Part shown: one piece after another, positions 1 to 64,000 of the stretch
Position numbering within the stretch: the first letter of the stretch is position 1
Layout of the letters: the number at the start of each line of letters is the position of its first letter
Source: Pararhodobacter oceanensis
GTDB lineage: Bacteria > Pseudomonadota > Alphaproteobacteria > Rhodobacterales > Rhodobacteraceae
NCBI RefSeq assembly: GCF_003076755.1
Contig: NZ_QDKM01000003.1
Coordinates: 186,001-250,000 of the forward strand
Length of the DNA stretch: 64,000 nt
Reading direction: 5' to 3'
Made by a program: the position numbers and the translations under genes
The notes under the pieces: generated by a model
Told to the model about the DNA's origin: nothing
Databases searched by the model: none
The model's input: only the letters and a program-made list of their open reading frames with translations

Positions 1-110
1 ACCCAGTCGGAACGGGCGCGCTCGATGAATTTGAGGTAGTTCGCGTGGTAGACGATGCCGCCCATATCGGTGTCTTCGTAATAGACGGTGACGGGGAAAT
101 GATGGGTCAT
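1..110 (-). CDS. ybgC: YbgC-type acyl-CoA thioesterase, N-terminal part (runs off the left edge)
   Basis: The first 36 residues are readable on the minus strand, beginning [18 protein letters not shown] and continuing [18 protein letters not shown]. This is the highly conserved N-terminus of the hotdog-fold thioesterase that accompanies the tol-pal genes, including the Asp of the YEDTD motif that acts in the active site of the family. The start ATG is at 108-110. The rest of the gene, and presumably tolQRAB-pal, lie outside the window. The family hydrolyses short acyl-CoA or acyl-ACP esters in the cytoplasm and is linked genetically to the Tol-Pal envelope complex. The identification rests on this short segment only, but the match is strong. 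Confidence 0.85.
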
Positions 111-699
111 AAGGCGCCTTCGGGTTGGGATGCGGCGGCAGGTTAGGGGGAAGTGATTGGGCTGGCAATCGGGGTGGCGGACGCGCAGGGACGCGCCTGA
201 CCCTGGGTGGGCGATCCGGCCTTGCCACGATGCGGTGTGCTTGGAAGCATTGGCGTCGTTCGGGCGGTGAAGGGCATCGCCGATGCGCCCTCCCATGGGG
301 AGGGTCGGGCGCGGCCCGTGGGTGCCACGGGCCTGAGGGGTGGGTTGGCAGCGCGAAGGGACGCGCCGGACTCTGGGTGGGCGCCGCTGCCGTTGCCGCG
401 ATGCGGGGCGTTTGGAAGCATAGATGCCGGATGCGCGGTGACGGACGTCGCCAAGGCGCCCTCCCGGGGGGGAGGGTCGGGCGCGGCCCGTGGGTGGGCC
501 GGGTAAGAGGGCTGCAACGAGGGGCTGCGCATTACTGTGGTCGGTGGGGGTCGCGCGCCAGGGGGGTGGAATGTCGCGGGTGGGGGTATATCTGAGGGGC
601 ACTGCAAGGAATTGTGACGGCGGGTTCCGCCGCTGCCATCGTCGCGGCTGGGCGGATTTGCTAGGCGGCGACAAGATAAAGTAACAAAGGGAGGTCGCG
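111..699. repeat. Gene-free region with two family 1 repeat copies (188-336 and 358-503)
   Basis: This 589-bp stretch holds no convincing gene. Two direct copies of the dispersed family 1 element lie at 188-336 and 358-503. Each starts near GGGACGCGCC and carries the hairpin CCCTCCC-loop-GGGAGGG, then a second hairpin. In the first copy the second hairpin is a perfect 9-bp stem, GGCCCGTGG-GTG-CCACGGGCC, at 313-333. Open frames crossing this region reflect high GC and show no family resemblance. A Shine-Dalgarno for the next gene lies at the right edge. Confidence 0.85.
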
Positions 700-1344
700 A
701 TGACCCCGATCAGCGTTGATATTGTCTCGGATGTGGTCTGCCCCTGGTGCGCCATCGGATATCTACAGTTGGAAAAGGCCTCGAAAGCCAGCGGCATTCC
801 GATCGAGGTGCATTGGCATCCGTTTGAATTGAACCCCGATATGGCGCCCGAGGGCGAGAACCTTGGCGAGCATCTGGCGCGCAAATACGGCAGTTCGGCG
901 GCGGATTCGGTGCAGACCCGCGAGCGGCTGGCCGGGTTTGGCGCGGGGCTGGGGTTCGCATTCAATTACTCCGACCAAAGCCGCATGGTGAACACCTTCA
1001 AGGCGCATCAATTGATGGATTGGGCGGCGGCGCAGGGCAAGAAACATGAGCTGAAGCTGGCGCTCCTCAGTGCCTATTTCGAGCAGCAACTGGATGTCTC
1101 GGATATCGAGGTGCTGGAGGAAAAGGCCGGCGAGGTCGGGCTGGAGAATGCGGCGGCGCGGGCGGTGCTGGAAAGCGGCGAGCGGGCGGAATCGGTGCGC
1201 GAAAACCAGCAATTCTGGACCAGCCGCGGCATTCAGGGGGTGCCGGCGATGGTTTTTGAACGGCAGCATCTGGTGACCGGCGCGCAGGGGGAGGAGAATT
1301 ACGCGAATATCCTCCAGCAGCTGGTTGATATGCGGGCGGCCTGA
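700..1344 (+). CDS. DsbA family oxidoreductase, FrnE-like
   Basis: This 214-residue protein has a thioredoxin-fold DsbA/FrnE architecture with the redox motif CPWC (Cys14 and Cys17) directly after the first beta strand. It has no signal peptide, so it should act in the cytoplasm. FrnE-type proteins are thiol-disulfide oxidoreductases, some implicated in oxidative stress tolerance, and the name 2-hydroxychromene-2-carboxylate isomerase-like is sometimes used for relatives. The C-terminal part ends with the usual [10 protein letters not shown] segment containing the cis-Pro loop (VP) and a final helix. The start is supported by GGGAGG seven bases upstream. The gene stands alone between repeat DNA and the reverse transcriptase locus. 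The substrate cannot be inferred. Confidence 0.88.
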
Positions 1345-1655
1345 GGGGGCCGTCCCGCGCGTGGGACAGGGTGCGGGACGAGTGATATCAAGGGGTTGGC
1401 TTGTTGGATTAGGGGTTTGTTAAGGGTTTTTGGGTGTTGGAGAGAGCCGGAGGTGTGGCGATACTGTCGGCCCAGAACGGACCTAGGTTAGGTGAACCAA
1501 GGCAGCAAAGCGACGGCACCATATACCGGACAATCAGGCAAAACCCAATTAGGGTGAAAAGCGTGGCAACATCGACTTTCTAAAGCTGTTATTATTTGTC
1601 ATTGTTCGGAAAGGATCGAAAAGAAGATCAAACCGCATAGAGAGTGTATTGAAAA
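1345..1655. other. Gene-free leader between the FrnE-like gene and the reverse transcriptase; possible non-coding RNA
   Basis: No coding sequence is evident. A GC-rich inverted repeat, CGTCCCGC at 1351-1358 and GCGGGACG at 1373-1380, follows the FrnE-like gene and may be part of its terminator. From about 1480 the base composition shifts to the AT-richer style of the reverse transcriptase gene. The shifted part contains an 8-bp palindrome ACCTAGGT (1481-1488) and small hairpins such as ACCC-AATTA-GGGT near 1543-1555. Several defence reverse transcriptase types are transcribed with an upstream structured RNA. Whether one is present here is inference only. Confidence 0.45.
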
Positions 1656-3206
1656 GTGCCCGGATTAGACAAAAAAGTGATTGATGATATCGACTGGGCC
1701 AAAGCTGTCCAGAATATCATTGTCGATAATCGTTCAGATTTCATACTCGCTCCGCACTTTGACATCATCTTTCGCGAAAAGAGCGAAGAGTTGAAGCAAC
1801 AACTCTCCTCGGCGCTCGGCGCGGGCGTTTATGAGCCTCAGCTTCCGATCCAAATGAGCGTACCCAAGCAAGGCATCCTTTCCCGCCCAGGAAGCATCTT
1901 GCTTCCTCAAGACCGGCTTCTGTACCAGGGACTTGTCGAAGATATACTCCCTCAATTGGAAGCTCAAATGGACAGGGGTAGAACGTTCAGCCACGTACCA
2001 TCAGGCGAAGATCAGCGCCTCTTCGCACCATCTTTCGATGCTTGGAATGCATTTCAACAAAGAGTCGAACAAATTTGTGGAGAACGCCCCTTCATTCTTC
2101 AATGCGATGTCGCAAATTTCTTTGAGACCCTTCCTCAACATCCACTGATCAACGCTTTGGAAGGAAGCGGGTGCAGAGCCGAGTCAGTTCGACTGTTGGA
2201 AAAAACTCTCACAAGTTTCAAACAAAGTGTTTCCCAAGGTATTATTCAAGGAGTTTTCCCATCAGATGTACTCGGCAATTTTTACTTGACGGACATCGAC
2301 GGACTATGCGCGCTGAAAGGCTTGCCGTCTGCACGCTACGTTGATGACATCTATATCGGCTTCGAAACCGAGCTTGAGGTCAAAATATTTCTCAATACAC
2401 TGATTGAGAAGTTAAGAAAAGTTGGTCTCAATCTCAATCCAACAAAAACGAAAATCGTTGAATCGCGCACACTCCTTTTCGAGCAAAAAGAAATTGATAC
2501 ATTGTTTGACACAGCAAGAGCAGAGATAGCGGACGCGAAGGATTTGGTTGAACAAGGCGGCTATGGATTTCAAGGCGACTGGATAAATTCAGACGAACTA
2601 GAGGTGGCGATGAACGACGGCTTGGACGATGAGCTAATAGCTGTCCGTGCACTCCTAGATTATCAAGCCGAGACCCCAGACCTTCAAGAAAAAATTGATC
2701 GTTTCTGCTTGCCATATTTGCGCTCAGTTGGAGATGAATATGGAATTGAAAGGGCTTTCTCTGGGCTTGCCGAACGCCCCCATCTTACAAGGCACTACTT
2801 TTCTTATCTAAATCACTTCGCGAAAAAACATGTAGAGGTAAGAGAACGAATAGAGAGACTGATACGCGCAAACGGATTCCATTTAGACTACCAACGGATG
2901 TACTATCTGGCTGGAGTAATGTCTTGCGAAACCGTCGAAAACTCTACAGTCCAGCATGCTCTAAATTGGCTTCAGGATGGTCGTATTGGGGACCCCACAC
3001 GAGCGATAGCGGCAATATTTGTTGCCAAATTCGGACGGGTGCAAGACAAGAGAAGTGTTCGGGAAATGTATGACAACACTTCGCCTTATATCAAAGCCGC
3101 CATACTGTATTCAGGACAATTTTTTGTTGGGGCGGATAAGTCCGCAATGAAGAAAGCGTGGCGCGGCCATTCTGAAATCAACTCTCTCATTGCCTCTTCG
3201 ATATAG
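1656..3206 (+). CDS. Reverse transcriptase of the Abi/DRT (unknown group) defence type
   Basis: This 516-residue protein has clear reverse transcriptase motifs. An N-terminal SVPKQG...SRPG region lies at about 68-79. Motif A is FILQCDVANFFETL with Asp151. Motif B is GIIQG...PSDVLGNFYL at about 195-211, and motif C is RYVDD with Asp230 and Asp231. A motif D-like GLNLNPTKTK follows at about 257-266. There is no group II intron maturase domain. Residues from about 280 to 516 look like an all-helical repeat domain, as in AbiK, Abi-P2 and related antiphage enzymes, and the length is close to Abi-P2. The start is GTG, since an in-frame TGA lies two codons upstream, with TAGAGAG as a weak ribosome site at 1638-1644. 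Base composition is visibly AT-richer than all neighbours, which points to horizontal transfer. Subtype and activity are unproven. Confidence 0.88.
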   Translation: MPGLDKKVIDDIDWAKAVQNIIVDNRSDFILAPHFDIIFREKSEELKQQLSSALGAGVYEPQLPIQMSVPKQGILSRPGSILLPQDRLLYQGLVEDILPQLEAQMDRGRTFSHVPSGEDQRLFAPSFDAWNAFQQRVEQICGERPFILQCDVANFFETLPQHPLINALEGSGCRAESVRLLEKTLTSFKQSVSQGIIQGVFPSDVLGNFYLTDIDGLCALKGLPSARYVDDIYIGFETELEVKIFLNTLIEKLRKVGLNLNPTKTKIVESRTLLFEQKEIDTLFDTARAEIADAKDLVEQGGYGFQGDWINSDELEVAMNDGLDDELIAVRALLDYQAETPDLQEKIDRFCLPYLRSVGDEYGIERAFSGLAERPHLTRHYFSYLNHFAKKHVEVRERIERLIRANGFHLDYQRMYYLAGVMSCETVENSTVQHALNWLQDGRIGDPTRAIAAIFVAKFGRVQDKRSVREMYDNTSPYIKAAILYSGQFFVGADKSAMKKAWRGHSEINSLIASSI

Positions 3207-3294
3207 CTGCACTCTTCGGGCATATCTAATTGTTTCGAATGGAAACATCTCATCAGGTGACTAAGCGTTAGCTCTCTCTTGGCGAACTCCCCCC

Positions 3295-3930
3295 TCACAC
3301 CAACCGCGCAAACAACCTCAACGCGTGGCTCGCGTCCCGTGCCACCGGTGGCAGCACGCGGTCGTAGCCTGCCGCGATCAGGGCGGCGATGTCGGGGTGC
3401 AACACGGCGGTGTCGCCGGCGCGGACCAGGGGCGCGCGCTCAGCAAAGGCGGTGTCGGACCATAGGAGGATCACCTGCACCGCCTGCATCAGCGCGATAT
3501 CGGCGGCGGGCAGCGCGGACATCTGCGCGTCCATCCGCACAAAGACAAAGGCCGCTTTGATCGCCCCGTCCTCGTCAAAGCGGAAGGCGCGGTATTGGCT
3601 GGCATTCCCCTCTTTGAGCCGCGCGACGGTGGCGGCGAGGCCCTCGACCAGACGGTCAAGATCGCGGACATCCAGCAGCTCGTCCCAGTCGCGAAAGAAG
3701 AACACCATCAGGTTGACGCCCAGCTCGGGGTCATGCTCGGCCATCTGGTGGCCCGCCAGCAGCACCACCGCCTCGATCGCGCCCTTGACCGTGGCCAGTG
3801 TCGCATCGTCGGTGCCAAAGACAATCGGCACAATCGGGCGGCCCCAGCGGGCAAACAGAAAGCTGCCGTCAGCGCGGGTGAACAGGGACTGGATGGCGTC
3901 GGGCGTCAGGTCGGTTGTGGGCGTGGTCAT
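3295..3930 (-). CDS. Conserved protein of unknown function
   Basis: This 211-residue soluble protein has no signal peptide or membrane segment and no motif I recognise. Codon use and GC are typical of the host, unlike the adjacent reverse transcriptase. The N-terminal half has a compact alpha/beta character (FLFARWGRPIVPIVFG, then NLMVFFFRDWDELL). The middle contains YRAFRFDEDGAIKAAFVFVRMD, and the C-terminal half is Ala-rich and helical. It lies on the minus strand 10 bp downstream of the MATE exporter gene, so the two may be cotranscribed together with the two thioesterases further upstream. I think it is a real gene on length, composition and context, but I give it no function. Confidence 0.7.
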   Translation of the reverse strand: MTTPTTDLTPDAIQSLFTRADGSFLFARWGRPIVPIVFGTDDATLATVKGAIEAVVLLAGHQMAEHDPELGVNLMVFFFRDWDELLDVRDLDRLVEGLAATVARLKEGNASQYRAFRFDEDGAIKAAFVFVRMDAQMSALPAADIALMQAVQVILLWSDTAFAERAPLVRAGDTAVLHPDIAALIAAGYDRVLPPVARDASHALRLFARLV

Positions 3931-3940
3931 GCGGCCTCGG

Positions 3941-5248
3941 TCAAGCGTCGTCTAGGGATCGGAGTAGTCGCGGATAGAGCGCCCCGAGCGTCAGGGCGCG
4001 CAACACATACAGCACAAACATCGCCGCCCATAGCCCATGATTGCCCAAGGGCAAGAAGAGGTAGAGCGCCGCCGCATAGCCCGCGACCGCGACAATCATC
4101 GCGTTGCGCATATCATGGGTGCGGGTGGCGCCGATGAAGATACCGTCGAGCATAAAGCTGGCGACACCAAACAGCGGCGAGAGCGCGGCCCAGATCAGGA
4201 AGGCGCGGGCGGCAGAGCGGACCTCGGGCGCGGTGGTGAGCGTGTCGATGATGGTGCCGCCGAGCAGCAAAAAGCCCAGCGTCATGATCAGCGCGCCGCC
4301 GAGCGACCAGATCGAGGCAAGGTGCACGGCGCGGCGAAAGGCAGGAATGCGGCGGGCGCCCACGGCCTGGCCGACGAGGGTTTCGGCGGCGAAGGCAAAG
4401 CCGTCGAGCAGGAAGGCCATCAGGGTGAGGAACTGCAAGAGCACCTGATTGGCGGCCAGTTGCGTGTCGCCCTGCCCCGCCGAGAGGAACAGGAAGCTGG
4501 TGAAACTGGCCTGCAAGAGCACCGAGCGCACCATGATATCGCCGTTGACCGAGGCCATGCGGCGCAGCCTCAGCGCGTCAAATATCCGCGCGGCGGTGCG
4601 GCGCAGGGCATCGCGGCAGAGCCAGAGGCCGAATGTGGCACCGGCGATCTCGGCGATCAGCGTGGCGCCTGCGACCCCGGCGACGCCCCAGCCGAGGCCG
4701 AGGACAAAGAGGATATCGAGGGTGATATTGAGCCCGTTCATCACCACTTGCAGGGCGAGGACAGCGCGGGTGCGTTCGAGCGCGATCAGCCAGCCGCTGA
4801 GCGCATAGGTGGCGATGATCGCCGGTGCGCCCCAGATGCGGATCGCCAGATATTCGGCGGTGAGGGACTCCACCTCGGCGCTGGCGGGGGCGAGTTGGAA
4901 GGCGGCCCAGGTGAAGGGGATTTGCAGGGTGATCAGCAGCGCGCCCGCCGCTGCGGCAACCAAGAGCCCGCGTTTGAGGATCGCACCGGATTCGTCATGG
5001 TCTCCGGCGCCGTGGGCCTGCGCGGCGAGGCCGGTGGTGCCCATGCGCAGAAAGCCGAAGATCCAGTAGACCGAGGTCAGGATCACGGCGCCGAGGCCAA
5101 CGGCGCCGATTGGCGCGGCCTCGCCCAATTGGCCGACGACGGCGGTATCGACGAGGCCCAAGAGCGGCACGGTGACATTGGCCGCGACGATCGGCAGGGC
5201 AATGCGCAGCACGCGGGCGTGGGTCAATTGGGGGGCGATCTGGGTCAA
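3941..5248 (-). CDS. MATE family efflux transporter, DinF-like
   Basis: This 435-residue polytopic inner-membrane protein has about twelve hydrophobic segments in two halves. The N-terminus contains RIALPIVAANVTVPLLGLVDTAVVGQLG, which is the characteristic first-helix region of DinF-branch MATE exporters. Members extrude drugs, organic cations or metabolites by coupling to proton or sodium entry. The annotated start is a TTG at 5246-5248, preceded by GAGG seven bases upstream on the coding strand; no ATG fits the family N-terminus as well. The gene follows the upstream hotdog gene by two bases, so the minus-strand group 6257 to 3295 is probably one transcription unit. The substrate cannot be told from sequence. 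Confidence 0.9.
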   Translation of the reverse strand: MTQIAPQLTHARVLRIALPIVAANVTVPLLGLVDTAVVGQLGEAAPIGAVGLGAVILTSVYWIFGFLRMGTTGLAAQAHGAGDHDESGAILKRGLLVAAAAGALLITLQIPFTWAAFQLAPASAEVESLTAEYLAIRIWGAPAIIATYALSGWLIALERTRAVLALQVVMNGLNITLDILFVLGLGWGVAGVAGATLIAEIAGATFGLWLCRDALRRTAARIFDALRLRRMASVNGDIMVRSVLLQASFTSFLFLSAGQGDTQLAANQVLLQFLTLMAFLLDGFAFAAETLVGQAVGARRIPAFRRAVHLASIWSLGGALIMTLGFLLLGGTIIDTLTTAPEVRSAARAFLIWAALSPLFGVASFMLDGIFIGATRTHDMRNAMIVAVAGYAAALYLFLPLGNHGLWAAMFVLYVLRALTLGALYPRLLRSLDDA

Positions 5249-5250
5249 GC

Positions 5251-5796
5251 CTAGGCCTCGGGGGTCGGCGCGGGGGTCGGCGCGGTGGGGTCGTCGCGGC
5301 TGGGCAGCAGGAAATGGCCGGTGGCCTGGGCGAAGAGCCGCGCGCGGTTGTCCTGCCAGGCCTCGACATGCACCGAGGCATAGCGCCGCCCCGAGCGGTT
5401 GATCCGCGCCCGCGCATAGGCGTCACGCGGCAGGCCTGAGCGCAGGTAATCGACGGTGAAATCAATCGTCTTGGGCAGGCGCGGCAGATGCGCGGCGTCG
5501 AGTTTGCGCGGATCGAGCGTGCCTTGCTCCATCTCCTCCCAGAGGATCGACCAGGAGAGTTCGATCACTGCGGTGACCTCGAGAAAGGCCGAGGTGACGC
5601 CGCCGTGGATCGCGGGCAGGAAGGGGTTGCCGATCAGCTTGTCTTGGAACGGCAGAACGGCGGTGAGTTCATCGCCCCTGCGGTCGAACTGGATGCCGAG
5701 AAAGTTGATATAGGGGATGCCCGCGACCAGATTGCGCAGGGCGGTGTCGCGGCGTTGTTTGATCACCTGCACCGGCTCGGGTTTGGCGCCTCTCAT
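5251..5796 (-). CDS. PaaI/YigI-type hotdog thioesterase
   Basis: This 181-residue protein has the PaaI-like hotdog fold. The conserved core reads FLGIQFDRRGDELTAVLPF, then NPFLPAIHGGVTSAFLEVTA, where the HGG turn opens the central helix. Such proteins hydrolyse acyl-CoA thioesters in the cytoplasm. It starts inside the end of the preceding hotdog gene (ATGA overlap at 5793-5796), which indicates translational coupling and perhaps a hetero-oligomer. It is longer at both ends than the usual 140 residues. Nearness to the acyl-CoA oxidation operon suggests a role in acyl-CoA turnover, but the substrate is not deducible. Confidence 0.85.
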   Translation of the reverse strand: MRGAKPEPVQVIKQRRDTALRNLVAGIPYINFLGIQFDRRGDELTAVLPFQDKLIGNPFLPAIHGGVTSAFLEVTAVIELSWSILWEEMEQGTLDPRKLDAAHLPRLPKTIDFTVDYLRSGLPRDAYARARINRSGRRYASVHVEAWQDNRARLFAQATGHFLLPSRDDPTAPTPAPTPEA

Positions 5797-6257
5797 GCTG
5801 TGCCCTCCGATTTGGCGGGTTTGCCCTCGACTTTGGGCTTTTTGGCATTGCCCTCCATGGTGAAGGCGCCCTGCGCGGTGGCGACCGGCAATCCGCTGTC
5901 CTCGTCATGAGCGGTGGCGCGGACAAAGGCGACCGAGCGGGTGGCGTGGAAACACTCGGCCCGCGCGGTGATTCGCTGCCCCGGTGTGGCGGCGCGCATA
6001 TAGTCGATGCGCAGGTCCAGCGTGGCGGTGCCCTTGGCGCCGGGATGCGACATCACCGCCGCGCCACAGCAGGTATCCAGCAGCGCCGAGACCGCGCCGC
6101 CCGCGATAACCCCGGTGGCGGGGTCACCGACCAGATGCGGCGCCCATGGCATCGAGATCACCGCCTTGCTGTCGCCGATCTCTTCGAGTTGCAGGCCCAG
6201 CGCCTTGGCATGGGGGATCGCGGCGATGAATTGTTGAGCGGGGGAAATGTCGGCCAT
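5793..6257 (-). CDS. PaaI family hotdog thioesterase
   Basis: This 154-residue single hotdog domain has the core pattern AKALGLQLEEIGDSKAVISMPWAPHLVGDP, then GVIAGGAVSALLDTCCGAAV with the GG turn before the central helix, and TLDLRIDYMRAATPG for the outer strands. This is typical of small bacterial acyl-CoA thioesterases. It is the first gene of a minus-strand unit whose second gene encodes a related hotdog protein with a 4-bp overlap, so the pair is likely a duplication acting as a complex. Its start lies 244 bp from, and divergent to, the first MerR gene; the TTACGTTGAGGTAA box at 6457-6470 in that gap could act on both directions. The substrate is unknown. Confidence 0.85.
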   Translation of the reverse strand: MADISPAQQFIAAIPHAKALGLQLEEIGDSKAVISMPWAPHLVGDPATGVIAGGAVSALLDTCCGAAVMSHPGAKGTATLDLRIDYMRAATPGQRITARAECFHATRSVAFVRATAHDEDSGLPVATAQGAFTMEGNAKKPKVEGKPAKSEGTA

Positions 6258-6456
6258 GGTCGGTCAGATATCCTTGGGCGGTTGTCTCGGCGAGATGTGG
6301 CGGGCAGCTATGGTGGCAGGGGGCGTGGCAGGACGGGTGCCGTGTTGGATGGCAGTTCTGGTGGCGCCGACTGTCGCTGCAGTTGCCCGCGCGCGCAAGG
6401 CTATGTGGCATTTCACCTGTGTAAAAGGCAATGGTTGCGCCTGCCGCGGCGGCGGC

Positions 6457-6470
6457 TTACGTTGAGGTAA
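6457..6470. promoter_or_regulatory. Candidate MerR/LiuR-type operator TTACGTTGAGGTAA
   Basis: The sequence TTACGTTGAGGTAA lies 31 bp before the start of the first MerR gene. It shares its left half with the perfect palindrome TTACGTTAACGTAA found before the second MerR gene. LiuR-type MerR regulators of branched-chain and fatty acid catabolism are known to use palindromes of the TTTACGTnnACGTAAA kind. Autoregulation is therefore plausible; this is inference from the shared motif and position. Confidence 0.5.
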
Positions 6471-6501
6471 TTCAGCCCAGACGGAGGCCGGCAGAACCGC
6501 G

Positions 6502-6882
6502 ATGAGCGAGCAATTACTCTCTTTCAAAGACATGTGCGCAAAGTTCGACGTGACGCCCAGAACCTTGCGGTATTACGAATATATCGAGCTGCTCAAACCC
6601 GAGAAAGAGGGCCGCAACCGGTTCTACGGTGCGCGTGAAATCGCCCGTATGACGCTGATCCTGCGCGGGCGTCGGTTCGGCTTTACGCTGGAGGAATTGC
6701 GCCAGTGGCTGTTGATGTATGAGACCAAGGGCAATGCCGGGCAGATGTCCGCCTTTGTCGAGATGGCGGACCGGCAGCTGGTGGAACTGGAACGGCAATA
6801 TGCGGAACTGGCGGTGACCATCGAGGACCTGAAATCGCTGCGCGAGGAGGCCGCGGAACTGGCCACCGAGGCGGAGGTCTGA
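6502..6882 (+). CDS. MerR family transcriptional regulator (acyl-CoA catabolism context)
   Basis: This 126-residue protein has an N-terminal winged helix-turn-helix, [19 protein letters not shown], followed by a LLKPEKEGRNRFYG wing. It then has the second wing region with RGRRFGFTLEELRQWL and a C-terminal dimerising coiled coil from about residue 80. No cysteine cluster or effector domain is present, as in LiuR-type regulators of acyl-CoA degradation rather than metal sensors. It starts a plus-strand series leading to the beta-oxidation operon, although 860 bp of repeat DNA separates it from its paralogue. A related TTACGTT box precedes it. The likely effector is an acyl-CoA intermediate (inference). 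Confidence 0.88.
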   Translation: MSEQLLSFKDMCAKFDVTPRTLRYYEYIELLKPEKEGRNRFYGAREIARMTLILRGRRFGFTLEELRQWLLMYETKGNAGQMSAFVEMADRQLVELERQYAELAVTIEDLKSLREEAAELATEAEV

Positions 6883-7744
6883 GCGGATGCCGCGCTGGGG
6901 GGCGGGGTGGCATTCAAGCGCGACAGAGCGCAGCGCCTGACCGCGGGGCTTCATGGCACCACAATAAGCGCAACAGAGCGTATCGCCAGACCGCATGGCA
7001 CCTCAATAAGCGCAACACAGCGTATCGCCAGACCGCATGGCACCTCAATAAGCGCAACAGAGCGCATCGCCAGACCGCGGGGTGGCGAGCCCTACCGCAG
7101 AACAGCGAGCTTTATGGTGGCAAAATCCGCATAACATCCAAGCGGCGCGCATACATCAACCGGATCGCCAGCCCGAGGGGCGGTCCCCCCTCTCGGTGAT
7201 TTTGAGAAAATCACCTGCCGGGTCGACGGGACGATGCGCGGCGGCTAACGCCTTGATTCCGCGCAGGGGCGGCAGACCAACGAAGCGTAACGCTTGGCCG
7301 CAGAACCTCATGGCACCACATCAAGCGCAACACAGCGCAGCGGCAGACCGCGGGGTGGCGAACCCTACCGCAGAACAGCGCGGTTTATGGTGGCAAAATC
7401 CGAGCACAGATCGAGCAACGCGCATACGGCATCCAGATCGCCAGCCCGGGGGGCGGTCTGGCGATGCGCGGCGGCTTCGCCTTGATTCCGCGCGGGGCGG
7501 CAGACCAACGGGGCGTAACGCTAGACCGCAGAGCCTCGTGGCAGCATATTATGCAAAACACAGCGCGGGGCCCCCGCTTGCGACGCAACCCTCCCTGCGG
7601 GTTCAAGACCTGCTCTGTCGCGCCTGCCTTTGCCCGTTTGTGACGCAACGTCGAGCTTACGTTAACGTAAAGCACTCTTCATTTTCTATTCATACGCGTT
7701 ACATAAAGCTAAGCGAACCGACTGCTGTGCTGTGCGAGGTAAGA
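6883..7744 (+). repeat. Gene-free region with a 42-bp tandem repeat and two family 2 repeat copies
   Basis: This 862-bp gap between the two MerR genes is almost entirely repetitive. A 42-bp unit beginning ATGGCACCTCAATAAGCGCA is repeated in tandem with starts at 6953, 6995 and 7037, and a degenerate unit precedes it from about 6911. Two copies of the family 2 element follow at about 7066-7264 and 7340-7500. The first copy carries the extra hairpin GGTGATTTT-GAG-AAAATCACC at 7195-7215. The second has the plain right end GCGGTCTGGCGA. The remaining bases to 7744 hold the palindrome before the second MerR gene. Confidence 0.85.
7657..7670. promoter_or_regulatory. Perfect 14-bp palindrome TTACGTTAACGTAA, candidate MerR/LiuR-type operator
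   Basis: TTACGTTAACGTAA reads the same on both strands and lies 74 bp before the start of the second MerR gene. It matches the style of palindromes bound by LiuR-type MerR repressors that control acyl-CoA dehydrogenase and thiolase operons. A related, less symmetric copy stands before the first MerR gene. It could control this gene and, by read-through, the following beta-oxidation genes. Confidence 0.6.
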
Positions 7745-8137
7745 ATGGAAGACGACCTGATGACCATCCGCCAGATGTGTGACGCGTTCGATGTGACGCC
7801 GCGCACGCTGCGCTTTTACGAAGCCAAAGAGTTGATTTTCCCGCGCCGGAACGGCCAGAAACGGCTCTATGACCGGCGCGACCGCGGGCGGCTCAAGCTG
7901 ATCCTGCGCGGCAAGCGCTTTGGCTTTGCGCTGGAAGAAATGCGCCAGCTATTGAACCTTTATGACCGTGGCGACGCGCAAGAAGAACAGCTGACCCGCA
8001 CCTATGAGGCGGCGCGTGAACGGCTCGCGCAGATGGAACGCCAGCGCGACGAGTTGAACGAAGCGATTGAGGAATTGCGCGAACAGCTTGAGCAGGGCGC
8101 CGAGATGATGACCGCCTTCCGCCGCCCCGCTGCCTAA
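7745..8137 (+). CDS. MerR family transcriptional regulator, second paralogue
   Basis: This 130-residue protein has the HTH motif [23 protein letters not shown], nearly identical in pattern to the first MerR protein of the window, followed by [27 protein letters not shown] and a long C-terminal coiled coil rich in Glu, Arg and Gln. The start ATG at 7745 has GAGG at 7736-7739; a second ATG at 7760 is possible. An open frame extends upstream into repeat DNA but is not credible as coding. It sits 152 bp before the acyl-CoA dehydrogenase and is preceded by a perfect TTACGTTAACGTAA palindrome, which makes it the best candidate local regulator of the fatty-acid oxidation operon. Confidence 0.9.
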
Positions 8138-8289
8138 AGCCTGAGGCCCGCCAGCCAACGCCCGCCACTCAACGCCCGCCAGCCGCATGGCCCCCGCAGA
8201 CAGGGGCGCAGAGGCCGGCCCTTCGACCGAGTTTCGACGCCAGATTTACCGAACAACGCCGCCCCGCCGGCACCCGCCAGGAGATATCC

Positions 8290-10068
8290 ATGACCCGCTA
8301 TATCGCCCCCGTCAAAGACATGCAGTTCATCCTTCATGATGTGCTCAAGGCCAATGGCCTCGACATTCCCGGCTATGACGAGCTGGAGCCCGAATTCACC
8401 AATGCGATCTTTGAAGAGGCCGGAAAACTGGCCACCGAGGTGTTGGAGCCGCTGAACGCCATTGGCGACACCGAGGGCTGCCGCTTGGAAAACGGCGTCG
8501 TCTACACGCCCACCGGCTTTAAGGACGCCTTTGAAAAGGTCAAGGAAGGCGGCTGGAACGGGCTCGATCTGCCCGAGGAATTCGGCGGCCAGAACCTGCC
8601 CTATGTGATGGGGATCTCGGTTGGCGAAGTGCTGATGTCGGGCAATATGGCCTTCAACATGTATCAGGGCCTGACCCATGGCGCGATCAACGCGCTCTTG
8701 GCCCATGCCACGCCCGAGCAAAAGGCCACCTATCTGCCGAAAATGGTCTCGCTGGAATGGACCGGCACGATGAACCTGACCGAGCCCCATTGCGGCACCG
8801 ATCTGGGGCTGATCCGCACCAAAGCCGTGCCGCAGGATGACGGCAGCTACAAGATCACCGGCCAGAAGATTTTCATCTCGGCGGGCGATCATGATCTGGC
8901 CGAGAACGTCATCCATCTGGTGCTGGCGAAAGCGCCGGGCGGTGGTGAGGGCACCAAGGGCATCAGCCTGTTCATTGTGCCGAAGATCAACGTCAAGGAG
9001 GACGGCTCTCTGGGCGCCAGCAACGGTGTTTCGGTCGGCAAGGTCGAAGAGAAAATGGGCATCCACGGCAATGCCACCTGCGTGATGAATTTCGACGAGG
9101 CCAATGGCTATCTGGTCGGCGAGTTGCACAAGGGTATGCGAGCGATGTTCGTGATGATGAACGAGGCCCGCGTCGGCGTTGGCCTGCAGGGCTATGCGAT
9201 GGCCGAGATCGCCTATCAGAACGCCGTCGATTACGCCCGCGACCGTCTGCAGGGCCGTGCCGTCACCGGTGCCGAGAACCCCGAAGGCCCCGCCGACCCG
9301 CTGATCGTGCATCCCGATATCCGCCGCAACCTGATGGACCAGAAGTCGTTTATCGAGGGCGCGCGGGCCTTTACTTATTGGGGCGCGCATCTGTTGGACC
9401 GCGGCCACCGGCTCGGCGACAAAGAGGCCGAGGGGCTGATCTCCTTGCTGACGCCGGTGATCAAAGGGTTCCAGACCGACAAGGGTTTCGAGATGACCGT
9501 GCAGGCCCAGCAGATCTACGGCGGCCACGGCTATATCGAGGAATCCGGCATGTCGCAGTATGTGCGCGATGCGCGGATTGCGATGATCTATGAGGGCGCC
9601 AACGGCGTGCAGGCGCTCGATCTGGTCGGCCGCAAGCTGGCCGCCGATGGTGGCAAACCGGCGATGGCGTTTTTCGAGATGATCAAGGGTTTCATCAAGG
9701 AGAACGAGGGCAATGAGGCGCTGAAAGACGGCTTCCTTGAGCCTTTGAAAGCGGGCTCCAAGGACCTGCAGGCGGCGATGATGTATTTCATGCAGAACGG
9801 GATGAAAAACCCCAATGCCGCGCTCGCCGGTTCGACCGATTTCATGCATATGTTCGGCCATGTCTGCCTTGGCTATATGTGGGCGCTGATGGCGAAGGCG
9901 AGCAGCGAGGCACTGGAAAACGGCACCTCTGACGTTAAGTTCCACGAGACGAAGCTGAAAACCGGGCGCTATTATATGGCCCGCCACCTGCCCGCCACCG
10001 GCATGCATCTGGCGCGGATCATGTCGGGCGCCGAGCCGGTGATGGCGCTGGACGAAGACCAGTTCTAA
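8290..10068 (+). CDS. Acyl-CoA dehydrogenase with C-terminal extension (FadE/DmdC-like)
   Basis: This 592-residue flavoprotein starts with a short N-terminal cap ([19 protein letters not shown]). An acyl-CoA dehydrogenase N-domain follows, then a middle beta domain ([16 protein letters not shown]) and a helical C-domain with [22 protein letters not shown] roughly 120-residue extra C-terminal region typifies the subfamily named acyl-CoA dehydrogenase C-terminal domain proteins. This group includes 3-methylmercaptopropionyl-CoA dehydrogenase (DmdC) as well as long-chain enzymes, so the exact substrate is open. It oxidises acyl-CoA to 2-enoyl-CoA and passes electrons to EtfAB, whose genes are at 38-39.7 kb. 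It is the first structural gene after the MerR regulator, and a GGAGAT ribosome site precedes it. Confidence 0.9.
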
Positions 10069-10147
10069 GACTGACTGCGGGGGCGGGCTGCTGGCTGGCC
10101 CGCCCCCGTATCGCCTGCTCACCCGCTGCTAACTCACGGGAGTTTTC

Positions 10148-10360
10148 ATGCCCAAACGCCTGCGCCTGACCCGCCGTTTCCCTTGCGCGATGACCGAAGA
10201 CGGCTATCGTCGGCTGAAACGTTTCGCCAGCGAGGCGGGGCTCGACGAGGGTGAGGCGCTGTCGTTTCTGTTCGAGAATTTCGACAGTGTGACCCATCAC
10301 GAGAACCTCAGCCACCGGCTGCGGTTGTTCAATTCGGAACTCGAGGCGCGCAAACGGTGA
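10148..10360 (+). CDS. Small conserved protein of unknown function (70 aa)
   Basis: This short basic protein of 70 residues begins MPKRLRLTRRFPCAMTEDGY and has a predicted helix-rich middle (RRLKRFASEAGLDEGEALSFLFENFDSV). It ends in a charged helix. GGGAG at 10138-10142 provides a well-spaced ribosome site, and it lies neatly between two acyl-CoA dehydrogenase genes with about 80 and 54 bp gaps. The amphipathic pattern and the position suggest a small partner or regulator of the beta-oxidation operon, but I know of no described function. Codon use matches the neighbours, which supports it being a real gene. Confidence 0.7.
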   Translation: MPKRLRLTRRFPCAMTEDGYRRLKRFASEAGLDEGEALSFLFENFDSVTHHENLSHRLRLFNSELEARKR

Positions 10361-10414
10361 GCGCCGCAACCCGCCTGAGACGACCCGCGACACGCGCTTT
10401 GGGAGGAGCCGCAA

Positions 10415-11572
10415 ATGACTGACTTGCCGCTGACCACCCCGCCGTGGATGACGGAGGAGCATGCGATGCTCGGCGAGATGGCGCGCCGGTTTTTCCATGA
10501 GGAATGGGTGCCGCAGGGCGCGCGCTGGCGGGCGCAGGGGCAGATGGACCGCAGCACATGGCAGGCGGCGGGCGAGGTCGGGCTGCTCTGCGCCTCGATC
10601 CCCGAGGCTTACGGCGGTGCCGGTGGTGATTTCGGCCATGAGGCGGTGATCACCCTTGAGGCGGCGCGGGCCAATCTGGCGAGCTGGGGCAACGGTGTGC
10701 ATTCGGGCATCGTCGCGCATTACATCCTTGCTTACGGCAGCGAGGCGCAGAAACAGCGCTGGTTGCCGAGACTGGCCAGCGGCGAGATGGTCGGCGCGAT
10801 TGCGATGACCGAACCCGGGGCGGGATCGGATCTGCAGGGGCTGAAAACCCGCGCGGTGAAAGACGGCAACCTCTATCGGCTGAGCGGGCAGAAAACCTTT
10901 ATCACCAACGGCCAGCACGCTGATCTGATCATCGTCGCGGCGAAAACCGACCCTGAAAGCCGTGCCAAAGGCCTGTCGCTGATGGTGGTCGAGACCGAGG
11001 GCGCAGAGGGCTTTGCGCGGGGCCGCAACCTTGAGAAGATCGGGTTGAAAGCAGCGGATACTTCGGAATTGTTCTTTGACAATGTCGCGCTGCCGCCAGA
11101 GGCGCTGCTCGGCGGCATTGAGGGGCAGGGATTCGCCCAGATGATGGCGCAACTGCCGCAGGAGCGGCTGATCATCGGCTGCGGCGCGGTCGGCGCCATC
11201 GAGGGCGCGGTGGAGCGCACCATTGCCTATTGCAAGGAGCGCGAGGCTTTCGGCAAGCCGGTGATCGACTTTCAGGCGACCCGCTTCACGCTGGCTGAAT
11301 GCAAGACCAATGCGGTGGTGGCGCGGGCGTTTCTGGACAGTTACATCACCGCGCATCTGAACGGCGCGCTCAGCGTCGAGATGGCGGCGATGTGCAAATA
11401 CTGGCTGAGTGATCTGCAGGGCAAAGTGCTGGATGACTGTCTGCAATTGCACGGCGGCTACGGGTTCATGCAGGAGACTGAAGTCGCGGAAATGTGGACC
11501 GATGCCCGCGTGCAGCGGATTTACGGCGGCACCAACGAGATTATGAAAGACCTGATCGGGAGGGCGCTATGA
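10415..11572 (+). CDS. Acyl-CoA dehydrogenase (short/medium-chain type)
   Basis: This 385-residue enzyme is the standard length for the acyl-CoA dehydrogenase family. Visible motifs are [20 protein letters not shown] for the FAD/substrate region and [11 protein letters not shown] in the middle domain. The C-terminal QIHGG-type signature is present here as [34 protein letters not shown]. The family uses FAD and donates electrons to ETF. GGGAGGAG at 10401-10408 gives a strong ribosome site. The stop overlaps an ATG (11569-11572) that opens a reading frame of doubtful coding value. Its partner genes downstream are a thiolase and a FadB-type enzyme, so it belongs to the same degradation route. 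Chain length specificity is not deducible. Confidence 0.93.
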
Positions 11573-11846
11573 GCCAGCAACAGCGCCCCTTTGCGGCGGC
11601 GGTCCAGAAGAATGAGTATTTATGGCAAGATGAAGCCGGTAGAAGCGCGCCCGCCGGCTCGCCGGTTGTGACCGGGTCATCACTGACGGGCGGCTTCACC
11701 TTGCACGGTCATCGGCTCTCCAGCCTGTACCGCACCCCTGACTCTAGGGGCGCTTGGTTAACAAATATTCACCATGCGGCTTCATCTTGCCAAAAATACT
11801 CAAAATCCCACATCTCCACTGGAAACACCGCTGAAAGGACAGGCGC
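11573..11846. repeat. Operon gap with an inverted pair of GAGTATTT...AGATGAAG motifs (family 3)
   Basis: This 274-bp gap inside the beta-oxidation operon contains the motif GAGTATTTATGGCAAGATGA followed by AGCC at 11614-11637, and its inverse at 11778-11801, matching at 23 of 24 positions. A further copy lies in inverse orientation at 56660-56682. An open frame of 93 codons spans the whole gap from an ATG overlapping the previous stop (11569) to a TGA overlapping the next start (11850). It covers both repeat arms and shows no recognisable protein, so I do not annotate it as a gene. Confidence 0.65.
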
Positions 11847-12485
11847 ATGACTGCAACCCTCTATTGTTTCGGCGAATCGGGGAACGCCTATAAGGCGGCG
11901 CTGACCGCGACGCTGGCGGGCTATGACTGGGAACCGCGGTTCGTCGATTTCTTTGCTGGCGAGACCCGCTCGCCGGAGTTTCGCGCGCTCAATGTGATGG
12001 GCGAGGCGCCGGTGCTGGTCGATGGCGATACCACGCTCAGCCAGTCCGGCGCGATCCAGTATCACATCGTCAAAGCCACCGGCAATCTGGGCGGCGCGGC
12101 GGGCGAAGAGGAAGAAGTCCTGCGCTGGGTGCTCTGGGACAACCACAAGCTCAGCTCGCAGGCCGGGATGACGCGGTTCTTGATGAATTTCATCCCCGAG
12201 GACAAACGCTCGGCGGATGTGATCGCATTTATGCAGGGCCGCCTGAAGGCCGCCTATGCGACGCTGGATGCGCATCTGGCGGGGCGCGACTGGATTGTCG
12301 GCGAGGCTGTGACCATCGCCGATTGCGCCTGCTGCGGGTATCTTTTCTACCCCGAGCCCTTTGGCTTTGCCCGCGCAGACTGGCCCAATATCGACCGCTG
12401 GCTGGGCAATATCGCCGCCCTGCCCGGTTGGAAAACCCCCTATGACATGATGCCCGGATCGCCTGCCGACCGGCAAACCGACTAA
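11847..12485 (+). CDS. Glutathione S-transferase family protein
   Basis: This 212-residue protein has a thioredoxin-like N-terminal domain (MTATLYCFGESGNAYKAALTATLAG, then FRALNVMGEAPVLVDGD with the cis-Pro and TLSQSGAI for gamma-glutamyl contact). An all-helical C-terminal domain follows, with VGEAVTIADCACCGYLF as the conserved buried Asp N-cap motif. Such proteins conjugate or bind glutathione. Its place between acyl-CoA dehydrogenase and thiolase genes suggests detoxification of a reactive acyl-CoA or enoyl intermediate, but this is inference from context. The start ATG overlaps a TGA of a doubtful upstream frame and is preceded by AGGACAGG. Confidence 0.9.
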   Translation: MTATLYCFGESGNAYKAALTATLAGYDWEPRFVDFFAGETRSPEFRALNVMGEAPVLVDGDTTLSQSGAIQYHIVKATGNLGGAAGEEEEVLRWVLWDNHKLSSQAGMTRFLMNFIPEDKRSADVIAFMQGRLKAAYATLDAHLAGRDWIVGEAVTIADCACCGYLFYPEPFGFARADWPNIDRWLGNIAALPGWKTPYDMMPGSPADRQTD

Positions 12486-12495
12486 GGAGAGAGCA

Positions 12496-13707
12496 ATGAC
12501 TGAAGCCTATATTTACGACGCCGCGCGCACTGTGCGGGGCAAGGGCCGCAAGGATGGCAGCCTGCATGAGGTCACCGCCGCGCGGCTCTCGGCGATTGCG
12601 TTGAACGCGCTGAAGGATCGCAATGATCTGGACACCCGCGCGATCGAGGATGTGATCTGGGGCAATGTCACCCAGATCGGCGAACAGGGCGCGTGCCTCG
12701 CGCGGACCGCGGTTCTGGCCTCCGAATTCGACGAATCCGTGCCCGGCGTCAGCGTCAACCGGTTCTGCGCCTCGGGTCTGGAAGCGGTGAATATGGCCGC
12801 CAACCAAGTGCGCGGCGGCGCCGGCATGGCCTATGTTGCGGGCGGTGTCGAATGTATGAGCCGCGTGCCGATGGGCACCGATGGCGGCGCGATTGCGGTG
12901 GATCCCTCGATTGCGATTGACAATTACTTCGTCCCGCAGGGGATCAGCGCCGATATCATCGCCACCAAATTCGGGTTCACCCGTGATCAGGCCGATGCGA
13001 TGGCGGTGGAGAGCCAGAAGCGCGCGGCGGCGGCTTGGAAGGCCGGCCATTTCGACAAGACCGTGGTTCCGGTCAAGGATATCAACGGGTTGACCATCCT
13101 CGACCATGACGAATTCATGCGCCCGCAGACCGATATGCAGAGCCTTGGCGCGCTGAAGCCTTCGTTCAAGGATATGGGCGAGGTGATGCCCGGGTTCGAC
13201 AAGATCGCGTTGATGAAATACCCCGAGCTGGAGCGGATTAACCATATCCACCATGCGGGGAACTCTAGCGGAATTGTCGATGGGGCGGCAGCGATCCTGA
13301 TCGGCAATAAGGAATTCGGCGAGAAATACGGGCTGACCCCGCGCGCGCGCATTCGTGCCACCGCCAAGATCGGCACCGATCCGACGATCATGCTGACCGG
13401 TCCGGTTCCGGTGACCGAAAAGATCTTGCGCGAGAGCGGCATGTCGATTGATGATATTGATCTGTTCGAGGTCAATGAGGCCTTCGCCTCGGTGGTGATG
13501 CGTTTCGAGCAGGCGTTTGGCGTTGACCATAACAAGGTCAACGTGAACGGCGGCTCGATTGCCATGGGCCACCCCTTGGGCGCGACTGGCGCGATCATCC
13601 TTGGCACGCTGCTCGACGAGTTGGAGCGCACCGGCAAGGGCACCGGTCTCGCGACGCTGTGCATCGGCTCGGGCATGGGTGCGGCGACGATCATCGAGCG
13701 CATCTGA
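12496..13707 (+). CDS. Acetyl-CoA C-acyltransferase (thiolase)
   Basis: This 403-residue thiolase carries the nucleophilic Cys91 in VNRFCASGLEAVNMAA, the late GGSIAMGHPLGATGA motif with the catalytic His, and the second catalytic Cys in LCIGSGMGAATII near the C-terminus. The enzyme cleaves 3-ketoacyl-CoA to acetyl-CoA and a shortened acyl-CoA in the last step of beta-oxidation. It follows the GST gene by 10 bp with AAGGAGAG as ribosome site and overlaps the cupin gene by one base (TGATG). Together with the FadB-type enzyme downstream it forms the usual FadA-FadB pair, so a degradative rather than a polyhydroxybutyrate-forming role is likely. Confidence 0.93.
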   Translation: MTEAYIYDAARTVRGKGRKDGSLHEVTAARLSAIALNALKDRNDLDTRAIEDVIWGNVTQIGEQGACLARTAVLASEFDESVPGVSVNRFCASGLEAVNMAANQVRGGAGMAYVAGGVECMSRVPMGTDGGAIAVDPSIAIDNYFVPQGISADIIATKFGFTRDQADAMAVESQKRAAAAWKAGHFDKTVVPVKDINGLTILDHDEFMRPQTDMQSLGALKPSFKDMGEVMPGFDKIALMKYPELERINHIHHAGNSSGIVDGAAAILIGNKEFGEKYGLTPRARIRATAKIGTDPTIMLTGPVPVTEKILRESGMSIDDIDLFEVNEAFASVVMRFEQAFGVDHNKVNVNGGSIAMGHPLGATGAIILGTLLDELERTGKGTGLATLCIGSGMGAATIIERI

Positions 13708-14219
13708 TGCCGAAAATCGACATCAACGCGGCACCCGTAAAGACCGGCTCGATTTACCCCGAGCCCTATAACGGCCAGATGGCCGGACGGCGGTCGCAGC
13801 GGTTGGGCGAGCATGCCGGATTGACCCAGTTTGGCGTCAATATCGTGCATCTGGAGGCGGGTGCGCCCGCTTCCCTGCGGCACTGGCATCTGCGCGAGGA
13901 TGAATTCGCCATGGTTCTGACCGGCGAATTGGTGCTGGTCGAAGACGCGGGCGAGACGGTGATGCGCGCGGGCGATTGCGCCGCGTGGCAGGCGGGCGTG
14001 CCGGATGCGCACCGTTTCATCAACCGCTCGCAGGCGCCCGCCAGCTTTCTGATCGTCGGCTCGAAGGCCGAGGAAGAGGAAGCGACCTACGGCGATGTCG
14101 ATATGAAAATTCACATCTCGGGCGGCAAAGCCCGGTTCACCTATCACGACGGCAGCGATTGGAGCGGACCCAGAGATCTGGCCGCCAGCGGGATCGCGCC
14201 GAAAGGAGACAGCAAATGA
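13707..14219 (+). CDS. Cupin domain protein
   Basis: This 170-residue protein has a single cupin beta barrel. Motif 1 is seen as LRHWHLREDEFAMVLTGELVLV, with metal-ligand-type His, His and Glu, and motif 2 as GDCAAWQAGVPDAHRFINRS, with the last His ligand. The start ATG overlaps the thiolase stop by one base and its own stop overlaps the next ATG by four, so it is translated with the beta-oxidation enzymes. Cupins of this type occur in many Rhodobacteraceae beta-oxidation operons; the function is unknown. It may bind a metal and a small ligand. It lacks a DNA-binding domain, so direct transcriptional control is unlikely. Confidence 0.85.
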   Translation: MPKIDINAAPVKTGSIYPEPYNGQMAGRRSQRLGEHAGLTQFGVNIVHLEAGAPASLRHWHLREDEFAMVLTGELVLVEDAGETVMRAGDCAAWQAGVPDAHRFINRSQAPASFLIVGSKAEEEEATYGDVDMKIHISGGKARFTYHDGSDWSGPRDLAASGIAPKGDSK

Positions 14220-16408
14220 CCGAACTGCATTACAAAGTGGACGCTGACGGCGTTGCGATCATCACTTGGGACGTGCCCGAGAAGTCGATGAACGTGATGT
14301 CCTTTGAGGGGCTGCAAGAGCTTGAAGACGGGATCGACAAGGCGCTGGCCGATGACGCCGTGAAAGGCGTGGTGATCACCTCGGCCAAGCCCGATTTCGC
14401 CGGTGGTATGGACCTGAACATCCTTGCCAAAATGCGCGAGGATGCGGGCGACAATCCGGCCAAAGGCCTGTTTGACGGGGTGATGTCGATGCATGCGCTG
14501 CTGCGCAAGATCGAGCTTGCCGGTATGGACCGCAAGACCCAGAAAGGCGGCAAGCCGATTGCCGCCGCCCTGCCCGGCACCGCGATGGGCATTGGCTTGG
14601 AAATCCCGCTGGCCTGTCACCGGATTTTCGCCGCCGACAACCCCAAGGCGCGGATTGGTCTGCCCGAGATCAAGGTCGGGATCTTCCCCGGCGCCGGTGG
14701 CACCACGCGCTTGTCGTGGAAGCTGGGCGCGATGGCGGCGGCGCCGCTGCTCTTGGAGGGTAAGGCGCTGGCCCCGGCCAAAGCCAAGGCCGCGGGCGTG
14801 ATTGACGAGGTGGTCCCGGCTGATGAGTTGCTGGCCAAGGCCAAAGAATGGGTCTTGGGTGCCAGCGACGCCGATCTGGTCAAGGGCTGGGACAAAAAGG
14901 GCTATAAAGTGCCCGGTGGCACGCCTTACCACCCTGCGGGCTTTCCGACTTTTGTCGGCGCTTCGGCGATGGTGCATGCCAACACCTGGGGCGCTTATCC
15001 GGCGGCCAAGGCGCTGTTGAGCGCGGTCTATGAGGGCTTGCAGGTGCCGTTCGACACCGCCCTGAAAGTCGAGGCGCGCTGGTTCACCCATGTGCTGATG
15101 AACCCCTCGTCGAGCGCGATGATCCGCAGCCTGTTCGTCAACAAAGGCGCGCTGGAGAAGGGCGCGAACCGTCCCGATGTGCCGGATGAGCGGGTGAAAA
15201 AGGTCGGCGTCTTGGGCGCGGGCATGATGGGCGCAGGGATCGCCTATGTCTCGGCCGCGGCGGGGATCGAGGTGGTGCTGTTGGACAGCAGCGTGGAGTC
15301 GGCGGAGAAGGGCAAAGCCTATTCCACCGGCATTCTCGACAAGGCGATCAAGCGCGGGCGCTCGACCGAGGAGAAGAAAGCGGCATTGCTGGGCCAGATC
15401 ACGACCACGGCGGATTATGCCGATCTTGAGGGGTGCGATCTGATCATCGAGGCGGTGTTCGAGGACCCGAAGGTGAAAGCGGATGTGACCGCGAAAGCCG
15501 AGGCAGTGATCCCGGAGACGGCGATTTTCGCGTCGAACACCTCGACCCTGCCGATCACCTCGCTGGCCGAAGCCTCCAGCCGCCCCGAGCAGTTCATCGG
15601 CATCCACTTCTTTAGTCCGGTGGACAAGATGCTCTTGGTCGAGATCATCAAGGGCGCGCAGACCGGCGAACGCGCGGTGGCGAAATCGCTCGATTATGTG
15701 CGCCAGATCCGCAAGACCCCGATTGTGGTCAATGACGCGCGGTTCTTCTACGCCAACCGCTGCATCATTCCCTATATCAACGAGGGCATGCGGATGGTCG
15801 CCGAGGGTGTCGCGCCGCCGCTGGTCGATAATGCCGCGCGCCTTCTGGGCTTTCCGGTCGGGCCGCTGCAGCTGGTCGATGAGACCTCGCTGGATCTGGG
15901 CGCCAAGATCGCCAAGGCCACCAAGGCGGCGATGGGCAATGACTACCCCGATGATGCGGTCGATGAGGTGGTGTTCTGGATGGTCGATGAGGGCCGTCTG
16001 GGGCGCAAATCCAACGCCGGTTTCTTTGACTATGACGAGAAGGGCAAGCGGCAGGGCTATTGGTCGGGTCTGGGCGATAAATTCCCCCGTGCCGAGGACC
16101 AGCCCGAGCTGGATCAGGTGAAACACCGGCTGATGATGGCGCAGGTGCTGGAAGCGGTGCGGGCGCTGGATGAGGGCGTGCTGGAGGACATCCGCGAGGG
16201 TGATGTCGGCGCGATCCTTGGCTGGGGCTTTGCGCCCTGGTCGGGCGGGCCGTTCAGCTGGCTGGATATCATCGGGCTCAAGCGCGCGGTGGAGATTTGC
16301 GACGGGTTGGAGGCGGAGTTCGGTCCGCGGTTCAAGGCGACGCAATCGATGCGCGAGATGGCCGCGAGTGGTGCGACGTTTTACGGCCAGAAGGTGAAAG
16401 CGGCGTAA
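14216..16408 (+). CDS. FadB/FadJ-type multienzyme: enoyl-CoA hydratase / 3-hydroxyacyl-CoA dehydrogenase
   Basis: This 730-residue protein has an N-terminal crotonase domain (about residues 1-200; the oxyanion-hole loop reads PDFAGGMDLN and the catalytic Glu region LGLPEIKVGIFPGAGGTTRL appears as RIGLPEIKVGIFPGAGG). The NAD-binding domain begins with VGVLGAGMMGAGIAYVSA near residue 330, followed by two C-terminal 3-hydroxyacyl-CoA dehydrogenase domains with GIHFFSPVDKM containing the catalytic His. It hydrates 2-enoyl-CoA and oxidises the 3-hydroxyacyl-CoA. The start is the ATG at 14216 overlapping the cupin stop, with AAAGGAGA upstream. It ends the operon and is followed by a clear terminator. 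The thiolase partner is encoded two genes earlier. Confidence 0.93.
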   Translation: MTELHYKVDADGVAIITWDVPEKSMNVMSFEGLQELEDGIDKALADDAVKGVVITSAKPDFAGGMDLNILAKMREDAGDNPAKGLFDGVMSMHALLRKIELAGMDRKTQKGGKPIAAALPGTAMGIGLEIPLACHRIFAADNPKARIGLPEIKVGIFPGAGGTTRLSWKLGAMAAAPLLLEGKALAPAKAKAAGVIDEVVPADELLAKAKEWVLGASDADLVKGWDKKGYKVPGGTPYHPAGFPTFVGASAMVHANTWGAYPAAKALLSAVYEGLQVPFDTALKVEARWFTHVLMNPSSSAMIRSLFVNKGALEKGANRPDVPDERVKKVGVLGAGMMGAGIAYVSAAAGIEVVLLDSSVESAEKGKAYSTGILDKAIKRGRSTEEKKAALLGQITTTADYADLEGCDLIIEAVFEDPKVKADVTAKAEAVIPETAIFASNTSTLPITSLAEASSRPEQFIGIHFFSPVDKMLLVEIIKGAQTGERAVAKSLDYVRQIRKTPIVVNDARFFYANRCIIPYINEGMRMVAEGVAPPLVDNAARLLGFPVGPLQLVDETSLDLGAKIAKATKAAMGNDYPDDAVDEVVFWMVDEGRLGRKSNAGFFDYDEKGKRQGYWSGLGDKFPRAEDQPELDQVKHRLMMAQVLEAVRALDEGVLEDIREGDVGAILGWGFAPWSGGPFSWLDIIGLKRAVEICDGLEAEFGPRFKATQSMREMAASGATFYGQKVKAA

Positions 16409-16434
16409 GGGCTGGGCCCGACGCTGGCGATTTG

Positions 16435-16468
16435 CGCCCGTCCCGAGGTTTCGGGGCGGGCGTTTTTT
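16435..16468 (+). terminator. Rho-independent terminator of the beta-oxidation operon
   Basis: A 12-bp stem, CGCCCGTCCCGA paired with TCGGGGCGGGCG (one G-T wobble), has a 4-base loop GGTT and is followed directly by six T residues at 16463-16468. It begins 27 bp after the stop of the FadB-type gene and is a textbook terminator for plus-strand transcription. Confidence 0.9.
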
Positions 16469-17545
16469 GTGGGGGCGAGGCGCGGAGGGGGCGCTTTATC
16501 TGCTCGGTTTCTCAGCCTTGGCGCGGGCGTCAGCCCGGGCCGCGCCCGACCCTCCCCCCGGGAGGGCGCATGGCGATGTTATGTAAGGCTCAACCGACAT
16601 GGATGCTTTTGAGCACAGCGCGCAGTGGCGAGGCTGGGAGCGCCCACCCAGTGTCGGGCGCGACCCGGGCTGGCCCCGTGCGGGGCGGGCTGGGCTAGCT
16701 GGTTCCACAGCGAAACGGGACGCGCCCGGCCCTGGGTGGGCGCCGGTGCCTGTTGAACTGGGGGTGGCGCTGGAAAACAGTGATGTCGGTTGCACGGTGA
16801 AGGACATCGCCAAGGCGCCCTCCCGTGGGGAGGGTCGGGCGCGGCCCGTGGTTTCCACGGGCCTGGGGGTTGGGATGTGGGGTCACTCCCTTGTTCGAGG
16901 CTTTCCGTATCAGAAGGCGTTAAGAAATCCGCGCAGGTCCATGGCCCGGTTTCCGCCCTTCTAGACCGCCAATGTGCGAAAAGGGACGCGCCTGACCCTG
17001 GGTGGGCGCATATGCCTGTTGAACGGGGTGCTGCGCTGGAAAGCACTGATGTCGTTCGAGCGGCGGAGGGCATCGACGAGGCGCCCTCCCATGGGGAGGG
17101 TCGGGCGCGGCCCGTGGTGCCCACGGGCCTGACGGATGATTGATGTGGGGTCACTCCTTTTTTCGAGGCTTTCCCTATCAGAAAACGTTAAAAAATCTGT
17201 GCAGGTCCATGGCCCGTTTTCCGCCCTTCTAGACCGGCAATGAACGAAAAGGGACGCGCCCGACACTGGGTGGGCGCAGATGCCTGTTGAGCGGGGTGTT
17301 GCGCTGGGAAGCAGTGATGCTGGTTGTGCAGTGAGGGACATCGCCGGGGCGCCCTCCCATGGGGAGGGTCGGGCGCGGCCCGTGGGGGGCACGGGCCTGA
17401 GGTGATTGATGTGGGCGAGGACAAGTAAACGCCGCACCCTTGGGATGCGGCGTGGATTGGGGTCACCCGAGGGCGCGTGGCTGTTGCGGGCCGTGGCGCG
17501 CTTGGGCTGGTGCCGGTGTTGGGGCTGCCGGTGTCGGGGCTGCGG
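16469..17545. repeat. Gene-free region with four family 1 copies, partly as a 267-269 bp tandem duplication
   Basis: This stretch of more than 1 kb has no credible gene. One family 1 copy lies in reverse orientation at about 16531-16665 and three in forward orientation at 16717-16864, 16983-17133 and 17251-17400. The last two forward copies, each with its flank GATGTGGGGTCACTCC...CCATGGCCCG...CTTCTAGACCG, form a tandem duplication with starts at 16873 and 17142 and an end near 17407. Each copy carries the two hairpins typical of the family, for example GGCCCGTGG-TTT-CCACGGGCC at 16843-16863 and GGCCCGTGG-TGC-CCACGGGCC at 17109-17129. Confidence 0.85.
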
Positions 17546-18298
17546 TCAGATGGTCGAGAGCGCCCCGAGGTCGGAGAGATCCGACAGGTCGAGGAGATCG
17601 GCGAGATCAGCGCCGTGCATCGCGTCGATCAGGCGCCGCGCCTGCCGGTCGGTGAGCTGCTGATAGTGCACCTTGCCGCCGGTGAGCATCATTTCCTCGG
17701 CGCTATGCACCATCTCGCCCTGCTCGTTCGGGCAATGCACCAAGGTGGTGCCGCTGGCATAGACCACCTCGTCCCCCTCGAACACCAGCGTGACGATCTT
17801 CATCTCGCGCATCGGCGGCACGCGGGTGATCGCGTTATAGCCTTCCAGCACATTGGCCTTCACCATCATGAAGGGATCGCCATATAGCGCCTCGGCCTCG
17901 TCGCTTTCGATCAGCACCGCCTGATCGGGCAGCAGGCGGATCGCCTCGCGGTTGCCCAGCGCCTTGGCCGGCACTTCCAGCGGCCAAAGCCCGCGGGGGG
18001 CGGCGGATTCGGCAGTCCAGAGGGTGCTGATCTGCACGGTTTTCAGCGGCCGCATGCCGTTGTCAAAGGTCACCACACGGTCGCCGCTGCGCAGGTCCTC
18101 GACCCGCTGCCAGCCAAGCTCGGTGGCGACCATCGTGCCGGCGATCAGACCGCTGGCAATCGAGGCGATCTCGCGCCCCGCCGCCATCGGACCGCTGTCT
18201 CCGACGGTCTGCACCGACCAGAGATCCCCGCGCCCCGAGAAGGAATACGGCAGAGTGTCTTTGCGATTGTTCGACGTGCTTACCCAACTGTGCAACAT
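17546..18298 (-). CDS. Hint (Hedgehog/intein-type) domain protein
   Basis: This 250-residue protein has a short N-terminal region and then a Hint domain starting near residue 47 with IASGLIAGTMVATELGWQRVEDLRSGDRVVTFDNG, the block A pattern of bacterial Hedgehog/intein-like domains common in Rhodobacteraceae. A later block reads AIRLLPDQAVLIESDEAEALYG. The residue at the expected splice-type nucleophile position is not a clear Cys, so autoprocessing is uncertain. The C-terminus is a run of Leu/Asp repeats (LADLLDLSDLSDLGAL). AAAGGGGA precedes the ATG. It stands alone between repeat DNA and a DMT exporter. Related proteins are often secreted or attached to calcium-binding repeats; here no such part is seen, and the function is unknown. 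Confidence 0.85.
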   Translation of the reverse strand: MLHSWVSTSNNRKDTLPYSFSGRGDLWSVQTVGDSGPMAAGREIASIASGLIAGTMVATELGWQRVEDLRSGDRVVTFDNGMRPLKTVQISTLWTAESAAPRGLWPLEVPAKALGNREAIRLLPDQAVLIESDEAEALYGDPFMMVKANVLEGYNAITRVPPMREMKIVTLVFEGDEVVYASGTTLVHCPNEQGEMVHSAEEMMLTGGKVHYQQLTDRQARRLIDAMHGADLADLLDLSDLSDLGALSTI

Positions 18299-18586
18299 TT
18301 TCTGTCCCCTTTAAAAGCACCCACATGTGCTTGATGGGTCCATAGAACTGCGGCGCGATGGCGAAGTGTTGATAAGTTTGCGGAGAATTGTAGGTAATCC
18401 CCGCGCCGCGCACCGCAAAGCCGCCATATTGCGGCGATGAGCCCCGAGATCGGCAGGATCTGCGCGGTTGTTGCCACAATTGACCCCGCTGCGCGAACAA
18501 ACATCGCGAATACAGGATATCGTTTCCCGACTCGCGGGGGTGGCAGCGGTCTGGCCGCGACTCAGGGGCGAGCCGCAGCAAGAGAC

Positions 18587-19504
18587 TCAGCGGCTGCGCA
18601 AGACCATCAGGGCGCCGGCGCCGATGATCAGCACGATGCCGATGGCGGCGCTGAGCGACAGGGGTTCTTGCCAGAGCAGATAGCTCCAACCGGCGACCAC
18701 CGGCAGCAGCACGTATTCAAAGATCGTCACGCGGCTGGCCTCGGCGATCTGGTAGCCGGTGACCAGTAGCGCGATCGCCAGCATCGAGCCAACGGCCTGC
18801 AATAGCGTCCAGCCGAGAAACGCGGGGCCGGGCCAGAGCCAGCCACGGGTGAGGAAACCGGCGGCGCCCTCGGGGACCGGCGGCGCGAGGATTGCCAGCA
18901 CCGCGAGGCCCAGCACTCCGGCGAGGCCGAGCACGATGAAGAACCCCAGTGTCAGCGTCGCGGCGCTTTCCTGCGCGCACCATTCGCGGGTGGCGACATT
19001 GCCCAGCGCATAAAAGGCGCCCGCGGCCAGCGGCACCAGAGAGCGCCAGTCGAGATCGGATTGCGCGCCGGGTTGCAGCACCATGAGGACGCCGACAAAC
19101 CCGACCAGCGCCGCCAGCAAACGCGCCATGCCGATGCGGTGGCCGTAGAAGCGCGCCAGCAGCAGCACGAAGATCGGCGCCGCGAAAAGCCCTGCCGAAG
19201 CCTGTGCGACGCTGAGAAAGCCGAGGCTGCCGAAATAGATCAGGATGCCGGTGCCATGCGCCAAGGAGCGCGCCGCCACCGCGCGAAAATTCACCGGCCG
19301 CAAGCGCAGCGCCAGAGGCAGCGCCAAGAGCCCCATCATCGCGGCGGCCATCAGGGAGCGCATCAGCTGGAACTGCCAGAGCCCGCCGATCAAGGCGATT
19401 TCGCGGACGAAATTATCGACAAAACCGATCAACACCGCATAGCCCAGAATACAAAGCGCTGCCGCCATGGTGCGGTTGCCTGCCTGTGTCATGCTCATGC
19501 TCAT
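18587..19504 (-). CDS. DMT superfamily (EamA) transporter
   Basis: This protein of about 305 residues has ten hydrophobic segments in two EamA halves, typical of drug/metabolite exporters of the inner membrane. The first half reads ALCILGYAVLIGFVDNFVREIALIGGLWQFQLMRS, and the second ends GIVLIIGAGALMVL. Several ATGs are clustered at the start (19510, 19504, 19498 and 19492). The ribosome site GGGGGA at 19511-19516 abuts the first, so 19504 with a six-base spacer is chosen. The gene is divergent from the acyl-CoA synthetase, sharing an 82-bp gap. The substrate is unknown. Confidence 0.88.
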   Translation of the reverse strand: MSMSMTQAGNRTMAAALCILGYAVLIGFVDNFVREIALIGGLWQFQLMRSLMAAAMMGLLALPLALRLRPVNFRAVAARSLAHGTGILIYFGSLGFLSVAQASAGLFAAPIFVLLLARFYGHRIGMARLLAALVGFVGVLMVLQPGAQSDLDWRSLVPLAAGAFYALGNVATREWCAQESAATLTLGFFIVLGLAGVLGLAVLAILAPPVPEGAAGFLTRGWLWPGPAFLGWTLLQAVGSMLAIALLVTGYQIAEASRVTIFEYVLLPVVAGWSYLLWQEPLSLSAAIGIVLIIGAGALMVLRSR

Positions 19505-19586
19505 GCGCATTCCCCCTTTTCGACCGGCGAAACTGCCGCCACTATGCGGAGCAGACAAGTCACTGATTTACAAGAGCGAGGATCAC

Positions 19587-21209
19587 ATGGGTTGGTTGGC
19601 CGACGAGTCCGGTCTGGACAAAACCGCAGCGAATTACGTGCCGCTGACGCCGCTGTCACATCTGCGCCGCGCTGCCGATATCTTCGCCAGTCGCGAGGCG
19701 CTGGTTTACGGCAATCAGCGCTGGAGTTACGCGCAGTATATGGAGCGGGTGACGCGGCTGGCCTCGGCGCTGGCGGGTCGCGGGGTGCGGCCCGGGGATG
19801 TGGTCTCGACGCTGTTGCCGAATGTGCCCAGCCATGCCGAGGCGCATTTCGCCGTGCCGGCCTGCGGGGCGGTGCTCAATGCGATCAATACGCGGCTGGA
19901 TCTGGATACGGTGGCCTATATTTTCGCGCATAGCGGCGCGCGGGTGGCTTTGGTCGATGCCAGTCTGATTGATCTGGCCGAGGCCGCTTGCGCGCAGATC
20001 GGCGGCGGGCCGGAATTGATCGAAGTGCCCGATGCGCAGGCCGGTGTCGCGGCGAGCGGGCGGCATCCGCTTTATGAGGATGTGGTGGCGCAGGGTGATC
20101 CGGCGTTTGACTGGATCATGCCGCAGGATGAATGGGAATCGCTGGCGCTGAATTACACCTCGGGGACGACGGGGCGGCCCAAGGGTGTGGTCTATCATCA
20201 CCGCGGCGCGTATCTCTCGACCATGGGGCAGCCGATCTCGTGGCGGATGGTGCTGTTTCCGCGCTATCTGACGATTGTGCCGATGTTCCATTGCAACGCC
20301 TGGTGCCATCCATGGATGATCCCGGCGCTGGGGGGCGCGATCATCTGCCTGCGCGAGATCACCGCGCGCGGGGTCTATAAGGCGATTGCCGAGGAGCAGG
20401 TGACGCATTTCGGCGGCGCGCCGATTGTATTGCAGACGATCATTGCCGCGAAAGACGACGAGCGGTTGCCGTTTGACCATACCGTCGAGGTGTTCACCGC
20501 CGGTGCGCCGCCACCCGCTGCGGTGCTGGCGGCGATCGAGCCTTTGGGGTTCAATGTCACGCAGGTTTACGGGTTGACCGAGACTTACGGGCCGGTGACC
20601 GAATGCACCTGGCATGAGGGGTTCGAGGCGCTGGAAGGCGACGACCGCGCCAGCGTCAAGGCGCGCACCGGCGTGTTGATGCCGTTCATGGACCGGATCA
20701 CCGTCACCGATGAGGCGCTGCGGGAAGTCGCGCGCGACACGTTGGCTTTGGGCGAGATCATGCACCGTGGCAATGGCGTGATGAAGGGCTATTTCCGCAA
20801 CCCCGAGGCCACGGCGGAGGCGTTCAAGGGCGGGTATTTCCACTCGGGCGACATCGCCTTCATGCATGAGGACGGCTATATCAAACTGGCGGATCGGGCG
20901 AAGGATATCATCATCTCAGGCGGCGAGAATGTCAGTTCGGTCGAGGTCGAGGGCGCCCTGATGCATCATCCGGCGGTGGCTTTGGCGGCGGTGGTGGCGA
21001 AACCTGACGAAAAATGGGGCGAAGTGCCCTGCGCCTTTGTCGAGCTGAAAGAGGGGCAAGAGGCCAGCGCGGCGGATTTGATCGCCTTTTGCCGCAGCCG
21101 CATTGCCGGGTTCAAAACCCCGAAATTTGTGGTGTTTCAGGACTTGCCAAAAACCTCGACAGGGAAGATTCAGAAGTTCGAATTGCGCGAGCAAGCCAAG
21201 ACCTTGTGA
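19587..21209 (+). CDS. AMP-forming acyl-CoA synthetase (medium/long-chain FadD-like)
   Basis: This 540-residue protein belongs to the ANL superfamily. The phosphate-binding P-loop is NYTSGTTGRPKGV near residue 190, the adenine/Mg region is QVYGLTETYGP, the hinge region reads FHSGDIAFMHEDGYIKLADRAKDIIISGGENV, and the catalytic lysine motif is KTSTGKIQK near the C-terminus. It activates a carboxylic acid to acyl-CoA with ATP. The start MGWLADESGLDK is chosen because GAGGA precedes it at 19578-19582, although the frame stays open further upstream. Proximity to the beta-oxidation operon and ETF genes suggests fatty-acid activation; DmdB-like methylmercaptopropionate ligase activity cannot be excluded by sequence reading alone. 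Confidence 0.9.
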   Translation: MGWLADESGLDKTAANYVPLTPLSHLRRAADIFASREALVYGNQRWSYAQYMERVTRLASALAGRGVRPGDVVSTLLPNVPSHAEAHFAVPACGAVLNAINTRLDLDTVAYIFAHSGARVALVDASLIDLAEAACAQIGGGPELIEVPDAQAGVAASGRHPLYEDVVAQGDPAFDWIMPQDEWESLALNYTSGTTGRPKGVVYHHRGAYLSTMGQPISWRMVLFPRYLTIVPMFHCNAWCHPWMIPALGGAIICLREITARGVYKAIAEEQVTHFGGAPIVLQTIIAAKDDERLPFDHTVEVFTAGAPPPAAVLAAIEPLGFNVTQVYGLTETYGPVTECTWHEGFEALEGDDRASVKARTGVLMPFMDRITVTDEALREVARDTLALGEIMHRGNGVMKGYFRNPEATAEAFKGGYFHSGDIAFMHEDGYIKLADRAKDIIISGGENVSSVEVEGALMHHPAVALAAVVAKPDEKWGEVPCAFVELKEGQEASAADLIAFCRSRIAGFKTPKFVVFQDLPKTSTGKIQKFELREQAKTL

Positions 21210-21290
21210 TCGCCAGCCCCTAGCAGCGGCGGCTGGCTTGCAATAGCATGGCGCTTTCGCACAGGTGAGATCGCGAGCGGGTGTTGAGGC

Positions 21291-22316
21291 ATGACAGCAC
21301 TGGATAAATACACGCGGCTCGAGGGCTCGGGTATCTGGCGGGCTGCGCCCGAGGAGCAGCGCCGCGATGTGGTGGTGTCTTTGGGCAATGCCAGTCTGGT
21401 GATCGCGGATGCGCGCTCGGAAATCGTGCTCAGCCATTGGTCCCTGCCCGCGGTGCAGCGGATGAACCGGGGCAATAATCCGGCGATTTTCGCCCCTGCC
21501 GAGGATCATGACGGCGAGACCCTGGAATTGGATGACGCGACGCTGATCGAGGCGCTGGAGACGATCCGCGCCGCGCTGGCCCCGCGCCAGCCGCTGCGCT
21601 GGTTGCGCATGGCATTGGTGGCGGCGACGGTATTGTTATTCGCGATTGGTGCCTATTGGCTGCCCGGCGTGGTGGTCAGCCGCACGACGCAGATCGTGCC
21701 GCCAGCGATGCGCGCGCAGATCGGGCGGACGGCCTTGGACAGTCTGTTTCTGGGCGCCAGCGGCGAGCGGATCTGCGCCGATCCCGAGGGGCGGCAGGTT
21801 CTGGCGACGCTGCGCAACCGCGTGTTGGGCGCGGGTTGGCAGGTCTCGGTGGTCGGTGGGGTGCCGGGGCTGGAGGTGGCGCATTTGCCCGGGCAGATCA
21901 TGGTGCTGGGCGCGGATTTGCTTGAGCGCTTGGACAGTGCCGAGGCGCTGGCAGGCTGGATGCTGGGCGAGGCGCTGGCGCTGCAGGCGCATGATCCGCT
22001 GAGCGAGGCGCTGCATTACGCGGGGCTGCGGGCGACGCTGGGGTTGATGACCACCGGCGCGCTGCCCGAGGGGTCGCTGGCGGGCTATGCCGCGCAGCTC
22101 TTCGCGCAGCCGGTGGTGTTCCCGCAGGCTGAGGCTTTGGGGCTGCGGCTGGATGCTTTGGGACAGGCGCCAACCGCCTATGCGCTGTCGCTGCCCGAAG
22201 CGCAGGCGGGGCTGGCGCAGGCGCTGGCCGACCGGATCGGCAGCCGCGCGACACGGGCGCCGCGGTTGCTGAGCGACGGGGAATGGCTGACGTTGCAGCA
22301 GATCTGCGCGGATTAG
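21291..22316 (+). CDS. Membrane protein of unknown function, resembling a degenerate M48 peptidase
   Basis: This 341-residue protein has a soluble N-terminal region of about 100 residues, one strong membrane segment at about 103-125 (WLRMALVAATVLLFAIGAYWLPGVVV) and a C-terminal domain. The C-terminal part reads LPGQIMVLGADLLERLDSAEALAGWMLGEALAL. This resembles the strand and helix around the zinc motif of M48 peptidases, where one expects a HExxH sequence, but the histidines are absent (GEALA). If the resemblance is true this is a non-catalytic relative; that is my inference. GAGG precedes the ATG. It lies 81 bp after the acyl-CoA synthetase, so the two may form an operon. Confidence 0.75.
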   Translation: MTALDKYTRLEGSGIWRAAPEEQRRDVVVSLGNASLVIADARSEIVLSHWSLPAVQRMNRGNNPAIFAPAEDHDGETLELDDATLIEALETIRAALAPRQPLRWLRMALVAATVLLFAIGAYWLPGVVVSRTTQIVPPAMRAQIGRTALDSLFLGASGERICADPEGRQVLATLRNRVLGAGWQVSVVGGVPGLEVAHLPGQIMVLGADLLERLDSAEALAGWMLGEALALQAHDPLSEALHYAGLRATLGLMTTGALPEGSLAGYAAQLFAQPVVFPQAEALGLRLDALGQAPTAYALSLPEAQAGLAQALADRIGSRATRAPRLLSDGEWLTLQQICAD

Positions 22317-23006
22317 GGGGCTGGGCGCGAGACGTGAAGCGCCAGCCAGCGGACCAGCGGAACGCCGATAATGGCTTTCATAACGAACTGAGGGCGCCAG
22401 ATTGGCTCGCCGTGTGTCGCCAGACCGCGGGATGGCGATCCTACTGTGGAACGATGCGCTTTATGCTGGCCAACCCGGACGACCTGCAAGCGACGTGCCT
22501 TGGGCAGCCAATTCGCCAGCCCTTGCGGGCGGTCCCCGCTCTCGGTGATTATTCGATGAATAATCACCTGCCGCGTCGACGGGACGATGCACGGCGGCTT
22601 CGCCTTGATTCCGTGCAGAGGAGGCCTTGGTGTGCCATGGCGCGTCGATGGGACAATGCAAGGTGGCTATGCGTTGGTTCCATGCGGGAGGCGCGAACTA
22701 CGGGATAGCTGAACGCGAGGCGGTGATGGTTGCGCCGTATAGACGAGGACGGACACGAGCCGCGCATCGGCAGTCCGCGGGGTGGCGGGGCGACCGTGGA
22801 GCGGCGCGGTTTATGGTGGCAAAATCCGAAATACATTAAAGCGGTGCGCCAACAGCAGCCAGATCGCCAGCCCGGGGGGCGGACCCCGCTCTCGGTGATT
22901 ATTCTATGAATAATCACCTGCCGCGTCGACGGGACGATGCGCGGCGGCTTTGCCTTGATTCCGCGCGGTGAAGACCAACGTGCGCAGCCTCGCCTACTGA
23001 AACGCA
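22317..23006. repeat. Gene-free region with two family 2 repeat copies carrying the hairpin module
   Basis: Two family 2 elements occupy most of this gap, at about 22417-22622 and 22766-22971. Both have the left end T(C)GCCAGACCGCGG or a variant of it. In both, the right end is interrupted by the module with a perfect 11-bp hairpin, GGTGATTATTC-loop-GAATAATCACC, at 22544-22568 (loop GAT) and 22894-22918 (loop TAT). Both end in GGCGGCTTnGCCTTGATTCC. No gene is supported here; open frames run through the repeats. Confidence 0.85.
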
Positions 23007-23037
23007 AAAACCCCCGCCGGTGGGCAGGGGTTTCGCA
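23007..23037 (-). terminator. Terminator of the SPOR-domain gene
   Basis: Read on the minus strand, AAACCCC, an inner GC-rich stem-loop and GGGGGTTTTT form a stable hairpin ending in a T run, 17 bp after the stop of the SPOR protein gene. It fits a Rho-independent terminator for leftward transcription. Confidence 0.8.
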
Positions 23038-23053
23038 ATCTCATATCCGGCGA

Positions 23054-24205
23054 TCAGCGGATGAAGGCATCCGAGTAGCCCATCGCGCGGGCGCGTTGCA
23101 GGGCGGCTTGCAGGTCGGCGTGGCTGGTGAAGGGACCGGCGAGGACCGCTTGCATCGGGCGGCCACCATTGGTGATCCGGCCGGTGGCAGCAGGCAGGCC
23201 CTGGGCGCGCAGGGCACGGATCGCGGCCTGCATATTGTTGCGACCACGGAAGGTGCCGATCTGCACATATTGCCCGTCACTCATCCGGCCACCGCTGAAA
23301 TTCGAGCGCTCGGGCTGATGCGCGGTGACCCCGGCCATGGTGCCCATGGTCGAGACCGTGGCGCGCGGCGCGGCAACCGCAGGTGCGGCAGGCGCAGGCG
23401 CGAAATGGCCAGAGGCGCCGTGCAGATAGGGCTCGGGCCAGCGCGGTGCATAGGGCGGCGGCAGCATATAGACGTTGTTATTCGGCCCCGGATAGGGGTT
23501 CACGCCATTCCAAGGTTCCCAGACGCCACCGCGCGGCGATTGCTCACGCAGAGCATCGGCGGGATGCGTGGCCTGCGGGACGCAGCGCAACGGCAGATCG
23601 GGGCGCGCGGGCGAGGGCACGGCATACATCTGGCTGTGCGGGCTGTAATTGGTGCAGGGCGACGGGCCGGTGCGGTCATAGAAGCTCCAGCGGGTGTCGA
23701 GCCCACCGGCCTGCACGCGGTGCAGCGTCGGTGCCGAGGTGCGGGCCTGCGCCACGCGGGTGCGGGCGGGCGGGCCTTCGGGCGCGACGGAGTAAGGCTC
23801 GGAGATGCGGGTGCGCACCGTGGCCGTGGCCACCGGCGCGGCCACAACAGTGGCGCGGCGCGGCGTGGTCGCAGCGGTCACCACCGGCTCGGCGCGCACG
23901 GTGACCGGCGCGGGAGCCATAACCGGAGCTGGTGCCGGAGCAACCTGTGCCACCGCTGCAGCGCCAACCGCCACCGAGGGCTGCGCGCCGCACATTGGCC
24001 GGCGATCATCGCCGTAGCGCGGCACCCATGTGGTATGGCCGTTGAAGCCAGCGCGGATAAACACACATCCGTTGCTGTCTACATATTGAGTTTGGCTATA
24101 GCTGGCGGGCGGCATCTCGGCCGGGGTGCGACCAACTTGCGCCTGCGCAGCTACAGCCGACAAGGCCGTGACGACGGCAGCTGTCGAAAATAGCTTGGCA
24201 ATCAT
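23054..24205 (-). CDS. Secreted SPOR-domain protein
   Basis: This 383-residue protein starts MIAKLFSTAAVVTALSAVAA, a clear signal peptide ending AQA, so it is exported to the periplasm. The middle is long, low-complexity and rich in Ala, Pro and Val. The last roughly 75 residues (GQYVQIGTFRGRNNMQAAIRALRAQG and so on, ending GYSDAFIR) form a SPOR domain, which binds glycan strands lacking stem peptides at division sites. The start is chosen with AGGGGGA upstream; an earlier in-frame start would spoil the signal peptide. It is followed by a terminator and stands alone, oriented toward repeat DNA. A role at the septum is likely from the domain, but the partner is unknown. Confidence 0.9.
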   Translation of the reverse strand: MIAKLFSTAAVVTALSAVAAQAQVGRTPAEMPPASYSQTQYVDSNGCVFIRAGFNGHTTWVPRYGDDRRPMCGAQPSVAVGAAAVAQVAPAPAPVMAPAPVTVRAEPVVTAATTPRRATVVAAPVATATVRTRISEPYSVAPEGPPARTRVAQARTSAPTLHRVQAGGLDTRWSFYDRTGPSPCTNYSPHSQMYAVPSPARPDLPLRCVPQATHPADALREQSPRGGVWEPWNGVNPYPGPNNNVYMLPPPYAPRWPEPYLHGASGHFAPAPAAPAVAAPRATVSTMGTMAGVTAHQPERSNFSGGRMSDGQYVQIGTFRGRNNMQAAIRALRAQGLPAATGRITNGGRPMQAVLAGPFTSHADLQAALQRARAMGYSDAFIR

Positions 24206-24274
24206 AAGAATTCCCCCTGGTGGATTTACCAAGGATGCAATGACATGCCTTCGGAGTAAAGTCTTATCTTTACA

Positions 24275-24928
24275 TCACTTTGTGCCAAACATGCGGTCAC
24301 CGGCGTCGCCCAGCCCCGGCACGATATAGCCTTTTTCGTCCAAACGCTCATCCAGCGAGGCGGTGACCACGCGCACATCGGGGTGCGCCTCTTTCATCCG
24401 CGCGACGCCTTCGGGCGCCGCCAAGAGGCACAGGAAGATGATATTCTTGGCGCCCGCCTCTTTCAACAGATCCACCGCCGCCGCCGAGGAATTGCCGGTC
24501 GCCAGCATCGGATCGACGGCAATGGTCACCCGCTCGCCCATTTCGGAGGGGAGTTTGCAGTAGTATTGCACCGGTTTGAGGGTCACCGGATCGCGGTAGA
24601 GGCCGACGAAACCGACGCGGGCGCCGGGGATCAGCTCAAGAATACCGTCCAAGAGCCCGTTACCGGCGCGCAGGATCGAGACCAGCGCCAGTTTGCGCCC
24701 CTCGAGCACCGGCGCGTCCCATTCGCAGATCGGGGTCTGGATCCGCTCGGTGGTCATCGGCAGATCGCGGGTCACCTCATAGGCCAGAAGCTGCGAAATC
24801 TCGCGCAGCAACTGGCGGAACACCGCCGTCGAGGTCTCGGTCCGGCGCATCATGCTGAGTTTATGCGCGACCAGCGGGTGGTCGACGACAGTCAAATGCG
24901 GGACGGTCTCGGCGGTGTGTTCGGTCAT
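24275..24928 (-). CDS. upp: Uracil phosphoribosyltransferase
   Basis: This 217-residue protein converts uracil and PRPP to UMP in pyrimidine salvage. Motifs include [17 protein letters not shown] at the N-terminus, [14 protein letters not shown], the PRPP-binding segment [18 protein letters not shown] and the C-terminal [13 protein letters not shown] that closes over uracil. The length is standard for Upp. It is the last gene of the minus-strand salvage operon cdd-deoA-deoB-add-upp and its ATG overlaps the add stop by four bases, so expression is coupled. The 69-bp gap to the SPOR gene holds no obvious strong hairpin. Confidence 0.96.
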
Positions 24929-25923
24929 GCGCTTCCCTCGATGATTTTGAGTATGCGGTCTCTGGTCGCGGCGTCGCAGAAGGCGGCGCGCATCGCGTCG
25001 GCGTTCATGGCGCGAAAATCCTCTTCTGTCCAGCCAAAGACCCGCGCCAGTTCTTCATATTCCTTGACCAGCGTGGTGTGGAAAAACGGCGGATCATCGG
25101 TCGAGATGGTCACTTTCACCTCGCGTTCACGCAGGCGGGCTATCGGGTGGCTGGCGAAATCGGGGTAAACGCCGAGCACCACATTCGAGCCCGGGCAGAC
25201 CTCAAGCGTGATGCCGTCTTCGGCGAGCCGATCAACCAGCGCCAGATCGTCGATGGATTGCACGCCGTGGCCGATGCGCTCGACCTTCAGGTGATCAAGC
25301 GCATCGCGCACCGATTGCGCGCCGCCCCATTCGCCAGCGTGGGCGGTCAGCCGCAGACCGGCCTCGCGGGCGCAGTCAAAGGCCCAAGTGAAGTCTTTGG
25401 GGTGAAAGGCTTTCTCGTCACCGGCGATGCCGAAACCGGTGATGAAGTGGCCCTTGGTCTCGGCGGCACACTGCGCAATCGGGCGGGATTTCTCGGGGCC
25501 GAAATGGCGGATCGGGGTGACGATACCCTTGAGGGTGATGCCCATGGTGCGCTCGGCCTCATCGGCGGCCTCGGTGATCGCCTGCAGATATTCGCGCCAC
25601 GCCACCAGATCGCCGCCGCCGCAGAAATCGGGCGAGACAAAGGTTTCCGCGTAGACCACACCATCGGCGGCGCGGTCTTCGAGCACGGCAAGGGTCAGGC
25701 GGCGGAAGTCCTCAGGGGTTTGCAGCGTGGTGCAGGCGGCCTCATAGACCTCGAGAAAATGCCAGAAATCGCGGTAGGCATAGCCGCCGTGCTCGTCAAA
25801 GATACCGGCGATGTCGATGCTTTTCTCTTTCGCCAATCCACGAATAAAGGCGGGGGGCGCGGCGCCTTCGAGATGCAGGTGCAATTCGGCTTTGGGCAGG
25901 GCGGGGTCGATGCGTTCGCTCAT
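24925..25923 (-). CDS. add: Adenosine deaminase
   Basis: This 332-residue enzyme has the metal-binding N-terminal motif [13 protein letters not shown] (two His ligands). Further signatures are [17 protein letters not shown], with the metal-binding and general-base region, and the C-terminal [15 protein letters not shown] with the catalytic Asp pair. It deaminates adenosine and deoxyadenosine to inosine forms. The start ATG at 25921-25923 has GGAGAG upstream; an upstream frame extension overlapping deoB is not used. It is separated from deoB by one base and overlaps upp. Its place in a deo operon shows that purine and pyrimidine nucleosides are salvaged together. Confidence 0.95.
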
Positions 25924-25924
25924 G

Positions 25925-27184
25925 TCACTCTCCGTTGGGGGATGTTCGGCTGAGGATGTCACGACCCGGCCCGCGCTGGCTGAGGCCGAGATGCGCGGCG
26001 ACGGTGGCAGCGACATCGGTAAAGCCGATCTGTCCGAGGTTGCCCTCCCCTACAAGCGTTTGCGGCTGGTGCACAAGCACGGGCACGCGCTCGCGGGTGT
26101 GGTCGGTGCCGGTCCACGTGGGGTCATTGCCGTGATCGGCGGTGAAGATCGCCAGATCACCGGGGCGCAGGCGGGCGAGGAGGTCGGCGGCTTGGGCGTC
26201 GAAGACCTCCAGCGCGCGAGCATAGCCGGAGACGTCGCGGGGGTGGCCATAGAGGCTGTCGAATTCGACGAGGTTGCAGAAGGTTAATGAGCCGTCTTCG
26301 GCCTCATCCGCAAGGCGCAGGAGGTGTTGCACCAGATCGGCGTCGCTTTTGCCCTTGTGCAGATGGTCGATGCCACGGTGCGAGAAGATATCGCCGATTT
26401 TACCCACAGCATGGACGATATGGCCGTCGGTTTGCGCCCAATCCATCAAGGCGGGGCTGGGCGGGGCGATGGCGAAATCGCGGCGGTTGCCGGTGCGTTT
26501 GAATGCGCCCGCGGTGCCGGTGAAGGGCCGCGCGATCACCCGCCCGACGCGGCGCGCATGCAGATAGGGCGCGAGGTCTTCGCAGAGTTTGATCAGGCGC
26601 TCGAGGCCGAAGGCTTCTTCATGCGCGGCGATCTGGAACACGCTGTCGGCGGAGGTGTAGCAGATCGGATAGCCGCTGCGCAGATGTTCGTCGCCCAGCG
26701 CCTGCATGATCGCGATACCGGCGGCGTGGCAATTGCCGAGGATGCCGTCGGTGCCGGCCAAGGCGCAGACCTTGGCGGTGAGATGGTCGTCAAAGGCGGG
26801 GGTGGTTTTGGGGAAATAGGTCCAGTCCCAAGGCACCGGCACACCGGCGAGTTCCCAATGGCCCGAGGGCGTGTCCTTGCCGTTGGAAACCTCGGTGGCG
26901 GCGGCCCATTGGCCGGTGGGGGTGGCGGTGAGGCCGGGGGCGTGGAAGCCCGAGGCCAGTGTCAGGGCGCGGCCAATGCCGAGGGCTTCCAGCGTCGGGA
27001 TGCGCAGGGGGCCGCTGCGGCCTTCCTCGGCGCGACCCTCGGCGCAGGCTTGGGCGATATGGCCGAGGGTGTTCGCGCCGGTATCGGGCACGCCGTTGTT
27101 GAAAAACGCCTCGGCATCGGGGGCGCCGCCGATGCCGACGGAGTCGAGAACGGTGAGAAAGGCGCGGGACTTTGGTGCGGTCAT
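25925..27184 (-). CDS. deoB: Phosphopentomutase
   Basis: This 419-residue member of the alkaline-phosphatase superfamily has the N-terminal metal motif LTVLDSVGIGGAPDA, the GHWELAGVPV region and the C-terminal metal-binding IFTADHGNDPTWTGTDHTRE. It interconverts (deoxy)ribose 1-phosphate and 5-phosphate, feeding sugar from nucleoside phosphorolysis into central metabolism. Its ATG overlaps the deoA stop by four bases. No deoC aldolase or purine nucleoside phosphorylase is in this operon within the window. Length and motifs are standard. Confidence 0.96.
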   Translation of the reverse strand: MTAPKSRAFLTVLDSVGIGGAPDAEAFFNNGVPDTGANTLGHIAQACAEGRAEEGRSGPLRIPTLEALGIGRALTLASGFHAPGLTATPTGQWAAATEVSNGKDTPSGHWELAGVPVPWDWTYFPKTTPAFDDHLTAKVCALAGTDGILGNCHAAGIAIMQALGDEHLRSGYPICYTSADSVFQIAAHEEAFGLERLIKLCEDLAPYLHARRVGRVIARPFTGTAGAFKRTGNRRDFAIAPPSPALMDWAQTDGHIVHAVGKIGDIFSHRGIDHLHKGKSDADLVQHLLRLADEAEDGSLTFCNLVEFDSLYGHPRDVSGYARALEVFDAQAADLLARLRPGDLAIFTADHGNDPTWTGTDHTRERVPVLVHQPQTLVGEGNLGQIGFTDVAATVAAHLGLSQRGPGRDILSRTSPNGE

Positions 27185-28488
27185 GGGCCGATCCTGTGTT
27201 GCACGAGGGGGAGCGGGCTGGGCGCGGGGCCGATCTGGCAGGCGGCTTGCAGCGCGGCAATCGCGGTGTCGGCGCTGGCCTCATCGGCGGCATGGACGCG
27301 GGCGATGGGGGTGTCGGGGCCAAGCTCGGTGCCCGGCGCGGCGATATGGGAAAAGCCCACCCGCGGGTCGATGATATCGCCGCCCTTAAGCCGCCCGCCG
27401 CCGAGATGCACCACTGCTTCGCCCAAAGCGCGGGTGTCATAGCGGGTCAGGATGCCGGAATGCGGGGCGGGCACGTCGCGGATCACCGGCGCTGTCGGCA
27501 GGTGCTGCGCGTAGCTGCGGCTGAAGTCTTTGGGGCCACCTTGGGCGGCGACCATCCGCTCGAACCGTGCGGCGGCGGCGCCGGAGGTGAGGGTCTCGCG
27601 GGCCTTTGTTGCGCCCGCTTCGGCGTTATCGGCGAGGCCCGAGAGCGCCAGCACCTCGCCGCAGAGCGCAGCGGTGAGGTCGATCAAGCGGGCGGTGGGG
27701 GCTGTGCCGGTGAGCGTGTCCATGACCTCGGCCACTTCGAGCGCGTTACCGGCGCAAAGGGCCAGCGGGCGGTCCATATCGGTGATCAAAGCGGAGGTTT
27801 TGCACCCTGCCCCATTGGCGGTCTCGACCAGCGATTTGGCCAGCGCCTGCGCCTGTTCCGCCGAGGGCAGGAAGGCGCCGGAGCCGGTTTTGACATCAAG
27901 CACCAAAGCATCGAGACCGGCGGCGAGTTTTTTCGACAGGATCGAAGCGGTGATCAGGTCGACACTGCTGACCGTGCCGGTGACATCGCGCACCGCATAG
28001 AGCCGCTTGTCGGCGGGGGCGATGCGGGCGCTGGCGCTGACGATGGCGCAGCCGACCTCAGACATCAGCGCGCGCAACCGGTCCTCGGAGGTGTCGGTGA
28101 GGAAACCGGGGATCGATTCCAGTTTGTCCAATGTGCCGCCGGTATGGCCGAGGCCACGGCCCGAGACCATCGGCACATAGCCGCCGCATTCGGCCAAGAC
28201 CGGCGCGAGTAGCAGCGAAATCGAATCGCCGACGCCGCCGGTGGAGTGTTTGTCGATCACCGGGCCGGGCAAGTCCCATGCCAGCACATTACCGGAGTCG
28301 CGCATCGCGAGGGTCAGGGCGACGCGGGTCTCCTCGGAGAGCCCGCGCAACAGGGCGGCCATGGCGAAAGCACCGGCCTGCGCATCACTGACCTGCCCGC
28401 TGGCCAGACCGGCGGCGAACCACGCGACACCCTCGGGCGTGGCGCAGCCGTCGCGCAGGCTTTCAATGACCGCACGGGCGTCAGTCAT
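27181..28488 (-). CDS. deoA: Thymidine phosphorylase
   Basis: This 435-residue enzyme has the phosphate-binding signature VIDKHSTGGVGDSISLLLAP, preceded by LTLAMRDSGNVL, and the conserved KTGSGAFLP segment. It splits thymidine and deoxyuridine with phosphate. The C-terminal pyrimidine nucleoside phosphorylase domain with HLGGGRLKGGDIIDPRVGF is complete. The gene overlaps cdd and deoB by four bases at both ends, which indicates a tightly coupled operon. The order cdd-deoA-deoB converts (deoxy)cytidine to uridine and then to base plus sugar phosphate. Confidence 0.96.
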   Translation of the reverse strand: MTDARAVIESLRDGCATPEGVAWFAAGLASGQVSDAQAGAFAMAALLRGLSEETRVALTLAMRDSGNVLAWDLPGPVIDKHSTGGVGDSISLLLAPVLAECGGYVPMVSGRGLGHTGGTLDKLESIPGFLTDTSEDRLRALMSEVGCAIVSASARIAPADKRLYAVRDVTGTVSSVDLITASILSKKLAAGLDALVLDVKTGSGAFLPSAEQAQALAKSLVETANGAGCKTSALITDMDRPLALCAGNALEVAEVMDTLTGTAPTARLIDLTAALCGEVLALSGLADNAEAGATKARETLTSGAAAARFERMVAAQGGPKDFSRSYAQHLPTAPVIRDVPAPHSGILTRYDTRALGEAVVHLGGGRLKGGDIIDPRVGFSHIAAPGTELGPDTPIARVHAADEASADTAIAALQAACQIGPAPSPLPLVQHRIGP

Positions 28489-28877
28489 GCCCTGTCCATA
28501 TGGCTGGCGGTGAAGGCGCCAGGCAGCAGTTGCGCGACGCTCATGGTCAGGGATTTGCCGTCGATTGTCGCCATCGTCACCTGCACGTCACCATCGGCAA
28601 ATTCGCGCAGTTTCTGGCGGCAGCCACCGCAGGGGGGCACCGGCTCGGGGCTGTCGGCGATCACGGTGATCTCGGCAATGCGGGTGTCACCGGCGGCGAT
28701 CATCACCGCGATGGCACCGGCCTCGGCGCAGGTGCCCTCAGGGTAGGCGACGTTTTCGACGTTGCAACCGGCGTGGATATTGCCCTCGACCGAGCGAATG
28801 GCGGCGCCGACGCGAAACCTTGAGTAGGGCACATAGGCGCGCGCCCAGACCGCGCGGGCGGAGTCTAATAGTGTCAT
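28485..28877 (-). CDS. cdd: Cytidine deaminase
   Basis: This 130-residue homotetrameric-type cytidine deaminase has the catalytic zinc motif C50-A-E52 in NVENVAYPEGTCAEAGAI and zinc ligands Cys83 and Cys86 in PPCGGCRQKL. The substrate-binding N-terminal YVPYSRFRVGAA is intact. It deaminates cytidine and deoxycytidine. It is the first gene of the nucleoside salvage operon and overlaps deoA by four bases. The promoter should lie in the 349-bp gap to the malic enzyme gene, which is transcribed divergently. Confidence 0.95.
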   Translation of the reverse strand: MTLLDSARAVWARAYVPYSRFRVGAAIRSVEGNIHAGCNVENVAYPEGTCAEAGAIAVMIAAGDTRIAEITVIADSPEPVPPCGGCRQKLREFADGDVQVTMATIDGKSLTMSVAQLLPGAFTASHMDRA

Positions 28878-29226
28878 CGGTGGAACCCTGCAAATTTGAC
28901 CATCGGGTTCAGCTTTGCCCAGCGCGGGGATTGATGCAAGGGGGCGCTAACGGCTGACCTTGCGGCGCTGCGGGGCGGTTTGACCGCGTGATCGCGCGCG
29001 GCTTGCCATTGGCGCAGGATTTGCGCAGGTTTACCGGCTTGGGGGCGCGCGACTGCGGCGGCGTTGCGGCGGGTGTCCGTGGGCTGGTGTCCGGGGGCGG
29101 GTGTCAGGGGACGCCCGAGCGCGGCGAAAAGACGGATTTTCAAGCCGCGCCGGAAACTCTTGCAGGATGGCGGGGCTAGCGCTCTGGGTCAAATGGTTTA
29201 AAGGTAAACTAAAACTGGAGGGCGAG
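28878..29226. promoter_or_regulatory. Divergent intergenic region between cdd and maeB
   Basis: No gene is evident in these 349 bp. Near the malic enzyme start are an AGCGCT palindrome at 29178-29183 within GGCTAGCGCTCTGG and a short inverted repeat GTTTA-AAGG-TAAAC at about 29196-29209, either of which could be an operator. GGAGG at 29217-29221 is the maeB ribosome site. Both promoters presumably lie here, but no sigma-70 box stands out. Confidence 0.4.
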
Positions 29227-31518
29227 ATGAATGACCGGCGGAACGACGACGTGAAAGAGGCGGCACGGCAGGCAGCATTGCATTATCATGAGTTTCCGAC
29301 GCCCGGAAAGCTCGAGATCAGGGCGACCAAACCGATGGCCAATGGCCGCGACCTGAGCCGCGCCTATTCGCCCGGCGTCGCCGAAGCCTGTCTGGAAATC
29401 CAGAGCGAACCCTCGAATGCCGCCCGCTATACCACCCGCGGCAATCTGGTCGGCGTGGTGACCAATGGCACGGCGGTGCTGGGGCTGGGCAATATCGGCG
29501 CGCTGGCCTCGAAACCGGTGATGGAGGGTAAGGCGGTCCTGTTCAAGAAATTCGCCAATATCGACTGTTTCGATATCGAATTGGATGAGACCGATCCGGT
29601 CAAACTGGCCGAGATTGTCTGCGCGCTGGAGCCGACCTTTGGCGCGATCAACCTTGAGGATATCAAAGCGCCGGATTGCTTCATCGTCGAGCGGATTTGC
29701 CGTGAGCGGATGGGCATTCCGGTGTTCCATGACGACCAGCATGGCACCGCGATTGTCGTCGGCGCCGCGGCCTATAACGCGCTGCATCTGACCGGGCGCA
29801 AATTTGCCGATATCAAGATTGTTTCGACCGGTGGTGGCGCGGCGGGGATTGCCTGTCTGAATATGCTGCTGAAACTCGGCGTGAAGCGTGAGAATGTCTG
29901 GCTGTGCGATATTCACGGGCTTGTGCATGAGGGCCGCGAGGTCGATATGAACCCCGAGAAAGCGGCCTTTGCGCAAGACAGCGAGTTGCGCACTTTGGAT
30001 CAGGTGATCGAGGGCGCGGATCTGTTTCTGGGGCTGTCGGGGCCCGGCGTGTTAACGCAGGATCATGTGCGCAAAATGGCCGAAGACCCGATCATTTTCG
30101 CGCTGGCCAATCCGACGCCCGAGATCATGCCCGATCTGGTGGCCGATATTGCTCCCGGCGCGATTGTGGCCACCGGACGCTCGGATTATCCGAACCAAGT
30201 CAACAATGTGCTGTGTTTTCCGTTCATCTTTCGCGGGGCGCTGGATGTCGGCGCGACCGAGATCAATGACGCGATGCAGATTGCCTGTGTCGAGGGGATC
30301 GCGCAGCTGGCGCGGGCCACGACCTCGGCGGAGACCGCGGCGGCCTATCAGGGCGAGCGGCTCAGCTTTGGCCGCGAATATCTGATCCCGAAACCCTTTG
30401 ACCCGCGCTTGATGGGGGTGGTTGCCACGGCGGTGGCCAATGCAGCGATGGAAACCGGTGTGGCGACGCGTCCCCTGGAGGATGTGGAGGCCTATAAGCA
30501 GCGGCTCGACAGCTCGGTGTTCCGCTCGGCGATGCTGATGCGGCCGGTGTTTTCCGCGGCCAAAGCAGCCTCGCGGCGGATTGTCTTTGCCGAGGGCGAG
30601 GACGAGCGGGTGCTGCGCGCGGCGCTGGCGGTGATGGAAGAAACCACCGAGGTGCCGATACTGATCGGGCGTCCCGATGTGATCGCGCGGCGTTGCGAGC
30701 GTTACGGATTGCCGATCCGTCCGGGCACGCATTTTCAGGTGGTGAACCCCGAGAAGGACGACCGGTATCGCGAATACTGGGAGACCTATCACCGGCTGAT
30801 GGAGCGGCGCGGGGTGACGCCGGATGTGGCGAAGGCGACGCTGCGCACCAACACCACGGCGATTGCCGCGATCATGGTGCACCGTGGCGAGGCTGACAGT
30901 ATGGTTTGCGGCACCTTCGGGCAGTATCTGTGGCATCTCAATTATGTGCAGCAGGTGCTGGGCCGTGACGGGCTGAAGGCGGGCGGCGCGCTCAGCCTGT
31001 TGATCCATGACGGCGGCGCTTTGTTCATTGCCGACACCCAGATCAACCCCGAGCCGACGCCCGAGCAGATCGCCGAGGCGGCGCTTGGCGCGGCGCGGCA
31101 CGCGCGGCGGTTCGGGATCTCGCCAAAGGTGGCACTGTGTTCGCATTCGCAGTTCGGCACGTTGAACACCTCCTCGGGGCGGCGGATGCGCGGGGCATTG
31201 GAGATCCTCGATTCGATGGCGCTGGATTTCGAATATGAGGGCGAAATGTCGGTGGATGCGGCGATGGATCCGGTGCTGCGTGAACGGGTGTTCCCGCATG
31301 GGCGGATGAACGGGCCGGCGAATATCCTGATCTTCGCCAATTCCGATGCCGCGAGTGCCGCGCGCAATATCATGAAGACCCATGCCGGGGCGCTGGAGGT
31401 CGGGCCGATCCTGATGGGGCTGGGGAATAAGGCGCATATCGTGACGCCATCGATCACCACGCGGGGGCTGCTGAATGTGGCGGCGATCGCGGGCACGCCG
31501 GTGTCGCATTATAGCTGA
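29227..31518 (+). CDS. maeB: NADP-dependent malic enzyme with C-terminal phosphotransacetylase-like domain
   Basis: This 763-residue two-domain protein matches the MaeB length. Residues about 1-430 are the malic enzyme ([16 protein letters not shown], then [11 protein letters not shown], metal region [12 protein letters not shown] and the NAD(P) site [15 protein letters not shown]). Residues about 440-763 are a phosphotransacetylase-like domain ([19 protein letters not shown] and later [18 protein letters not shown]), which is regulatory in known MaeB enzymes. It decarboxylates malate to pyruvate with reduction of NADP. The start at ATG 29227 follows GGAGG. With pckA at 47.6 kb it forms the exits from C4 acids used on acetate, propionate or fatty acids. 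Confidence 0.95.
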
Positions 31519-31535
31519 GGGGTGAGGGGCGTTGA

Positions 31536-32041
31536 GGGACGCGCCCGACACTGGGTGGGCGCGTCTGACGTTGCCGCGATGCTCTGCGGTCACAAGCATC
31601 CGTGTCGGTCGGGCGGCGAAGGACATCGCCAGTGCGCCCTCCCATGGGGAGGGTCGGGCGCGGCCCGGCGGTGCCGCCGGGCGGGACGGTGGAATGGAGC
31701 GCTCGAAGTGATAAGGGACGCGCCTGACCCTGGGTGGGCGCCCCTGCCCTTGCCACTGAGCGACGTGCTTCAAAGCACGAATGTCGCATGAGCTTCGCAT
31801 GACATCGCCAGGGCGCCCTCCCGTGGGGAGGGTCGGGCGCGGCCCGGGGTGCCTCCGGGCTGGGCGGGTGGAATGGAGCGCTTATAGGGCTAAGGGACGC
31901 GCCTGACCCTGGGTGGGCGCCCTGCCCTTGCCACAAAGCGGCGTGCTCCAAAGCATGAATGTCGCATGTGCTTCGCATGACATCGCCAGTGCGCCCTCCC
32001 GGGGGGGAGGGGCGGGCGCGGCCCGGGGTTCCCACGGGCCA
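31536..32041 (+). repeat. Three family 1 copies in a tandem array with 179-bp period
   Basis: Family 1 elements begin at 31536, 31715 and 31894, so the repeat period is exactly 179 bp twice, including the shared spacer GGTGGAATGGAGCGCT. Each copy has the left end GGGACGCGCC, hairpin CCCTCCC-loop-GGGAGGG (modified in the third) and a second hairpin. In the first copy the second stem is GCCCGGCGG-TG-CCGCCGGGC at 31663-31682, whereas other copies use the CGTGG/CCACG version. The array fills most of the 753-bp gap between maeB and prpE. Confidence 0.85.
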
Positions 32042-32090
32042 GACAGAAGGTTGGGGCATGCCGTTGTGGTGTGGGGTTTTCTTTCGCGGA

Positions 32091-32179
32091 TTTGCAAACT
32101 GTTGGAAATCGGGGCGGAAACGCCCCCTCCCCGCGCGGGTTTGCAAACTCCCCCCGTGCATTCCACGCGTTTTTGCAAA
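32091..32179. promoter_or_regulatory. Three TTTGCAAA palindromes upstream of prpE (candidate ScfR/PccR-type sites)
   Basis: Perfect TTTGCAAA octamers occur at 32091-32098, 32140-32147 and 32172-32179, the last 92 bp before the prpE start. Short-chain fatty acyl-CoA regulators of the ScfR family, such as PccR of Rhodobacter sphaeroides, are known to use paired TTTGCAAA motifs. Three copies directly before a propionyl-CoA synthetase gene therefore suggest control by such a regulator, though the spacing differs from the 4-base gap of the published pair. No scfR gene is in the window. Confidence 0.55.
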
Positions 32180-32271
32180 TTTTCCCCGCCGCCCGCAGCC
32201 TGTCAGCCGGTAACAGCGTTGCGAAATCCCCTCGGGCTTGCGTAACTGAGCGCAGGACGAGGAGGAACACC

Positions 32272-34164
32272 ATGAGCTATGCCGAGGTTTATCGCCGCTC
32301 GATCGACGACCCGAACGGGTTCTGGCTGGAGCAATCCGCCGCGATTGACTGGGAGGAGGCGCCGACACAGGCGCTGTTCAAAGCGCGCGCGCCGATCTTT
32401 GAGTGGTTCAAAGACGCGCAAGTCAACACCTGCTGGAACGCGCTCGACCGCCATGTCGCGGCGGGGCGCGGGGCGCAGACTGCGGTGATCTATGACAGTC
32501 CGATCTCCGGCACGCGGCAGGACATCACCTATGCCGAGATGCTCGAGCGGGTGGCGCGTCTGGCGGGGGCGTTGCAGGCCAAGGGGGTGACCAAGGGCGA
32601 CCGGGTGATCATCTATATGCCGATGATCCCGCAGGCGCTGGAGGCGATGCTGGCCTGCGCGCGGCTGGGCGCAGTGCATTCGGTGGTGTTCGGCGGGTTT
32701 GCGGCGCGGGAACTGGCCACGCGGATCGATGACGCAACGCCAAAGGCGGTGATCGCGGCGAGCTGCGGGTTGGAGCCGGGGCGGGTGGTGGAATATAAGC
32801 CACTCCTCGACGGCGCGATCGAGATGGCCGCGCATAAGCCCGAGTTCACGGTTATTTACCAACGAGATCAAGCGGTTGCCGATCTGATGCAAGGCCGCGA
32901 TCATGACTGGGAGACTTTCCAGTCGGGGGCTACTCCGGCGGAATGCGTGCCGGTTTCGGGCGATCATCCGGCCTATATTCTCTATACCTCGGGCACCACC
33001 GGCAACCCCAAGGGCGTGGTGCGCGCCACCGGCGGGCATCTGGTGGCGCTGGCCTGGTCGATGAAAAACCTCTACGGCGTCGACCCCGGTGAGGTGTTTT
33101 GGTGCGCCTCGGATGTGGGCTGGGTGGTTGGCCATTCCTATATCGTCTACGGCCCGCTGATCCACGGCGCGACCACGGTGGTGTTCGAGGGCAAGCCGAT
33201 TGGCACGCCGGATGCGGGCACCTTCTGGCGGGTGATCGAAGAAAACAAAGTGGTGAGTTTCTTCACCGCGCCGACCGCATTCCGGGCGATCAAACGCGAG
33301 GATCCGAAGGGGGAGTTTCTCAAGAAATACGACACCTCATCGCTGCGCACCCTCTATCTGGCGGGTGAGCGGGCGGACCCGGATACGATCCTTTGGGCGC
33401 AGGAGAAACTCGGGGTGCCGGTGATCGACCATTGGTGGCAGACCGAGACCGGCTGGGCGATCTGCGGCAATCCGCAGGGGCTGGAAAAGCTGCCGGTGAA
33501 GATCGGCTCACCCTCGGTGCCGATGCCCGGTTATGACGTGCAGGTGCTCGATGAGGCGGGGCATCAACTGCCGGCGGGGGAGTTGGGGGCGATTGGGATC
33601 AAGCTGCCGCTGCCGCCGGGGACGCTGCCGAACCTGTGGAACGCCGAAGAGCGGTTTATCTCGTCTTATCTGAGCGCCTATCCCGGCTATTACGAGACCG
33701 GCGACGCGGGCTATATCGACGAGGACGGCTATGTCTATATCATGGCCCGCACCGATGATGTGATCAATGTCGCGGGGCATCGGCTGTCGACCGGCGCGAT
33801 GGAGGAAATCCTTGCCGCCCACGCCGATGTCGGCGAATGCGCGGTGGTCGGGGTGGCTGATCCGCTGAAGGGGCAGTTGCCGCTGGGGTTCCTGTGCCTC
33901 AACGCCGGTGTCACACGCGAACCCGAGGCGGTGATCAAAGAATGCGTTGCCTTGATGCGCAGCAAGCTGGGACCGGTGGCGGCGTTTAAACTGGCGGTGG
34001 TGGTCGAGCGGCTGCCAAAAACCCGCTCGGGCAAGATATTGCGCGCCACCATGGCCAAGATCGCCGATGGCGAGCCGTTCAAAGCCCCCGCCACCATCGA
34101 GGATATGACGGTGTTGGACGAGATCGAGATCGCTCTGCAAGATATTGGTTTTGCAAAGAAGTAA
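32272..34164 (+). CDS. prpE: Propionyl-CoA synthetase
   Basis: This 630-residue AMP-forming synthetase starts MSYAEVYRRSIDDPNGFWLE, the PrpE-type N-terminus. It has the P-loop ILYTSGTTGNPKGVVR, the motif CASDVGWVVGHSYIVYGPL typical of acetyl/propionyl-CoA synthetases, DHWWQTETGW, and the C-terminal KTRSGKILR with catalytic Lys588, the usual acetylation target. It makes propionyl-CoA from propionate, ATP and CoA; some members also accept acetate. GGAGGA at 32261-32266 sets the start; the longer open frame upstream runs into repeat DNA. The TTTGCAAA sites upstream and Mcd elsewhere in the window suggest use of propionate through the methylmalonyl/ethylmalonyl routes. Confidence 0.93.
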   Translation: MSYAEVYRRSIDDPNGFWLEQSAAIDWEEAPTQALFKARAPIFEWFKDAQVNTCWNALDRHVAAGRGAQTAVIYDSPISGTRQDITYAEMLERVARLAGALQAKGVTKGDRVIIYMPMIPQALEAMLACARLGAVHSVVFGGFAARELATRIDDATPKAVIAASCGLEPGRVVEYKPLLDGAIEMAAHKPEFTVIYQRDQAVADLMQGRDHDWETFQSGATPAECVPVSGDHPAYILYTSGTTGNPKGVVRATGGHLVALAWSMKNLYGVDPGEVFWCASDVGWVVGHSYIVYGPLIHGATTVVFEGKPIGTPDAGTFWRVIEENKVVSFFTAPTAFRAIKREDPKGEFLKKYDTSSLRTLYLAGERADPDTILWAQEKLGVPVIDHWWQTETGWAICGNPQGLEKLPVKIGSPSVPMPGYDVQVLDEAGHQLPAGELGAIGIKLPLPPGTLPNLWNAEERFISSYLSAYPGYYETGDAGYIDEDGYVYIMARTDDVINVAGHRLSTGAMEEILAAHADVGECAVVGVADPLKGQLPLGFLCLNAGVTREPEAVIKECVALMRSKLGPVAAFKLAVVVERLPKTRSGKILRATMAKIADGEPFKAPATIEDMTVLDEIEIALQDIGFAKK

Positions 34165-34189
34165 ACGCGGAGCGATCAGCACAAATAGC

Positions 34190-34214
34190 GGCGCGGGAGT
34201 TGATTGTCCGCGCC
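34190..34214. terminator. Hairpin after prpE, possible weak terminator
   Basis: GGCGCGG and CCGCGCC form a 7-bp perfect stem around an 11-base loop, 25 bp after the prpE stop. No T run follows, so termination would be inefficient or Rho-assisted; the call is tentative. Confidence 0.35.
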
Positions 34215-34309
34215 TCACATGCAACTGTTGCTATACATCCATGGATTGCGCCAAGCTTGTGCCGCAATTTCATGGTGTATGGGATGTTCAGTAAACGTGC
34301 GATTTCTCA

Positions 34310-34705
34310 ATGAATGATCAAACACGATCCAATTCCGGCCCCGACGGCAGCCCTGAGTCCGATCCTGCGGCGATTGATCCGGCGGTGCTGGACCGGCTGC
34401 TGTCGATGGGCGATGAGGCGATGCGCAGCGCCCTATGCGCGCAGATGATCAGCGATTTCCAGCGTCTGGGCGCGGCAATCGACGACCCCGATATCACCAA
34501 AGTGGCGCATAGCGCGCATGAGATGAAGGGGCTGGCGGCGACGATTGGCGCGGCGCGGCTGGCGACGATGGCGCGCAGTCTCGACACGGTGGCCAAATCC
34601 CTAGGTGCTGCGGCGGCCTCGGCGCTGGTCGGCAGCACCCAGAGCGAGGTCGCGCGGGTGATTGCGGTGCTCTCGGATGCGGCGGAGGATTCGTCAGCGG
34701 CATGA
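34310..34705 (+). CDS. Histidine phosphotransfer (Hpt) domain protein
   Basis: This 131-residue protein has a polar N-terminus of about 22 residues and one Hpt four-helix bundle. The phosphoryl-accepting histidine is His70 in VAHSAHEMKGLAATIGA, matching the HxxKG pattern of the family. Such domains relay phosphate between a hybrid sensor kinase and a response regulator. The next gene, overlapping by four bases, encodes a receiver-AAA+ regulator that is the obvious partner, an arrangement like LuxU-LuxO. No hybrid kinase is in the window. The ribosome site is weak. Confidence 0.88.
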   Translation: MNDQTRSNSGPDGSPESDPAAIDPAVLDRLLSMGDEAMRSALCAQMISDFQRLGAAIDDPDITKVAHSAHEMKGLAATIGAARLATMARSLDTVAKSLGAAAASALVGSTQSEVARVIAVLSDAAEDSSAA

Positions 34706-36108
34706 ATTCGCAAGCCCCTTTATCGGACACGATCCTGCTGATCGAGGACACCCCCTCGCTGCAGATGATCTATAAGGCGGCGCTGACCCGCGCCAATCTT
34801 CCGGTGGAAACCTGCGGCACCGCGGCGGATGGTCTGGCGGCCTTTGCGCGGTTGAAATCGCGGGTGGTGCTGCTGGATCTGATGCTGCCCGACCGCGCCG
34901 GTCTGGAGGTGATGAAGGAACTGCTGGCCAGCGAGCCGCAGACCTGTGTGATCGTGATCACCGCCAATGGCTCGATCAACAAGGCGGTCGAGATGATGCG
35001 CGCCGGTGCGCATGAGTTTCTGGTCAAACCCTTTGACGACCAGCGGCTAATCAACGCAATCGAGAACGCCCGCCGCTCGCTGCATCACCGGCCCAGATCG
35101 ACGCTGGCCGAGGCCCGTATTCAGGTGCTGCCGCCGTTCATCGGCCATTCATCCGCGATGCTGGCGGTCTATGACAAGATCCGCTCGGTGGCGCGGTCGA
35201 TGGCGACGGTGTTCATCACCGGCGAAAGCGGCACCGGCAAGGAATTATGCGCCGAAGCGGTGCATAAAGCCTCGGCGCGCTCAGCCGGGCCGTTCATTGC
35301 GCTCAATTGCGGGGCGATCCCTGTCGGGCTGCTGGAATCCGAGGTGTTCGGCCATTTGCGCGGCTCGTTCACCGGCGCGATATCCGACAAACAGGGCGCG
35401 GCGGCAGCGGCGGATGGCGGCACGCTGTTTTTAGATGAAATCTGCGAGATGGACCTGAATTTGCAGACCAAATTGCTGCGGTTTCTGCAAACCTCGACGA
35501 TCACGCCGGTCGGCGCCACCAAGCCGCGCAAGGTCAATGTGCGGATCATCTGCGCGACCAACCGCAACCCTTTGGAAGAAGTGCGGCAGGGGCGGTTCCG
35601 CGAGGATCTGTATTACCGGCTGCATGTGGTGCCGATCCATCTGCCGCCGCTGCGCGAACGCGGCGATGATGTGAACGAGATTGCCGAGACGCTGGTCACC
35701 CAGATGGCGCGCGAAGAGGGGCATGAATTCAGCGGGCTGTCGCCACGGGTGCGCGAGTTGTTTCGCAATATGGCCTGGCCGGGGAATGTGCGGCAGCTGA
35801 TCAATGTGCTGCGCAATGTGGTGGTGCTGAACGCCGGTCCCTTGGTGACGCCCGAGATGCTGCCGCCGGATCTGTTGTCGCAACGCCCGATGACCACGCG
35901 CGAACCTGCGGCACCCACTGCCCCCGCGCGTCCGGTTCTGGGCGATCTAGCGGGGCGCACCTTGGCGCAGATCGAGCGGATCGTAATTGAGGATACTTTG
36001 GCGCGGCACAATGGCTCGGTGCCGAAATCGGCGCGGGAATTGGATGTCTCGGCCTCGACGCTCTATCGCAAGCTTGATGCATGGTCGAAGGCTGAAACCC
36101 CGGAATGA
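34702..36108 (+). CDS. NtrC/LuxO-type response regulator (receiver, AAA+, Fis HTH)
   Basis: This 468-residue protein has a receiver domain with the acidic pair Glu15/Asp16, phospho-acceptor Asp59 in VVLLDLMLPD and Lys109. An AAA+ domain follows with Walker A GESGTGKE (174-181), a GSFTGA loop (221-226) and Walker B TLFLDE (241-246). A C-terminal Fis-type helix-turn-helix ends the protein (LARHNGSVPKSARELDVSASTLYRKL). Sigma-54 activators normally have GAFTGA in the loop that touches sigma-54; here the second residue is Ser. The gene overlaps the Hpt gene and the following SDR gene by four bases. It probably activates sigma-54 promoters under control of the Hpt relay; its targets are unknown. 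Confidence 0.9.
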   Translation: MNSQAPLSDTILLIEDTPSLQMIYKAALTRANLPVETCGTAADGLAAFARLKSRVVLLDLMLPDRAGLEVMKELLASEPQTCVIVITANGSINKAVEMMRAGAHEFLVKPFDDQRLINAIENARRSLHHRPRSTLAEARIQVLPPFIGHSSAMLAVYDKIRSVARSMATVFITGESGTGKELCAEAVHKASARSAGPFIALNCGAIPVGLLESEVFGHLRGSFTGAISDKQGAAAAADGGTLFLDEICEMDLNLQTKLLRFLQTSTITPVGATKPRKVNVRIICATNRNPLEEVRQGRFREDLYYRLHVVPIHLPPLRERGDDVNEIAETLVTQMAREEGHEFSGLSPRVRELFRNMAWPGNVRQLINVLRNVVVLNAGPLVTPEMLPPDLLSQRPMTTREPAAPTAPARPVLGDLAGRTLAQIERIVIEDTLARHNGSVPKSARELDVSASTLYRKLDAWSKAETPE

Positions 36109-36944
36109 CGCAAGCGGCGCGGGTCATCCTGATCACCGGCTGTTCCTCGGGCATCGGTTATCACTGCGCCCATGCGCTGCGCGCGCGCGGCTGGCGGGTG
36201 TTTGCCTCGTGCCGCGCGCAGGCGGATTGCGACCGTCTGATCGGTGAGGGATTCGAGAGCCCGCGGCTGGATTACCGCGACAATAACAGTATCGCCAGCG
36301 CGCTGGATGAGGTTCTGGCGGCGACCGGCGGGCGGTTGGATGCGCTGTTCAACAATGGCGCCTATGCGATTCCCGGCGCGGTTGAGGATCTGCCAAGCGA
36401 TGCGCTGCGGGCGATATTCGAGGTGAATCTCTTTGGCACCCATGAGCTGACGCGGCGGGTGATTGCGGTGATGCGGGCGCAGGGATCGGGGCGGATTGTG
36501 CAGAATTCCTCGGTGCTGGGCTATACGCCTTACCGGTGGCGCGGGGCCTATGGGGCGACGAAATTCGCGCTGGAGGGGTTAAGCCGTGTGCTGCAACTGG
36601 AGTTGAGTGACACCAAGATCAAACTGGTGCTGATCCAGCCCGGCCCGATTACCTCCGAGTTTCGCAACAACGCGATCCCGCATTTCGAGCGCTGGATTGA
36701 TTGGGAAAATTCGGCCCGCGCAGATCAATACCGCGATGAATTGCGCCCGCATCTCTATGAGGGCGGCGCCAAGAAGAGCCGGTTTGAACTGGGCCCCGAG
36801 GCGGTGGCGAAAGTGCTGGTCAAAGCGCTGGAGCACCCCAACCCGCGCCCGCGTTATATTGTCACCACGCCCGCGAAACTGGTGGCTTATGCGTTGCGCC
36901 TGCTGCCGGATCGGGTGATCAACGCGTTTCTGGCCCGTCAATAA
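36105..36944 (+). CDS. Short-chain dehydrogenase/reductase
   Basis: This 279-residue classical SDR has the cofactor motif ILITGCSSGIGYHCA near the N-terminus, NNGAY for the NNAG-type strand, SSVLG with the catalytic Ser and YGATKFALEG with Tyr-x-x-x-Lys. The C-terminal extension of about 80 residues after the substrate loop (GPITSEFRNNA) resembles the retinol dehydrogenase-like branch. It reduces or oxidises an unknown carbonyl or alcohol with NAD(P). It begins within the stop of the response-regulator gene, so it is cotranscribed with the phosphorelay pair, which is an unusual partner for a metabolic enzyme. Confidence 0.88.
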   Translation: MTQAARVILITGCSSGIGYHCAHALRARGWRVFASCRAQADCDRLIGEGFESPRLDYRDNNSIASALDEVLAATGGRLDALFNNGAYAIPGAVEDLPSDALRAIFEVNLFGTHELTRRVIAVMRAQGSGRIVQNSSVLGYTPYRWRGAYGATKFALEGLSRVLQLELSDTKIKLVLIQPGPITSEFRNNAIPHFERWIDWENSARADQYRDELRPHLYEGGAKKSRFELGPEAVAKVLVKALEHPNPRPRYIVTTPAKLVAYALRLLPDRVINAFLARQ

Positions 36945-37033
36945 TCGCCTGCGGGTGCCAAGGATCGGGCCAGAAACACACTGGAAAAGCCCTCGCAAGA
37001 CGCTATGTCTGAGGCACAGCACAGGAGGGCGTT

Positions 37034-37240
37034 ATGCTGCTCAACGATCCACTTTTCATCGCCGCCGCGATCGCATCGCTGATCGTGCTGGCGATTTTGC
37101 TGCTGGGCATCGGCAGTTTTGCCAAAGGCGGCGAGTTCAACCGGCGCAATGCCAATAAATTCATGCGCTGGCGGATCTATGCGCAATTCGCAGCGGTGGT
37201 GCTGATCGTCGGCTTCGCCTATCTGCGCTCGGGGGGCTGA
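37034..37240 (+). CDS. Small HIG1-type twin-transmembrane protein
   Basis: This 68-residue protein has two hydrophobic helices, LFIAAAIASLIVLAILLLGI and YAQFAAVVLIVGFAYL, joined by a basic loop with FNRRNANKFMRWRIYAQ. That loop is the HIG1 domain pattern seen in small proteins associated with respiratory complexes. AGGAGG upstream supports the ATG. The next gene, for cobalamin adenosyltransferase, starts three bases after the stop, so the two are cotranscribed. A role in the inner membrane as a respiratory-complex assembly or stability factor is possible by family, but is not shown for this protein. Confidence 0.82.
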   Translation: MLLNDPLFIAAAIASLIVLAILLLGIGSFAKGGEFNRRNANKFMRWRIYAQFAAVVLIVGFAYLRSGG

Positions 37241-37242
37241 AC

Positions 37243-37815
37243 ATGGTTGTGTTGAACAAAATCTACACCCGCACCGGCGATAAGGGCGACACCGCCTTGG
37301 GCAATGGCGCGCGGGTGCCGAAGGATTCACTGCGCGTTGAGGCTTACGGCACGGTTGACGAGACCAACGCCGTGGTCGGTCTGGCGCGGCTGCATGCGAC
37401 TGGCGAGGTCGATGCGGCGCTGGCGCGCATCCAGAATGATCTGTTTGATCTGGGCGCCGATCTGTGCCGCCCCGAGATGGAGAAAGACGCCGAGGCCGAA
37501 TACCCGCCGCTGCGCGCCAGTGATGCGCAGGTTGATCGGCTTGAGGCCGAGATTGACGCAATGAACGCGCATCTTTCGACGCTGCGCAGTTTCGTGCTGC
37601 CCGGAGGATCGCCCTTGGCCGCGCATCTGCATCAATGCCGCACGGTCAGCCGCCGCGCCGAGCGTCTGACGGTGCGTCTGGCGCATGAGGATGAGGTCAA
37701 TCCGGCGGTGATCCGCTATCTAAACCGCTTGTCGGATTGGTGTTTTGTCGCCAGCCGCGCGGCGAATGAGAATGGCGCGACCGATGTGCTTTGGGTGCCG
37801 GGCGCGAACCGCTAG
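37243..37815 (+). CDS. Cob(I)alamin adenosyltransferase, PduO type
   Basis: This 190-residue protein has the PduO-type N-terminus KIYTRTGDKGDTALGNGARVPKDSLRVEAYGTVDETNA, which forms the ATP site, and the C-terminal signature RYLNRLSDWCFVASRAANENG. It transfers the adenosyl group from ATP to cob(I)alamin. Adenosylcobalamin is needed by methylmalonyl-CoA and ethylmalonyl-CoA mutases, fitting the presence of prpE and mcd in the same window. It starts three bases after the HIG1-type gene. Confidence 0.94.
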   Translation: MVVLNKIYTRTGDKGDTALGNGARVPKDSLRVEAYGTVDETNAVVGLARLHATGEVDAALARIQNDLFDLGADLCRPEMEKDAEAEYPPLRASDAQVDRLEAEIDAMNAHLSTLRSFVLPGGSPLAAHLHQCRTVSRRAERLTVRLAHEDEVNPAVIRYLNRLSDWCFVASRAANENGATDVLWVPGANR

Positions 37816-38034
37816 ACGCCGCCGCCCTGCCCGACCCTACCACCTGCCAGCCAAGGGAAAGATTTAGCGCCAACACCGCCACCACCGGCCCGTCACCCGC
37901 ACCAAAACGCGACGTAGAATGGCCCCGAAGGGCCGATTTTGGGCTGTTTCCCCCCTCGGCTTGGCTATATCAATTGCTCAGGATTTCGCAGAACGCTGCT
38001 GAAAAGCGGCGTAACAACAAGGAGAGTAGCGCCC

Positions 38035-38796
38035 ATGAAGGTCTTGGTACCTGTGAAACGCGTGATCGACTATAACGTGAAGGTTCGCGTCAAAGCGGAC
38101 GGCAGCGGCGTCGATCTTGCCAACGTAAAAATGTCGATGAACCCGTTCGACGAAATCGCCGTCGAAGAGGCGATCCGCCTGCGCGAAAAAGGCGTCGCCA
38201 CCGAGGTTGTTGCGGTCTCCATCGGCGTCAAGCAATCGCAGGAAACCCTGCGCACGGCGCTGGCCATGGGTGCGGATCGCGCGATCCTGATCAATGCCGC
38301 CGATGACGTGCATAACGACATCGAGCCGCTGGCGGTGGCGAAACTGCTGGCTGCTGTGGTCGCCGAGGAAGAGCCGGGTCTGGTTCTTTGCGGCAAACAG
38401 GCGATCGACAACGATATGAACGCGACCGGCCAGATGCTGGCGGCGCTCTTGGGTTGGGCGCAGGGCACCTTCGCCTCGAAACTGGAGATCGACGGCGAGA
38501 CCGCGAAAGTCACCCGCGAGGTGGACGGCGGTCTGCAGACCATCGAGGTCAAGATGCCGGCGATTGTGACGGTGGACCTGCGGTTGAACGAGCCGCGCTA
38601 TGCCTCGTTGCCGAACATCATGAAGGCGAAGAAAAAGCCGCTGGATGAAAAGACGCCTGCCGATTACGGCGTTGATGTCAGCCCGCGTCTGGAAATTGTC
38701 TCGACCACCGAACCCGCCGCCCGCAAGGCTGGCGTCAAGGTTGGCTCGGTCGACGAATTGATTGCGAAACTCAAAGACGAAGCGGGGGTTCTGTAA
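38035..38796 (+). CDS. etfB: Electron transfer flavoprotein beta subunit
   Basis: This 253-residue protein starts [20 protein letters not shown] and contains [40 protein letters not shown] (AMP-binding region) and the ETF beta signature [24 protein letters not shown]. It binds AMP and with EtfA carries electrons from acyl-CoA dehydrogenases to ETF-ubiquinone oxidoreductase. AAGGAGAG at 38019-38026 fixes the start. The stop overlaps the etfA ATG by one base. The window encodes three acyl-CoA dehydrogenases that should use it (8.3, 10.4 and 50.7 kb). Confidence 0.96.
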
Positions 38797-39722
38797 TGGC
38801 CGTTTTGCTGCTTGCCGAAGTCACCGATGGTGCGCTGAACCGTGACGCCACCGCCAAAGCGGTCACCGCGGCCAAAGCGATGGGCGATGTGACGGTGCTC
38901 TGCGCCGGTGCCAGCGCTGCTGCTGCCGCCGCCGATGCCGCAACGATTGACGGTGTGGCCAAAGTGCTGAGCGCCGAAGACGAGTCGCTGGGCCATCGTT
39001 TGGCCGAGCCGACCGCGGCGCTGATCGTGTCGCTGGCTGGCGATTACAGCCATGTCGTCGCACCGGCGACCACCGACGCGAAAAACGTGCTGCCGCGGGT
39101 GGCGGCGCTGCTCGACGTGATGGTGATCTCGGATGTCTCGGGCGTGGTTGACGCCGAGACCTTCGAGCGCCCGATCTACGCGGGGAACGCGATCCAGACG
39201 GTGAAATCCTCGGATAAGGTGAAGGTCGTGTCGATCCGCACCTCGACCTTTGAGGCTGCCGGTGACGGTGGTTCGGCTGCGGTTGAGACCGTGGATGTCG
39301 GCGCCTCGCAGGGGCTGAGTTCCTGGATCGAGGATAAGGTCGCGGAATCCGACCGTCCCGAACTGACCTCGGCCGGGGTCGTGGTCTCGGGCGGACGCGG
39401 TGTCGGTTCGGAAGACGACTTTGCGCTGATCGAGAAGCTGGCCGACAAGCTGGGCGCCGCCGTTGGTGCCTCGCGCGCGGCGGTCGATTCGGGCTATGCG
39501 CCGAACGACTGGCAGGTGGGCCAGACCGGTAAGGTCGTGGCGCCGGAACTGTATATCGCGGTAGGGATTTCCGGCGCGATCCAGCATTTGGCCGGGATGA
39601 AGGACTCGAAGGTCATTGTCGCGATCAACAAGGACGAGGAAGCGCCGATCTTCCAGGTCGCCGATTACGGGCTGGTCGCGGATCTGTTCCAGGCGGTGCC
39701 GGAGCTGACCGAGAAGCTGTAA
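38796..39722 (+). CDS. etfA: Electron transfer flavoprotein alpha subunit
   Basis: This 308-residue protein has an N-terminal Rossmann-like domain and a C-terminal FAD-binding domain with [47 protein letters not shown] and the signature [17 protein letters not shown] followed by [14 protein letters not shown]. It holds the redox-active FAD of the heterodimer. The ATG overlaps the etfB stop (TAATG). A strong terminator follows 26 bp after the stop, so etfBA is a two-gene operon. Confidence 0.96.
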
Positions 39723-39747
39723 GCGCTGCTGCGGTGAGAGTGATTGA

Positions 39748-39774
39748 AAGGCCCGCCCCTGTGGCGGGCCTTTT
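39748..39774 (+). terminator. Rho-independent terminator after etfA
   Basis: AAAGGCCCGCC and GGCGGGCCTTT pair as an 11-bp perfect stem with a CCTGT loop and end in four T residues. The hairpin starts 26 bp after the etfA stop. Confidence 0.9.
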
Positions 39775-40310
39775 GCTGTGCCGGGGGGCGGGAGTGTTTG
39801 GCGCAAAGGGCCGCGCCCGACCCTGGGTGGGCGCGTGCTGGCGTTGAACAGCAGGTCGCGTTTTAAAGCAGCAATGTAGCTTGGGCTGTGAATGACATCG
39901 CCAGAGCGCCCTCCCGGGGGGAGGGTCGGGCGCGGCCCGTGGGGACCACGGGCTGGGGCGGGTGAAATGGAACATGCGAGGTGGTAAGGGACGCGCCTGA
40001 CCCTGGGTGGGCGCCCTGCCTTTGCCGCTGAGCGGCGCGCTCTAAAGCATTGACGTGGGTCGGGCGACGAAGGACATCGCCAGTGCGCCCTCCCGGGGGG
40101 AGGGTCGGGCGCGGCCCGGCGGTGCCGCCGGGCGAGTGGGTGGATATCGGGGTCGAAAAGGGTGCGTCCCGGGGTTCCCACGGGCGTGGGGGTGGATATG
40201 GGTGGTCGCAAATAGGGTTAGAAAGGGGGCGTTGCCCCCTCGGCCGGTGGCCTCCCCCCAGGATATTTATGGACAGATGACGGGGCGGCGGCGAGATGGT
40301 GGCGGCGGAA
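39775..40310. repeat. Gene-free region with two family 1 copies and one family 3 motif
   Basis: Family 1 copies lie at about 39808-39953 and 39988-40133, 180 bp apart. The first has the stem GCCCGTGG-GGA-CCACGGGC, the second GCCCGGCGG-TG-CCGCCGGGC. At about 40225-40284 comes a family 3 unit: a small GGGGGC/GCCCCC hairpin, a GGCC-GGT-GGCC hairpin, then CCCAGGATATTTATGGACAG followed by ATGACGGG. The same arrangement recurs at 42486-42546. No gene is supported. Confidence 0.8.
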
Positions 40311-40970
40311 TCAGGCGGCGTAGCCGAGGAGGCCGGCGCGGAGCAGTTCGGCGCCATCACCGCGGGCCTCGGGGTCGATACAGATCCGGCGTGGGCCCTC
40401 GCCCGGGATCGTCGGGCGTGGCAGCCAGGGTGCGGTCGGTAGGTCGAGCAGCACGCCATGCGGCGGCAGCAGTGCCAGAAGCCGCTGCATCCGGCGCACC
40501 CATGTCGCCGAGATCAACCGGCGCATTTCGCAAAACCGCTCGGGACAGGCCGCAGCGAGGGTGCCGAGTGCATGGCCGGTGAAGGCGAGCGGGCCGAACT
40601 CAACCTCGGGAAACAGGGCTTTGAGCGGCGCGCGGGCGGCGATAAACCGGTCATTGCGCCGCGGATGCACCGAATAGAACGGGTTCGACAGATTGCCCAA
40701 GGGCGGCAGCACCAGCGCAAAGGCCTGCGCCTGCGCCACGGCCTCGGGCAAGGCGGGCGCCGAGAGATGGAAATCCACGCCTTCGATCTGCGCCTTGGGG
40801 GCCAGAAGCCGGTCAAGCACCCGGCGCGCCAAGCGGCTGTCGAGCCGTGCCGCCCCGCGCGGCCCCAGTAGCAGCAGCCCGCGATGGCGCGGCGGCAGAC
40901 CCCGCGCGGCTGGCGGCGGTGGCATGGTCTCTTCCCGCGCCGCCCAATGATTCGGCAGGCAATGTTGCAT
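40311..40970 (-). CDS. DUF6473-like protein, short form
   Basis: This 219-residue protein shows the DUF6473 pattern in its middle: PLGNLSNPFYSVHPRRNDRFIAA, then FPEVEFGPLAFTGHALGTL and RRLISATWVRRMQRLLALLP. Fuller members of this Rhodobacteraceae family, as I recall them, carry an additional N-terminal segment that is absent here, so this looks like a shortened or divergent form. AAAGGA precedes the ATG at 40968-40970; a much longer open frame continuing upstream is antisense to the HBD gene and is not credible. The function of the family is unknown; some members resemble sulfotransferase or GDSL-like folds, which I cannot confirm. It is divergent from the HBD gene. Confidence 0.7.
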   Translation of the reverse strand: MQHCLPNHWAAREETMPPPPAARGLPPRHRGLLLLGPRGAARLDSRLARRVLDRLLAPKAQIEGVDFHLSAPALPEAVAQAQAFALVLPPLGNLSNPFYSVHPRRNDRFIAARAPLKALFPEVEFGPLAFTGHALGTLAAACPERFCEMRRLISATWVRRMQRLLALLPPHGVLLDLPTAPWLPRPTIPGEGPRRICIDPEARGDGAELLRAGLLGYAA

Positions 40971-41062
40971 GACACAGGTTCCTTTCTTCACCCGCCTGCC
41001 AGTGTCGCGGCAAAAGCTTGCAATCGGGTTACCAAACTGCAGAAAATGCGCCGCACCTCCCC

Positions 41063-41076
41063 TTGCAGTGATGCAA
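41063..41076. promoter_or_regulatory. Inverted repeat TTGCAGTGATGCAA upstream of the HBD gene
   Basis: TTGCA-GTGA-TGCAA is a 5-4-5 inverted repeat 41 bp before the 3-hydroxybutyryl-CoA dehydrogenase start, in the shared promoter region with the DUF6473-like gene. Its half-sites resemble the TTTGCAAA sites before prpE. It could be an operator for a regulator of C4 or short-chain acyl-CoA metabolism; this is inference from position and symmetry. Confidence 0.35.
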
Positions 41077-41117
41077 CCCGCGGGCCTATTGTCGCGGCAA
41101 CAAATATGGGGACATTC

Positions 41118-41993
41118 ATGGACATCAACACCGTAGGCATCGTTGGCGCGGGTCAAATGGGGAATGGCATTGCCCATGTCTTTGCCGTCGCGGGCTTCGA
41201 GGTTGTGCTCAGCGACATCTCGCAGGAGGCGCTGGACAGTGCCGTGGCGCTGATCGACAAGAACCTGTCGCGGCAAGTGCAGCGCGAGAAGATGACCGAG
41301 GCGGATAAGGCCGAGGCGCTGGCGCGGATCCGCACCACCACCTCGCTGGCCGAGGTTGGCCCGAATGACCTGATCATCGAGGCCGCGACCGAGCGCGAGA
41401 TGATCAAACAGGCGATTTTCGAGGATCTGCAGCCGCATCTGAAGCCCGAGACGATCCTGACCTCGAACACCTCGTCGATCTCGATCACCCGTCTGGCCAG
41501 CCGCACCGACCGGCCCGAGCGGTTCATGGGCTTCCACTTCATGAATCCGGTGCCGGTGATGCAGCTGGTCGAGCTGATCCGCGGCATTGCCACCGATGAG
41601 CCGACCTATCAGGCGATGCTGGCGGTGGTCGAGCGGCTGGGCAAGACTTCGGCCAGTGCCGAGGATTTCCCGGGGTTCATCGTCAACCGCATTCTGATGC
41701 CGATGATCAATGAGGCGGTCTATACGCTCTATGAAGGCGTGGGGTCGGTGAAGTCGATTGATCAGTCGCTGATCCTTGGTGCGAACCATCCGATGGGGCC
41801 GCTGGAACTGGCGGATTTCATTGGTTTGGACACCTGTCTGGCGATCATGAATGTGCTGCATGACGGGCTGGCGGATACCAAATACCGGCCCTGCCCGCTG
41901 TTGACCAAATATGTCGAGGCGGGCTGGCTGGGGCGCAAGACTGGACGCGGGTTTTACGACTACCACGGGCCGGTGCCGGTGCCGACGCGCTAA
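41118..41993 (+). CDS. 3-hydroxybutyryl-CoA dehydrogenase
   Basis: This 291-residue protein has the NAD-binding motif VGIVGAGQMGNGIAH (residues 6-20), the catalytic His139 in FMGFHFMNPVPVMQLVE, and the C-terminal 3HCDH domain with PGFIVNRILMPMINEAV and GWLGRKTGRGFYDY. The length matches stand-alone HBD enzymes that act on 3-hydroxybutyryl-CoA. The ATG at 41118 has GGGGA at 41108-41112. Next to etfBA and with a thiolase elsewhere, it serves butyryl/crotonyl-CoA interconversion, which feeds the ethylmalonyl-CoA pathway or polyhydroxybutyrate turnover. The stereospecificity is expected to be S for this family. Confidence 0.93.
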   Translation: MDINTVGIVGAGQMGNGIAHVFAVAGFEVVLSDISQEALDSAVALIDKNLSRQVQREKMTEADKAEALARIRTTTSLAEVGPNDLIIEAATEREMIKQAIFEDLQPHLKPETILTSNTSSISITRLASRTDRPERFMGFHFMNPVPVMQLVELIRGIATDEPTYQAMLAVVERLGKTSASAEDFPGFIVNRILMPMINEAVYTLYEGVGSVKSIDQSLILGANHPMGPLELADFIGLDTCLAIMNVLHDGLADTKYRPCPLLTKYVEAGWLGRKTGRGFYDYHGPVPVPTR

Positions 41994-42580
41994 GCGAGGG
42001 CGGCGCCCGACCCTGGGTGGGCGCGCGCAGGCTTGGTGCGGCGTGCGGCGCTTGCAAGCATTGATCCAGTTTGAGCGGCGAGTGACATCGCCAAGGCGCC
42101 CTCCCGGGGGGAGGGTCGGGCGCGGCCCGGCGGTGCCGCCGGGCGTGAGGGTGGATATGGGCGCTGGCAGGCGCGGGGTTAGGCGGTGGTGTATCCGGTT
42201 GGTTGACCGGCGCTTGAAACTCCAACAGCGGCAATTCCACAAGACCCGGCTTGCAACCGTCAGGCACGGGCGCAGCCCGGGCCGCGCCCGTGCCTGGGCG
42301 CGCGCGCGCAGCTTTTGTACGGCGTGCCGTGCTTGTAACCATCAATGACGTGAGAGCGGTGAAGGGCATCGCCAGGGCGCCCTCCCGGGGGGAGGGTCGG
42401 GCGCGGCTCGTGGTTCCCACGTGCGTTGCGGTGGATATGGGAGCACGTAATGGGTGCGGCCCTTGCTTCGCTCGGGCCTGAGGGATGGGGCGCTGCCCCC
42501 TCGGCCTTTGGCCTCACCCCCGGGATATTTTTGGACAGATGACGGGCGCAAGGCGCGTGTCGGGGCGGGGGGCCGGTGGG
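41994..42580. repeat. Gene-free region with two family 1 copies and one family 3 motif
   Basis: Family 1 copies lie at about 41998-42146 and 42279-42425; the second is more degenerate, with GGCTCGTGG-TTC-CCACG at its second hairpin. A family 3 unit lies at 42486-42546: GGGGC-GCT-GCCCC, then GGCC-TTT-GGCC, then GGGATATTTTTGGACAGATG followed by ACGGG, nearly the same as at 40225-40284. No gene is evident. Confidence 0.8.
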
Positions 42581-42853
42581 TCAGAAGGTTTCGCCGAAAC
42601 GGTCGGCGACCAGAGTGGCGAGGGCCTCGAGCAGGGCTTGGGCCTGATCGCCCGAGGTGCTGACACGGATTTCGGTGCCGCGCGAGGCGGCGAGCATCAA
42701 CAGGCCCATGATCGAATCGCCGGACACGCTCATGCCGTCTTTCTCGACCTCGGCATCCGCGTCAAATCCTTCGACAACCTCGACAAATTTCGCCGATGCG
42801 CGGGCGTGCAGGCCTTTTTCATTGACGATTTTCAGAACCTTCTCGGTACTCAA
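42581..42853 (-). CDS. ptsH: HPr phosphocarrier protein
   Basis: This 90-residue protein has the phospho-histidine His16 in NEKGLHARASAKFVEVV and the regulatory Ser47 in SGDSIMGLLMLAASRG, the site phosphorylated by HprK. This is HPr of the phosphorylation cascade without sugar permeases found in alphaproteobacteria. The start is a TTG overlapping the manX stop, with GGGGAG upstream; no ATG fits. Enzyme I is not in the window. It lies at the end of chvG-hprK-rapZ-manX-ptsH, all on the minus strand. Confidence 0.93.
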   Translation of the reverse strand: MSTEKVLKIVNEKGLHARASAKFVEVVEGFDADAEVEKDGMSVSGDSIMGLLMLAASRGTEIRVSTSGDQAQALLEALATLVADRFGETF

Positions 42854-43251
42854 ACCCCGGACTCCCCACTCACGATCATCGAATTGATATATTTGCGTCC
42901 GGCTTCCAGCGCCAGCGCGGTGGCCTCGGCCACCGGCCGTTTGCGCGATTTCGCCAGTTTGATCAACATTGGCAGATTGGCACCGTAGAGAATCCGGCGG
43001 TCGGGCGCTTCGCAGGCGGGCATCGACAGGTTGGAGGGCGAGCCGCCGAACATATCGGTGACCAGCACCACGCCGCTGCCGGTATCCACATCATCGGCGG
43101 CGGCGCGGATCTCGGCCTTTTTGGCGCTGCGGTTATGATCATATTCGATCGCAATGGCACGCATGCCGCACTGCTGTCCGACAACATGTTCAACCGCAGC
43201 AAGATATTCGCGCGCCAATCCGCCATGCGCGACGATCACGATTCCGATCAC
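42850..43251 (-). CDS. PTS EIIA component of the mannose (ManX) family
   Basis: This 133-residue cytoplasmic domain begins IGIVIVAHGGLAREYLAAVEHVVG, with the phosphorylated histidine His9, and contains VLVTDMFGGSPSNLSM, the conserved GGSPxN turn. It accepts phosphate from HPr. With no EIIB or EIIC genes nearby it must act as a regulatory end point rather than in sugar uptake. The start is taken as GTG at 43249-43251 with AAGGATAAAGG upstream, since the family begins right at this strand. It overlaps ptsH by four bases. Confidence 0.92.
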   Translation of the reverse strand: MIGIVIVAHGGLAREYLAAVEHVVGQQCGMRAIAIEYDHNRSAKKAEIRAAADDVDTGSGVVLVTDMFGGSPSNLSMPACEAPDRRILYGANLPMLIKLAKSRKRPVAEATALALEAGRKYINSMIVSGESGV

Positions 43252-43255
43252 GCCT

Positions 43256-44158
43256 TTATCCTTGCTCACCCATTGGCGCATTCGTGCCGCGCCGCTCCAG
43301 CTCTCTATGTCTCTTTGACACCCGCCACCCCCGCGTTGCAAGGTCTGCGGCGGTTTTTTCCGCCAATGTGACCGAACGGTGCTTGCCGCCGGTGCAGCCA
43401 AAGCCGATGGTCAGGCTGCTTTTGCCCTCATCCACGAAAGCATCGAGCAAAGGCACCACCAGATCCAGCATGCGGGCGTAGAAACCGGCAAAGCGCGGAT
43501 CCTTGGCGACATAGGCCTGCACCTCGGGGTTCAAGCCGGTGAAGGCGCGCAGCTCTGCCTCCCAATGCGGGTTGGCCAGAAAACGGCAGTCGAACACCAT
43601 ATCGACGCCGCGCGGCAGCCCGCGTTTATACGAGAACGACTGCACCGAAAGCGACATCGGCGCGCCCGAGGACGGCGCGAACCAGCGCGCGATATCACCG
43701 CGCAGATCATGCGGGGTCAGGCGGCTGGTATCAATCAGCACATCGGCGCGCATCCGCACCGGCGTCAACAGCTCCAGCTCATGCGAGATCCCCTCGACCG
43801 GCGAGTCGTGGGGGCTGAGCGGATGGCGGCGGCGGGTTTCAGAGTAGCGGCGCACCAGCGTGCTCTCGTCGCAATCAAGATAGAGAAGCTCCACCGCGAT
43901 CCCCGGCATCCGGTGCAGATGGTCGATCAGTTCGACCAGCGCCTCGGAGGAGAAATCGCGGTTGCGCACATCGACACCCAGCGCCAGCGGCCGCGGCAGG
44001 GGCGGCCCGTCAAGCAAGCGCGGGATCAGCGAGAGCGGCAGGTTGTCGATCGCCTCGAAGCCCAGATCCTCGAGCGCGTTGATCGCCGAGGAGCGTCCGG
44101 CGCCCGAGGGGCCGGTGACAAACACCAGTCTGAGTTGGTTGATCACGTCCTGCATCAT
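43256..44158 (-). CDS. rapZ: RapZ-type nucleotide-binding protein
   Basis: This 300-residue protein has a P-loop near the N-terminus, [31 protein letters not shown], in which the usual Walker lysine is Arg22. The C-terminal half has the conserved [15 protein letters not shown] and [17 protein letters not shown] segments of RapZ. In Escherichia coli RapZ binds small RNAs and guides RNase E in glucosamine-6-phosphate control; in alphaproteobacteria the role is less clear, but its place between hprK and manX is conserved. The ATG overlaps the hprK stop by four bases, and the stop is four bases before the manX start. Confidence 0.93.
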
Positions 44159-44640
44159 CTGCTTTCTGCGCCGGTGAAATGGGTGATGTGATGCGCCAAT
44201 GCCTCTGCATAGGCGGGTTCGGCGGTGCCGGAAAGACACGTTAGTGTCACCCCTAATATGGTGATGGTCTCGGGCGCGGGCAAGCGGGGTGGCGCGGGGC
44301 GGTCGAGATCGACCACCAGAGCGATCCGCGCGAGGCGCAGATGCGGCAGGCGCAGGAGGCCGAAACCGCGCGCTTCGATCAGTCCGGCAATGGCGCGCGG
44401 CGGGCGGGCGTAGAGAGCGCCCTCGAGCGGGGTCAGCATCACCTGATCATCGGCGAGCAGCTGCGCGCCGCGGGTGATCAGCGCCAGCGCGAGGCGGGAT
44501 TTGCCGCGGCCCGAGGCGCCGAGGATCAGCACGCCGCGATGGGGGCCGAAGGCGACGGCGGAGGCGTGGCGGTTGTTCGGTTGGCGGTGGGGGTGTTGGG
44601 CGCTCGGGGATGGGCTCTCGGCGGCGCGCTTGGGGCTCAT
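44155..44640 (-). CDS. hprK: HPr kinase/phosphorylase, short alphaproteobacterial form
   Basis: This 161-residue protein carries only the C-terminal kinase domain. The P-loop is [18 protein letters not shown], followed by [13 protein letters not shown]. It lacks the N-terminal domain present in Firmicutes HprK, as is usual in alphaproteobacteria. It should phosphorylate HPr on Ser47 and reverse it. The start [10 protein letters not shown] at 44640 lies seven bases after the chvG stop, with a weak ribosome site, so translation may be coupled to chvG. The protein links carbon or energy state to the ChvGI system encoded upstream. Confidence 0.92.
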
Positions 44641-44647
44641 TGCAGGG

Positions 44648-46435
44648 TCACAAAGGCAGGCCGACCACGAAACGCGCACCCAAGGGTGGCGAGTTGCGGT
44701 CGGCGTGGGTCGGGCGGATATTCTCGGCCCAGATCACCCCGCCATGGGCCTCGACAATCTGTTTCGAGATTGCCAGCCCCAGCCCCGAGTGATTGCCGAA
44801 TTGTGCCACCGGACGCTCGGAATAGAAGCGTTTGAACACTTTGTTGAGCGCCGCTTCGGGGATGCCTGGGCCGGTGTCCTCGACCACCACCAGCACGCGG
44901 TTTTCGCGTTTGCGCGCCCAGATCCGCACCGCATCGCCATCGCCGCAAAAGGAGATCGCATTGGTGATCAGATTGACAAAGACCTGCGCCAGACGCGCCT
45001 CAAGCCCTTGAATATGAACCGATTCGCGGGGCAGTTCGGTGATGAATTCAACGCCTTTGGCCTCGGCCTCCTGCGCCAGATAATCGCTGAGATTTTCCAG
45101 CGTTTTGCACAGGTCAAAGGCCTCTTCCTCTTCTTTGACCAGCTCGCTATCGAGCCGCGAGGCGTTCGAGGTGTCGGAAATCAGCCGGTCGAGGCGGCGC
45201 ACGTCGTGTTCAATGACATCCAGCAGCCGCGTCACCTGATCCTCGCGTTTGGCGACGCGCAGGGTGCCGACCGCGGAACGTAGGCTGGCGAGCGGGTTCT
45301 TGATCTCATGGGCGACATCGGCGGCGAATTGCTCGTTGGCGTCGATCCGGTCATAGAGCGCCGAGACCATGCCGCGCATCGCCACCGAGAGGCGGCCGAT
45401 TTCATCGGGGCGACCGGCGAGATCGGGGATGCGGACGCGGCCGGGCTGCATGCGGCGGGCGTTCTTGTCGCGGCCCAGTTCGGCGGCGGTGGCGAGATCG
45501 GCCAGCGGGTTGGCGATGGTCGAGGCAAGCACGAGGCTGAGCCCGACCGAGACCAGAAGCGCGACCATGAACATCTGCAGGACCTGCTCGCGTTCGGCGC
45601 GCAGCATCTGTTCGATGCGGGCGGGGATTTGCTGCATCACCACGGCGCCGACCACCTCGCCGTCTTGCAAGACGGGTGCGGCGGCGAGCATGCGAAAGCC
45701 GCCATCGAGCCGCAGCACACGGGTAGCCGAGACGCCCTCGCCGGTGGCGGTGAATAATTCGTTGAGCAATTGCGCGGGATCGGGCTGCGGCGAGCGTTCG
45801 CCGGGGATGATGCGGGCGATGGTGTTCCAGATGCTGTCGAGCAGGTCGGAAATCACCGTGCGCTGCGGCGCGCCATCGGCGTCGATGAGGTCGGGGCGCG
45901 CGCGCTCGGCCTGACCGCGCTGGGCCAGTTCGATACCGCCTTCGGCGTCAAGCAGCAGCACCTCGGTCTCGGGGCCGACGCTGAGCGCATTGATCAGCCG
46001 CTGGCGGGCGGCGGCGCTCGCGGGGCTGGCGTAGCTGCCGGTGGCGGGGGGTGTGGCGGGTGTGTCTGTGTCCGACCCGGCGCCCGTATCCACACCCGTA
46101 TCGACACCGGCCACCTCGGGCAGCGCGGCGATGATATCGGCGATGTTTTCGACCTGCGCGGCCAAGGCGAGTTCATGCTGGCGGGCGAGCGTGTCGCGGA
46201 ACGGGTTGGTGAACAGCACCCCCGAGACCAGAAGCACCAGCGCCAGCATGTTGAACAGGATGATCTTGCGCGCAAGCGGCGATTGAAAGATCGACAACAG
46301 ACCACGGCGGGCGCGGTGAATACGGACCTCGGTATCGACCGCGCTTGGCGGGCGCACCCAATCCTCTCCGAGCACCACATCGGCGTTCGGACCCTTGTCG
46401 CGTGGATTGATCTCTGCCTCTAGCGCCATGGTCAT
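44648..46435 (-). CDS. chvG: Sensor histidine kinase ChvG
   Basis: This 595-residue membrane kinase has two membrane segments (about 58-76 and 288-306) flanking a periplasmic domain of about 210 residues. It then has a HAMP domain, the H-box FAADVAHEIKNPLASL with His376, and an HATPase domain with NAISFC, VEDTGPGIP and GNHSGLGLAISKQIVEAHGG. The periplasmic part has a low-complexity Thr/Asp/Pro insert near residues 111-133. ChvG/ExoS senses acid or envelope conditions and phosphorylates ChvI. It follows chvI on the same strand, with 92 bp between. The start may be at 46435 or, two codons later, at 46429. Confidence 0.94.
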   Translation of the reverse strand: MTMALEAEINPRDKGPNADVVLGEDWVRPPSAVDTEVRIHRARRGLLSIFQSPLARKIILFNMLALVLLVSGVLFTNPFRDTLARQHELALAAQVENIADIIAALPEVAGVDTGVDTGAGSDTDTPATPPATGSYASPASAAARQRLINALSVGPETEVLLLDAEGGIELAQRGQAERARPDLIDADGAPQRTVISDLLDSIWNTIARIIPGERSPQPDPAQLLNELFTATGEGVSATRVLRLDGGFRMLAAAPVLQDGEVVGAVVMQQIPARIEQMLRAEREQVLQMFMVALLVSVGLSLVLASTIANPLADLATAAELGRDKNARRMQPGRVRIPDLAGRPDEIGRLSVAMRGMVSALYDRIDANEQFAADVAHEIKNPLASLRSAVGTLRVAKREDQVTRLLDVIEHDVRRLDRLISDTSNASRLDSELVKEEEEAFDLCKTLENLSDYLAQEAEAKGVEFITELPRESVHIQGLEARLAQVFVNLITNAISFCGDGDAVRIWARKRENRVLVVVEDTGPGIPEAALNKVFKRFYSERPVAQFGNHSGLGLAISKQIVEAHGGVIWAENIRPTHADRNSPPLGARFVVGLPL

Positions 46436-46527
46436 GTGCTTATCGTGGCCTGCCTGTGGTGAGGCCGATGGCCCGGTGACCGCATCCCTGCCCTATGTCG
46501 GGGCCGGAGCGGTCGCCGGATCGGTGA

Positions 46528-47229
46528 TCAGGCTTCATTATATTTATAGCCGATACCATAGAGTGTCTCGATTGACGAGAAATCCTCATCGACCGAGCGC
46601 ATCTTCTTGCGCAGGCGCTTGATGTGGCTGTCGATGGTGCGGTCATCGACATAGACCTGATCGTCATAGGCGACATCCATCAACTGGTCGCGGCTTTTGA
46701 CGAAACCGGGCCGCTGGGCGAGCGCCTGCAACAGCAGGAATTCGGTGACGGTGAGGGTGACCTCTTCGCCCTTCCACAGCACGGCGTGGCGCAGCGGGTC
46801 CATCGACAGCGAGCCGCGAACCATGACCTTGGTGTCTTCGGTGGTGCCCACTTCGTCGTTTTCCACCGCTTGCTGGCGGCGCAAGAGCGAGCGGATACGC
46901 TCGATCAAGAGGCGCTGCGAGAAGGGTTTCTTGACGTAATCATCGGCGCCCATCCGCAGGCCGAGCACCTCGTCAATCTCGTCATCCTTGGAGGTGAGAA
47001 AGATCACCGGCATCTGGGTTTTCTGGCGCAAACGCTGCAGCAGTTCCATCCCGTCCATGCGTGGCATCTTGATATCGAGAACCGCCATATCGGGCAGTTT
47101 GCGGTTGAACGCCTCTAGCGCGGATTGGCCGTCGTTATAGGTTTCTACCTCAAAGCCCTCAGCCTCGAGCGAGATTGCGACCGAGGTGAGGATATTCCGG
47201 TCGTCATCGACGAGTGCAATCTTTGACAT
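46528..47229 (-). CDS. chvI: Response regulator ChvI
   Basis: This 233-residue OmpR-type regulator has an N-terminal receiver with Asp8/Asp9, phospho-acceptor Asp52 in [13 protein letters not shown] and Lys101, and a C-terminal winged helix with [18 protein letters not shown] and [16 protein letters not shown]. It is the partner of ChvG encoded next. The start [10 protein letters not shown] has AAGGACAGG upstream; the longer open frame upstream is discarded. The promoter lies in the 348-bp gap shared with divergent pckA, an arrangement conserved in many alphaproteobacteria. Confidence 0.95.
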
Positions 47230-47577
47230 TTGCCTGTCCTTATGATGCTCAATTATATTTTTTTTGTTAACTACTTTAGGTTTTCGGTCCGGAGAATCAA
47301 CCGAATTGTCAACACAGCCCCGTCTATAGCGGGATTTTACTGACAAAATGGTAAAGTTCTCACATAATCCGGTCTGGGTTTCCGATCCTGAACGACAGTT
47401 TGCGATAACAGGGGATTGCTAGCGCTATCTTCGCAAATGTGTCCTGTTCGACCGGCAAATCACCATGATATAGCCCAAGTGCCGGTTGATACGACCGCGA
47501 CACAGGCGGCCCATGGCAGGGGGCCGATTGGTCTAACGAATTTCGAAGCCACACGCCATGGCTAAGGAGCGAGCACA
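47230..47577. promoter_or_regulatory. Divergent chvI/pckA promoter region
   Basis: No gene lies in these 348 bp. The part near chvI is AT-rich (a run of eight T near 47260 followed by GTTAAC). The part near pckA contains a LacI-type operator-like sequence, described separately. AAGGAGCGAG precedes the pckA start. The region should hold both promoters. Confidence 0.6.
47417..47430. promoter_or_regulatory. LacI-family operator-like site TGCTAGCGCTATCT upstream of pckA
   Basis: The core TAGCGCTA is a perfect palindrome, and TGCTAGCGCTATCT matches the common LacI-family form TGnTAGCGCTAnCA at all fixed positions but the last. The LacI-type regulator CceR of Rhodobacter sphaeroides activates gluconeogenic genes and is known to target central carbon genes. 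A site 148 bp before pckA would fit such control. No regulator gene is in the window. Confidence 0.5.
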
Positions 47578-49176
<1,599 letters not shown>

Positions 49177-49180
49177 TGTG

Positions 49181-49765
49181 ATGAGAGACGCCGCACATAT
49201 CCTTGCTGGTCCTGCCCTTGTGGCGGGGCTGGGTATGGGAGGTGCGGCGCTGGCGGATCCTGCGATGATCCTTTCCGAGCAGATCGGCGAGATGACCGCC
49301 GGTCTGTTCTGCGCCCCGCCCGAGGGCGACCGCCGTCCCGCGCCGGACACGATTTCGGGCTGGATCCATGTGCCCGAGGCGCCGATCCAGATGGTGGCCG
49401 AGGGCCAGCGCGCGCCGGCGCTTTTGGGCATGGGGTTTGGTGTGCGGTTTACCGTGACCGCGCCGGAGGCCGAGCGCATCGACTATGTGATCACCCATCC
49501 GCCGATCCCGCCTTCGGGCGTGACCAGCCAGAGCTGGAGTGACGCGGTCACCACCGGATTCAGCGAGACGATGTTTTTCCAGTTCGACTATGCCGATGAA
49601 TTGCAGTTGGGCGACTGGACGCTCAACGCCAGCTTGGACGGCGAACCGCTGTTCGAGGTGGGTTTTGTGGTGGAACCGGCGCAGGCCCTGCCGGCGCTGG
49701 TCGATCTCTGCCGTGGCGGTTCCTTGCTGTCGCTTAACCCAGAAAGCCGCGCCGCAAGAGGTTGA
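49181..49765 (+). CDS. Exported DUF3859-type protein
   Basis: This 194-residue protein starts at ATG 49181, since the frame also offers a GTG one codon earlier. It has a signal peptide ending near AGLGMGGAALA, so it is likely periplasmic. The remainder resembles DUF3859: a beta-rich domain with GMGFGVRFTV, VITHPPIPPSGVTSQSW, and TMFFQFDYADELQLGDWTLNASLDGEPLFEVGFVVEP. The function of the family is unknown. It follows pckA by four bases, so it is probably read through from that promoter. Its 3' end overlaps the convergent TauE/SafE gene by 32 bp. Confidence 0.78.
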   Translation: MRDAAHILAGPALVAGLGMGGAALADPAMILSEQIGEMTAGLFCAPPEGDRRPAPDTISGWIHVPEAPIQMVAEGQRAPALLGMGFGVRFTVTAPEAERIDYVITHPPIPPSGVTSQSWSDAVTTGFSETMFFQFDYADELQLGDWTLNASLDGEPLFEVGFVVEPAQALPALVDLCRGGSLLSLNPESRAARG

Positions 49766-50507
49766 GCGCGGAGATACTGAGCATGATCAGCGCATAGCGG
49801 CGGAATTTCTCGGCATCCAGCCGGTCCTGCACCATATAACCCAGAAACAGCCCCAGCGTTGACGGCACCAGCATCGCCAGAGACAGCGGCAGGGTCTGGG
49901 CGTTCAACAGGCCGGTTTGCAGATGCATCGCCAGCAGCATCACCCCGCCGACGGTGAAGATCACGCTCATGATGCAGACCATCTCGCGTTTCGGCGTCTT
50001 GGTGGCCAGAAGATAGACGATCACCGGCGGCCCCCAGACCCCCGAGATGCCGCCATATAACCCGCCGATCAGCCCGAGCGCGTATTGGATCGGGTTGCGG
50101 CGGTGTTCGGGGATATCGGGTTTCCAGCCGGTCAGTTGCAGCACGCTGAAGATCATCACCGCCGAGCCGAGCAGCAGGAACATGATGTATTGCGGCAGCA
50201 CCACCGCGAAGGGCGCCGAGATCGCGATGCCGACAAGGGTCAGCGCGATGATCCGCCAATAGGCCTTGGCCGAGACCCAAGCGTCATGGAAGCCAAAGCG
50301 CACCGATTGATGGGCATTGGCCACCACCACCGGCAGGATCAGCGCCGCCAGTGCGGTTTGCGCGGGCATGAAGGAGGGCAGAACGGCAATCATGATCAGG
50401 GGCAGCGCAAAGCCGATCGCGCCCTTCACGATCCCCGCCATCAGCGTCACGCCAAAGGCCATTGCAAAGACCGATGGCGACAAACCGCCCAAGAAAATCT
50501 CCATCAT
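49734..50507 (-). CDS. TauE/SafE family anion permease
   Basis: This 257-residue inner-membrane protein has seven to eight hydrophobic segments. The N-terminal repeat reads GVTLMAGIVKGAIGFALPLIM, the usual G-x-x-x-G-x-x-G-x-G helix of the family, and the second repeat has LGLIGGLYGGISGVWGPPVIVYLL. Family members export sulfite or organosulfonates or import related anions; the substrate is not clear here. Two adjacent ATGs (50507 and 50504) have GGAG upstream. The gene is divergent from mcd and convergent with the DUF3859 gene. Confidence 0.88.
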   Translation of the reverse strand: MMEIFLGGLSPSVFAMAFGVTLMAGIVKGAIGFALPLIMIAVLPSFMPAQTALAALILPVVVANAHQSVRFGFHDAWVSAKAYWRIIALTLVGIAISAPFAVVLPQYIMFLLLGSAVMIFSVLQLTGWKPDIPEHRRNPIQYALGLIGGLYGGISGVWGPPVIVYLLATKTPKREMVCIMSVIFTVGGVMLLAMHLQTGLLNAQTLPLSLAMLVPSTLGLFLGYMVQDRLDAEKFRRYALIMLSISALNLLRRGFLG

Positions 50508-50677
50508 GCGCTCCTGCCGCCTGCCTCATTGGCAGGGTCATACTATGCCCCGCCAGATGCTGCACGCGCAAAACCGGTGCGACAGATTGCTGCAAATTGC
50601 GCGCCAGTGTTGAATTATTGTTGCGCTGCACCTGCGAAGGCGATATGTGCAGAGACAGCAATTTACAGGAGTCGCCG

Positions 50678-52360
50678 ATGCCGCATGATGGTCAGGATAT
50701 GCAAAGCCCCGCCGCCGTAATCGACGGTCTGTTCGGATTGGTCAGCGGGGCGATTGCGCCTTTGGACGCGCTTCTGGCCAGTGCCACCGAGCGGGTGCGG
50801 GCCAAGGTCTCGGTCGCGGGCAAGGTGAGTGCTGCCAAGCTGGAAGAGGAACAGCGCGCCGCGCATGGCTTGGCGTGGCTGGCGACCTATGTCGAGGCGA
50901 TCCGGCAGATGCAGGTCTGGGCCGAACGGTTGAGCAGCGAGGGCAGGTTCACCGAGATGGACGCGCTGTTGTTGCAGATCGGGGTGGGCGAATACCTCTG
51001 GCAGATCTGGGGTGGCATTCCGATGACGCAGGGCGAGATTTTGCGCCTGCAGGACATCGGGCTGTCACAAGAGGACCAGATGCCGCTGGCCACGCCCGAG
51101 ATCATGGCGCTGACGCAGGGGGCGAACTCGGCGGCGGCGCGGGCGCGGCTGGTGGCGTTGATGCGCGAGAACCACGGCCGCGCGACCTTTGGCACCACCG
51201 GGCTGGAGGATGAGCTGGAGATGATCCGCGACCAGTTCCGCCGCTTTGCTGATGAACGTGTGGCGCCCGATGCCCATGGCTGGCACCTGCGCGACGAGCT
51301 GATCCCGATGGAGATCATCGAGGAGCTGGCGGAGATGGGGGTCTTTGGTCTGACCATCCCCGAGGAATTCGGCGGGTTGGGCCTGTCGAAGGCGTCGATG
51401 GTGGTGGTGTCCGAGGAGTTGAGCCGCGGCTATATCGGGGTGGGCTCTCTGGGCACGCGCTCGGAGATTGCGGCGGAATTGATCCTCTGCGGCGGCACGC
51501 AGGCGCAGAAGGAACACTGGCTGCCGAAAATTTCCTCGGGCGAGATCCTGCCGACGGCGGTGTTCACCGAGCCCAACACCGGCTCGGATCTGGGCGCTCT
51601 GCGCACCCGCGCGGTGACGGACGGCGCGGATTGGGCGGTGACCGGCAACAAGACCTGGATCACCCATGCCGCGCGCACCCATGTGATGACGCTGCTGGCG
51701 CGCACCGACCCCGAGACTTCGGATTACCGCGGGCTGTCGATGTTTCTGGCCGAGAAAACCCTCGGCACTGACGCCGAGCCCTTCCCCACACCGGGGATGA
51801 CGGGCGGCGAGATCGAGGTTCTGGGCTACCGCGGGATGAAGGAGTACGAGCTGGCATTTGACGGGTTCAAGGTCAGCGGCGAGAACCTTCTGGGTGGCGA
51901 GACCGGACAGGGGTTCAAGCAGCTGATGCAGACCTTTGAAAGCGCCCGTATCCAGACCGCCGCGCGGGCGATTGGCGTGGCGCAGAACGCTTTGGAGGTC
52001 GGCATGCAATACGCCGAGGACCGCAAGCAGTTCGGCAAGCCGCTGATCGCCTTTCCGCGGGTCGCTGACAAGCTGGCGATGATGGCGGTCGAGATCATGA
52101 TCGCGCGGCAGTTGACCTATTTCAGCGCCTGGCAAAAGGATCACGACAAGCGCTGCGATGTCGAGGCGGGGATGGCGAAGCTGTTGGGCGCGCGGGTGGC
52201 TTGGGCGGCGGCGGATAACGCGCTGCAGATCCACGGCGGCAACGGGTTTGCGCTGGAGTATCAGATCAGCCGGATATTGTGCGACGCGCGGATTTTGAAC
52301 ATCTTTGAGGGCGCGGGGGAGATCCAGGCACAGGTGATCGCGCGGCGGTTGCTGGGGTAA
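50678..52360 (+). CDS. mcd: (2S)-methylsuccinyl-CoA dehydrogenase
   Basis: This 560-residue acyl-CoA dehydrogenase has a distinctive N-terminal helical extension of about 165 residues (PAAVIDGLFGLVSGAIAPLDALL through GGIPMTQGEILRLQDIGLS), which marks Mcd of the ethylmalonyl-CoA pathway. The dehydrogenase part has FTEPNTGSDLGALRTRAV, GNKTWITHA and QIHGGNGFALEYQISRILCDARI. It oxidises methylsuccinyl-CoA to mesaconyl-CoA and gives electrons to ETF. AGGAG at 50667-50671 sets the start. Other pathway genes (ccr, ecm, mcl) are not in the window, so the assignment rests on sequence pattern and on consistency with prpE and the adenosyltransferase. Confidence 0.88.
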   Translation: MPHDGQDMQSPAAVIDGLFGLVSGAIAPLDALLASATERVRAKVSVAGKVSAAKLEEEQRAAHGLAWLATYVEAIRQMQVWAERLSSEGRFTEMDALLLQIGVGEYLWQIWGGIPMTQGEILRLQDIGLSQEDQMPLATPEIMALTQGANSAAARARLVALMRENHGRATFGTTGLEDELEMIRDQFRRFADERVAPDAHGWHLRDELIPMEIIEELAEMGVFGLTIPEEFGGLGLSKASMVVVSEELSRGYIGVGSLGTRSEIAAELILCGGTQAQKEHWLPKISSGEILPTAVFTEPNTGSDLGALRTRAVTDGADWAVTGNKTWITHAARTHVMTLLARTDPETSDYRGLSMFLAEKTLGTDAEPFPTPGMTGGEIEVLGYRGMKEYELAFDGFKVSGENLLGGETGQGFKQLMQTFESARIQTAARAIGVAQNALEVGMQYAEDRKQFGKPLIAFPRVADKLAMMAVEIMIARQLTYFSAWQKDHDKRCDVEAGMAKLLGARVAWAAADNALQIHGGNGFALEYQISRILCDARILNIFEGAGEIQAQVIARRLLG

Positions 52361-53153
52361 AGGCGGCGCCACAGAGCGTATCGCCAGACCGCGGGGTGGC
52401 GAGCCTCACCGCAGAGCGAAGCGCTTTATGGTGGCAAAGTCCGAGCAACATTTAAGCGGAGTGCTCACTGCAACCAAATCGCCAGCCCTGCGGGCGGTCT
52501 GGCGATGCGCGGCGGCTGACGCCTTGATTCCGCGCGGGGCGGTGCACGCCGTTGATGAACTAGGAACAACCTTTGCCGGTTCTGCTCGACAACACCCTTT
52601 TTCAACACCTACCCAGTGAGCCACAGAGCGCATCGCCAGACCGCGGGGTGGCGAACCAACCTTAGAGCGGCGTGCTTTATGGTGGCTAAGTCCGAACGAC
52701 ATTCCAGCGGAGCGCAAACTGCAGCCAAATCGCCAGCCCGGGGGGCGGTCTGGCGATGCGCGGCGACTTCGTCTTGATTCCGCGCGGGGGCCCCGCTCAC
52801 GTTAGATTCATGACTACGGTTAGCTGCTTCAGCATGACGACGCCTTGTTCCTGCATCCGTCCCCACCCCTCATGCAAATCACAGCAGAGCGTATCGCCAG
52901 ACCGCGGGATGGTGATCCTACCGTGGAGCGGCGCGGTTTATGGTGGCTTTCCCGCAGAACATCTAAACGGAGCACTTACCGCAGCCAAATCGCCAGCCCT
53001 GCGGGCGGTCTGGCGATGCGCGGCGACTTCGTCTTGATTCCGCGCGAGGGGCGGTCCCCGCTCTCGGTGATTATTCGCTGAATAATCACCTGCCGCGTCG
53101 GCGGAACGATGCGCGGCGGCTACGCCTTGATTCCGCGCGAGGCACCCACCCCC
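52361..53153. repeat. Gene-free region with three family 2 repeat copies
   Basis: Copies of family 2 lie at about 52381-52541, 52631-52795 and 52891-53140. In the first, the left end TCGCCAGACCGC (52381-52392) and right end GCGGTCTGGCGA (52494-52505) are perfect inverted repeats. The third copy has the plain right end followed by a second, hairpin-bearing right end (GGTGATTATTC-GCT-GAATAATCACC at 53066-53090), so both variants stand in series. The central conserved piece is TTTATGGTGGCAAAATCCG or close variants. No gene is supported. Confidence 0.85.
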
Positions 53154-53882
53154 CTACCGCCCGCCGGAAAACCGGCTCACCAGCCGCGTGCGCGCTTCGG
53201 GCAGCGGGCGTTTGCCCAGCGCGGGCGCCAGAATGTCGTGCAGAAAATACCCCGTGGTGCGCAGCCCCGCAGCCATCTGTTCGCGCGACTCCGGCGCCTC
53301 CTCATCGCGCAGCAGCATAGGCAGCGGCAGCAGGCGGTCGGCAAACTCGCCCGCCCCCGCCTCGGTCACCGCCCGCCCCGAGCGTGGCGAGACATAGGCC
53401 AGCCCCTCGACAGCCCCGGTCACCGCGCAGGCGCCCAGATCCAGCCCGTAGCCGGTTTCCTCCAGCAGCAACCGCTCCCACGCCAGATAGGCGCCGAACC
53501 ATGGCGCCGCGGCGCTGAGCAGGTCCAGCAGATGCTCGGTGGCCGCGTAAAACCGCGGATGCGGGTCGCGCTCGGGCAGGGAAAACACGGTCAGGGCGCA
53601 GACCGCATTCAGCGCCGCCAAACGGTCGGCATCGCCCATGATGGTGGCGGCGCGGGCGCGGATCGGCTCGACGGTGAAGGTGCCCAACTGGTCATCAAGC
53701 CGCGCCCGCCAGACCAGATGCAGCCGCGCGCCCGGTTGCAGCACCGGCGCCATCCGCCGCCCGCTGCCGCCGCGCACCACACCGCGGTGCAACCCCCGCG
53801 CCTCGGTCAAGACCTCGATAATCGCCGCAGATTCGCCATGTGGACGCGCGGCCAGTAATGTGCCCTCGCCCGTCCACTCCAT
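53154..53882 (-). CDS. recO: DNA repair protein RecO
   Basis: This 242-residue protein has the N-terminal OB-fold pattern MEWTGEGTLLAARPHGESAAIIEVLTEARGLHRGVVRGG, typical of RecO, and a helical C-terminal domain with LETGYGLDLGACAVTG, although the zinc cysteines seen in some RecO proteins are not complete (one Cys, GACAV). RecO loads RecA with RecR in gap repair. The gene lies three bases after purD on the same strand and ends in repeat DNA, close to a family 2 copy. Other recombination genes are not adjacent. Confidence 0.9.
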   Translation of the reverse strand: MEWTGEGTLLAARPHGESAAIIEVLTEARGLHRGVVRGGSGRRMAPVLQPGARLHLVWRARLDDQLGTFTVEPIRARAATIMGDADRLAALNAVCALTVFSLPERDPHPRFYAATEHLLDLLSAAAPWFGAYLAWERLLLEETGYGLDLGACAVTGAVEGLAYVSPRSGRAVTEAGAGEFADRLLPLPMLLRDEEAPESREQMAAGLRTTGYFLHDILAPALGKRPLPEARTRLVSRFSGGR

Positions 53883-53885
53883 GGT

Positions 53886-55148
53886 CTAAAGCGCCCGCCA
53901 GCCGATATCGCGGCGGCAAAACCCCTCCGGCCAGTCGACCCGATCAACCATCGCATAGGCGCGCTCTTGCGCCTCCGCCAGCGTCTCGCCGCGCGCGGTG
54001 ACATTGAGCACCCGCCCGCCATTGGCCAGCACCGAGGCGCCGTCCGCCTTGGTGCCCGCGTGGAACACCATATGCGAGCTATCCTCGGGCAGTGCCTCCA
54101 AGCCCTTGATCTCGCTGCCCTTCGCGTAGTCACCGGGATAGCCATTGGCCGCCATCACCACGGTCAGCGCGTGATCATCGGCCCAATTGACCTTCTCGCC
54201 CGCCAGCCGCCCCTCGGCACAGGCAAGCATCAGATCGAGCGCCTGCGCGCCAAGCCGCATCATCAGGACCTGCGCCTCGGGATCGCCGAAGCGCACGTTG
54301 TATTCGACCAGCCGCGCGTGGCCATCCTTGATCATCAGCCCGGCATAGAGCACGCCCTGAAACGGCATCCCGCGCCGCGCCATCTCGGCGACACAGGGGC
54401 GCACTATGCCGTCCAGCGCCTGCTGCGCAATCGCCTCCGTCAGCACCGGCGCGGGCGAATAGGCGCCCATGCCGCCGGTGTTGGGGCCGGTATCGCCCTC
54501 GCCGACGCGTTTGTGATCCTGCGCCGAGCCCACCGCCAGACAGGTCTCGCCATCGACCAGCACAAAGAACGAGGCCTCCTCGCCCTCCATGAACTCCTCG
54601 ATCACCACCGAGGATCCGGCCGCGCCAAAGGCTCCACCGAACATCGCCTTGACGTCATCAAGCGCCTCATCCAGCGTCTCGGGGATCACCACGCCCTTGC
54701 CCGCCGCCAGCCCGTCGGCCTTGATCACCAGCGGCAGACCCTTGTCGCTGATATAGGCGCGCGCCTCGGCGGCAGTGTCAAACTGCGCCCAGCCTGCGGT
54801 ATCGGCGCCCGCCGCGTCGCAGATTTCCTTGGTAAAGGCCTTTGAGGATTCCAGTTGCGCCGCCTTCGCCGAGGGGCCGAAACAGGCGATCCCCGCCGCG
54901 CGCAAAGCGTCCGCGACACCGGCGGCCAAGGGCGCCTCGGCCCCGATCACCACGAAATCGACCGCGTTTTCCTCGCAAAACGCCACCACCGCCGCGCCAT
55001 CGACGACATCGAGCGTGGCGCATTCGGCAATCGCCGCGATGCCCGCGTTCCCCGGCGCGACGATCAGCCGGTCGCATTTGGGGTTTTGCTTGATCGCCCA
55101 GGCCAGCGCATGTTCGCGCCCGCCGCCGCCTAGAACCAAAATGTTCAT
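53886..55148 (-). CDS. purD: Phosphoribosylamine--glycine ligase
   Basis: This 420-residue ATP-grasp enzyme starts MNILVLGGGGREHALAWAI, has KADGLAAGKGVVIPETLDEA for the ATP site and the signature RFGDPEAQVLMMRL. It makes glycinamide ribonucleotide in purine synthesis. It is divergent from xseA with 67 bp between the starts and leads into recO. Length and all motifs are standard. Confidence 0.97.
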   Translation of the reverse strand: MNILVLGGGGREHALAWAIKQNPKCDRLIVAPGNAGIAAIAECATLDVVDGAAVVAFCEENAVDFVVIGAEAPLAAGVADALRAAGIACFGPSAKAAQLESSKAFTKEICDAAGADTAGWAQFDTAAEARAYISDKGLPLVIKADGLAAGKGVVIPETLDEALDDVKAMFGGAFGAAGSSVVIEEFMEGEEASFFVLVDGETCLAVGSAQDHKRVGEGDTGPNTGGMGAYSPAPVLTEAIAQQALDGIVRPCVAEMARRGMPFQGVLYAGLMIKDGHARLVEYNVRFGDPEAQVLMMRLGAQALDLMLACAEGRLAGEKVNWADDHALTVVMAANGYPGDYAKGSEIKGLEALPEDSSHMVFHAGTKADGASVLANGGRVLNVTARGETLAEAQERAYAMVDRVDWPEGFCRRDIGWRAL

Positions 55149-55215
55149 CTCTCACCCCTTGGCCGTTGTTGTCGCGCGTTCTATGGTCTGACGTCCGTCA
55201 ATACAAGTGAGACCC

Positions 55216-56661
55216 ATGGACCTGATTGATAGCGAAAGCCCCGGCTCCAACGCCCATGATTTCACCGTTTCCGAACTCTCGGGCGCGGTGAAACGCACGC
55301 TCGAGGGCGAATTCGGCCGCGTGCGGGTGCGCGGCGAGGTTGGCCGGGTGATGGTGGCGCGCACCGGCCATATGTATTTCGACCTCAAAGACGACCGCGC
55401 GGTAATCGCCTCGGTCAGCTGGAAGGGGCAAGTGGCGAAAATGGCGGTGCGCCCCGAGGAAGGCATGGAGGTGATCGCCACCGGCCGTCTGACCACCTAT
55501 GGGCCGCAATCGAAATACCAGTTGCAGGTCGAAAGCGTGGAACCGGCAGGCGCCGGCGCGCTGATGGCGATGCTGGAGGCACGGCGCAAGGCGCTGGCTG
55601 CTGAGGGGCTGTTTGACGCCAGCCGTAAACACCCGATCCCGTTTTTGCCGCAGGTGATCGGGGTGATCACCTCGCCCACCGGCGCGGTGATTCGCGACAT
55701 TCTGCACCGGCTCGCCGACCGCTTCCCGCGCCATGTGCTGGTCTGGCCGGTGGCGGTGCAGGGCGAGCGCTGCCCGAAGGATGTGGCGCGCGCCATCCAG
55801 CGCTTTAACGCGCTGCAACCGGGCGGGAGAATACCGCGCCCCGATGTGCTGATTGTCGCCCGCGGCGGCGGCTCGATCGAGGATCTTTGGGGCTTTAACG
55901 ACGAGGCAGTGGTGCGCGCCGCCGCCGCCTCCAAAATCCCGCTGATTTCCGCCGTCGGCCATGAGACCGACACCACGCTGATCGACCATGCCGCCGATCT
56001 GCGCGCCCCCACGCCGACTGCCGCCGCCGAACTGGCGGTGCCGGTGCGCGCCGACCTGCAGGCGCAAGTCGCCAATCTCGGCGCGCGTCTGCACCGCGCC
56101 GGCACCAGCGCGGTGCAATTGCGCGGCCAAAGGCTCAGCGATCTGACCCGCGCCCTGCCCCGCCCCGAGGCGTTGATGGCGACCCCGACCCAGCAGCTCG
56201 ACCGCGCCTCGGACCGGTTTGCAGGCTCTTTGCGCGCACTGGCCAGCCGCAAAACCCTTGATCTGAACCGCGCCGCCGCCGGTCTCAGACCCGGCACGCT
56301 GCGCAGCTCGATCAACGCCCGTCATGAGCGCCTCACCAACACCTCCGCGCGCGCGACCACGGCGATGCGCAGCCAGATGCAACGCCGCAAAGACGCGCTG
56401 AACACCTACACCCGCCTGCATGCCACGCTGAGCTGGCGCGAGACCCTCAAACGCGGCTATGCGGTGCTGCGCGACGCGGATAACGCGCCGATCACCAGCG
56501 CCGAGGCCGCGCGCAATGCGCCGCAGTTCACCGTCGAACTGCACGACGGCACCCTCCCCGCCGCGCCGCTCACCACAGCCAAAACCACACCCCCAGCCAC
56601 TCCGGCCAAAAAACACGCCAGATCCGCCCCCAAAGCCCCCGATCAAGGCAGCCTCTTCTAG
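55216..56661 (+). CDS. xseA: Exodeoxyribonuclease VII large subunit
   Basis: This 481-residue protein has an N-terminal OB domain (FTVSELSGAVKRTLEGEFGRVRVRGEVG, then GHMYFDLKDDRAVIASVSWKG) and the catalytic domain with VITSPTGAVIRDILHRLADRFPR and ARGGGSIEDLWGFNDEAVVRAAA, then GHETDTTLIDHAADLRAPTPTAAAE. It degrades single-stranded DNA with XseB, which is not in the window. The C-terminal tail is Pro/Ala/Thr-rich, after the coiled-coil region. ATG 55216 is preferred over GTG 55207 because GTGAGA serves as ribosome site. Confidence 0.94.
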   Translation: MDLIDSESPGSNAHDFTVSELSGAVKRTLEGEFGRVRVRGEVGRVMVARTGHMYFDLKDDRAVIASVSWKGQVAKMAVRPEEGMEVIATGRLTTYGPQSKYQLQVESVEPAGAGALMAMLEARRKALAAEGLFDASRKHPIPFLPQVIGVITSPTGAVIRDILHRLADRFPRHVLVWPVAVQGERCPKDVARAIQRFNALQPGGRIPRPDVLIVARGGGSIEDLWGFNDEAVVRAAAASKIPLISAVGHETDTTLIDHAADLRAPTPTAAAELAVPVRADLQAQVANLGARLHRAGTSAVQLRGQRLSDLTRALPRPEALMATPTQQLDRASDRFAGSLRALASRKTLDLNRAAAGLRPGTLRSSINARHERLTNTSARATTAMRSQMQRRKDALNTYTRLHATLSWRETLKRGYAVLRDADNAPITSAEAARNAPQFTVELHDGTLPAAPLTTAKTTPPATPAKKHARSAPKAPDQGSLF

Positions 56662-56719
56662 CTTCATCTTGCGAGAAATACTCTCCAGGCGGGTCCGGGA
56701 GGGTGGAAAACCCTCCCGG
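56660..56719. repeat. Family 3 motif and perfect 10-bp hairpin after xseA
   Basis: Directly after the xseA stop comes GCTTCATCTTGCGAGAAATA followed by CTC, an inverse family 3 motif, and then the stem CCGGGAGGGT-GGAAA-ACCCTCCCGG (56695-56719), a perfect 10-bp hairpin. No T run follows, but the hairpin may act in termination or RNA 3' end protection. The same kind of unit occurs at gene ends elsewhere in the window. Confidence 0.6.
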
Positions 56720-56850
56720 GCGGGTGTGGATGGCAACCCACCGGCGCGATGAGGGGGCATCCGCCCCCGAAGAGCGCCGCCCCCCTCAACCTAGGTTGCA
56801 ACGCCCGCAGCAGATAGGCATATAGGGTGCGTCCCCAAAAGGTGTCATTG

Positions 56851-57810
56851 ATGCATTATCTAGAGTTCGAAAAACCCCTCGCCGAGATCGAGGGAAAATC
56901 CGCCGAATTGCGGGCGATGGCCGCCAGCAATCCGGAGATGGATGTCGAAAAGGAAGCCGAGGCGCTGGATAAAAAGGGCGAGCAGCTTCTGACCGAGCTG
57001 TATAAAACCCTGACGCCATGGCGCAAATGTCTGGTCGCGCGCCATCCCGAGCGGCCGCATTGCAAAGATTATATCGACGCGCTGTTCACCGAATTCACCC
57101 CCCTCGCCGGCGACCGCAATTTCGCCGATGACCATGCGATCATGGGCGGTCTGGCGCGGTTTAACGACCGGCCGGTGGTGGTGATCGGGCAGGAAAAGGG
57201 CACCGATACGAAATCGCGGATCGAGCGCAATTTCGGCATGGCCCGCCCCGAGGGCTACCGCAAGGCGATCCGCCTGATGGATCTGGCCAGCCGGTTCAAC
57301 CTGCCGATCATCACGTTGGTCGACACGCCCGGCGCCTATCCCGGCAAGGGCGCCGAAGAGCGCGGTCAGGCCGAGGCGATTGCCCGTTCGACCGAGAAAT
57401 GCCTTGCGGTTGGCGTGCCGCTGATTTCGGTGATCGTTGGCGAAGGCGGTTCGGGCGGGGCGGTGGCGCTGGCCACGGCGGATAAAATCCTGATGCTCGA
57501 ACATTCGATCTATTCGGTGATCACGCCCGAGGGCTGCGCTTCGATCCTGTGGAAAGACAGCGACAAAATGCGCGAGGCCGCCGAAGCGATGCGGCTGACC
57601 GCGCAGGATCTGTTGAAGCTCAATGTCATCGACCAGATCATCCCCGAACCCCGTGGCGGCGCCCAGCGTGACACCGCAGCAGCGATTGCCGCGGTGGGCA
57701 AGGCGATCGAGAGCAGTCTGGCGGCGTTTGACGGCAAGACCAGCGATGAGCTGATCTCGGGGCGGCGGCGGAAATTCCTCGATATGGGGAAAAAGGGGCT
57801 GGCGGCGTAA
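56851..57810 (+). CDS. accA: Acetyl-CoA carboxylase carboxyltransferase alpha subunit
   Basis: This 319-residue protein begins [20 protein letters not shown], has [23 protein letters not shown], then [24 protein letters not shown] and [23 protein letters not shown], the core crotonase-like features of AccA. With AccD it transfers carboxyl from biotin to acetyl-CoA, giving malonyl-CoA for lipid synthesis. The in-frame start eight codons upstream is not used, since family members start at MHYL or similar; AAAGGTG precedes it. A terminator follows. Confidence 0.96.
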
Positions 57811-57842
57811 CCCGCGCCGATTTTCCTGCTTTGCGCGTTCAA

Positions 57843-57874
57843 CGCGGCCCGTGATCGTCTCGGGCCGCGTTTTT
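57843..57874 (+). terminator. Rho-independent terminator between accA and the cytochrome c gene
   Basis: CGCGGCCCG and CGGGCCGCG form a 9-bp perfect stem around a nine-base loop, followed by five T residues (57870-57874), 32 bp after accA. The opposite strand has only a short T run, so it mainly serves accA. Confidence 0.88.
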
Positions 57875-57890
57875 CATGTGCTTTTGGCGT

Positions 57891-58334
57891 TTAGTTGATG
57901 CCGTTGGCGCGCTGCAATTCGCGGATATAGGCGATCACCATCGCCACATCGCCGCGGGTCAGCCCCGCGACCGGCGCCATATTGCCAAACCGCCAGTGAT
58001 GCGCGCGCACCCCCTGCGCCACCGCGATCTGGAAGGATTCGTCGCCGTGATGCGAGGGCTCATAGATGCGGTGCACCAAGGGCGGGCCGACCCCGTCAAT
58101 GCCGACCGCATTCTCGCCGTGGCAGGCGGCACAGGAATTGGCAAAAATCTGCGCGCCGATCTGGGCGTTATCGGAGAGGGTCTCGGGCAGGGTGATCTCG
58201 GCCAGTGCCAGCGCATCCGCGCTGTTGGTGGCGATCACGGGCGGCGGGGTTTCGCTTTGGGTGCGCCACCAGAGGGTGCCTGCCGCCAGCAGGGCAATCG
58301 CGACGGCGGCGGTGAGATATTGGGTTTTCGACAT
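57891..58334 (-). CDS. Membrane-anchored or exported class I cytochrome c
   Basis: This 147-residue protein has an N-terminal hydrophobic segment (TAAVAIALLAAGTLWW) serving as signal anchor. The haem motif is CAACH (Cys68, Cys71 and His72), with Met119 in RFGNMAPVAGLT as probable sixth ligand. The C-terminal helix ends VIAYIRELQRANGI, as in class I cytochromes. It should carry electrons in the periplasm. Its partner is unknown. AGGAG precedes the ATG. It stands alone and convergent to accA. Confidence 0.9.
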   Translation of the reverse strand: MSKTQYLTAAVAIALLAAGTLWWRTQSETPPPVIATNSADALALAEITLPETLSDNAQIGAQIFANSCAACHGENAVGIDGVGPPLVHRIYEPSHHGDESFQIAVAQGVRAHHWRFGNMAPVAGLTRGDVAMVIAYIRELQRANGIN

Positions 58335-58421
58335 GGGCGCTCCTGTTGTAACGCGCCCCGTCTCGGGCCTCCAGCGGGGGGAAGGTCAAGCGGGGTGCTG
58401 TCACAAACCGGTGACCCCGCA

Positions 58422-59156
58422 TTACCCCTCGATCTGGAAACCGGCCTCTTGCATCAGCGCATCCGAGCGGCTCTCGACCACCTCTTCGACGCTCTGCAGG
58501 AACTCGCGTTTCGACAATCCCGGTTCGATCTGCGGCAGGAATTCCACCACCGCCAGCCCCGGCGCGCGGTAGATGCGCTGGCGCGGCCAGAACACGCCGA
58601 CATTGCAAGCGGCGGGGACCACGGGCTTTTTCAGCTCGTCATAGAGGATCGACACGCCGACCTTATAGTCGCGTTTGACGCCCGGCGCGACGCGGGTGCC
58701 CTGCGGGAAGATGATCAATTGCGCGGGCTTCTGCTCGCCCCGTGTCAGCGCATCGACCATGGATTTGATCGCCGCGCCGCGCTTGCCGCGATCCACCGGC
58801 ACGCAGTCGATGCGGCGGGCGAACCAGCCGACAATCGGGGTCCAGAGGATCTGTTTTTTCATGATGAATTTCGGGCGTGGCACCACCGAGACGATCATGA
58901 TGATGTCAAAAAAGCTCTGGTGTTTGGAGGCGATGATCACATCGCCGGTGGGCACTTCGCCGCGGATTTCGGACTTCAGCCCGATCATCCAGCTGGCGGT
59001 CCATCGCACCCAGTTGCACCAAGTATGCACCGCGGCAAAGGCGCCGCGCTGGTCGAACAGCGCCCATGGGATAAAGAACACCGCCATCAGCGCCATCACC
59101 AGATAGGCCTGAATGGTGAATATCAGCGAGCGCAGCCATTGCAGGGCGTAGAACAT
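58422..59156 (-). CDS. plsC: 1-acyl-sn-glycerol-3-phosphate acyltransferase
   Basis: This 244-residue membrane protein has the acyltransferase motif KHQSFFD (HX4D), PVDRGKRG and IIFPQGTR, all typical of PlsC, with hydrophobic N-terminal segments (SLIFTIQAYLVMALMAVFFIPWALF). It acylates lysophosphatidic acid in phospholipid synthesis. The ATG overlaps the ftsX stop by one base, so it is coexpressed with ftsEX; a longer frame upstream is antisense-free but overlaps ftsX and is rejected. Confidence 0.94.
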   Translation of the reverse strand: MFYALQWLRSLIFTIQAYLVMALMAVFFIPWALFDQRGAFAAVHTWCNWVRWTASWMIGLKSEIRGEVPTGDVIIASKHQSFFDIIMIVSVVPRPKFIMKKQILWTPIVGWFARRIDCVPVDRGKRGAAIKSMVDALTRGEQKPAQLIIFPQGTRVAPGVKRDYKVGVSILYDELKKPVVPAACNVGVFWPRQRIYRAPGLAVVEFLPQIEPGLSKREFLQSVEEVVESRSDALMQEAGFQIEG

Positions 59157-60046
59157 CAGCTTTCCCTTCTGAGAACCCGGAACGCGGCCATGCGGGTCGC
59201 GCCAAAGGCGATGGCGGTGGCAAAGACGGGGATCGCCAGCGCGGTCAGCCAGCCGGCGCCGTGAAAGCCGAGACCGGTGAGAAACCCGCCCTCGCCCGCC
59301 AGCGGCAGCACGAGGAACGCGGCCAGCCCGATCAGCGTGCCGATACTGGCGCCGACCAGCGCGCCAATGGTCAGGCGGCGCACAAAGGCGCGGGCGATAA
59401 AGGCATCGCGCGCACCGACCAGCCGCAACACGCGGATCACCTGCGCATTGGCCGCCAGCGAGAACCCCGCCGCCAGCGTGATCATCGCCGCCATCGCGCC
59501 GCCGATCAGCAGCACCGAGAGCCACGCCAGCGCCCGCAGGCTGCCCGCCGCCTGCACCAAGGGGCGGCGCCAACGGGTGTGATCATCGAGCACCGCGCCC
59601 GGCACCTCGGAGGTCAGCCGCAGCCGCAGCCCCTGCGCGTCAAAGCCCTCAGCGGTTTCCTCGATCTCGATCAGCCGCGGCATCGCCAGTTGCTCGACCG
59701 GCAGATCGGGGCCGAACCATGGCTCCAAGAGCGCGCGCTGCTCGTCCAACTCCATCACCCGCGTCGCGGCGATGCCCGGCGTGGTGCGCAGGACTTCGAC
59801 GGCAATCGCGGTCTGCGCCTCGATCTCGGATTGCGGGGCGGAGATGCGCAGGGTGGCGCTTTGGGCCAGCGCATCGGACCAGCGCTGCGCCAATTGCCCC
59901 GAGGAGAGCGAGAGCGACAGCGCAAAGACCGCGAGAAACGCCATCGCCGCCGAGATCAGCGTGGTCAAGAGCGTGGTGTGATCCGAGGCGGGCACCAGAT
60001 GACCGGCGTCGCCGAGCAGCATATCGGTGGAAAAACGGGGCATCAT
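59156..60046 (-). CDS. ftsX: Cell division ABC transporter permease FtsX
   Basis: This 296-residue protein has one membrane segment near residues 25-45, a periplasmic domain of about 115 residues (SATLRISAPQSEIEAQTAIAVEVLRTTPGIAATRVM), and three further segments in the C-terminal half. This is the FtsX topology. It overlaps ftsE by four bases (60043-60046) and plsC by one. In the complex FtsEX activates periplasmic amidases at the septum. Sequence is divergent, as is common for FtsX; context decides the call. Confidence 0.92.
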   Translation of the reverse strand: MMPRFSTDMLLGDAGHLVPASDHTTLLTTLISAAMAFLAVFALSLSLSSGQLAQRWSDALAQSATLRISAPQSEIEAQTAIAVEVLRTTPGIAATRVMELDEQRALLEPWFGPDLPVEQLAMPRLIEIEETAEGFDAQGLRLRLTSEVPGAVLDDHTRWRRPLVQAAGSLRALAWLSVLLIGGAMAAMITLAAGFSLAANAQVIRVLRLVGARDAFIARAFVRRLTIGALVGASIGTLIGLAAFLVLPLAGEGGFLTGLGFHGAGWLTALAIPVFATAIAFGATRMAAFRVLRRES

Positions 60047-60714
60047 AGCTCGCTCCCCGCGGCTTGCAGGGTCTGGTTGGCGATTCGCAGGGTGCGGGTG
60101 GTGACCTGCGATTTGGCGGTGCGAATCAGGTGCAGATCATGGGTGGCGATCATCACCGCCGTGCCCATGCGGTTGAGTTCGATCAGCAGCGACAAGAGCC
60201 GCTGCGACATTTCCCAATCGACGTTGCCGGTGGGTTCATCGGCCAGCACCACCTCGGGCGACATGATCACCGCGCGGGCCAGAGCGGCGCGCTGGCGCTC
60301 CCCGCCCGAGAGCGTCGGCGGCAGTGCGTCGGCCTTGTGATCAAGCCCGACCCAAGCCAGCAACTCATGCAGATCATCATCGGGCACCGCGCGTCCGGTG
60401 GCGACAAAAGGCAGCGCCACATTGTCGCGCAGGGTCAGATGGTCAAGAAATTCGCAATCTTGGTGAATCACCCCGATCCGGCGGCGGGTATCGGCCAGCG
60501 CATCGCGCGACAGGCTGCGCAGATCCTGACCGAACAGCTCGATCTCGCCCGAGCGTTGGGTCAAATCGCCGTAGCATAGCTTGAGCAGCGTGGATTTCCC
60601 CGCGCCCGATGGCCCCGTTAAAAAGTTGAACGCACCCGGTGCAATGGTCAGATCGACGCCGGTCAAAAGGCTGCGATCGCCATAGTCGTGGGAGACATTC
60701 GCTAGCCTGATCAC
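60043..60714 (-). CDS. ftsE: Cell division ATP-binding protein FtsE
   Basis: This 223-residue ABC ATPase has Walker [18 protein letters not shown]-loop VIHQDCEFLDHLT, signature LSGGERQRAALARA and Walker B VVLADEPTGNVDW. It pairs with FtsX. The start is GTG at 60712-60714 with AAAGGGGA upstream. It is divergent from the zinc-ribbon protein gene. Unlike in many bacteria no ftsY lies upstream. Confidence 0.94.
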   Translation of the reverse strand: MIRLANVSHDYGDRSLLTGVDLTIAPGAFNFLTGPSGAGKSTLLKLCYGDLTQRSGEIELFGQDLRSLSRDALADTRRRIGVIHQDCEFLDHLTLRDNVALPFVATGRAVPDDDLHELLAWVGLDHKADALPPTLSGGERQRAALARAVIMSPEVVLADEPTGNVDWEMSQRLLSLLIELNRMGTAVMIATHDLHLIRTAKSQVTTRTLRIANQTLQAAGSEL

Positions 60715-60863
60715 TGCGATCCCCTTTGTGTCGGTGCAAGAGGCGCGCTGCGCTCTTGGAAGTTAATCTATCGCTTGCTACAACAGCGAAGAACCTTAGC
60801 CAATGGCCGAGGCGAAACGCGGCGCAAATACCCAAGCCCGAACAGCGCGATAGTGAGGTGTTG

Positions 60864-61670
60864 ATGAGACTGACCTGTCCGAACTGCAGCGCGCAGTACG
60901 AGGTGGATGAAAAGGTCATTCCCCAAAACGGCCGCGATGTTCAATGCTCGGCATGTGGACATACATGGTATCAATACCCGATGGAGGTGGCGCTGCAGAT
61001 GCGCGCCGCCGAGTTGGATGACGACGACGAGGATGATGAGGAGAGCGCCGAGGGTGCGGTAGGCGGCACCGCAGGAGGGGCCGCAATGCTGACCCCGACC
61101 GATGGCACGCCGCGCAACAGCGCGCCGCGGATCGACAAGACGGTGCTGGATGTGCTGCGCGAAGAGGCCGAGCGCGAGATGGGCGAGCGGCGCCGCGCGC
61201 GCGGCTCGGATATCGAGACGCAGGGCGATCTGGGGCTGACCCGTCCGACGCCCTCGCGGGCGGTGCGCTCGCGGGTTTACGGTGAGGATGACGAGATCCC
61301 GCCACTGCCGCCCGAGCCCGATTACGATGATCTTGCACCCGCGGATGCCGAGCCCGAGCGGGTCAACCGGCGCAATCTGCTGCCCGATATCGAAGAGCTG
61401 ACCTCGACGCTGGAACCCGGCAGCGAGGCGCGGGACAGCGCCGTGGTCGAAGAGGAATTCGACGCCCCGCCCGAGCGCAACGGGTTTCGCAACGGGTTGT
61501 CCTTTGTGGCGCTGGTCGGGATGGCACTGGTCGCGGTCTATTTGCTGGCGCCCTTGATCGCCAGCTATCTGCCCGCGCTGGAGGGGGCGTTGACCCAATA
61601 TGTGCAGGCGGTTGACCAGTTCCGCGCGACTTTGGCCGGTGCGCTGCGCGATGTGATCGGCGGGGCGTAG
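60864..61670 (+). CDS. Zinc-ribbon (MJ0042-type) single-pass membrane protein
   Basis: This 268-residue protein starts with a zinc ribbon MRLTCPNCSAQYEVDEKV followed by GRDVQCSACGHTWYQ, with ligands Cys5, Cys8, Cys28 and Cys31. A long acidic and Pro-rich middle (for example LDDDDEDDEESAEGA) follows, then one membrane segment near residues 224-245 and a short C-terminal tail. Proteins with this layout occur widely in alphaproteobacteria next to ftsEX; the function is unknown. A further frame upstream is rejected, since the ribbon begins the known family. Confidence 0.88.
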   Translation: MRLTCPNCSAQYEVDEKVIPQNGRDVQCSACGHTWYQYPMEVALQMRAAELDDDDEDDEESAEGAVGGTAGGAAMLTPTDGTPRNSAPRIDKTVLDVLREEAEREMGERRRARGSDIETQGDLGLTRPTPSRAVRSRVYGEDDEIPPLPPEPDYDDLAPADAEPERVNRRNLLPDIEELTSTLEPGSEARDSAVVEEEFDAPPERNGFRNGLSFVALVGMALVAVYLLAPLIASYLPALEGALTQYVQAVDQFRATLAGALRDVIGGA

Positions 61671-61674
61671 GGGC

Positions 61675-62049
61675 CTAGCCTGCCCACAGCCCCCAGAGGA
61701 TCACCAGCCACGCGACGCCTGCGGCGATCGCGGTTAGCGCCACACAGGCGCTGCCGCAGTCCTTGGCTTTGGCGGCCATCGGATGGGCCTCGGGGGCGAT
61801 CATATTGACCACGGTTTCCACCGCGGTGTTGATCAGTTCGGCGGCCAGCACCAAGAGCCCGAGCGCAAGGATCAATGCGCGTTCCGGCGTGTCCAGCGGC
61901 AGGGCGAAAGCGGCGATTGCCGAGAGGATATTGGCCAGCACCCATTGCCGGAAGGTCGCCTCGCTGGCCCAAGTCGCGGTGACCCCGCGCCATGACCAGA
62001 TCACGGTATTCGTAAAGCGGCGCATCTGCGCGCGCATCCATGCCAGCAT
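61675..62049 (-). CDS. dgkA: Diacylglycerol kinase
   Basis: This 124-residue integral membrane protein has three hydrophobic helices and the signature AAELINTAVETVVNMI, containing the conserved catalytic Glu and Asn. It phosphorylates diacylglycerol to phosphatidic acid. ATG 62049 has GAGGGAGG five bases upstream; a GTG six codons earlier is also in frame. It is convergent with the zinc-ribbon gene, leaving four bases between the stops. Confidence 0.93.
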   Translation of the reverse strand: MLAWMRAQMRRFTNTVIWSWRGVTATWASEATFRQWVLANILSAIAAFALPLDTPERALILALGLLVLAAELINTAVETVVNMIAPEAHPMAAKAKDCGSACVALTAIAAGVAWLVILWGLWAG

Positions 62050-62173
62050 CGGGGCCTCCCTCACCACTGCGGTAAGGAGTAAGCCCTGCGCGCACGCATG
62101 GGAAGCCGCTTTGAGGTGGCGTTCGCCGGTGGCTGCGTTTCGTAGGTCGCGGCGTTGAGCCGATTGCGGGGGC

Positions 62174-62422
62174 TTAGCTGTCGCTCTTGCCCTCGAGCGC
62201 GTCGATCCGTGCTTTCAGCGCTTCATTCTCTTCGCGGGCCTTTTGCGCCATGCCGCGCACCGCGTCGAATTCCTCGCGGGTGACAAAGTCGCGATCCGCC
62301 AGCCAGCGGTCCATCAGGCTTTTCATCGCCGTCTCGGCCTCGGTGCGCGCGCCCTGCGCCACACCCATCGCGTTGGTCATCAATTTCGACAGGTCATCGA
62401 AGATTTTATTGCCTTGCTGCAT
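62174..62422 (-). CDS. ubiK: UbiK/BMFP-type accessory factor
   Basis: This 82-residue protein has an amphipathic N-terminal helix (MQQGNKIFDDLSKLMTNAMGVA) and a C-terminal coiled coil (FVTREEFDAVRGMAQKAREENEALKARIDALEG), the BMFP/UbiK pattern. In enterobacteria UbiK assists ubiquinone synthesis enzymes; alphaproteobacterial relatives have been described as membrane-fusing small proteins. AGGAG precedes the ATG. It is divergent from lgt. Confidence 0.85.
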   Translation of the reverse strand: MQQGNKIFDDLSKLMTNAMGVAQGARTEAETAMKSLMDRWLADRDFVTREEFDAVRGMAQKAREENEALKARIDALEGKSDS

Positions 62423-62534
62423 CTGACGCTCCTGTGATTGCTTGCGCAGTATATGGGGCGCGGTGGCGCCAATCGCAAGGTTGACTTCACCCCGTGGCCA
62501 CGGGAAACCGGCAGCAACTGATCATAGGACCGCC

Positions 62535-63425
62535 ATGCACGCCCTTATCGACTTTCCCTCGTTCCTGCGCCCCGAGATCTTCTCGCTTGATCTGGGCGGG
62601 TTCAGTTTTGCGCTGCGCTGGTATGCGCTGGCCTATATCGCGGGGTTCGTGATCGGCTGGCGGGTGATCCTGCGCACGCTGCGGCGTCCGACGCTCTGGC
62701 CGGGATTAGAGGCACCGATGCGCGGTGAACAGGTTGAGGCGCTGCTGACATGGATCATCATTGGCGTGATCCTTGGCGGGCGGCTGGGGTTTGTGCTGTT
62801 TTACCAGCCGGCGTTCTATCTGGCGCATCCGGCGCAGATCCTGCGGGTCTGGGAGGGCGGCATGTCGTTCCACGGCGGTCTGGCGGGGGCGACACTGGCC
62901 GGATTCTGGTTTGCGCGGCGTAAGGGCATCGCTGCCTCGGCGCTGGGTGACGCAATGGCGATGGTGATTCCGATCGGGCTGGGGCTGGGGCGGTTGGCGA
63001 ATTTCATCAACGCCGAGTTATGGGGCCATCCGACGACGCTGCCTTGGGGGGTGCGCTTTCCGGGGTCCGGTGGTCTCTGCCCGCAGGACTGGCCCTATGA
63101 ATGCGCCCGCCATCCGACGCAGCTGTATGAGGCCGGGATGGAAGGACTGCTGCTGGGTCTGGTGATCTGGTGGCTGGTGACACGGCGCGATGCGCTGCGG
63201 ATGCCCTGGCTGGTCACCGGCGTGTTTCTGGCCGGTTACGGGCTGGCGCGGATGATTGTCGAGATCTGGCGTATGCCCGATGACCAGTTCCTCGCGGCTG
63301 ATCCCGCGGGCTATGTGGTGCGGCTTGGGGATATCGGGCTGACCATGGGCCAGACGCTGAGCCTGCCGATGGTGCTGATCGGGGCGGCGCTGATCATCCA
63401 TGCACGGCGGCGCGGGCCACAATGA
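62535..63425 (+). CDS. lgt: Prolipoprotein diacylglyceryl transferase
   Basis: This 296-residue polytopic membrane enzyme has the catalytic region SFHGGLAGATLAGFW and the Lgt signature GLGRLANFINAELWGHPT, followed by HPTQLYEAGMEGLLL. It adds a diacylglyceryl group to the lipobox Cys of lipoproteins. The start MHALIDFPSF follows AGGA, and the frame further upstream is rejected. Its stop overlaps the following methyltransferase start by four bases, an arrangement common in alphaproteobacteria. Confidence 0.96.
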   Translation: MHALIDFPSFLRPEIFSLDLGGFSFALRWYALAYIAGFVIGWRVILRTLRRPTLWPGLEAPMRGEQVEALLTWIIIGVILGGRLGFVLFYQPAFYLAHPAQILRVWEGGMSFHGGLAGATLAGFWFARRKGIAASALGDAMAMVIPIGLGLGRLANFINAELWGHPTTLPWGVRFPGSGGLCPQDWPYECARHPTQLYEAGMEGLLLGLVIWWLVTRRDALRMPWLVTGVFLAGYGLARMIVEIWRMPDDQFLAADPAGYVVRLGDIGLTMGQTLSLPMVLIGAALIIHARRRGPQ

Positions 63426-64000
63426 CTCCGCTCGCCGATCTGATCACACGGCGGATTGCCAAGACCGGCCCGATGACGCTGGCGGATTATATGACCGATT
63501 GCCTGCTGCATCCGGCGCATGGCTATTACGCGACGCGCGATCCCCTGGGGCGTCAGGGCGATTTCACCACCGCGCCCGAGATCAGCCAGATGTTCGGCGA
63601 ACTCTTGGGGCTGTGTCTGGCGCAAAGCTGGCTGGATCAGGGCGCGCCCGACACCTTCACACTGGCCGAGCCGGGGCCGGGGCGCGGCACGCTGATGGCG
63701 GATATCTGGCGCGCGACCGCTGGCGTGCCGGGGTTCCATGCGGCAGCGCAGATCCATCTGATCGAGGCCTCACCGGTGCTGCGCGAAGTGCAGGGCGAGG
63801 CATTGCGCGGCCTGCCGGTGACGTGGGCCGATACGGTCGAGGCGCTGCCCGAGGACCGGCCCCTGTTCCTGATTGCCAACGAGTTTTTCGATGCGCTGCC
63901 GATCCGCCAGTTCCAGCGCGATGGCAATGGCTGGCGCGAGGTGGTGGTCGCGCTGAATGAGGGCGCGCTGACGCTGGCGCTGACCGAGCCCACGCCGCTG
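63422..64000 (+). CDS. MidA/NDUFAF7-like SAM-dependent methyltransferase, N-terminal part
   Basis: The first 193 residues are present and the gene runs off the right edge. The N-terminus has HPAHGYYATRDPLGRQGDFTTAPEISQMFGELLGL, the signature of the MidA/DUF185 family, and the SAM-binding LAEPGPGRGTLMADI and LIANEFFDALPIRQF. Mitochondrial NDUFAF7 methylates an arginine in complex I; the bacterial role is probably similar but not established. The ATG overlaps the lgt stop by four bases, so they are translated together. Confidence 0.93.
   Translation, partial: MTPLADLITRRIAKTGPMTLADYMTDCLLHPAHGYYATRDPLGRQGDFTTAPEISQMFGELLGLCLAQSWLDQGAPDTFTLAEPGPGRGTLMADIWRATAGVPGFHAAAQIHLIEASPVLREVQGEALRGLPVTWADTVEALPEDRPLFLIANEFFDALPIRQFQRDGNGWREVVVALNEGALTLALTEPTPL

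Follow-up and report, generated by a model that had tools for sequence, protein, structure and literature searches.

A UG20 reverse transcriptase gene in the variable ybgC slot of Pararhodobacter oceanensis is probably a single-gene, protein-primed defence polymerase

The reverse transcriptase (RT) encoded in a 64,000-nucleotide stretch of Pararhodobacter oceanensis DNA (contig NZ_QDKM01000003.1, positions 186,001 to 250,000; hereafter the window) is a full-length member of the UG20 group. To judge by its kinship and predicted shape, this enzyme is probably an antiphage polymerase that needs no template for DNA synthesis. The fuller reading that we prefer, at a probability of roughly 0.7, is that the gene is a horizontally acquired, single-gene system on the Class 1 side of the UG/Abi RTs and would serve phage defence through a DNA polymerase that is primed by protein and independent of a template. 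The features on which the argument draws are collected in Table 1.

Assignment to UG20 was clear at the level of the whole protein. The window RT matched the PADLOC profile RT_UG20 with 681.5 bits (E = 2e-205) over profile positions 1–511 of 511, and the next profiles were UG21 (215.7 bits), Drt8 (171 bits) and UG22 (164.8 bits). We aligned eight of nine UG20 proteins; the ninth, from locus L038, is absent from both the alignment and the tree described below, its record having a broken frame. SARYVDD and an N-terminal SDFI-APH were invariant across the eight, and the catalytic aspartates that a first, sequence-only reading of the window had called intact (Asp151, Asp230 and Asp231, the latter two in RYVDD) are intact and shared by all of them. 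That reading had also taken motif B, GIIQG, as the possible mark of an uncharacterised clade. We rejected GIIQG as a private oddity of the window RT, since GI[IL]QG is found in every aligned UG20 protein. The clade to which it belongs is already named in PADLOC, and apparently it has had no experimental study: a literature search of open-licence full texts (for UG20, and for UG21, UG22, UG23 and DRT8) returned none on UG20.

The reading frame of the window RT contains no internal stops. Its GTG start is kept in a 92% identical protein from Pseudosulfitobacter koreensis (locus L002), where the upstream leader differs. The two coding sequences differ at 217 bases, distributed as 38, 17 and 162 over codon positions 1, 2 and 3, which corresponds to a dN/dS of 0.057 (0.059 in the RT half and 0.055 in the C-terminal half). 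Because this ratio is so low, and about equal in both halves, we conclude that both genes are under strong purifying selection. Pfam yielded a single family above cut-off, RVT_1 (54.6 bits), and no maturase domain, as had been claimed; eight NCBIfam families matched, none of them above cut-off. In the 4.08-Mb genome of the organism the window RT was the sole RVT_1 match at E ≤ 0.001.

The composition of the gene is unlike that of its neighbours, again in line with the initial description. Its GC content is 0.464 (GC3 0.456), compared with 0.61–0.67 (GC3 0.77–0.85) in the three neighbouring genes measured and 0.640 in the whole window. When the window was scanned with 1,249 sliding tiles of 1,551 bp in 50-bp steps (mean GC 0.639, sd 0.034), seven tiles were as AT-rich as the RT gene, and all seven overlapped it. 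Among the nine UG20 genes, four (those of the window, L002, L032 and L033) are more AT-rich than their surroundings and the other five are not.

To place UG20 among RTs, we used a tree of 47 sequences over 343 columns. Its rows were 24 of 40 fetched regions, five and then three further loci, and the UG20 and Drt8 rows, with a broken Drt2 excluded; group II, DGR, five of the seven retron and one of the Drt1 labels were given by score or by motif by eye, and PADLOC supplied the remaining labels (DRT, Abi and Cas1). All eight UG20 rows formed one clade (support 100/100) inside a group (95/92) that also held seven Drt8, one Drt4, one Drt6 and one Abi-P2. Two Drt1 rows and a UG5-nitrilase RT adjoined this group (92/94). 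The seven group II, seven retron and three DGR rows and the Drt9 row lay outside it, so that the window RT did not cluster inside the group II intron or retron RTs, the outcome that the sequence-only reading had named as refuting it. Class 2 is sampled by one confirmed row (Drt9) and one RT pairing with it, both on long branches, and further long end branches lead to UG5 (2.75), Abi-P2, one retron, Drt6 and a Cas1-RT; because of these branches and the single confirmed Class 2 row, the finer order of the tree is insecure. Among the UG/Abi RTs, UG20 looks to fall with Class 1, the Abi-like enzymes, with the placement of Drt8 in Class 1 resting on this tree. The original UG paper reportedly filed UG20 in Class 1 as well. 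Class 1 is described in PMC13174585 as the UG class with an alphaRep domain and template-independent synthesis.

We next considered the predicted structure. AlphaFold, run on the window RT, L002 and four Drt8 relatives, gave a model with a mean pLDDT of 57.6 and a pTM of 0.56 (a two-sequence model of the window RT had a pLDDT of 34). The RT domain was the better half; the C-terminal half was modelled as helices throughout, with low to medium confidence, and pLDDT fell below 50 at residues 279–392 and 488–516. In a Foldseek search of the PDB (best 50 of 908), DRT4, DRT6 and UG15 came out on top, ranks 5 and 6 went to a G2L4 and a group II RT, and AbiK, Abi-P2 and AbiA came after these, amid more group II RTs. 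Among the same best 50 of 908, the alignments with DRT4, DRT6, UG15, AbiK, Abi-P2 and AbiA spanned 468–549 columns, gaps included, and those with group II RTs and DRT9 spanned 271–301. The Class 1 enzymes matched this weak model with query TM scores of 0.33–0.46 and rmsd values of 12.9–15.8 Å, whereas the group II and G2L4 RTs, whose alignments are confined to the RT domain, fitted better, with an rmsd of about 4–7 Å. Such Class 1 scores, for a predicted model, mean a common layout with poor superposition. The AbiK/Abi-P2/DRT-like layout proposed in the sequence-only reading agrees with these near full-length alignments, although confidence in the C-terminal half of the model is low.

The RT gene occupies a slot between ybgC and a gene for a conserved 211-aa protein, which is followed by a MATE gene. 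The proposal that it had been inserted among housekeeping genes was right; the upstream neighbour, a DsbA-like gene, is itself accessory: its protein found matches of 30–35% or none in 13 other genomes. From left to right, the slot in the window holds two copies of a dispersed repeat, the DsbA-like gene, another dispersed repeat and the RT gene. Among 12 congeners, with L014 and L015 left out, we examined the slot in ten loci, nine of which had both borders. The distance between the borders, taken between tblastn match ends, was 23–69 nt in four of the nine, where the slot is empty, and 0.6–1.4 kb in the other five, where the fillings were a RES–Xre pair, found in two genomes, along with a MarR-type gene, a glyoxalase-like gene and one ORF of no assigned family. 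In one of the two RES–Xre genomes (L006) the RES half was scanned with Pfam and the Xre half was named by its likeness to the other (L005). Because these fillings differ in kind and in length, the ybgC slot is a recurrent acquisition site in the genus. It offers a small, readable site for following the gain and loss of single genes, and of toxin-antitoxin pairs, among congeners.

Table 1. Positions of the RT gene, its motifs and its surroundings (window coordinates unless a locus is named)
Feature	Positions	Strand	Remarks
ybgC 5' end (tol-pal thioesterase), left border	1-110	-	TIGR02799, 155.3 bits, cut-off 141.35
Variable slot, ybgC to 211-aa gene	111-3294	.	spans ~3.2 kb in the window and 23-69 nt in four congeners
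DsbA-family oxidoreductase, other slot cargo	700-1344	+	PF01323
5' flank common with L002 (~72% identity)	1544-1655	+	probable leader/promoter; no significant RNA fold
UG20 reverse transcriptase gene	1656-3206	+	GTG start, 516 aa; RT_UG20 match residues 1-516
Catalytic Asp151, motif A	2106-2108	+	invariant 8/8
Motif B GIIQG, residues 195-199	2238-2252	+	GI[IL]QG in 8/8 aligned UG20 proteins
RYVDD with catalytic Asp230/Asp231	2334-2348	+	invariant 8/8
Tyr303, linker between palm and helical domain, candidate priming residue	2562-2564	+	invariant; AbiA precedent
C-terminal helical (alphaRep-like) domain	2583-3203	+	predicted, boundary approximate; helices of low to medium pLDDT
Conserved 211-aa gene, right border	3295-3930	-	no Pfam match
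CHAT-domain gene, Lamassu pair, Cre/Xer-like recombinase	L040 372-1562, 2944-6789, 9590-13428; L034 153-1376		

The repeats were looked at in their own right. A near-palindrome, GTCCCGCGCGTGGGAC, together with about 50 conserved nucleotides at 1352–1438, is a dispersed intergenic element; the 16 bases of the near-palindrome have 14 exact copies in the genome and none in a reversed-pattern control. Several copies of the element end, by eye, in TTAA-N7-TTA(A/G), which we take to recall a CtrA box. The idea that this element marks an insertion end was unsupported, as the cassette common with L002 begins about 100 nt further on. The other repeat, GC-rich and about 160 nt long, lies at 180–345 and 352–514 and has conserved ends that could form a long stem. 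More copies are found at 16.5–17.4, 31.5–32.0, 39.8–40.1 and 42.0–42.5 kb of the window, and the genome holds 78 matches, itself included, often clustered; Rfam gave no match on it within 100–1600. Elsewhere in the window, at about 6907–7700, translated ORFs contain a repeated ARPHGTSISATQRI-like peptide, which suggests a further short DNA repeat flanked by two MerR-like regulator genes (labelled by eye).

UG20 genes are rare. Within the genus, one of 18 genomes carries UG20, namely the organism's own, and in a draw from the family three of 394 do, its own included. Three of 385 genomes in a class draw matched the UG20 profile (its own, one other UG20 and one Drt8), as did four of 398 in a phylum draw (its own, one other UG20 and two Drt8); the Drt8 genomes (G628, G965 and G967) were excluded from the UG20 count. 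Three further UG20 genes sit on plasmids, two of which are typed as conjugative. Four plasmid records covered 80% of the query, of which three were examined and the fourth was H4 (24% identity). Two peptide-pattern scans found no UG20 relative in viral contigs: none of six stretches in the first scan encoded one, and the relatives encoded in 13 of 80 stretches in the second, with ORFs of 380–440 aa, are presumably DGR RTs. None of seven phage records matching the window RT covered 80% of it, the matches being partial. Phage carriage of UG20, which we had considered, is thus unsupported by either the viral contigs or the phage records.

Defence or toxin-antitoxin genes lie in the same stretch as four of the nine UG20 genes. 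On a Sinorhizobium medicae plasmid (L040), a Lamassu LmuA/LmuB pair is found about 1 kb downstream of the UG20 RT, and a same-strand gene for a 1281-aa CHAT-domain protein precedes the RT by about 180 bp. In L034 there are RES and Xre genes, Xre scoring 24.4 bits against a Pfam cut-off of 24.5, and the record annotations list DarT/macro, SIR2/ATPase and NACHT genes near the UG20 gene of L038, and VapC, PIN and RES near that of L039. At the other five loci (the window, L002, L031, L032 and L033) inspection and partial scans revealed no recognised defence neighbour; L031 is a 5.4-kb contig.

Comparison of near pairs set narrow limits on the unit that these genes share. DNA homology between the window and L002, whose RT lies at a site unrelated to that of the window, extends over 1544–3211, that is, from 112 nt before to 5 nt after the RT gene. 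Between L034 and L040 it runs from about 12 nt before to 1 nt after the longest ORF, and between L031 and L038 it is confined to coding sequence and ends inside the gene. An all-against-all comparison of 564 flank ORFs from the nine loci found no adjacent gene common to them. What sharing there was lay more than 5 kb from the RT: L034 and L040 have a gene, 79% alike and weakly resembling Cre/Xer tyrosine recombinases, about 8.4 and 5.4 kb upstream, respectively, and L034 and L038 each hold a member of one family, annotated RHE_PE00001 in L038. Because homology in the near pairs ends within 112 nt of the gene and no adjacent gene is common, UG20 looks like a one-gene unit. The sequence-only reading had proposed a single-gene or gene-plus-RNA unit, and no conserved flanking RNA was seen. 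It had also stated that there is no integrase; this holds for the slot in the window, whereas L034 and L040 have their Cre/Xer-like recombinase 5–8 kb off, so that at least two UG20 genes appear to be cargo of an island that carries a recombinase.

DRT2 and DRT9 use an ncRNA (PMC12632851, PMC13213688), and it is conceivable, though quite unlikely, that UG20 is an RNA-templated, Class 2-like system with its template RNA in or just before the gene, the 112-nt leader being the ncRNA. The leader is common to the window and L002 (about 72% identity), and RNAalifold on the two leaders gave 35 pairs with three changed on both sides, a count from two sequences that carries no significance figure and is too little to weigh. 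Stretches wider than the leader folded slightly better than shuffles (z = -1.13 for 1506–1655, 25 of 200 shuffles being as good; z = -1.51 for 1345–1655, which holds the dispersed repeat, 9 of 100 being as good). However, the leader itself folded no better than its shuffles (z = 0.28 and 0.80), its identity is below the 84.8% of the whole block common to the two loci, the other two near pairs (L034/L040 and L031/L038) have no such leader, and UG20 does not group with Drt9 in the 47-RT tree. Rfam gave no match over the RT gene and its flanks, nor at gathering scores across the window. As a control we searched for an ncRNA-bearing DRT pair, which returned one Drt9 plasmid match (34%) and one broken Drt2. 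We regard it as very unlikely that the RT instead needs a protein partner, either the DsbA-like gene or differing local partners such as the CHAT-domain gene of L040. The DsbA-like gene and the RT do share a slot and a strand, as the CHAT-domain gene is close to its RT on the same strand, but tblastn of the DsbA-like protein found nothing in the other eight UG20 loci, L002 included, the GC content of its gene differs sharply from that of the RT, and the only sharings among flank ORFs are the distant ones.

The polymerase could also have been kept for a role outside defence, for example in DNA repair or tolerance. Purifying selection on the RT, and the five loci that have no recognised defence neighbour, are compatible with such a role, yet the very patchy distribution of UG20 in the genus and family, its conjugative plasmid carriers, neighbours such as Lamassu and its kinship to known Abi/DRT enzymes all speak against it, and we hold it to be highly improbable. 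An origin of the window RT from a group II intron or retron is rejected by the tests made here. Its best NCBIfam match was group_II_RT_mat, at 75.6 bits far below the cut-off of 300, and the modelled RT domain superposes well on group II RTs; the tree, the whole-length UG20 match, the absence of a maturase domain and the absence of an intron RNA match in Rfam over the gene and its flanks nevertheless leave this origin next to no probability. As to retrons, the window RT falls outside their clade, and an msr/msd RNA sought via Rfam gave no match.

Our preferred reading thus remains a protein-primed, template-independent polymerase for defence, and we propose how it might work. The palm and fingers and the helical repeat domain of the UG20 RT would oligomerise, and the enzyme would polymerise dNTPs into single-stranded DNA, no nucleic acid serving as template. 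Synthesis would be primed by a hydroxyl of the UG20 protein itself, most likely that of Tyr303 (compare Tyr298/Tyr303 of AbiA). A phage factor would trigger the RT or stabilise its product, and the DNA, or a protein–DNA adduct, would then halt phage growth by abortive infection.

Precedents for priming of this kind exist in two places of the protein. AbiK, Abi-P2 and AbiA are described as protein-primed, template-independent polymerases (PMC9508834, PMC11077055); in AbiK and Abi-P2 the priming residue is an N-terminal tyrosine (PMC9508834), and the priming tyrosines of AbiA, 298 and 303, lie in the loop that joins its RT and helical domains (PMC11077055). Seven tyrosines are invariant in the eight aligned UG20 proteins (90, 228, 233, 303, 381, 384 and 478), and none is conserved in residues 20–70, where AbiK has Tyr44. 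Tyr303 lies 73–74 residues past the first Asp of YVDD in all eight, and likewise in the C-terminal piece from L038. It sits in a conserved YGF...W island, four of eight residues being invariant at 302–309, within a linker that is more variable on either side (4 of 21 residues invariant before the island and 2 of 36 after it). In five of seven Drt8 rows, too, a tyrosine follows the first YVDD Asp at a distance of +70 to +74. We give linker priming in UG20 about one chance in three.

DRT3b is described as protein-primed and template-independent with a product of defined sequence (PMC13174585). A UG20 enzyme primed from Tyr303 might likewise make a product whose sequence the protein dictates, with the UG20-specific GI[IL]QG and the acidic linker shaping nucleotide choice, which we consider unlikely; if true, the DNA product would be a new one, and Class 1 would have, after AbiA, a second enzyme primed from its linker. 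The gene should allow a clean test of how general linker priming is in Class 1, because it is compact and apparently self-sufficient and comes with a 92% identical relative and a mutable residue. To our knowledge, those Class 1 UG/Abi RTs that have been studied synthesise DNA independently of any nucleic-acid template, and for many groups neither product nor trigger has been described. The window gene is a good test case and not a new kind of system.

Several known systems come close to the window RT. It resembles the UG20 group (RT_UG20, PDLC03758) in whole length, motifs and clade, and together with L002 and L031 it belongs to a sub-branch without the insert of about 14 columns that the other five aligned proteins have after residue 75. 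DRT8 is homologous to UG20 over almost its whole length (profile comparison over columns 9–514 of 535, window residues 9–499, E = 1.7e-25); the window RT is 18–25% identical to four Drt8 proteins, and the motif B consensus of DRT8 is G[LI]PxG in contrast to GI[IL]QG. In sequence, a profile of Abi-P2, Drt4 and Drt6 matched the window RT in the RT domain only. In predicted structure, AbiK, Abi-P2, DRT4 and DRT6 appear to share with it a single-gene layout and a near full-length alignment, although AbiK and Abi-P2 have an N-terminal priming tyrosine and UG20 has no conserved one. AbiA of Lactococcus is a dimer with a HEPN domain, for which Pfam gave no match in the window RT, but it too joins an RT to a helical domain, and its linker priming tyrosines lie where UG20 has the invariant Tyr303.
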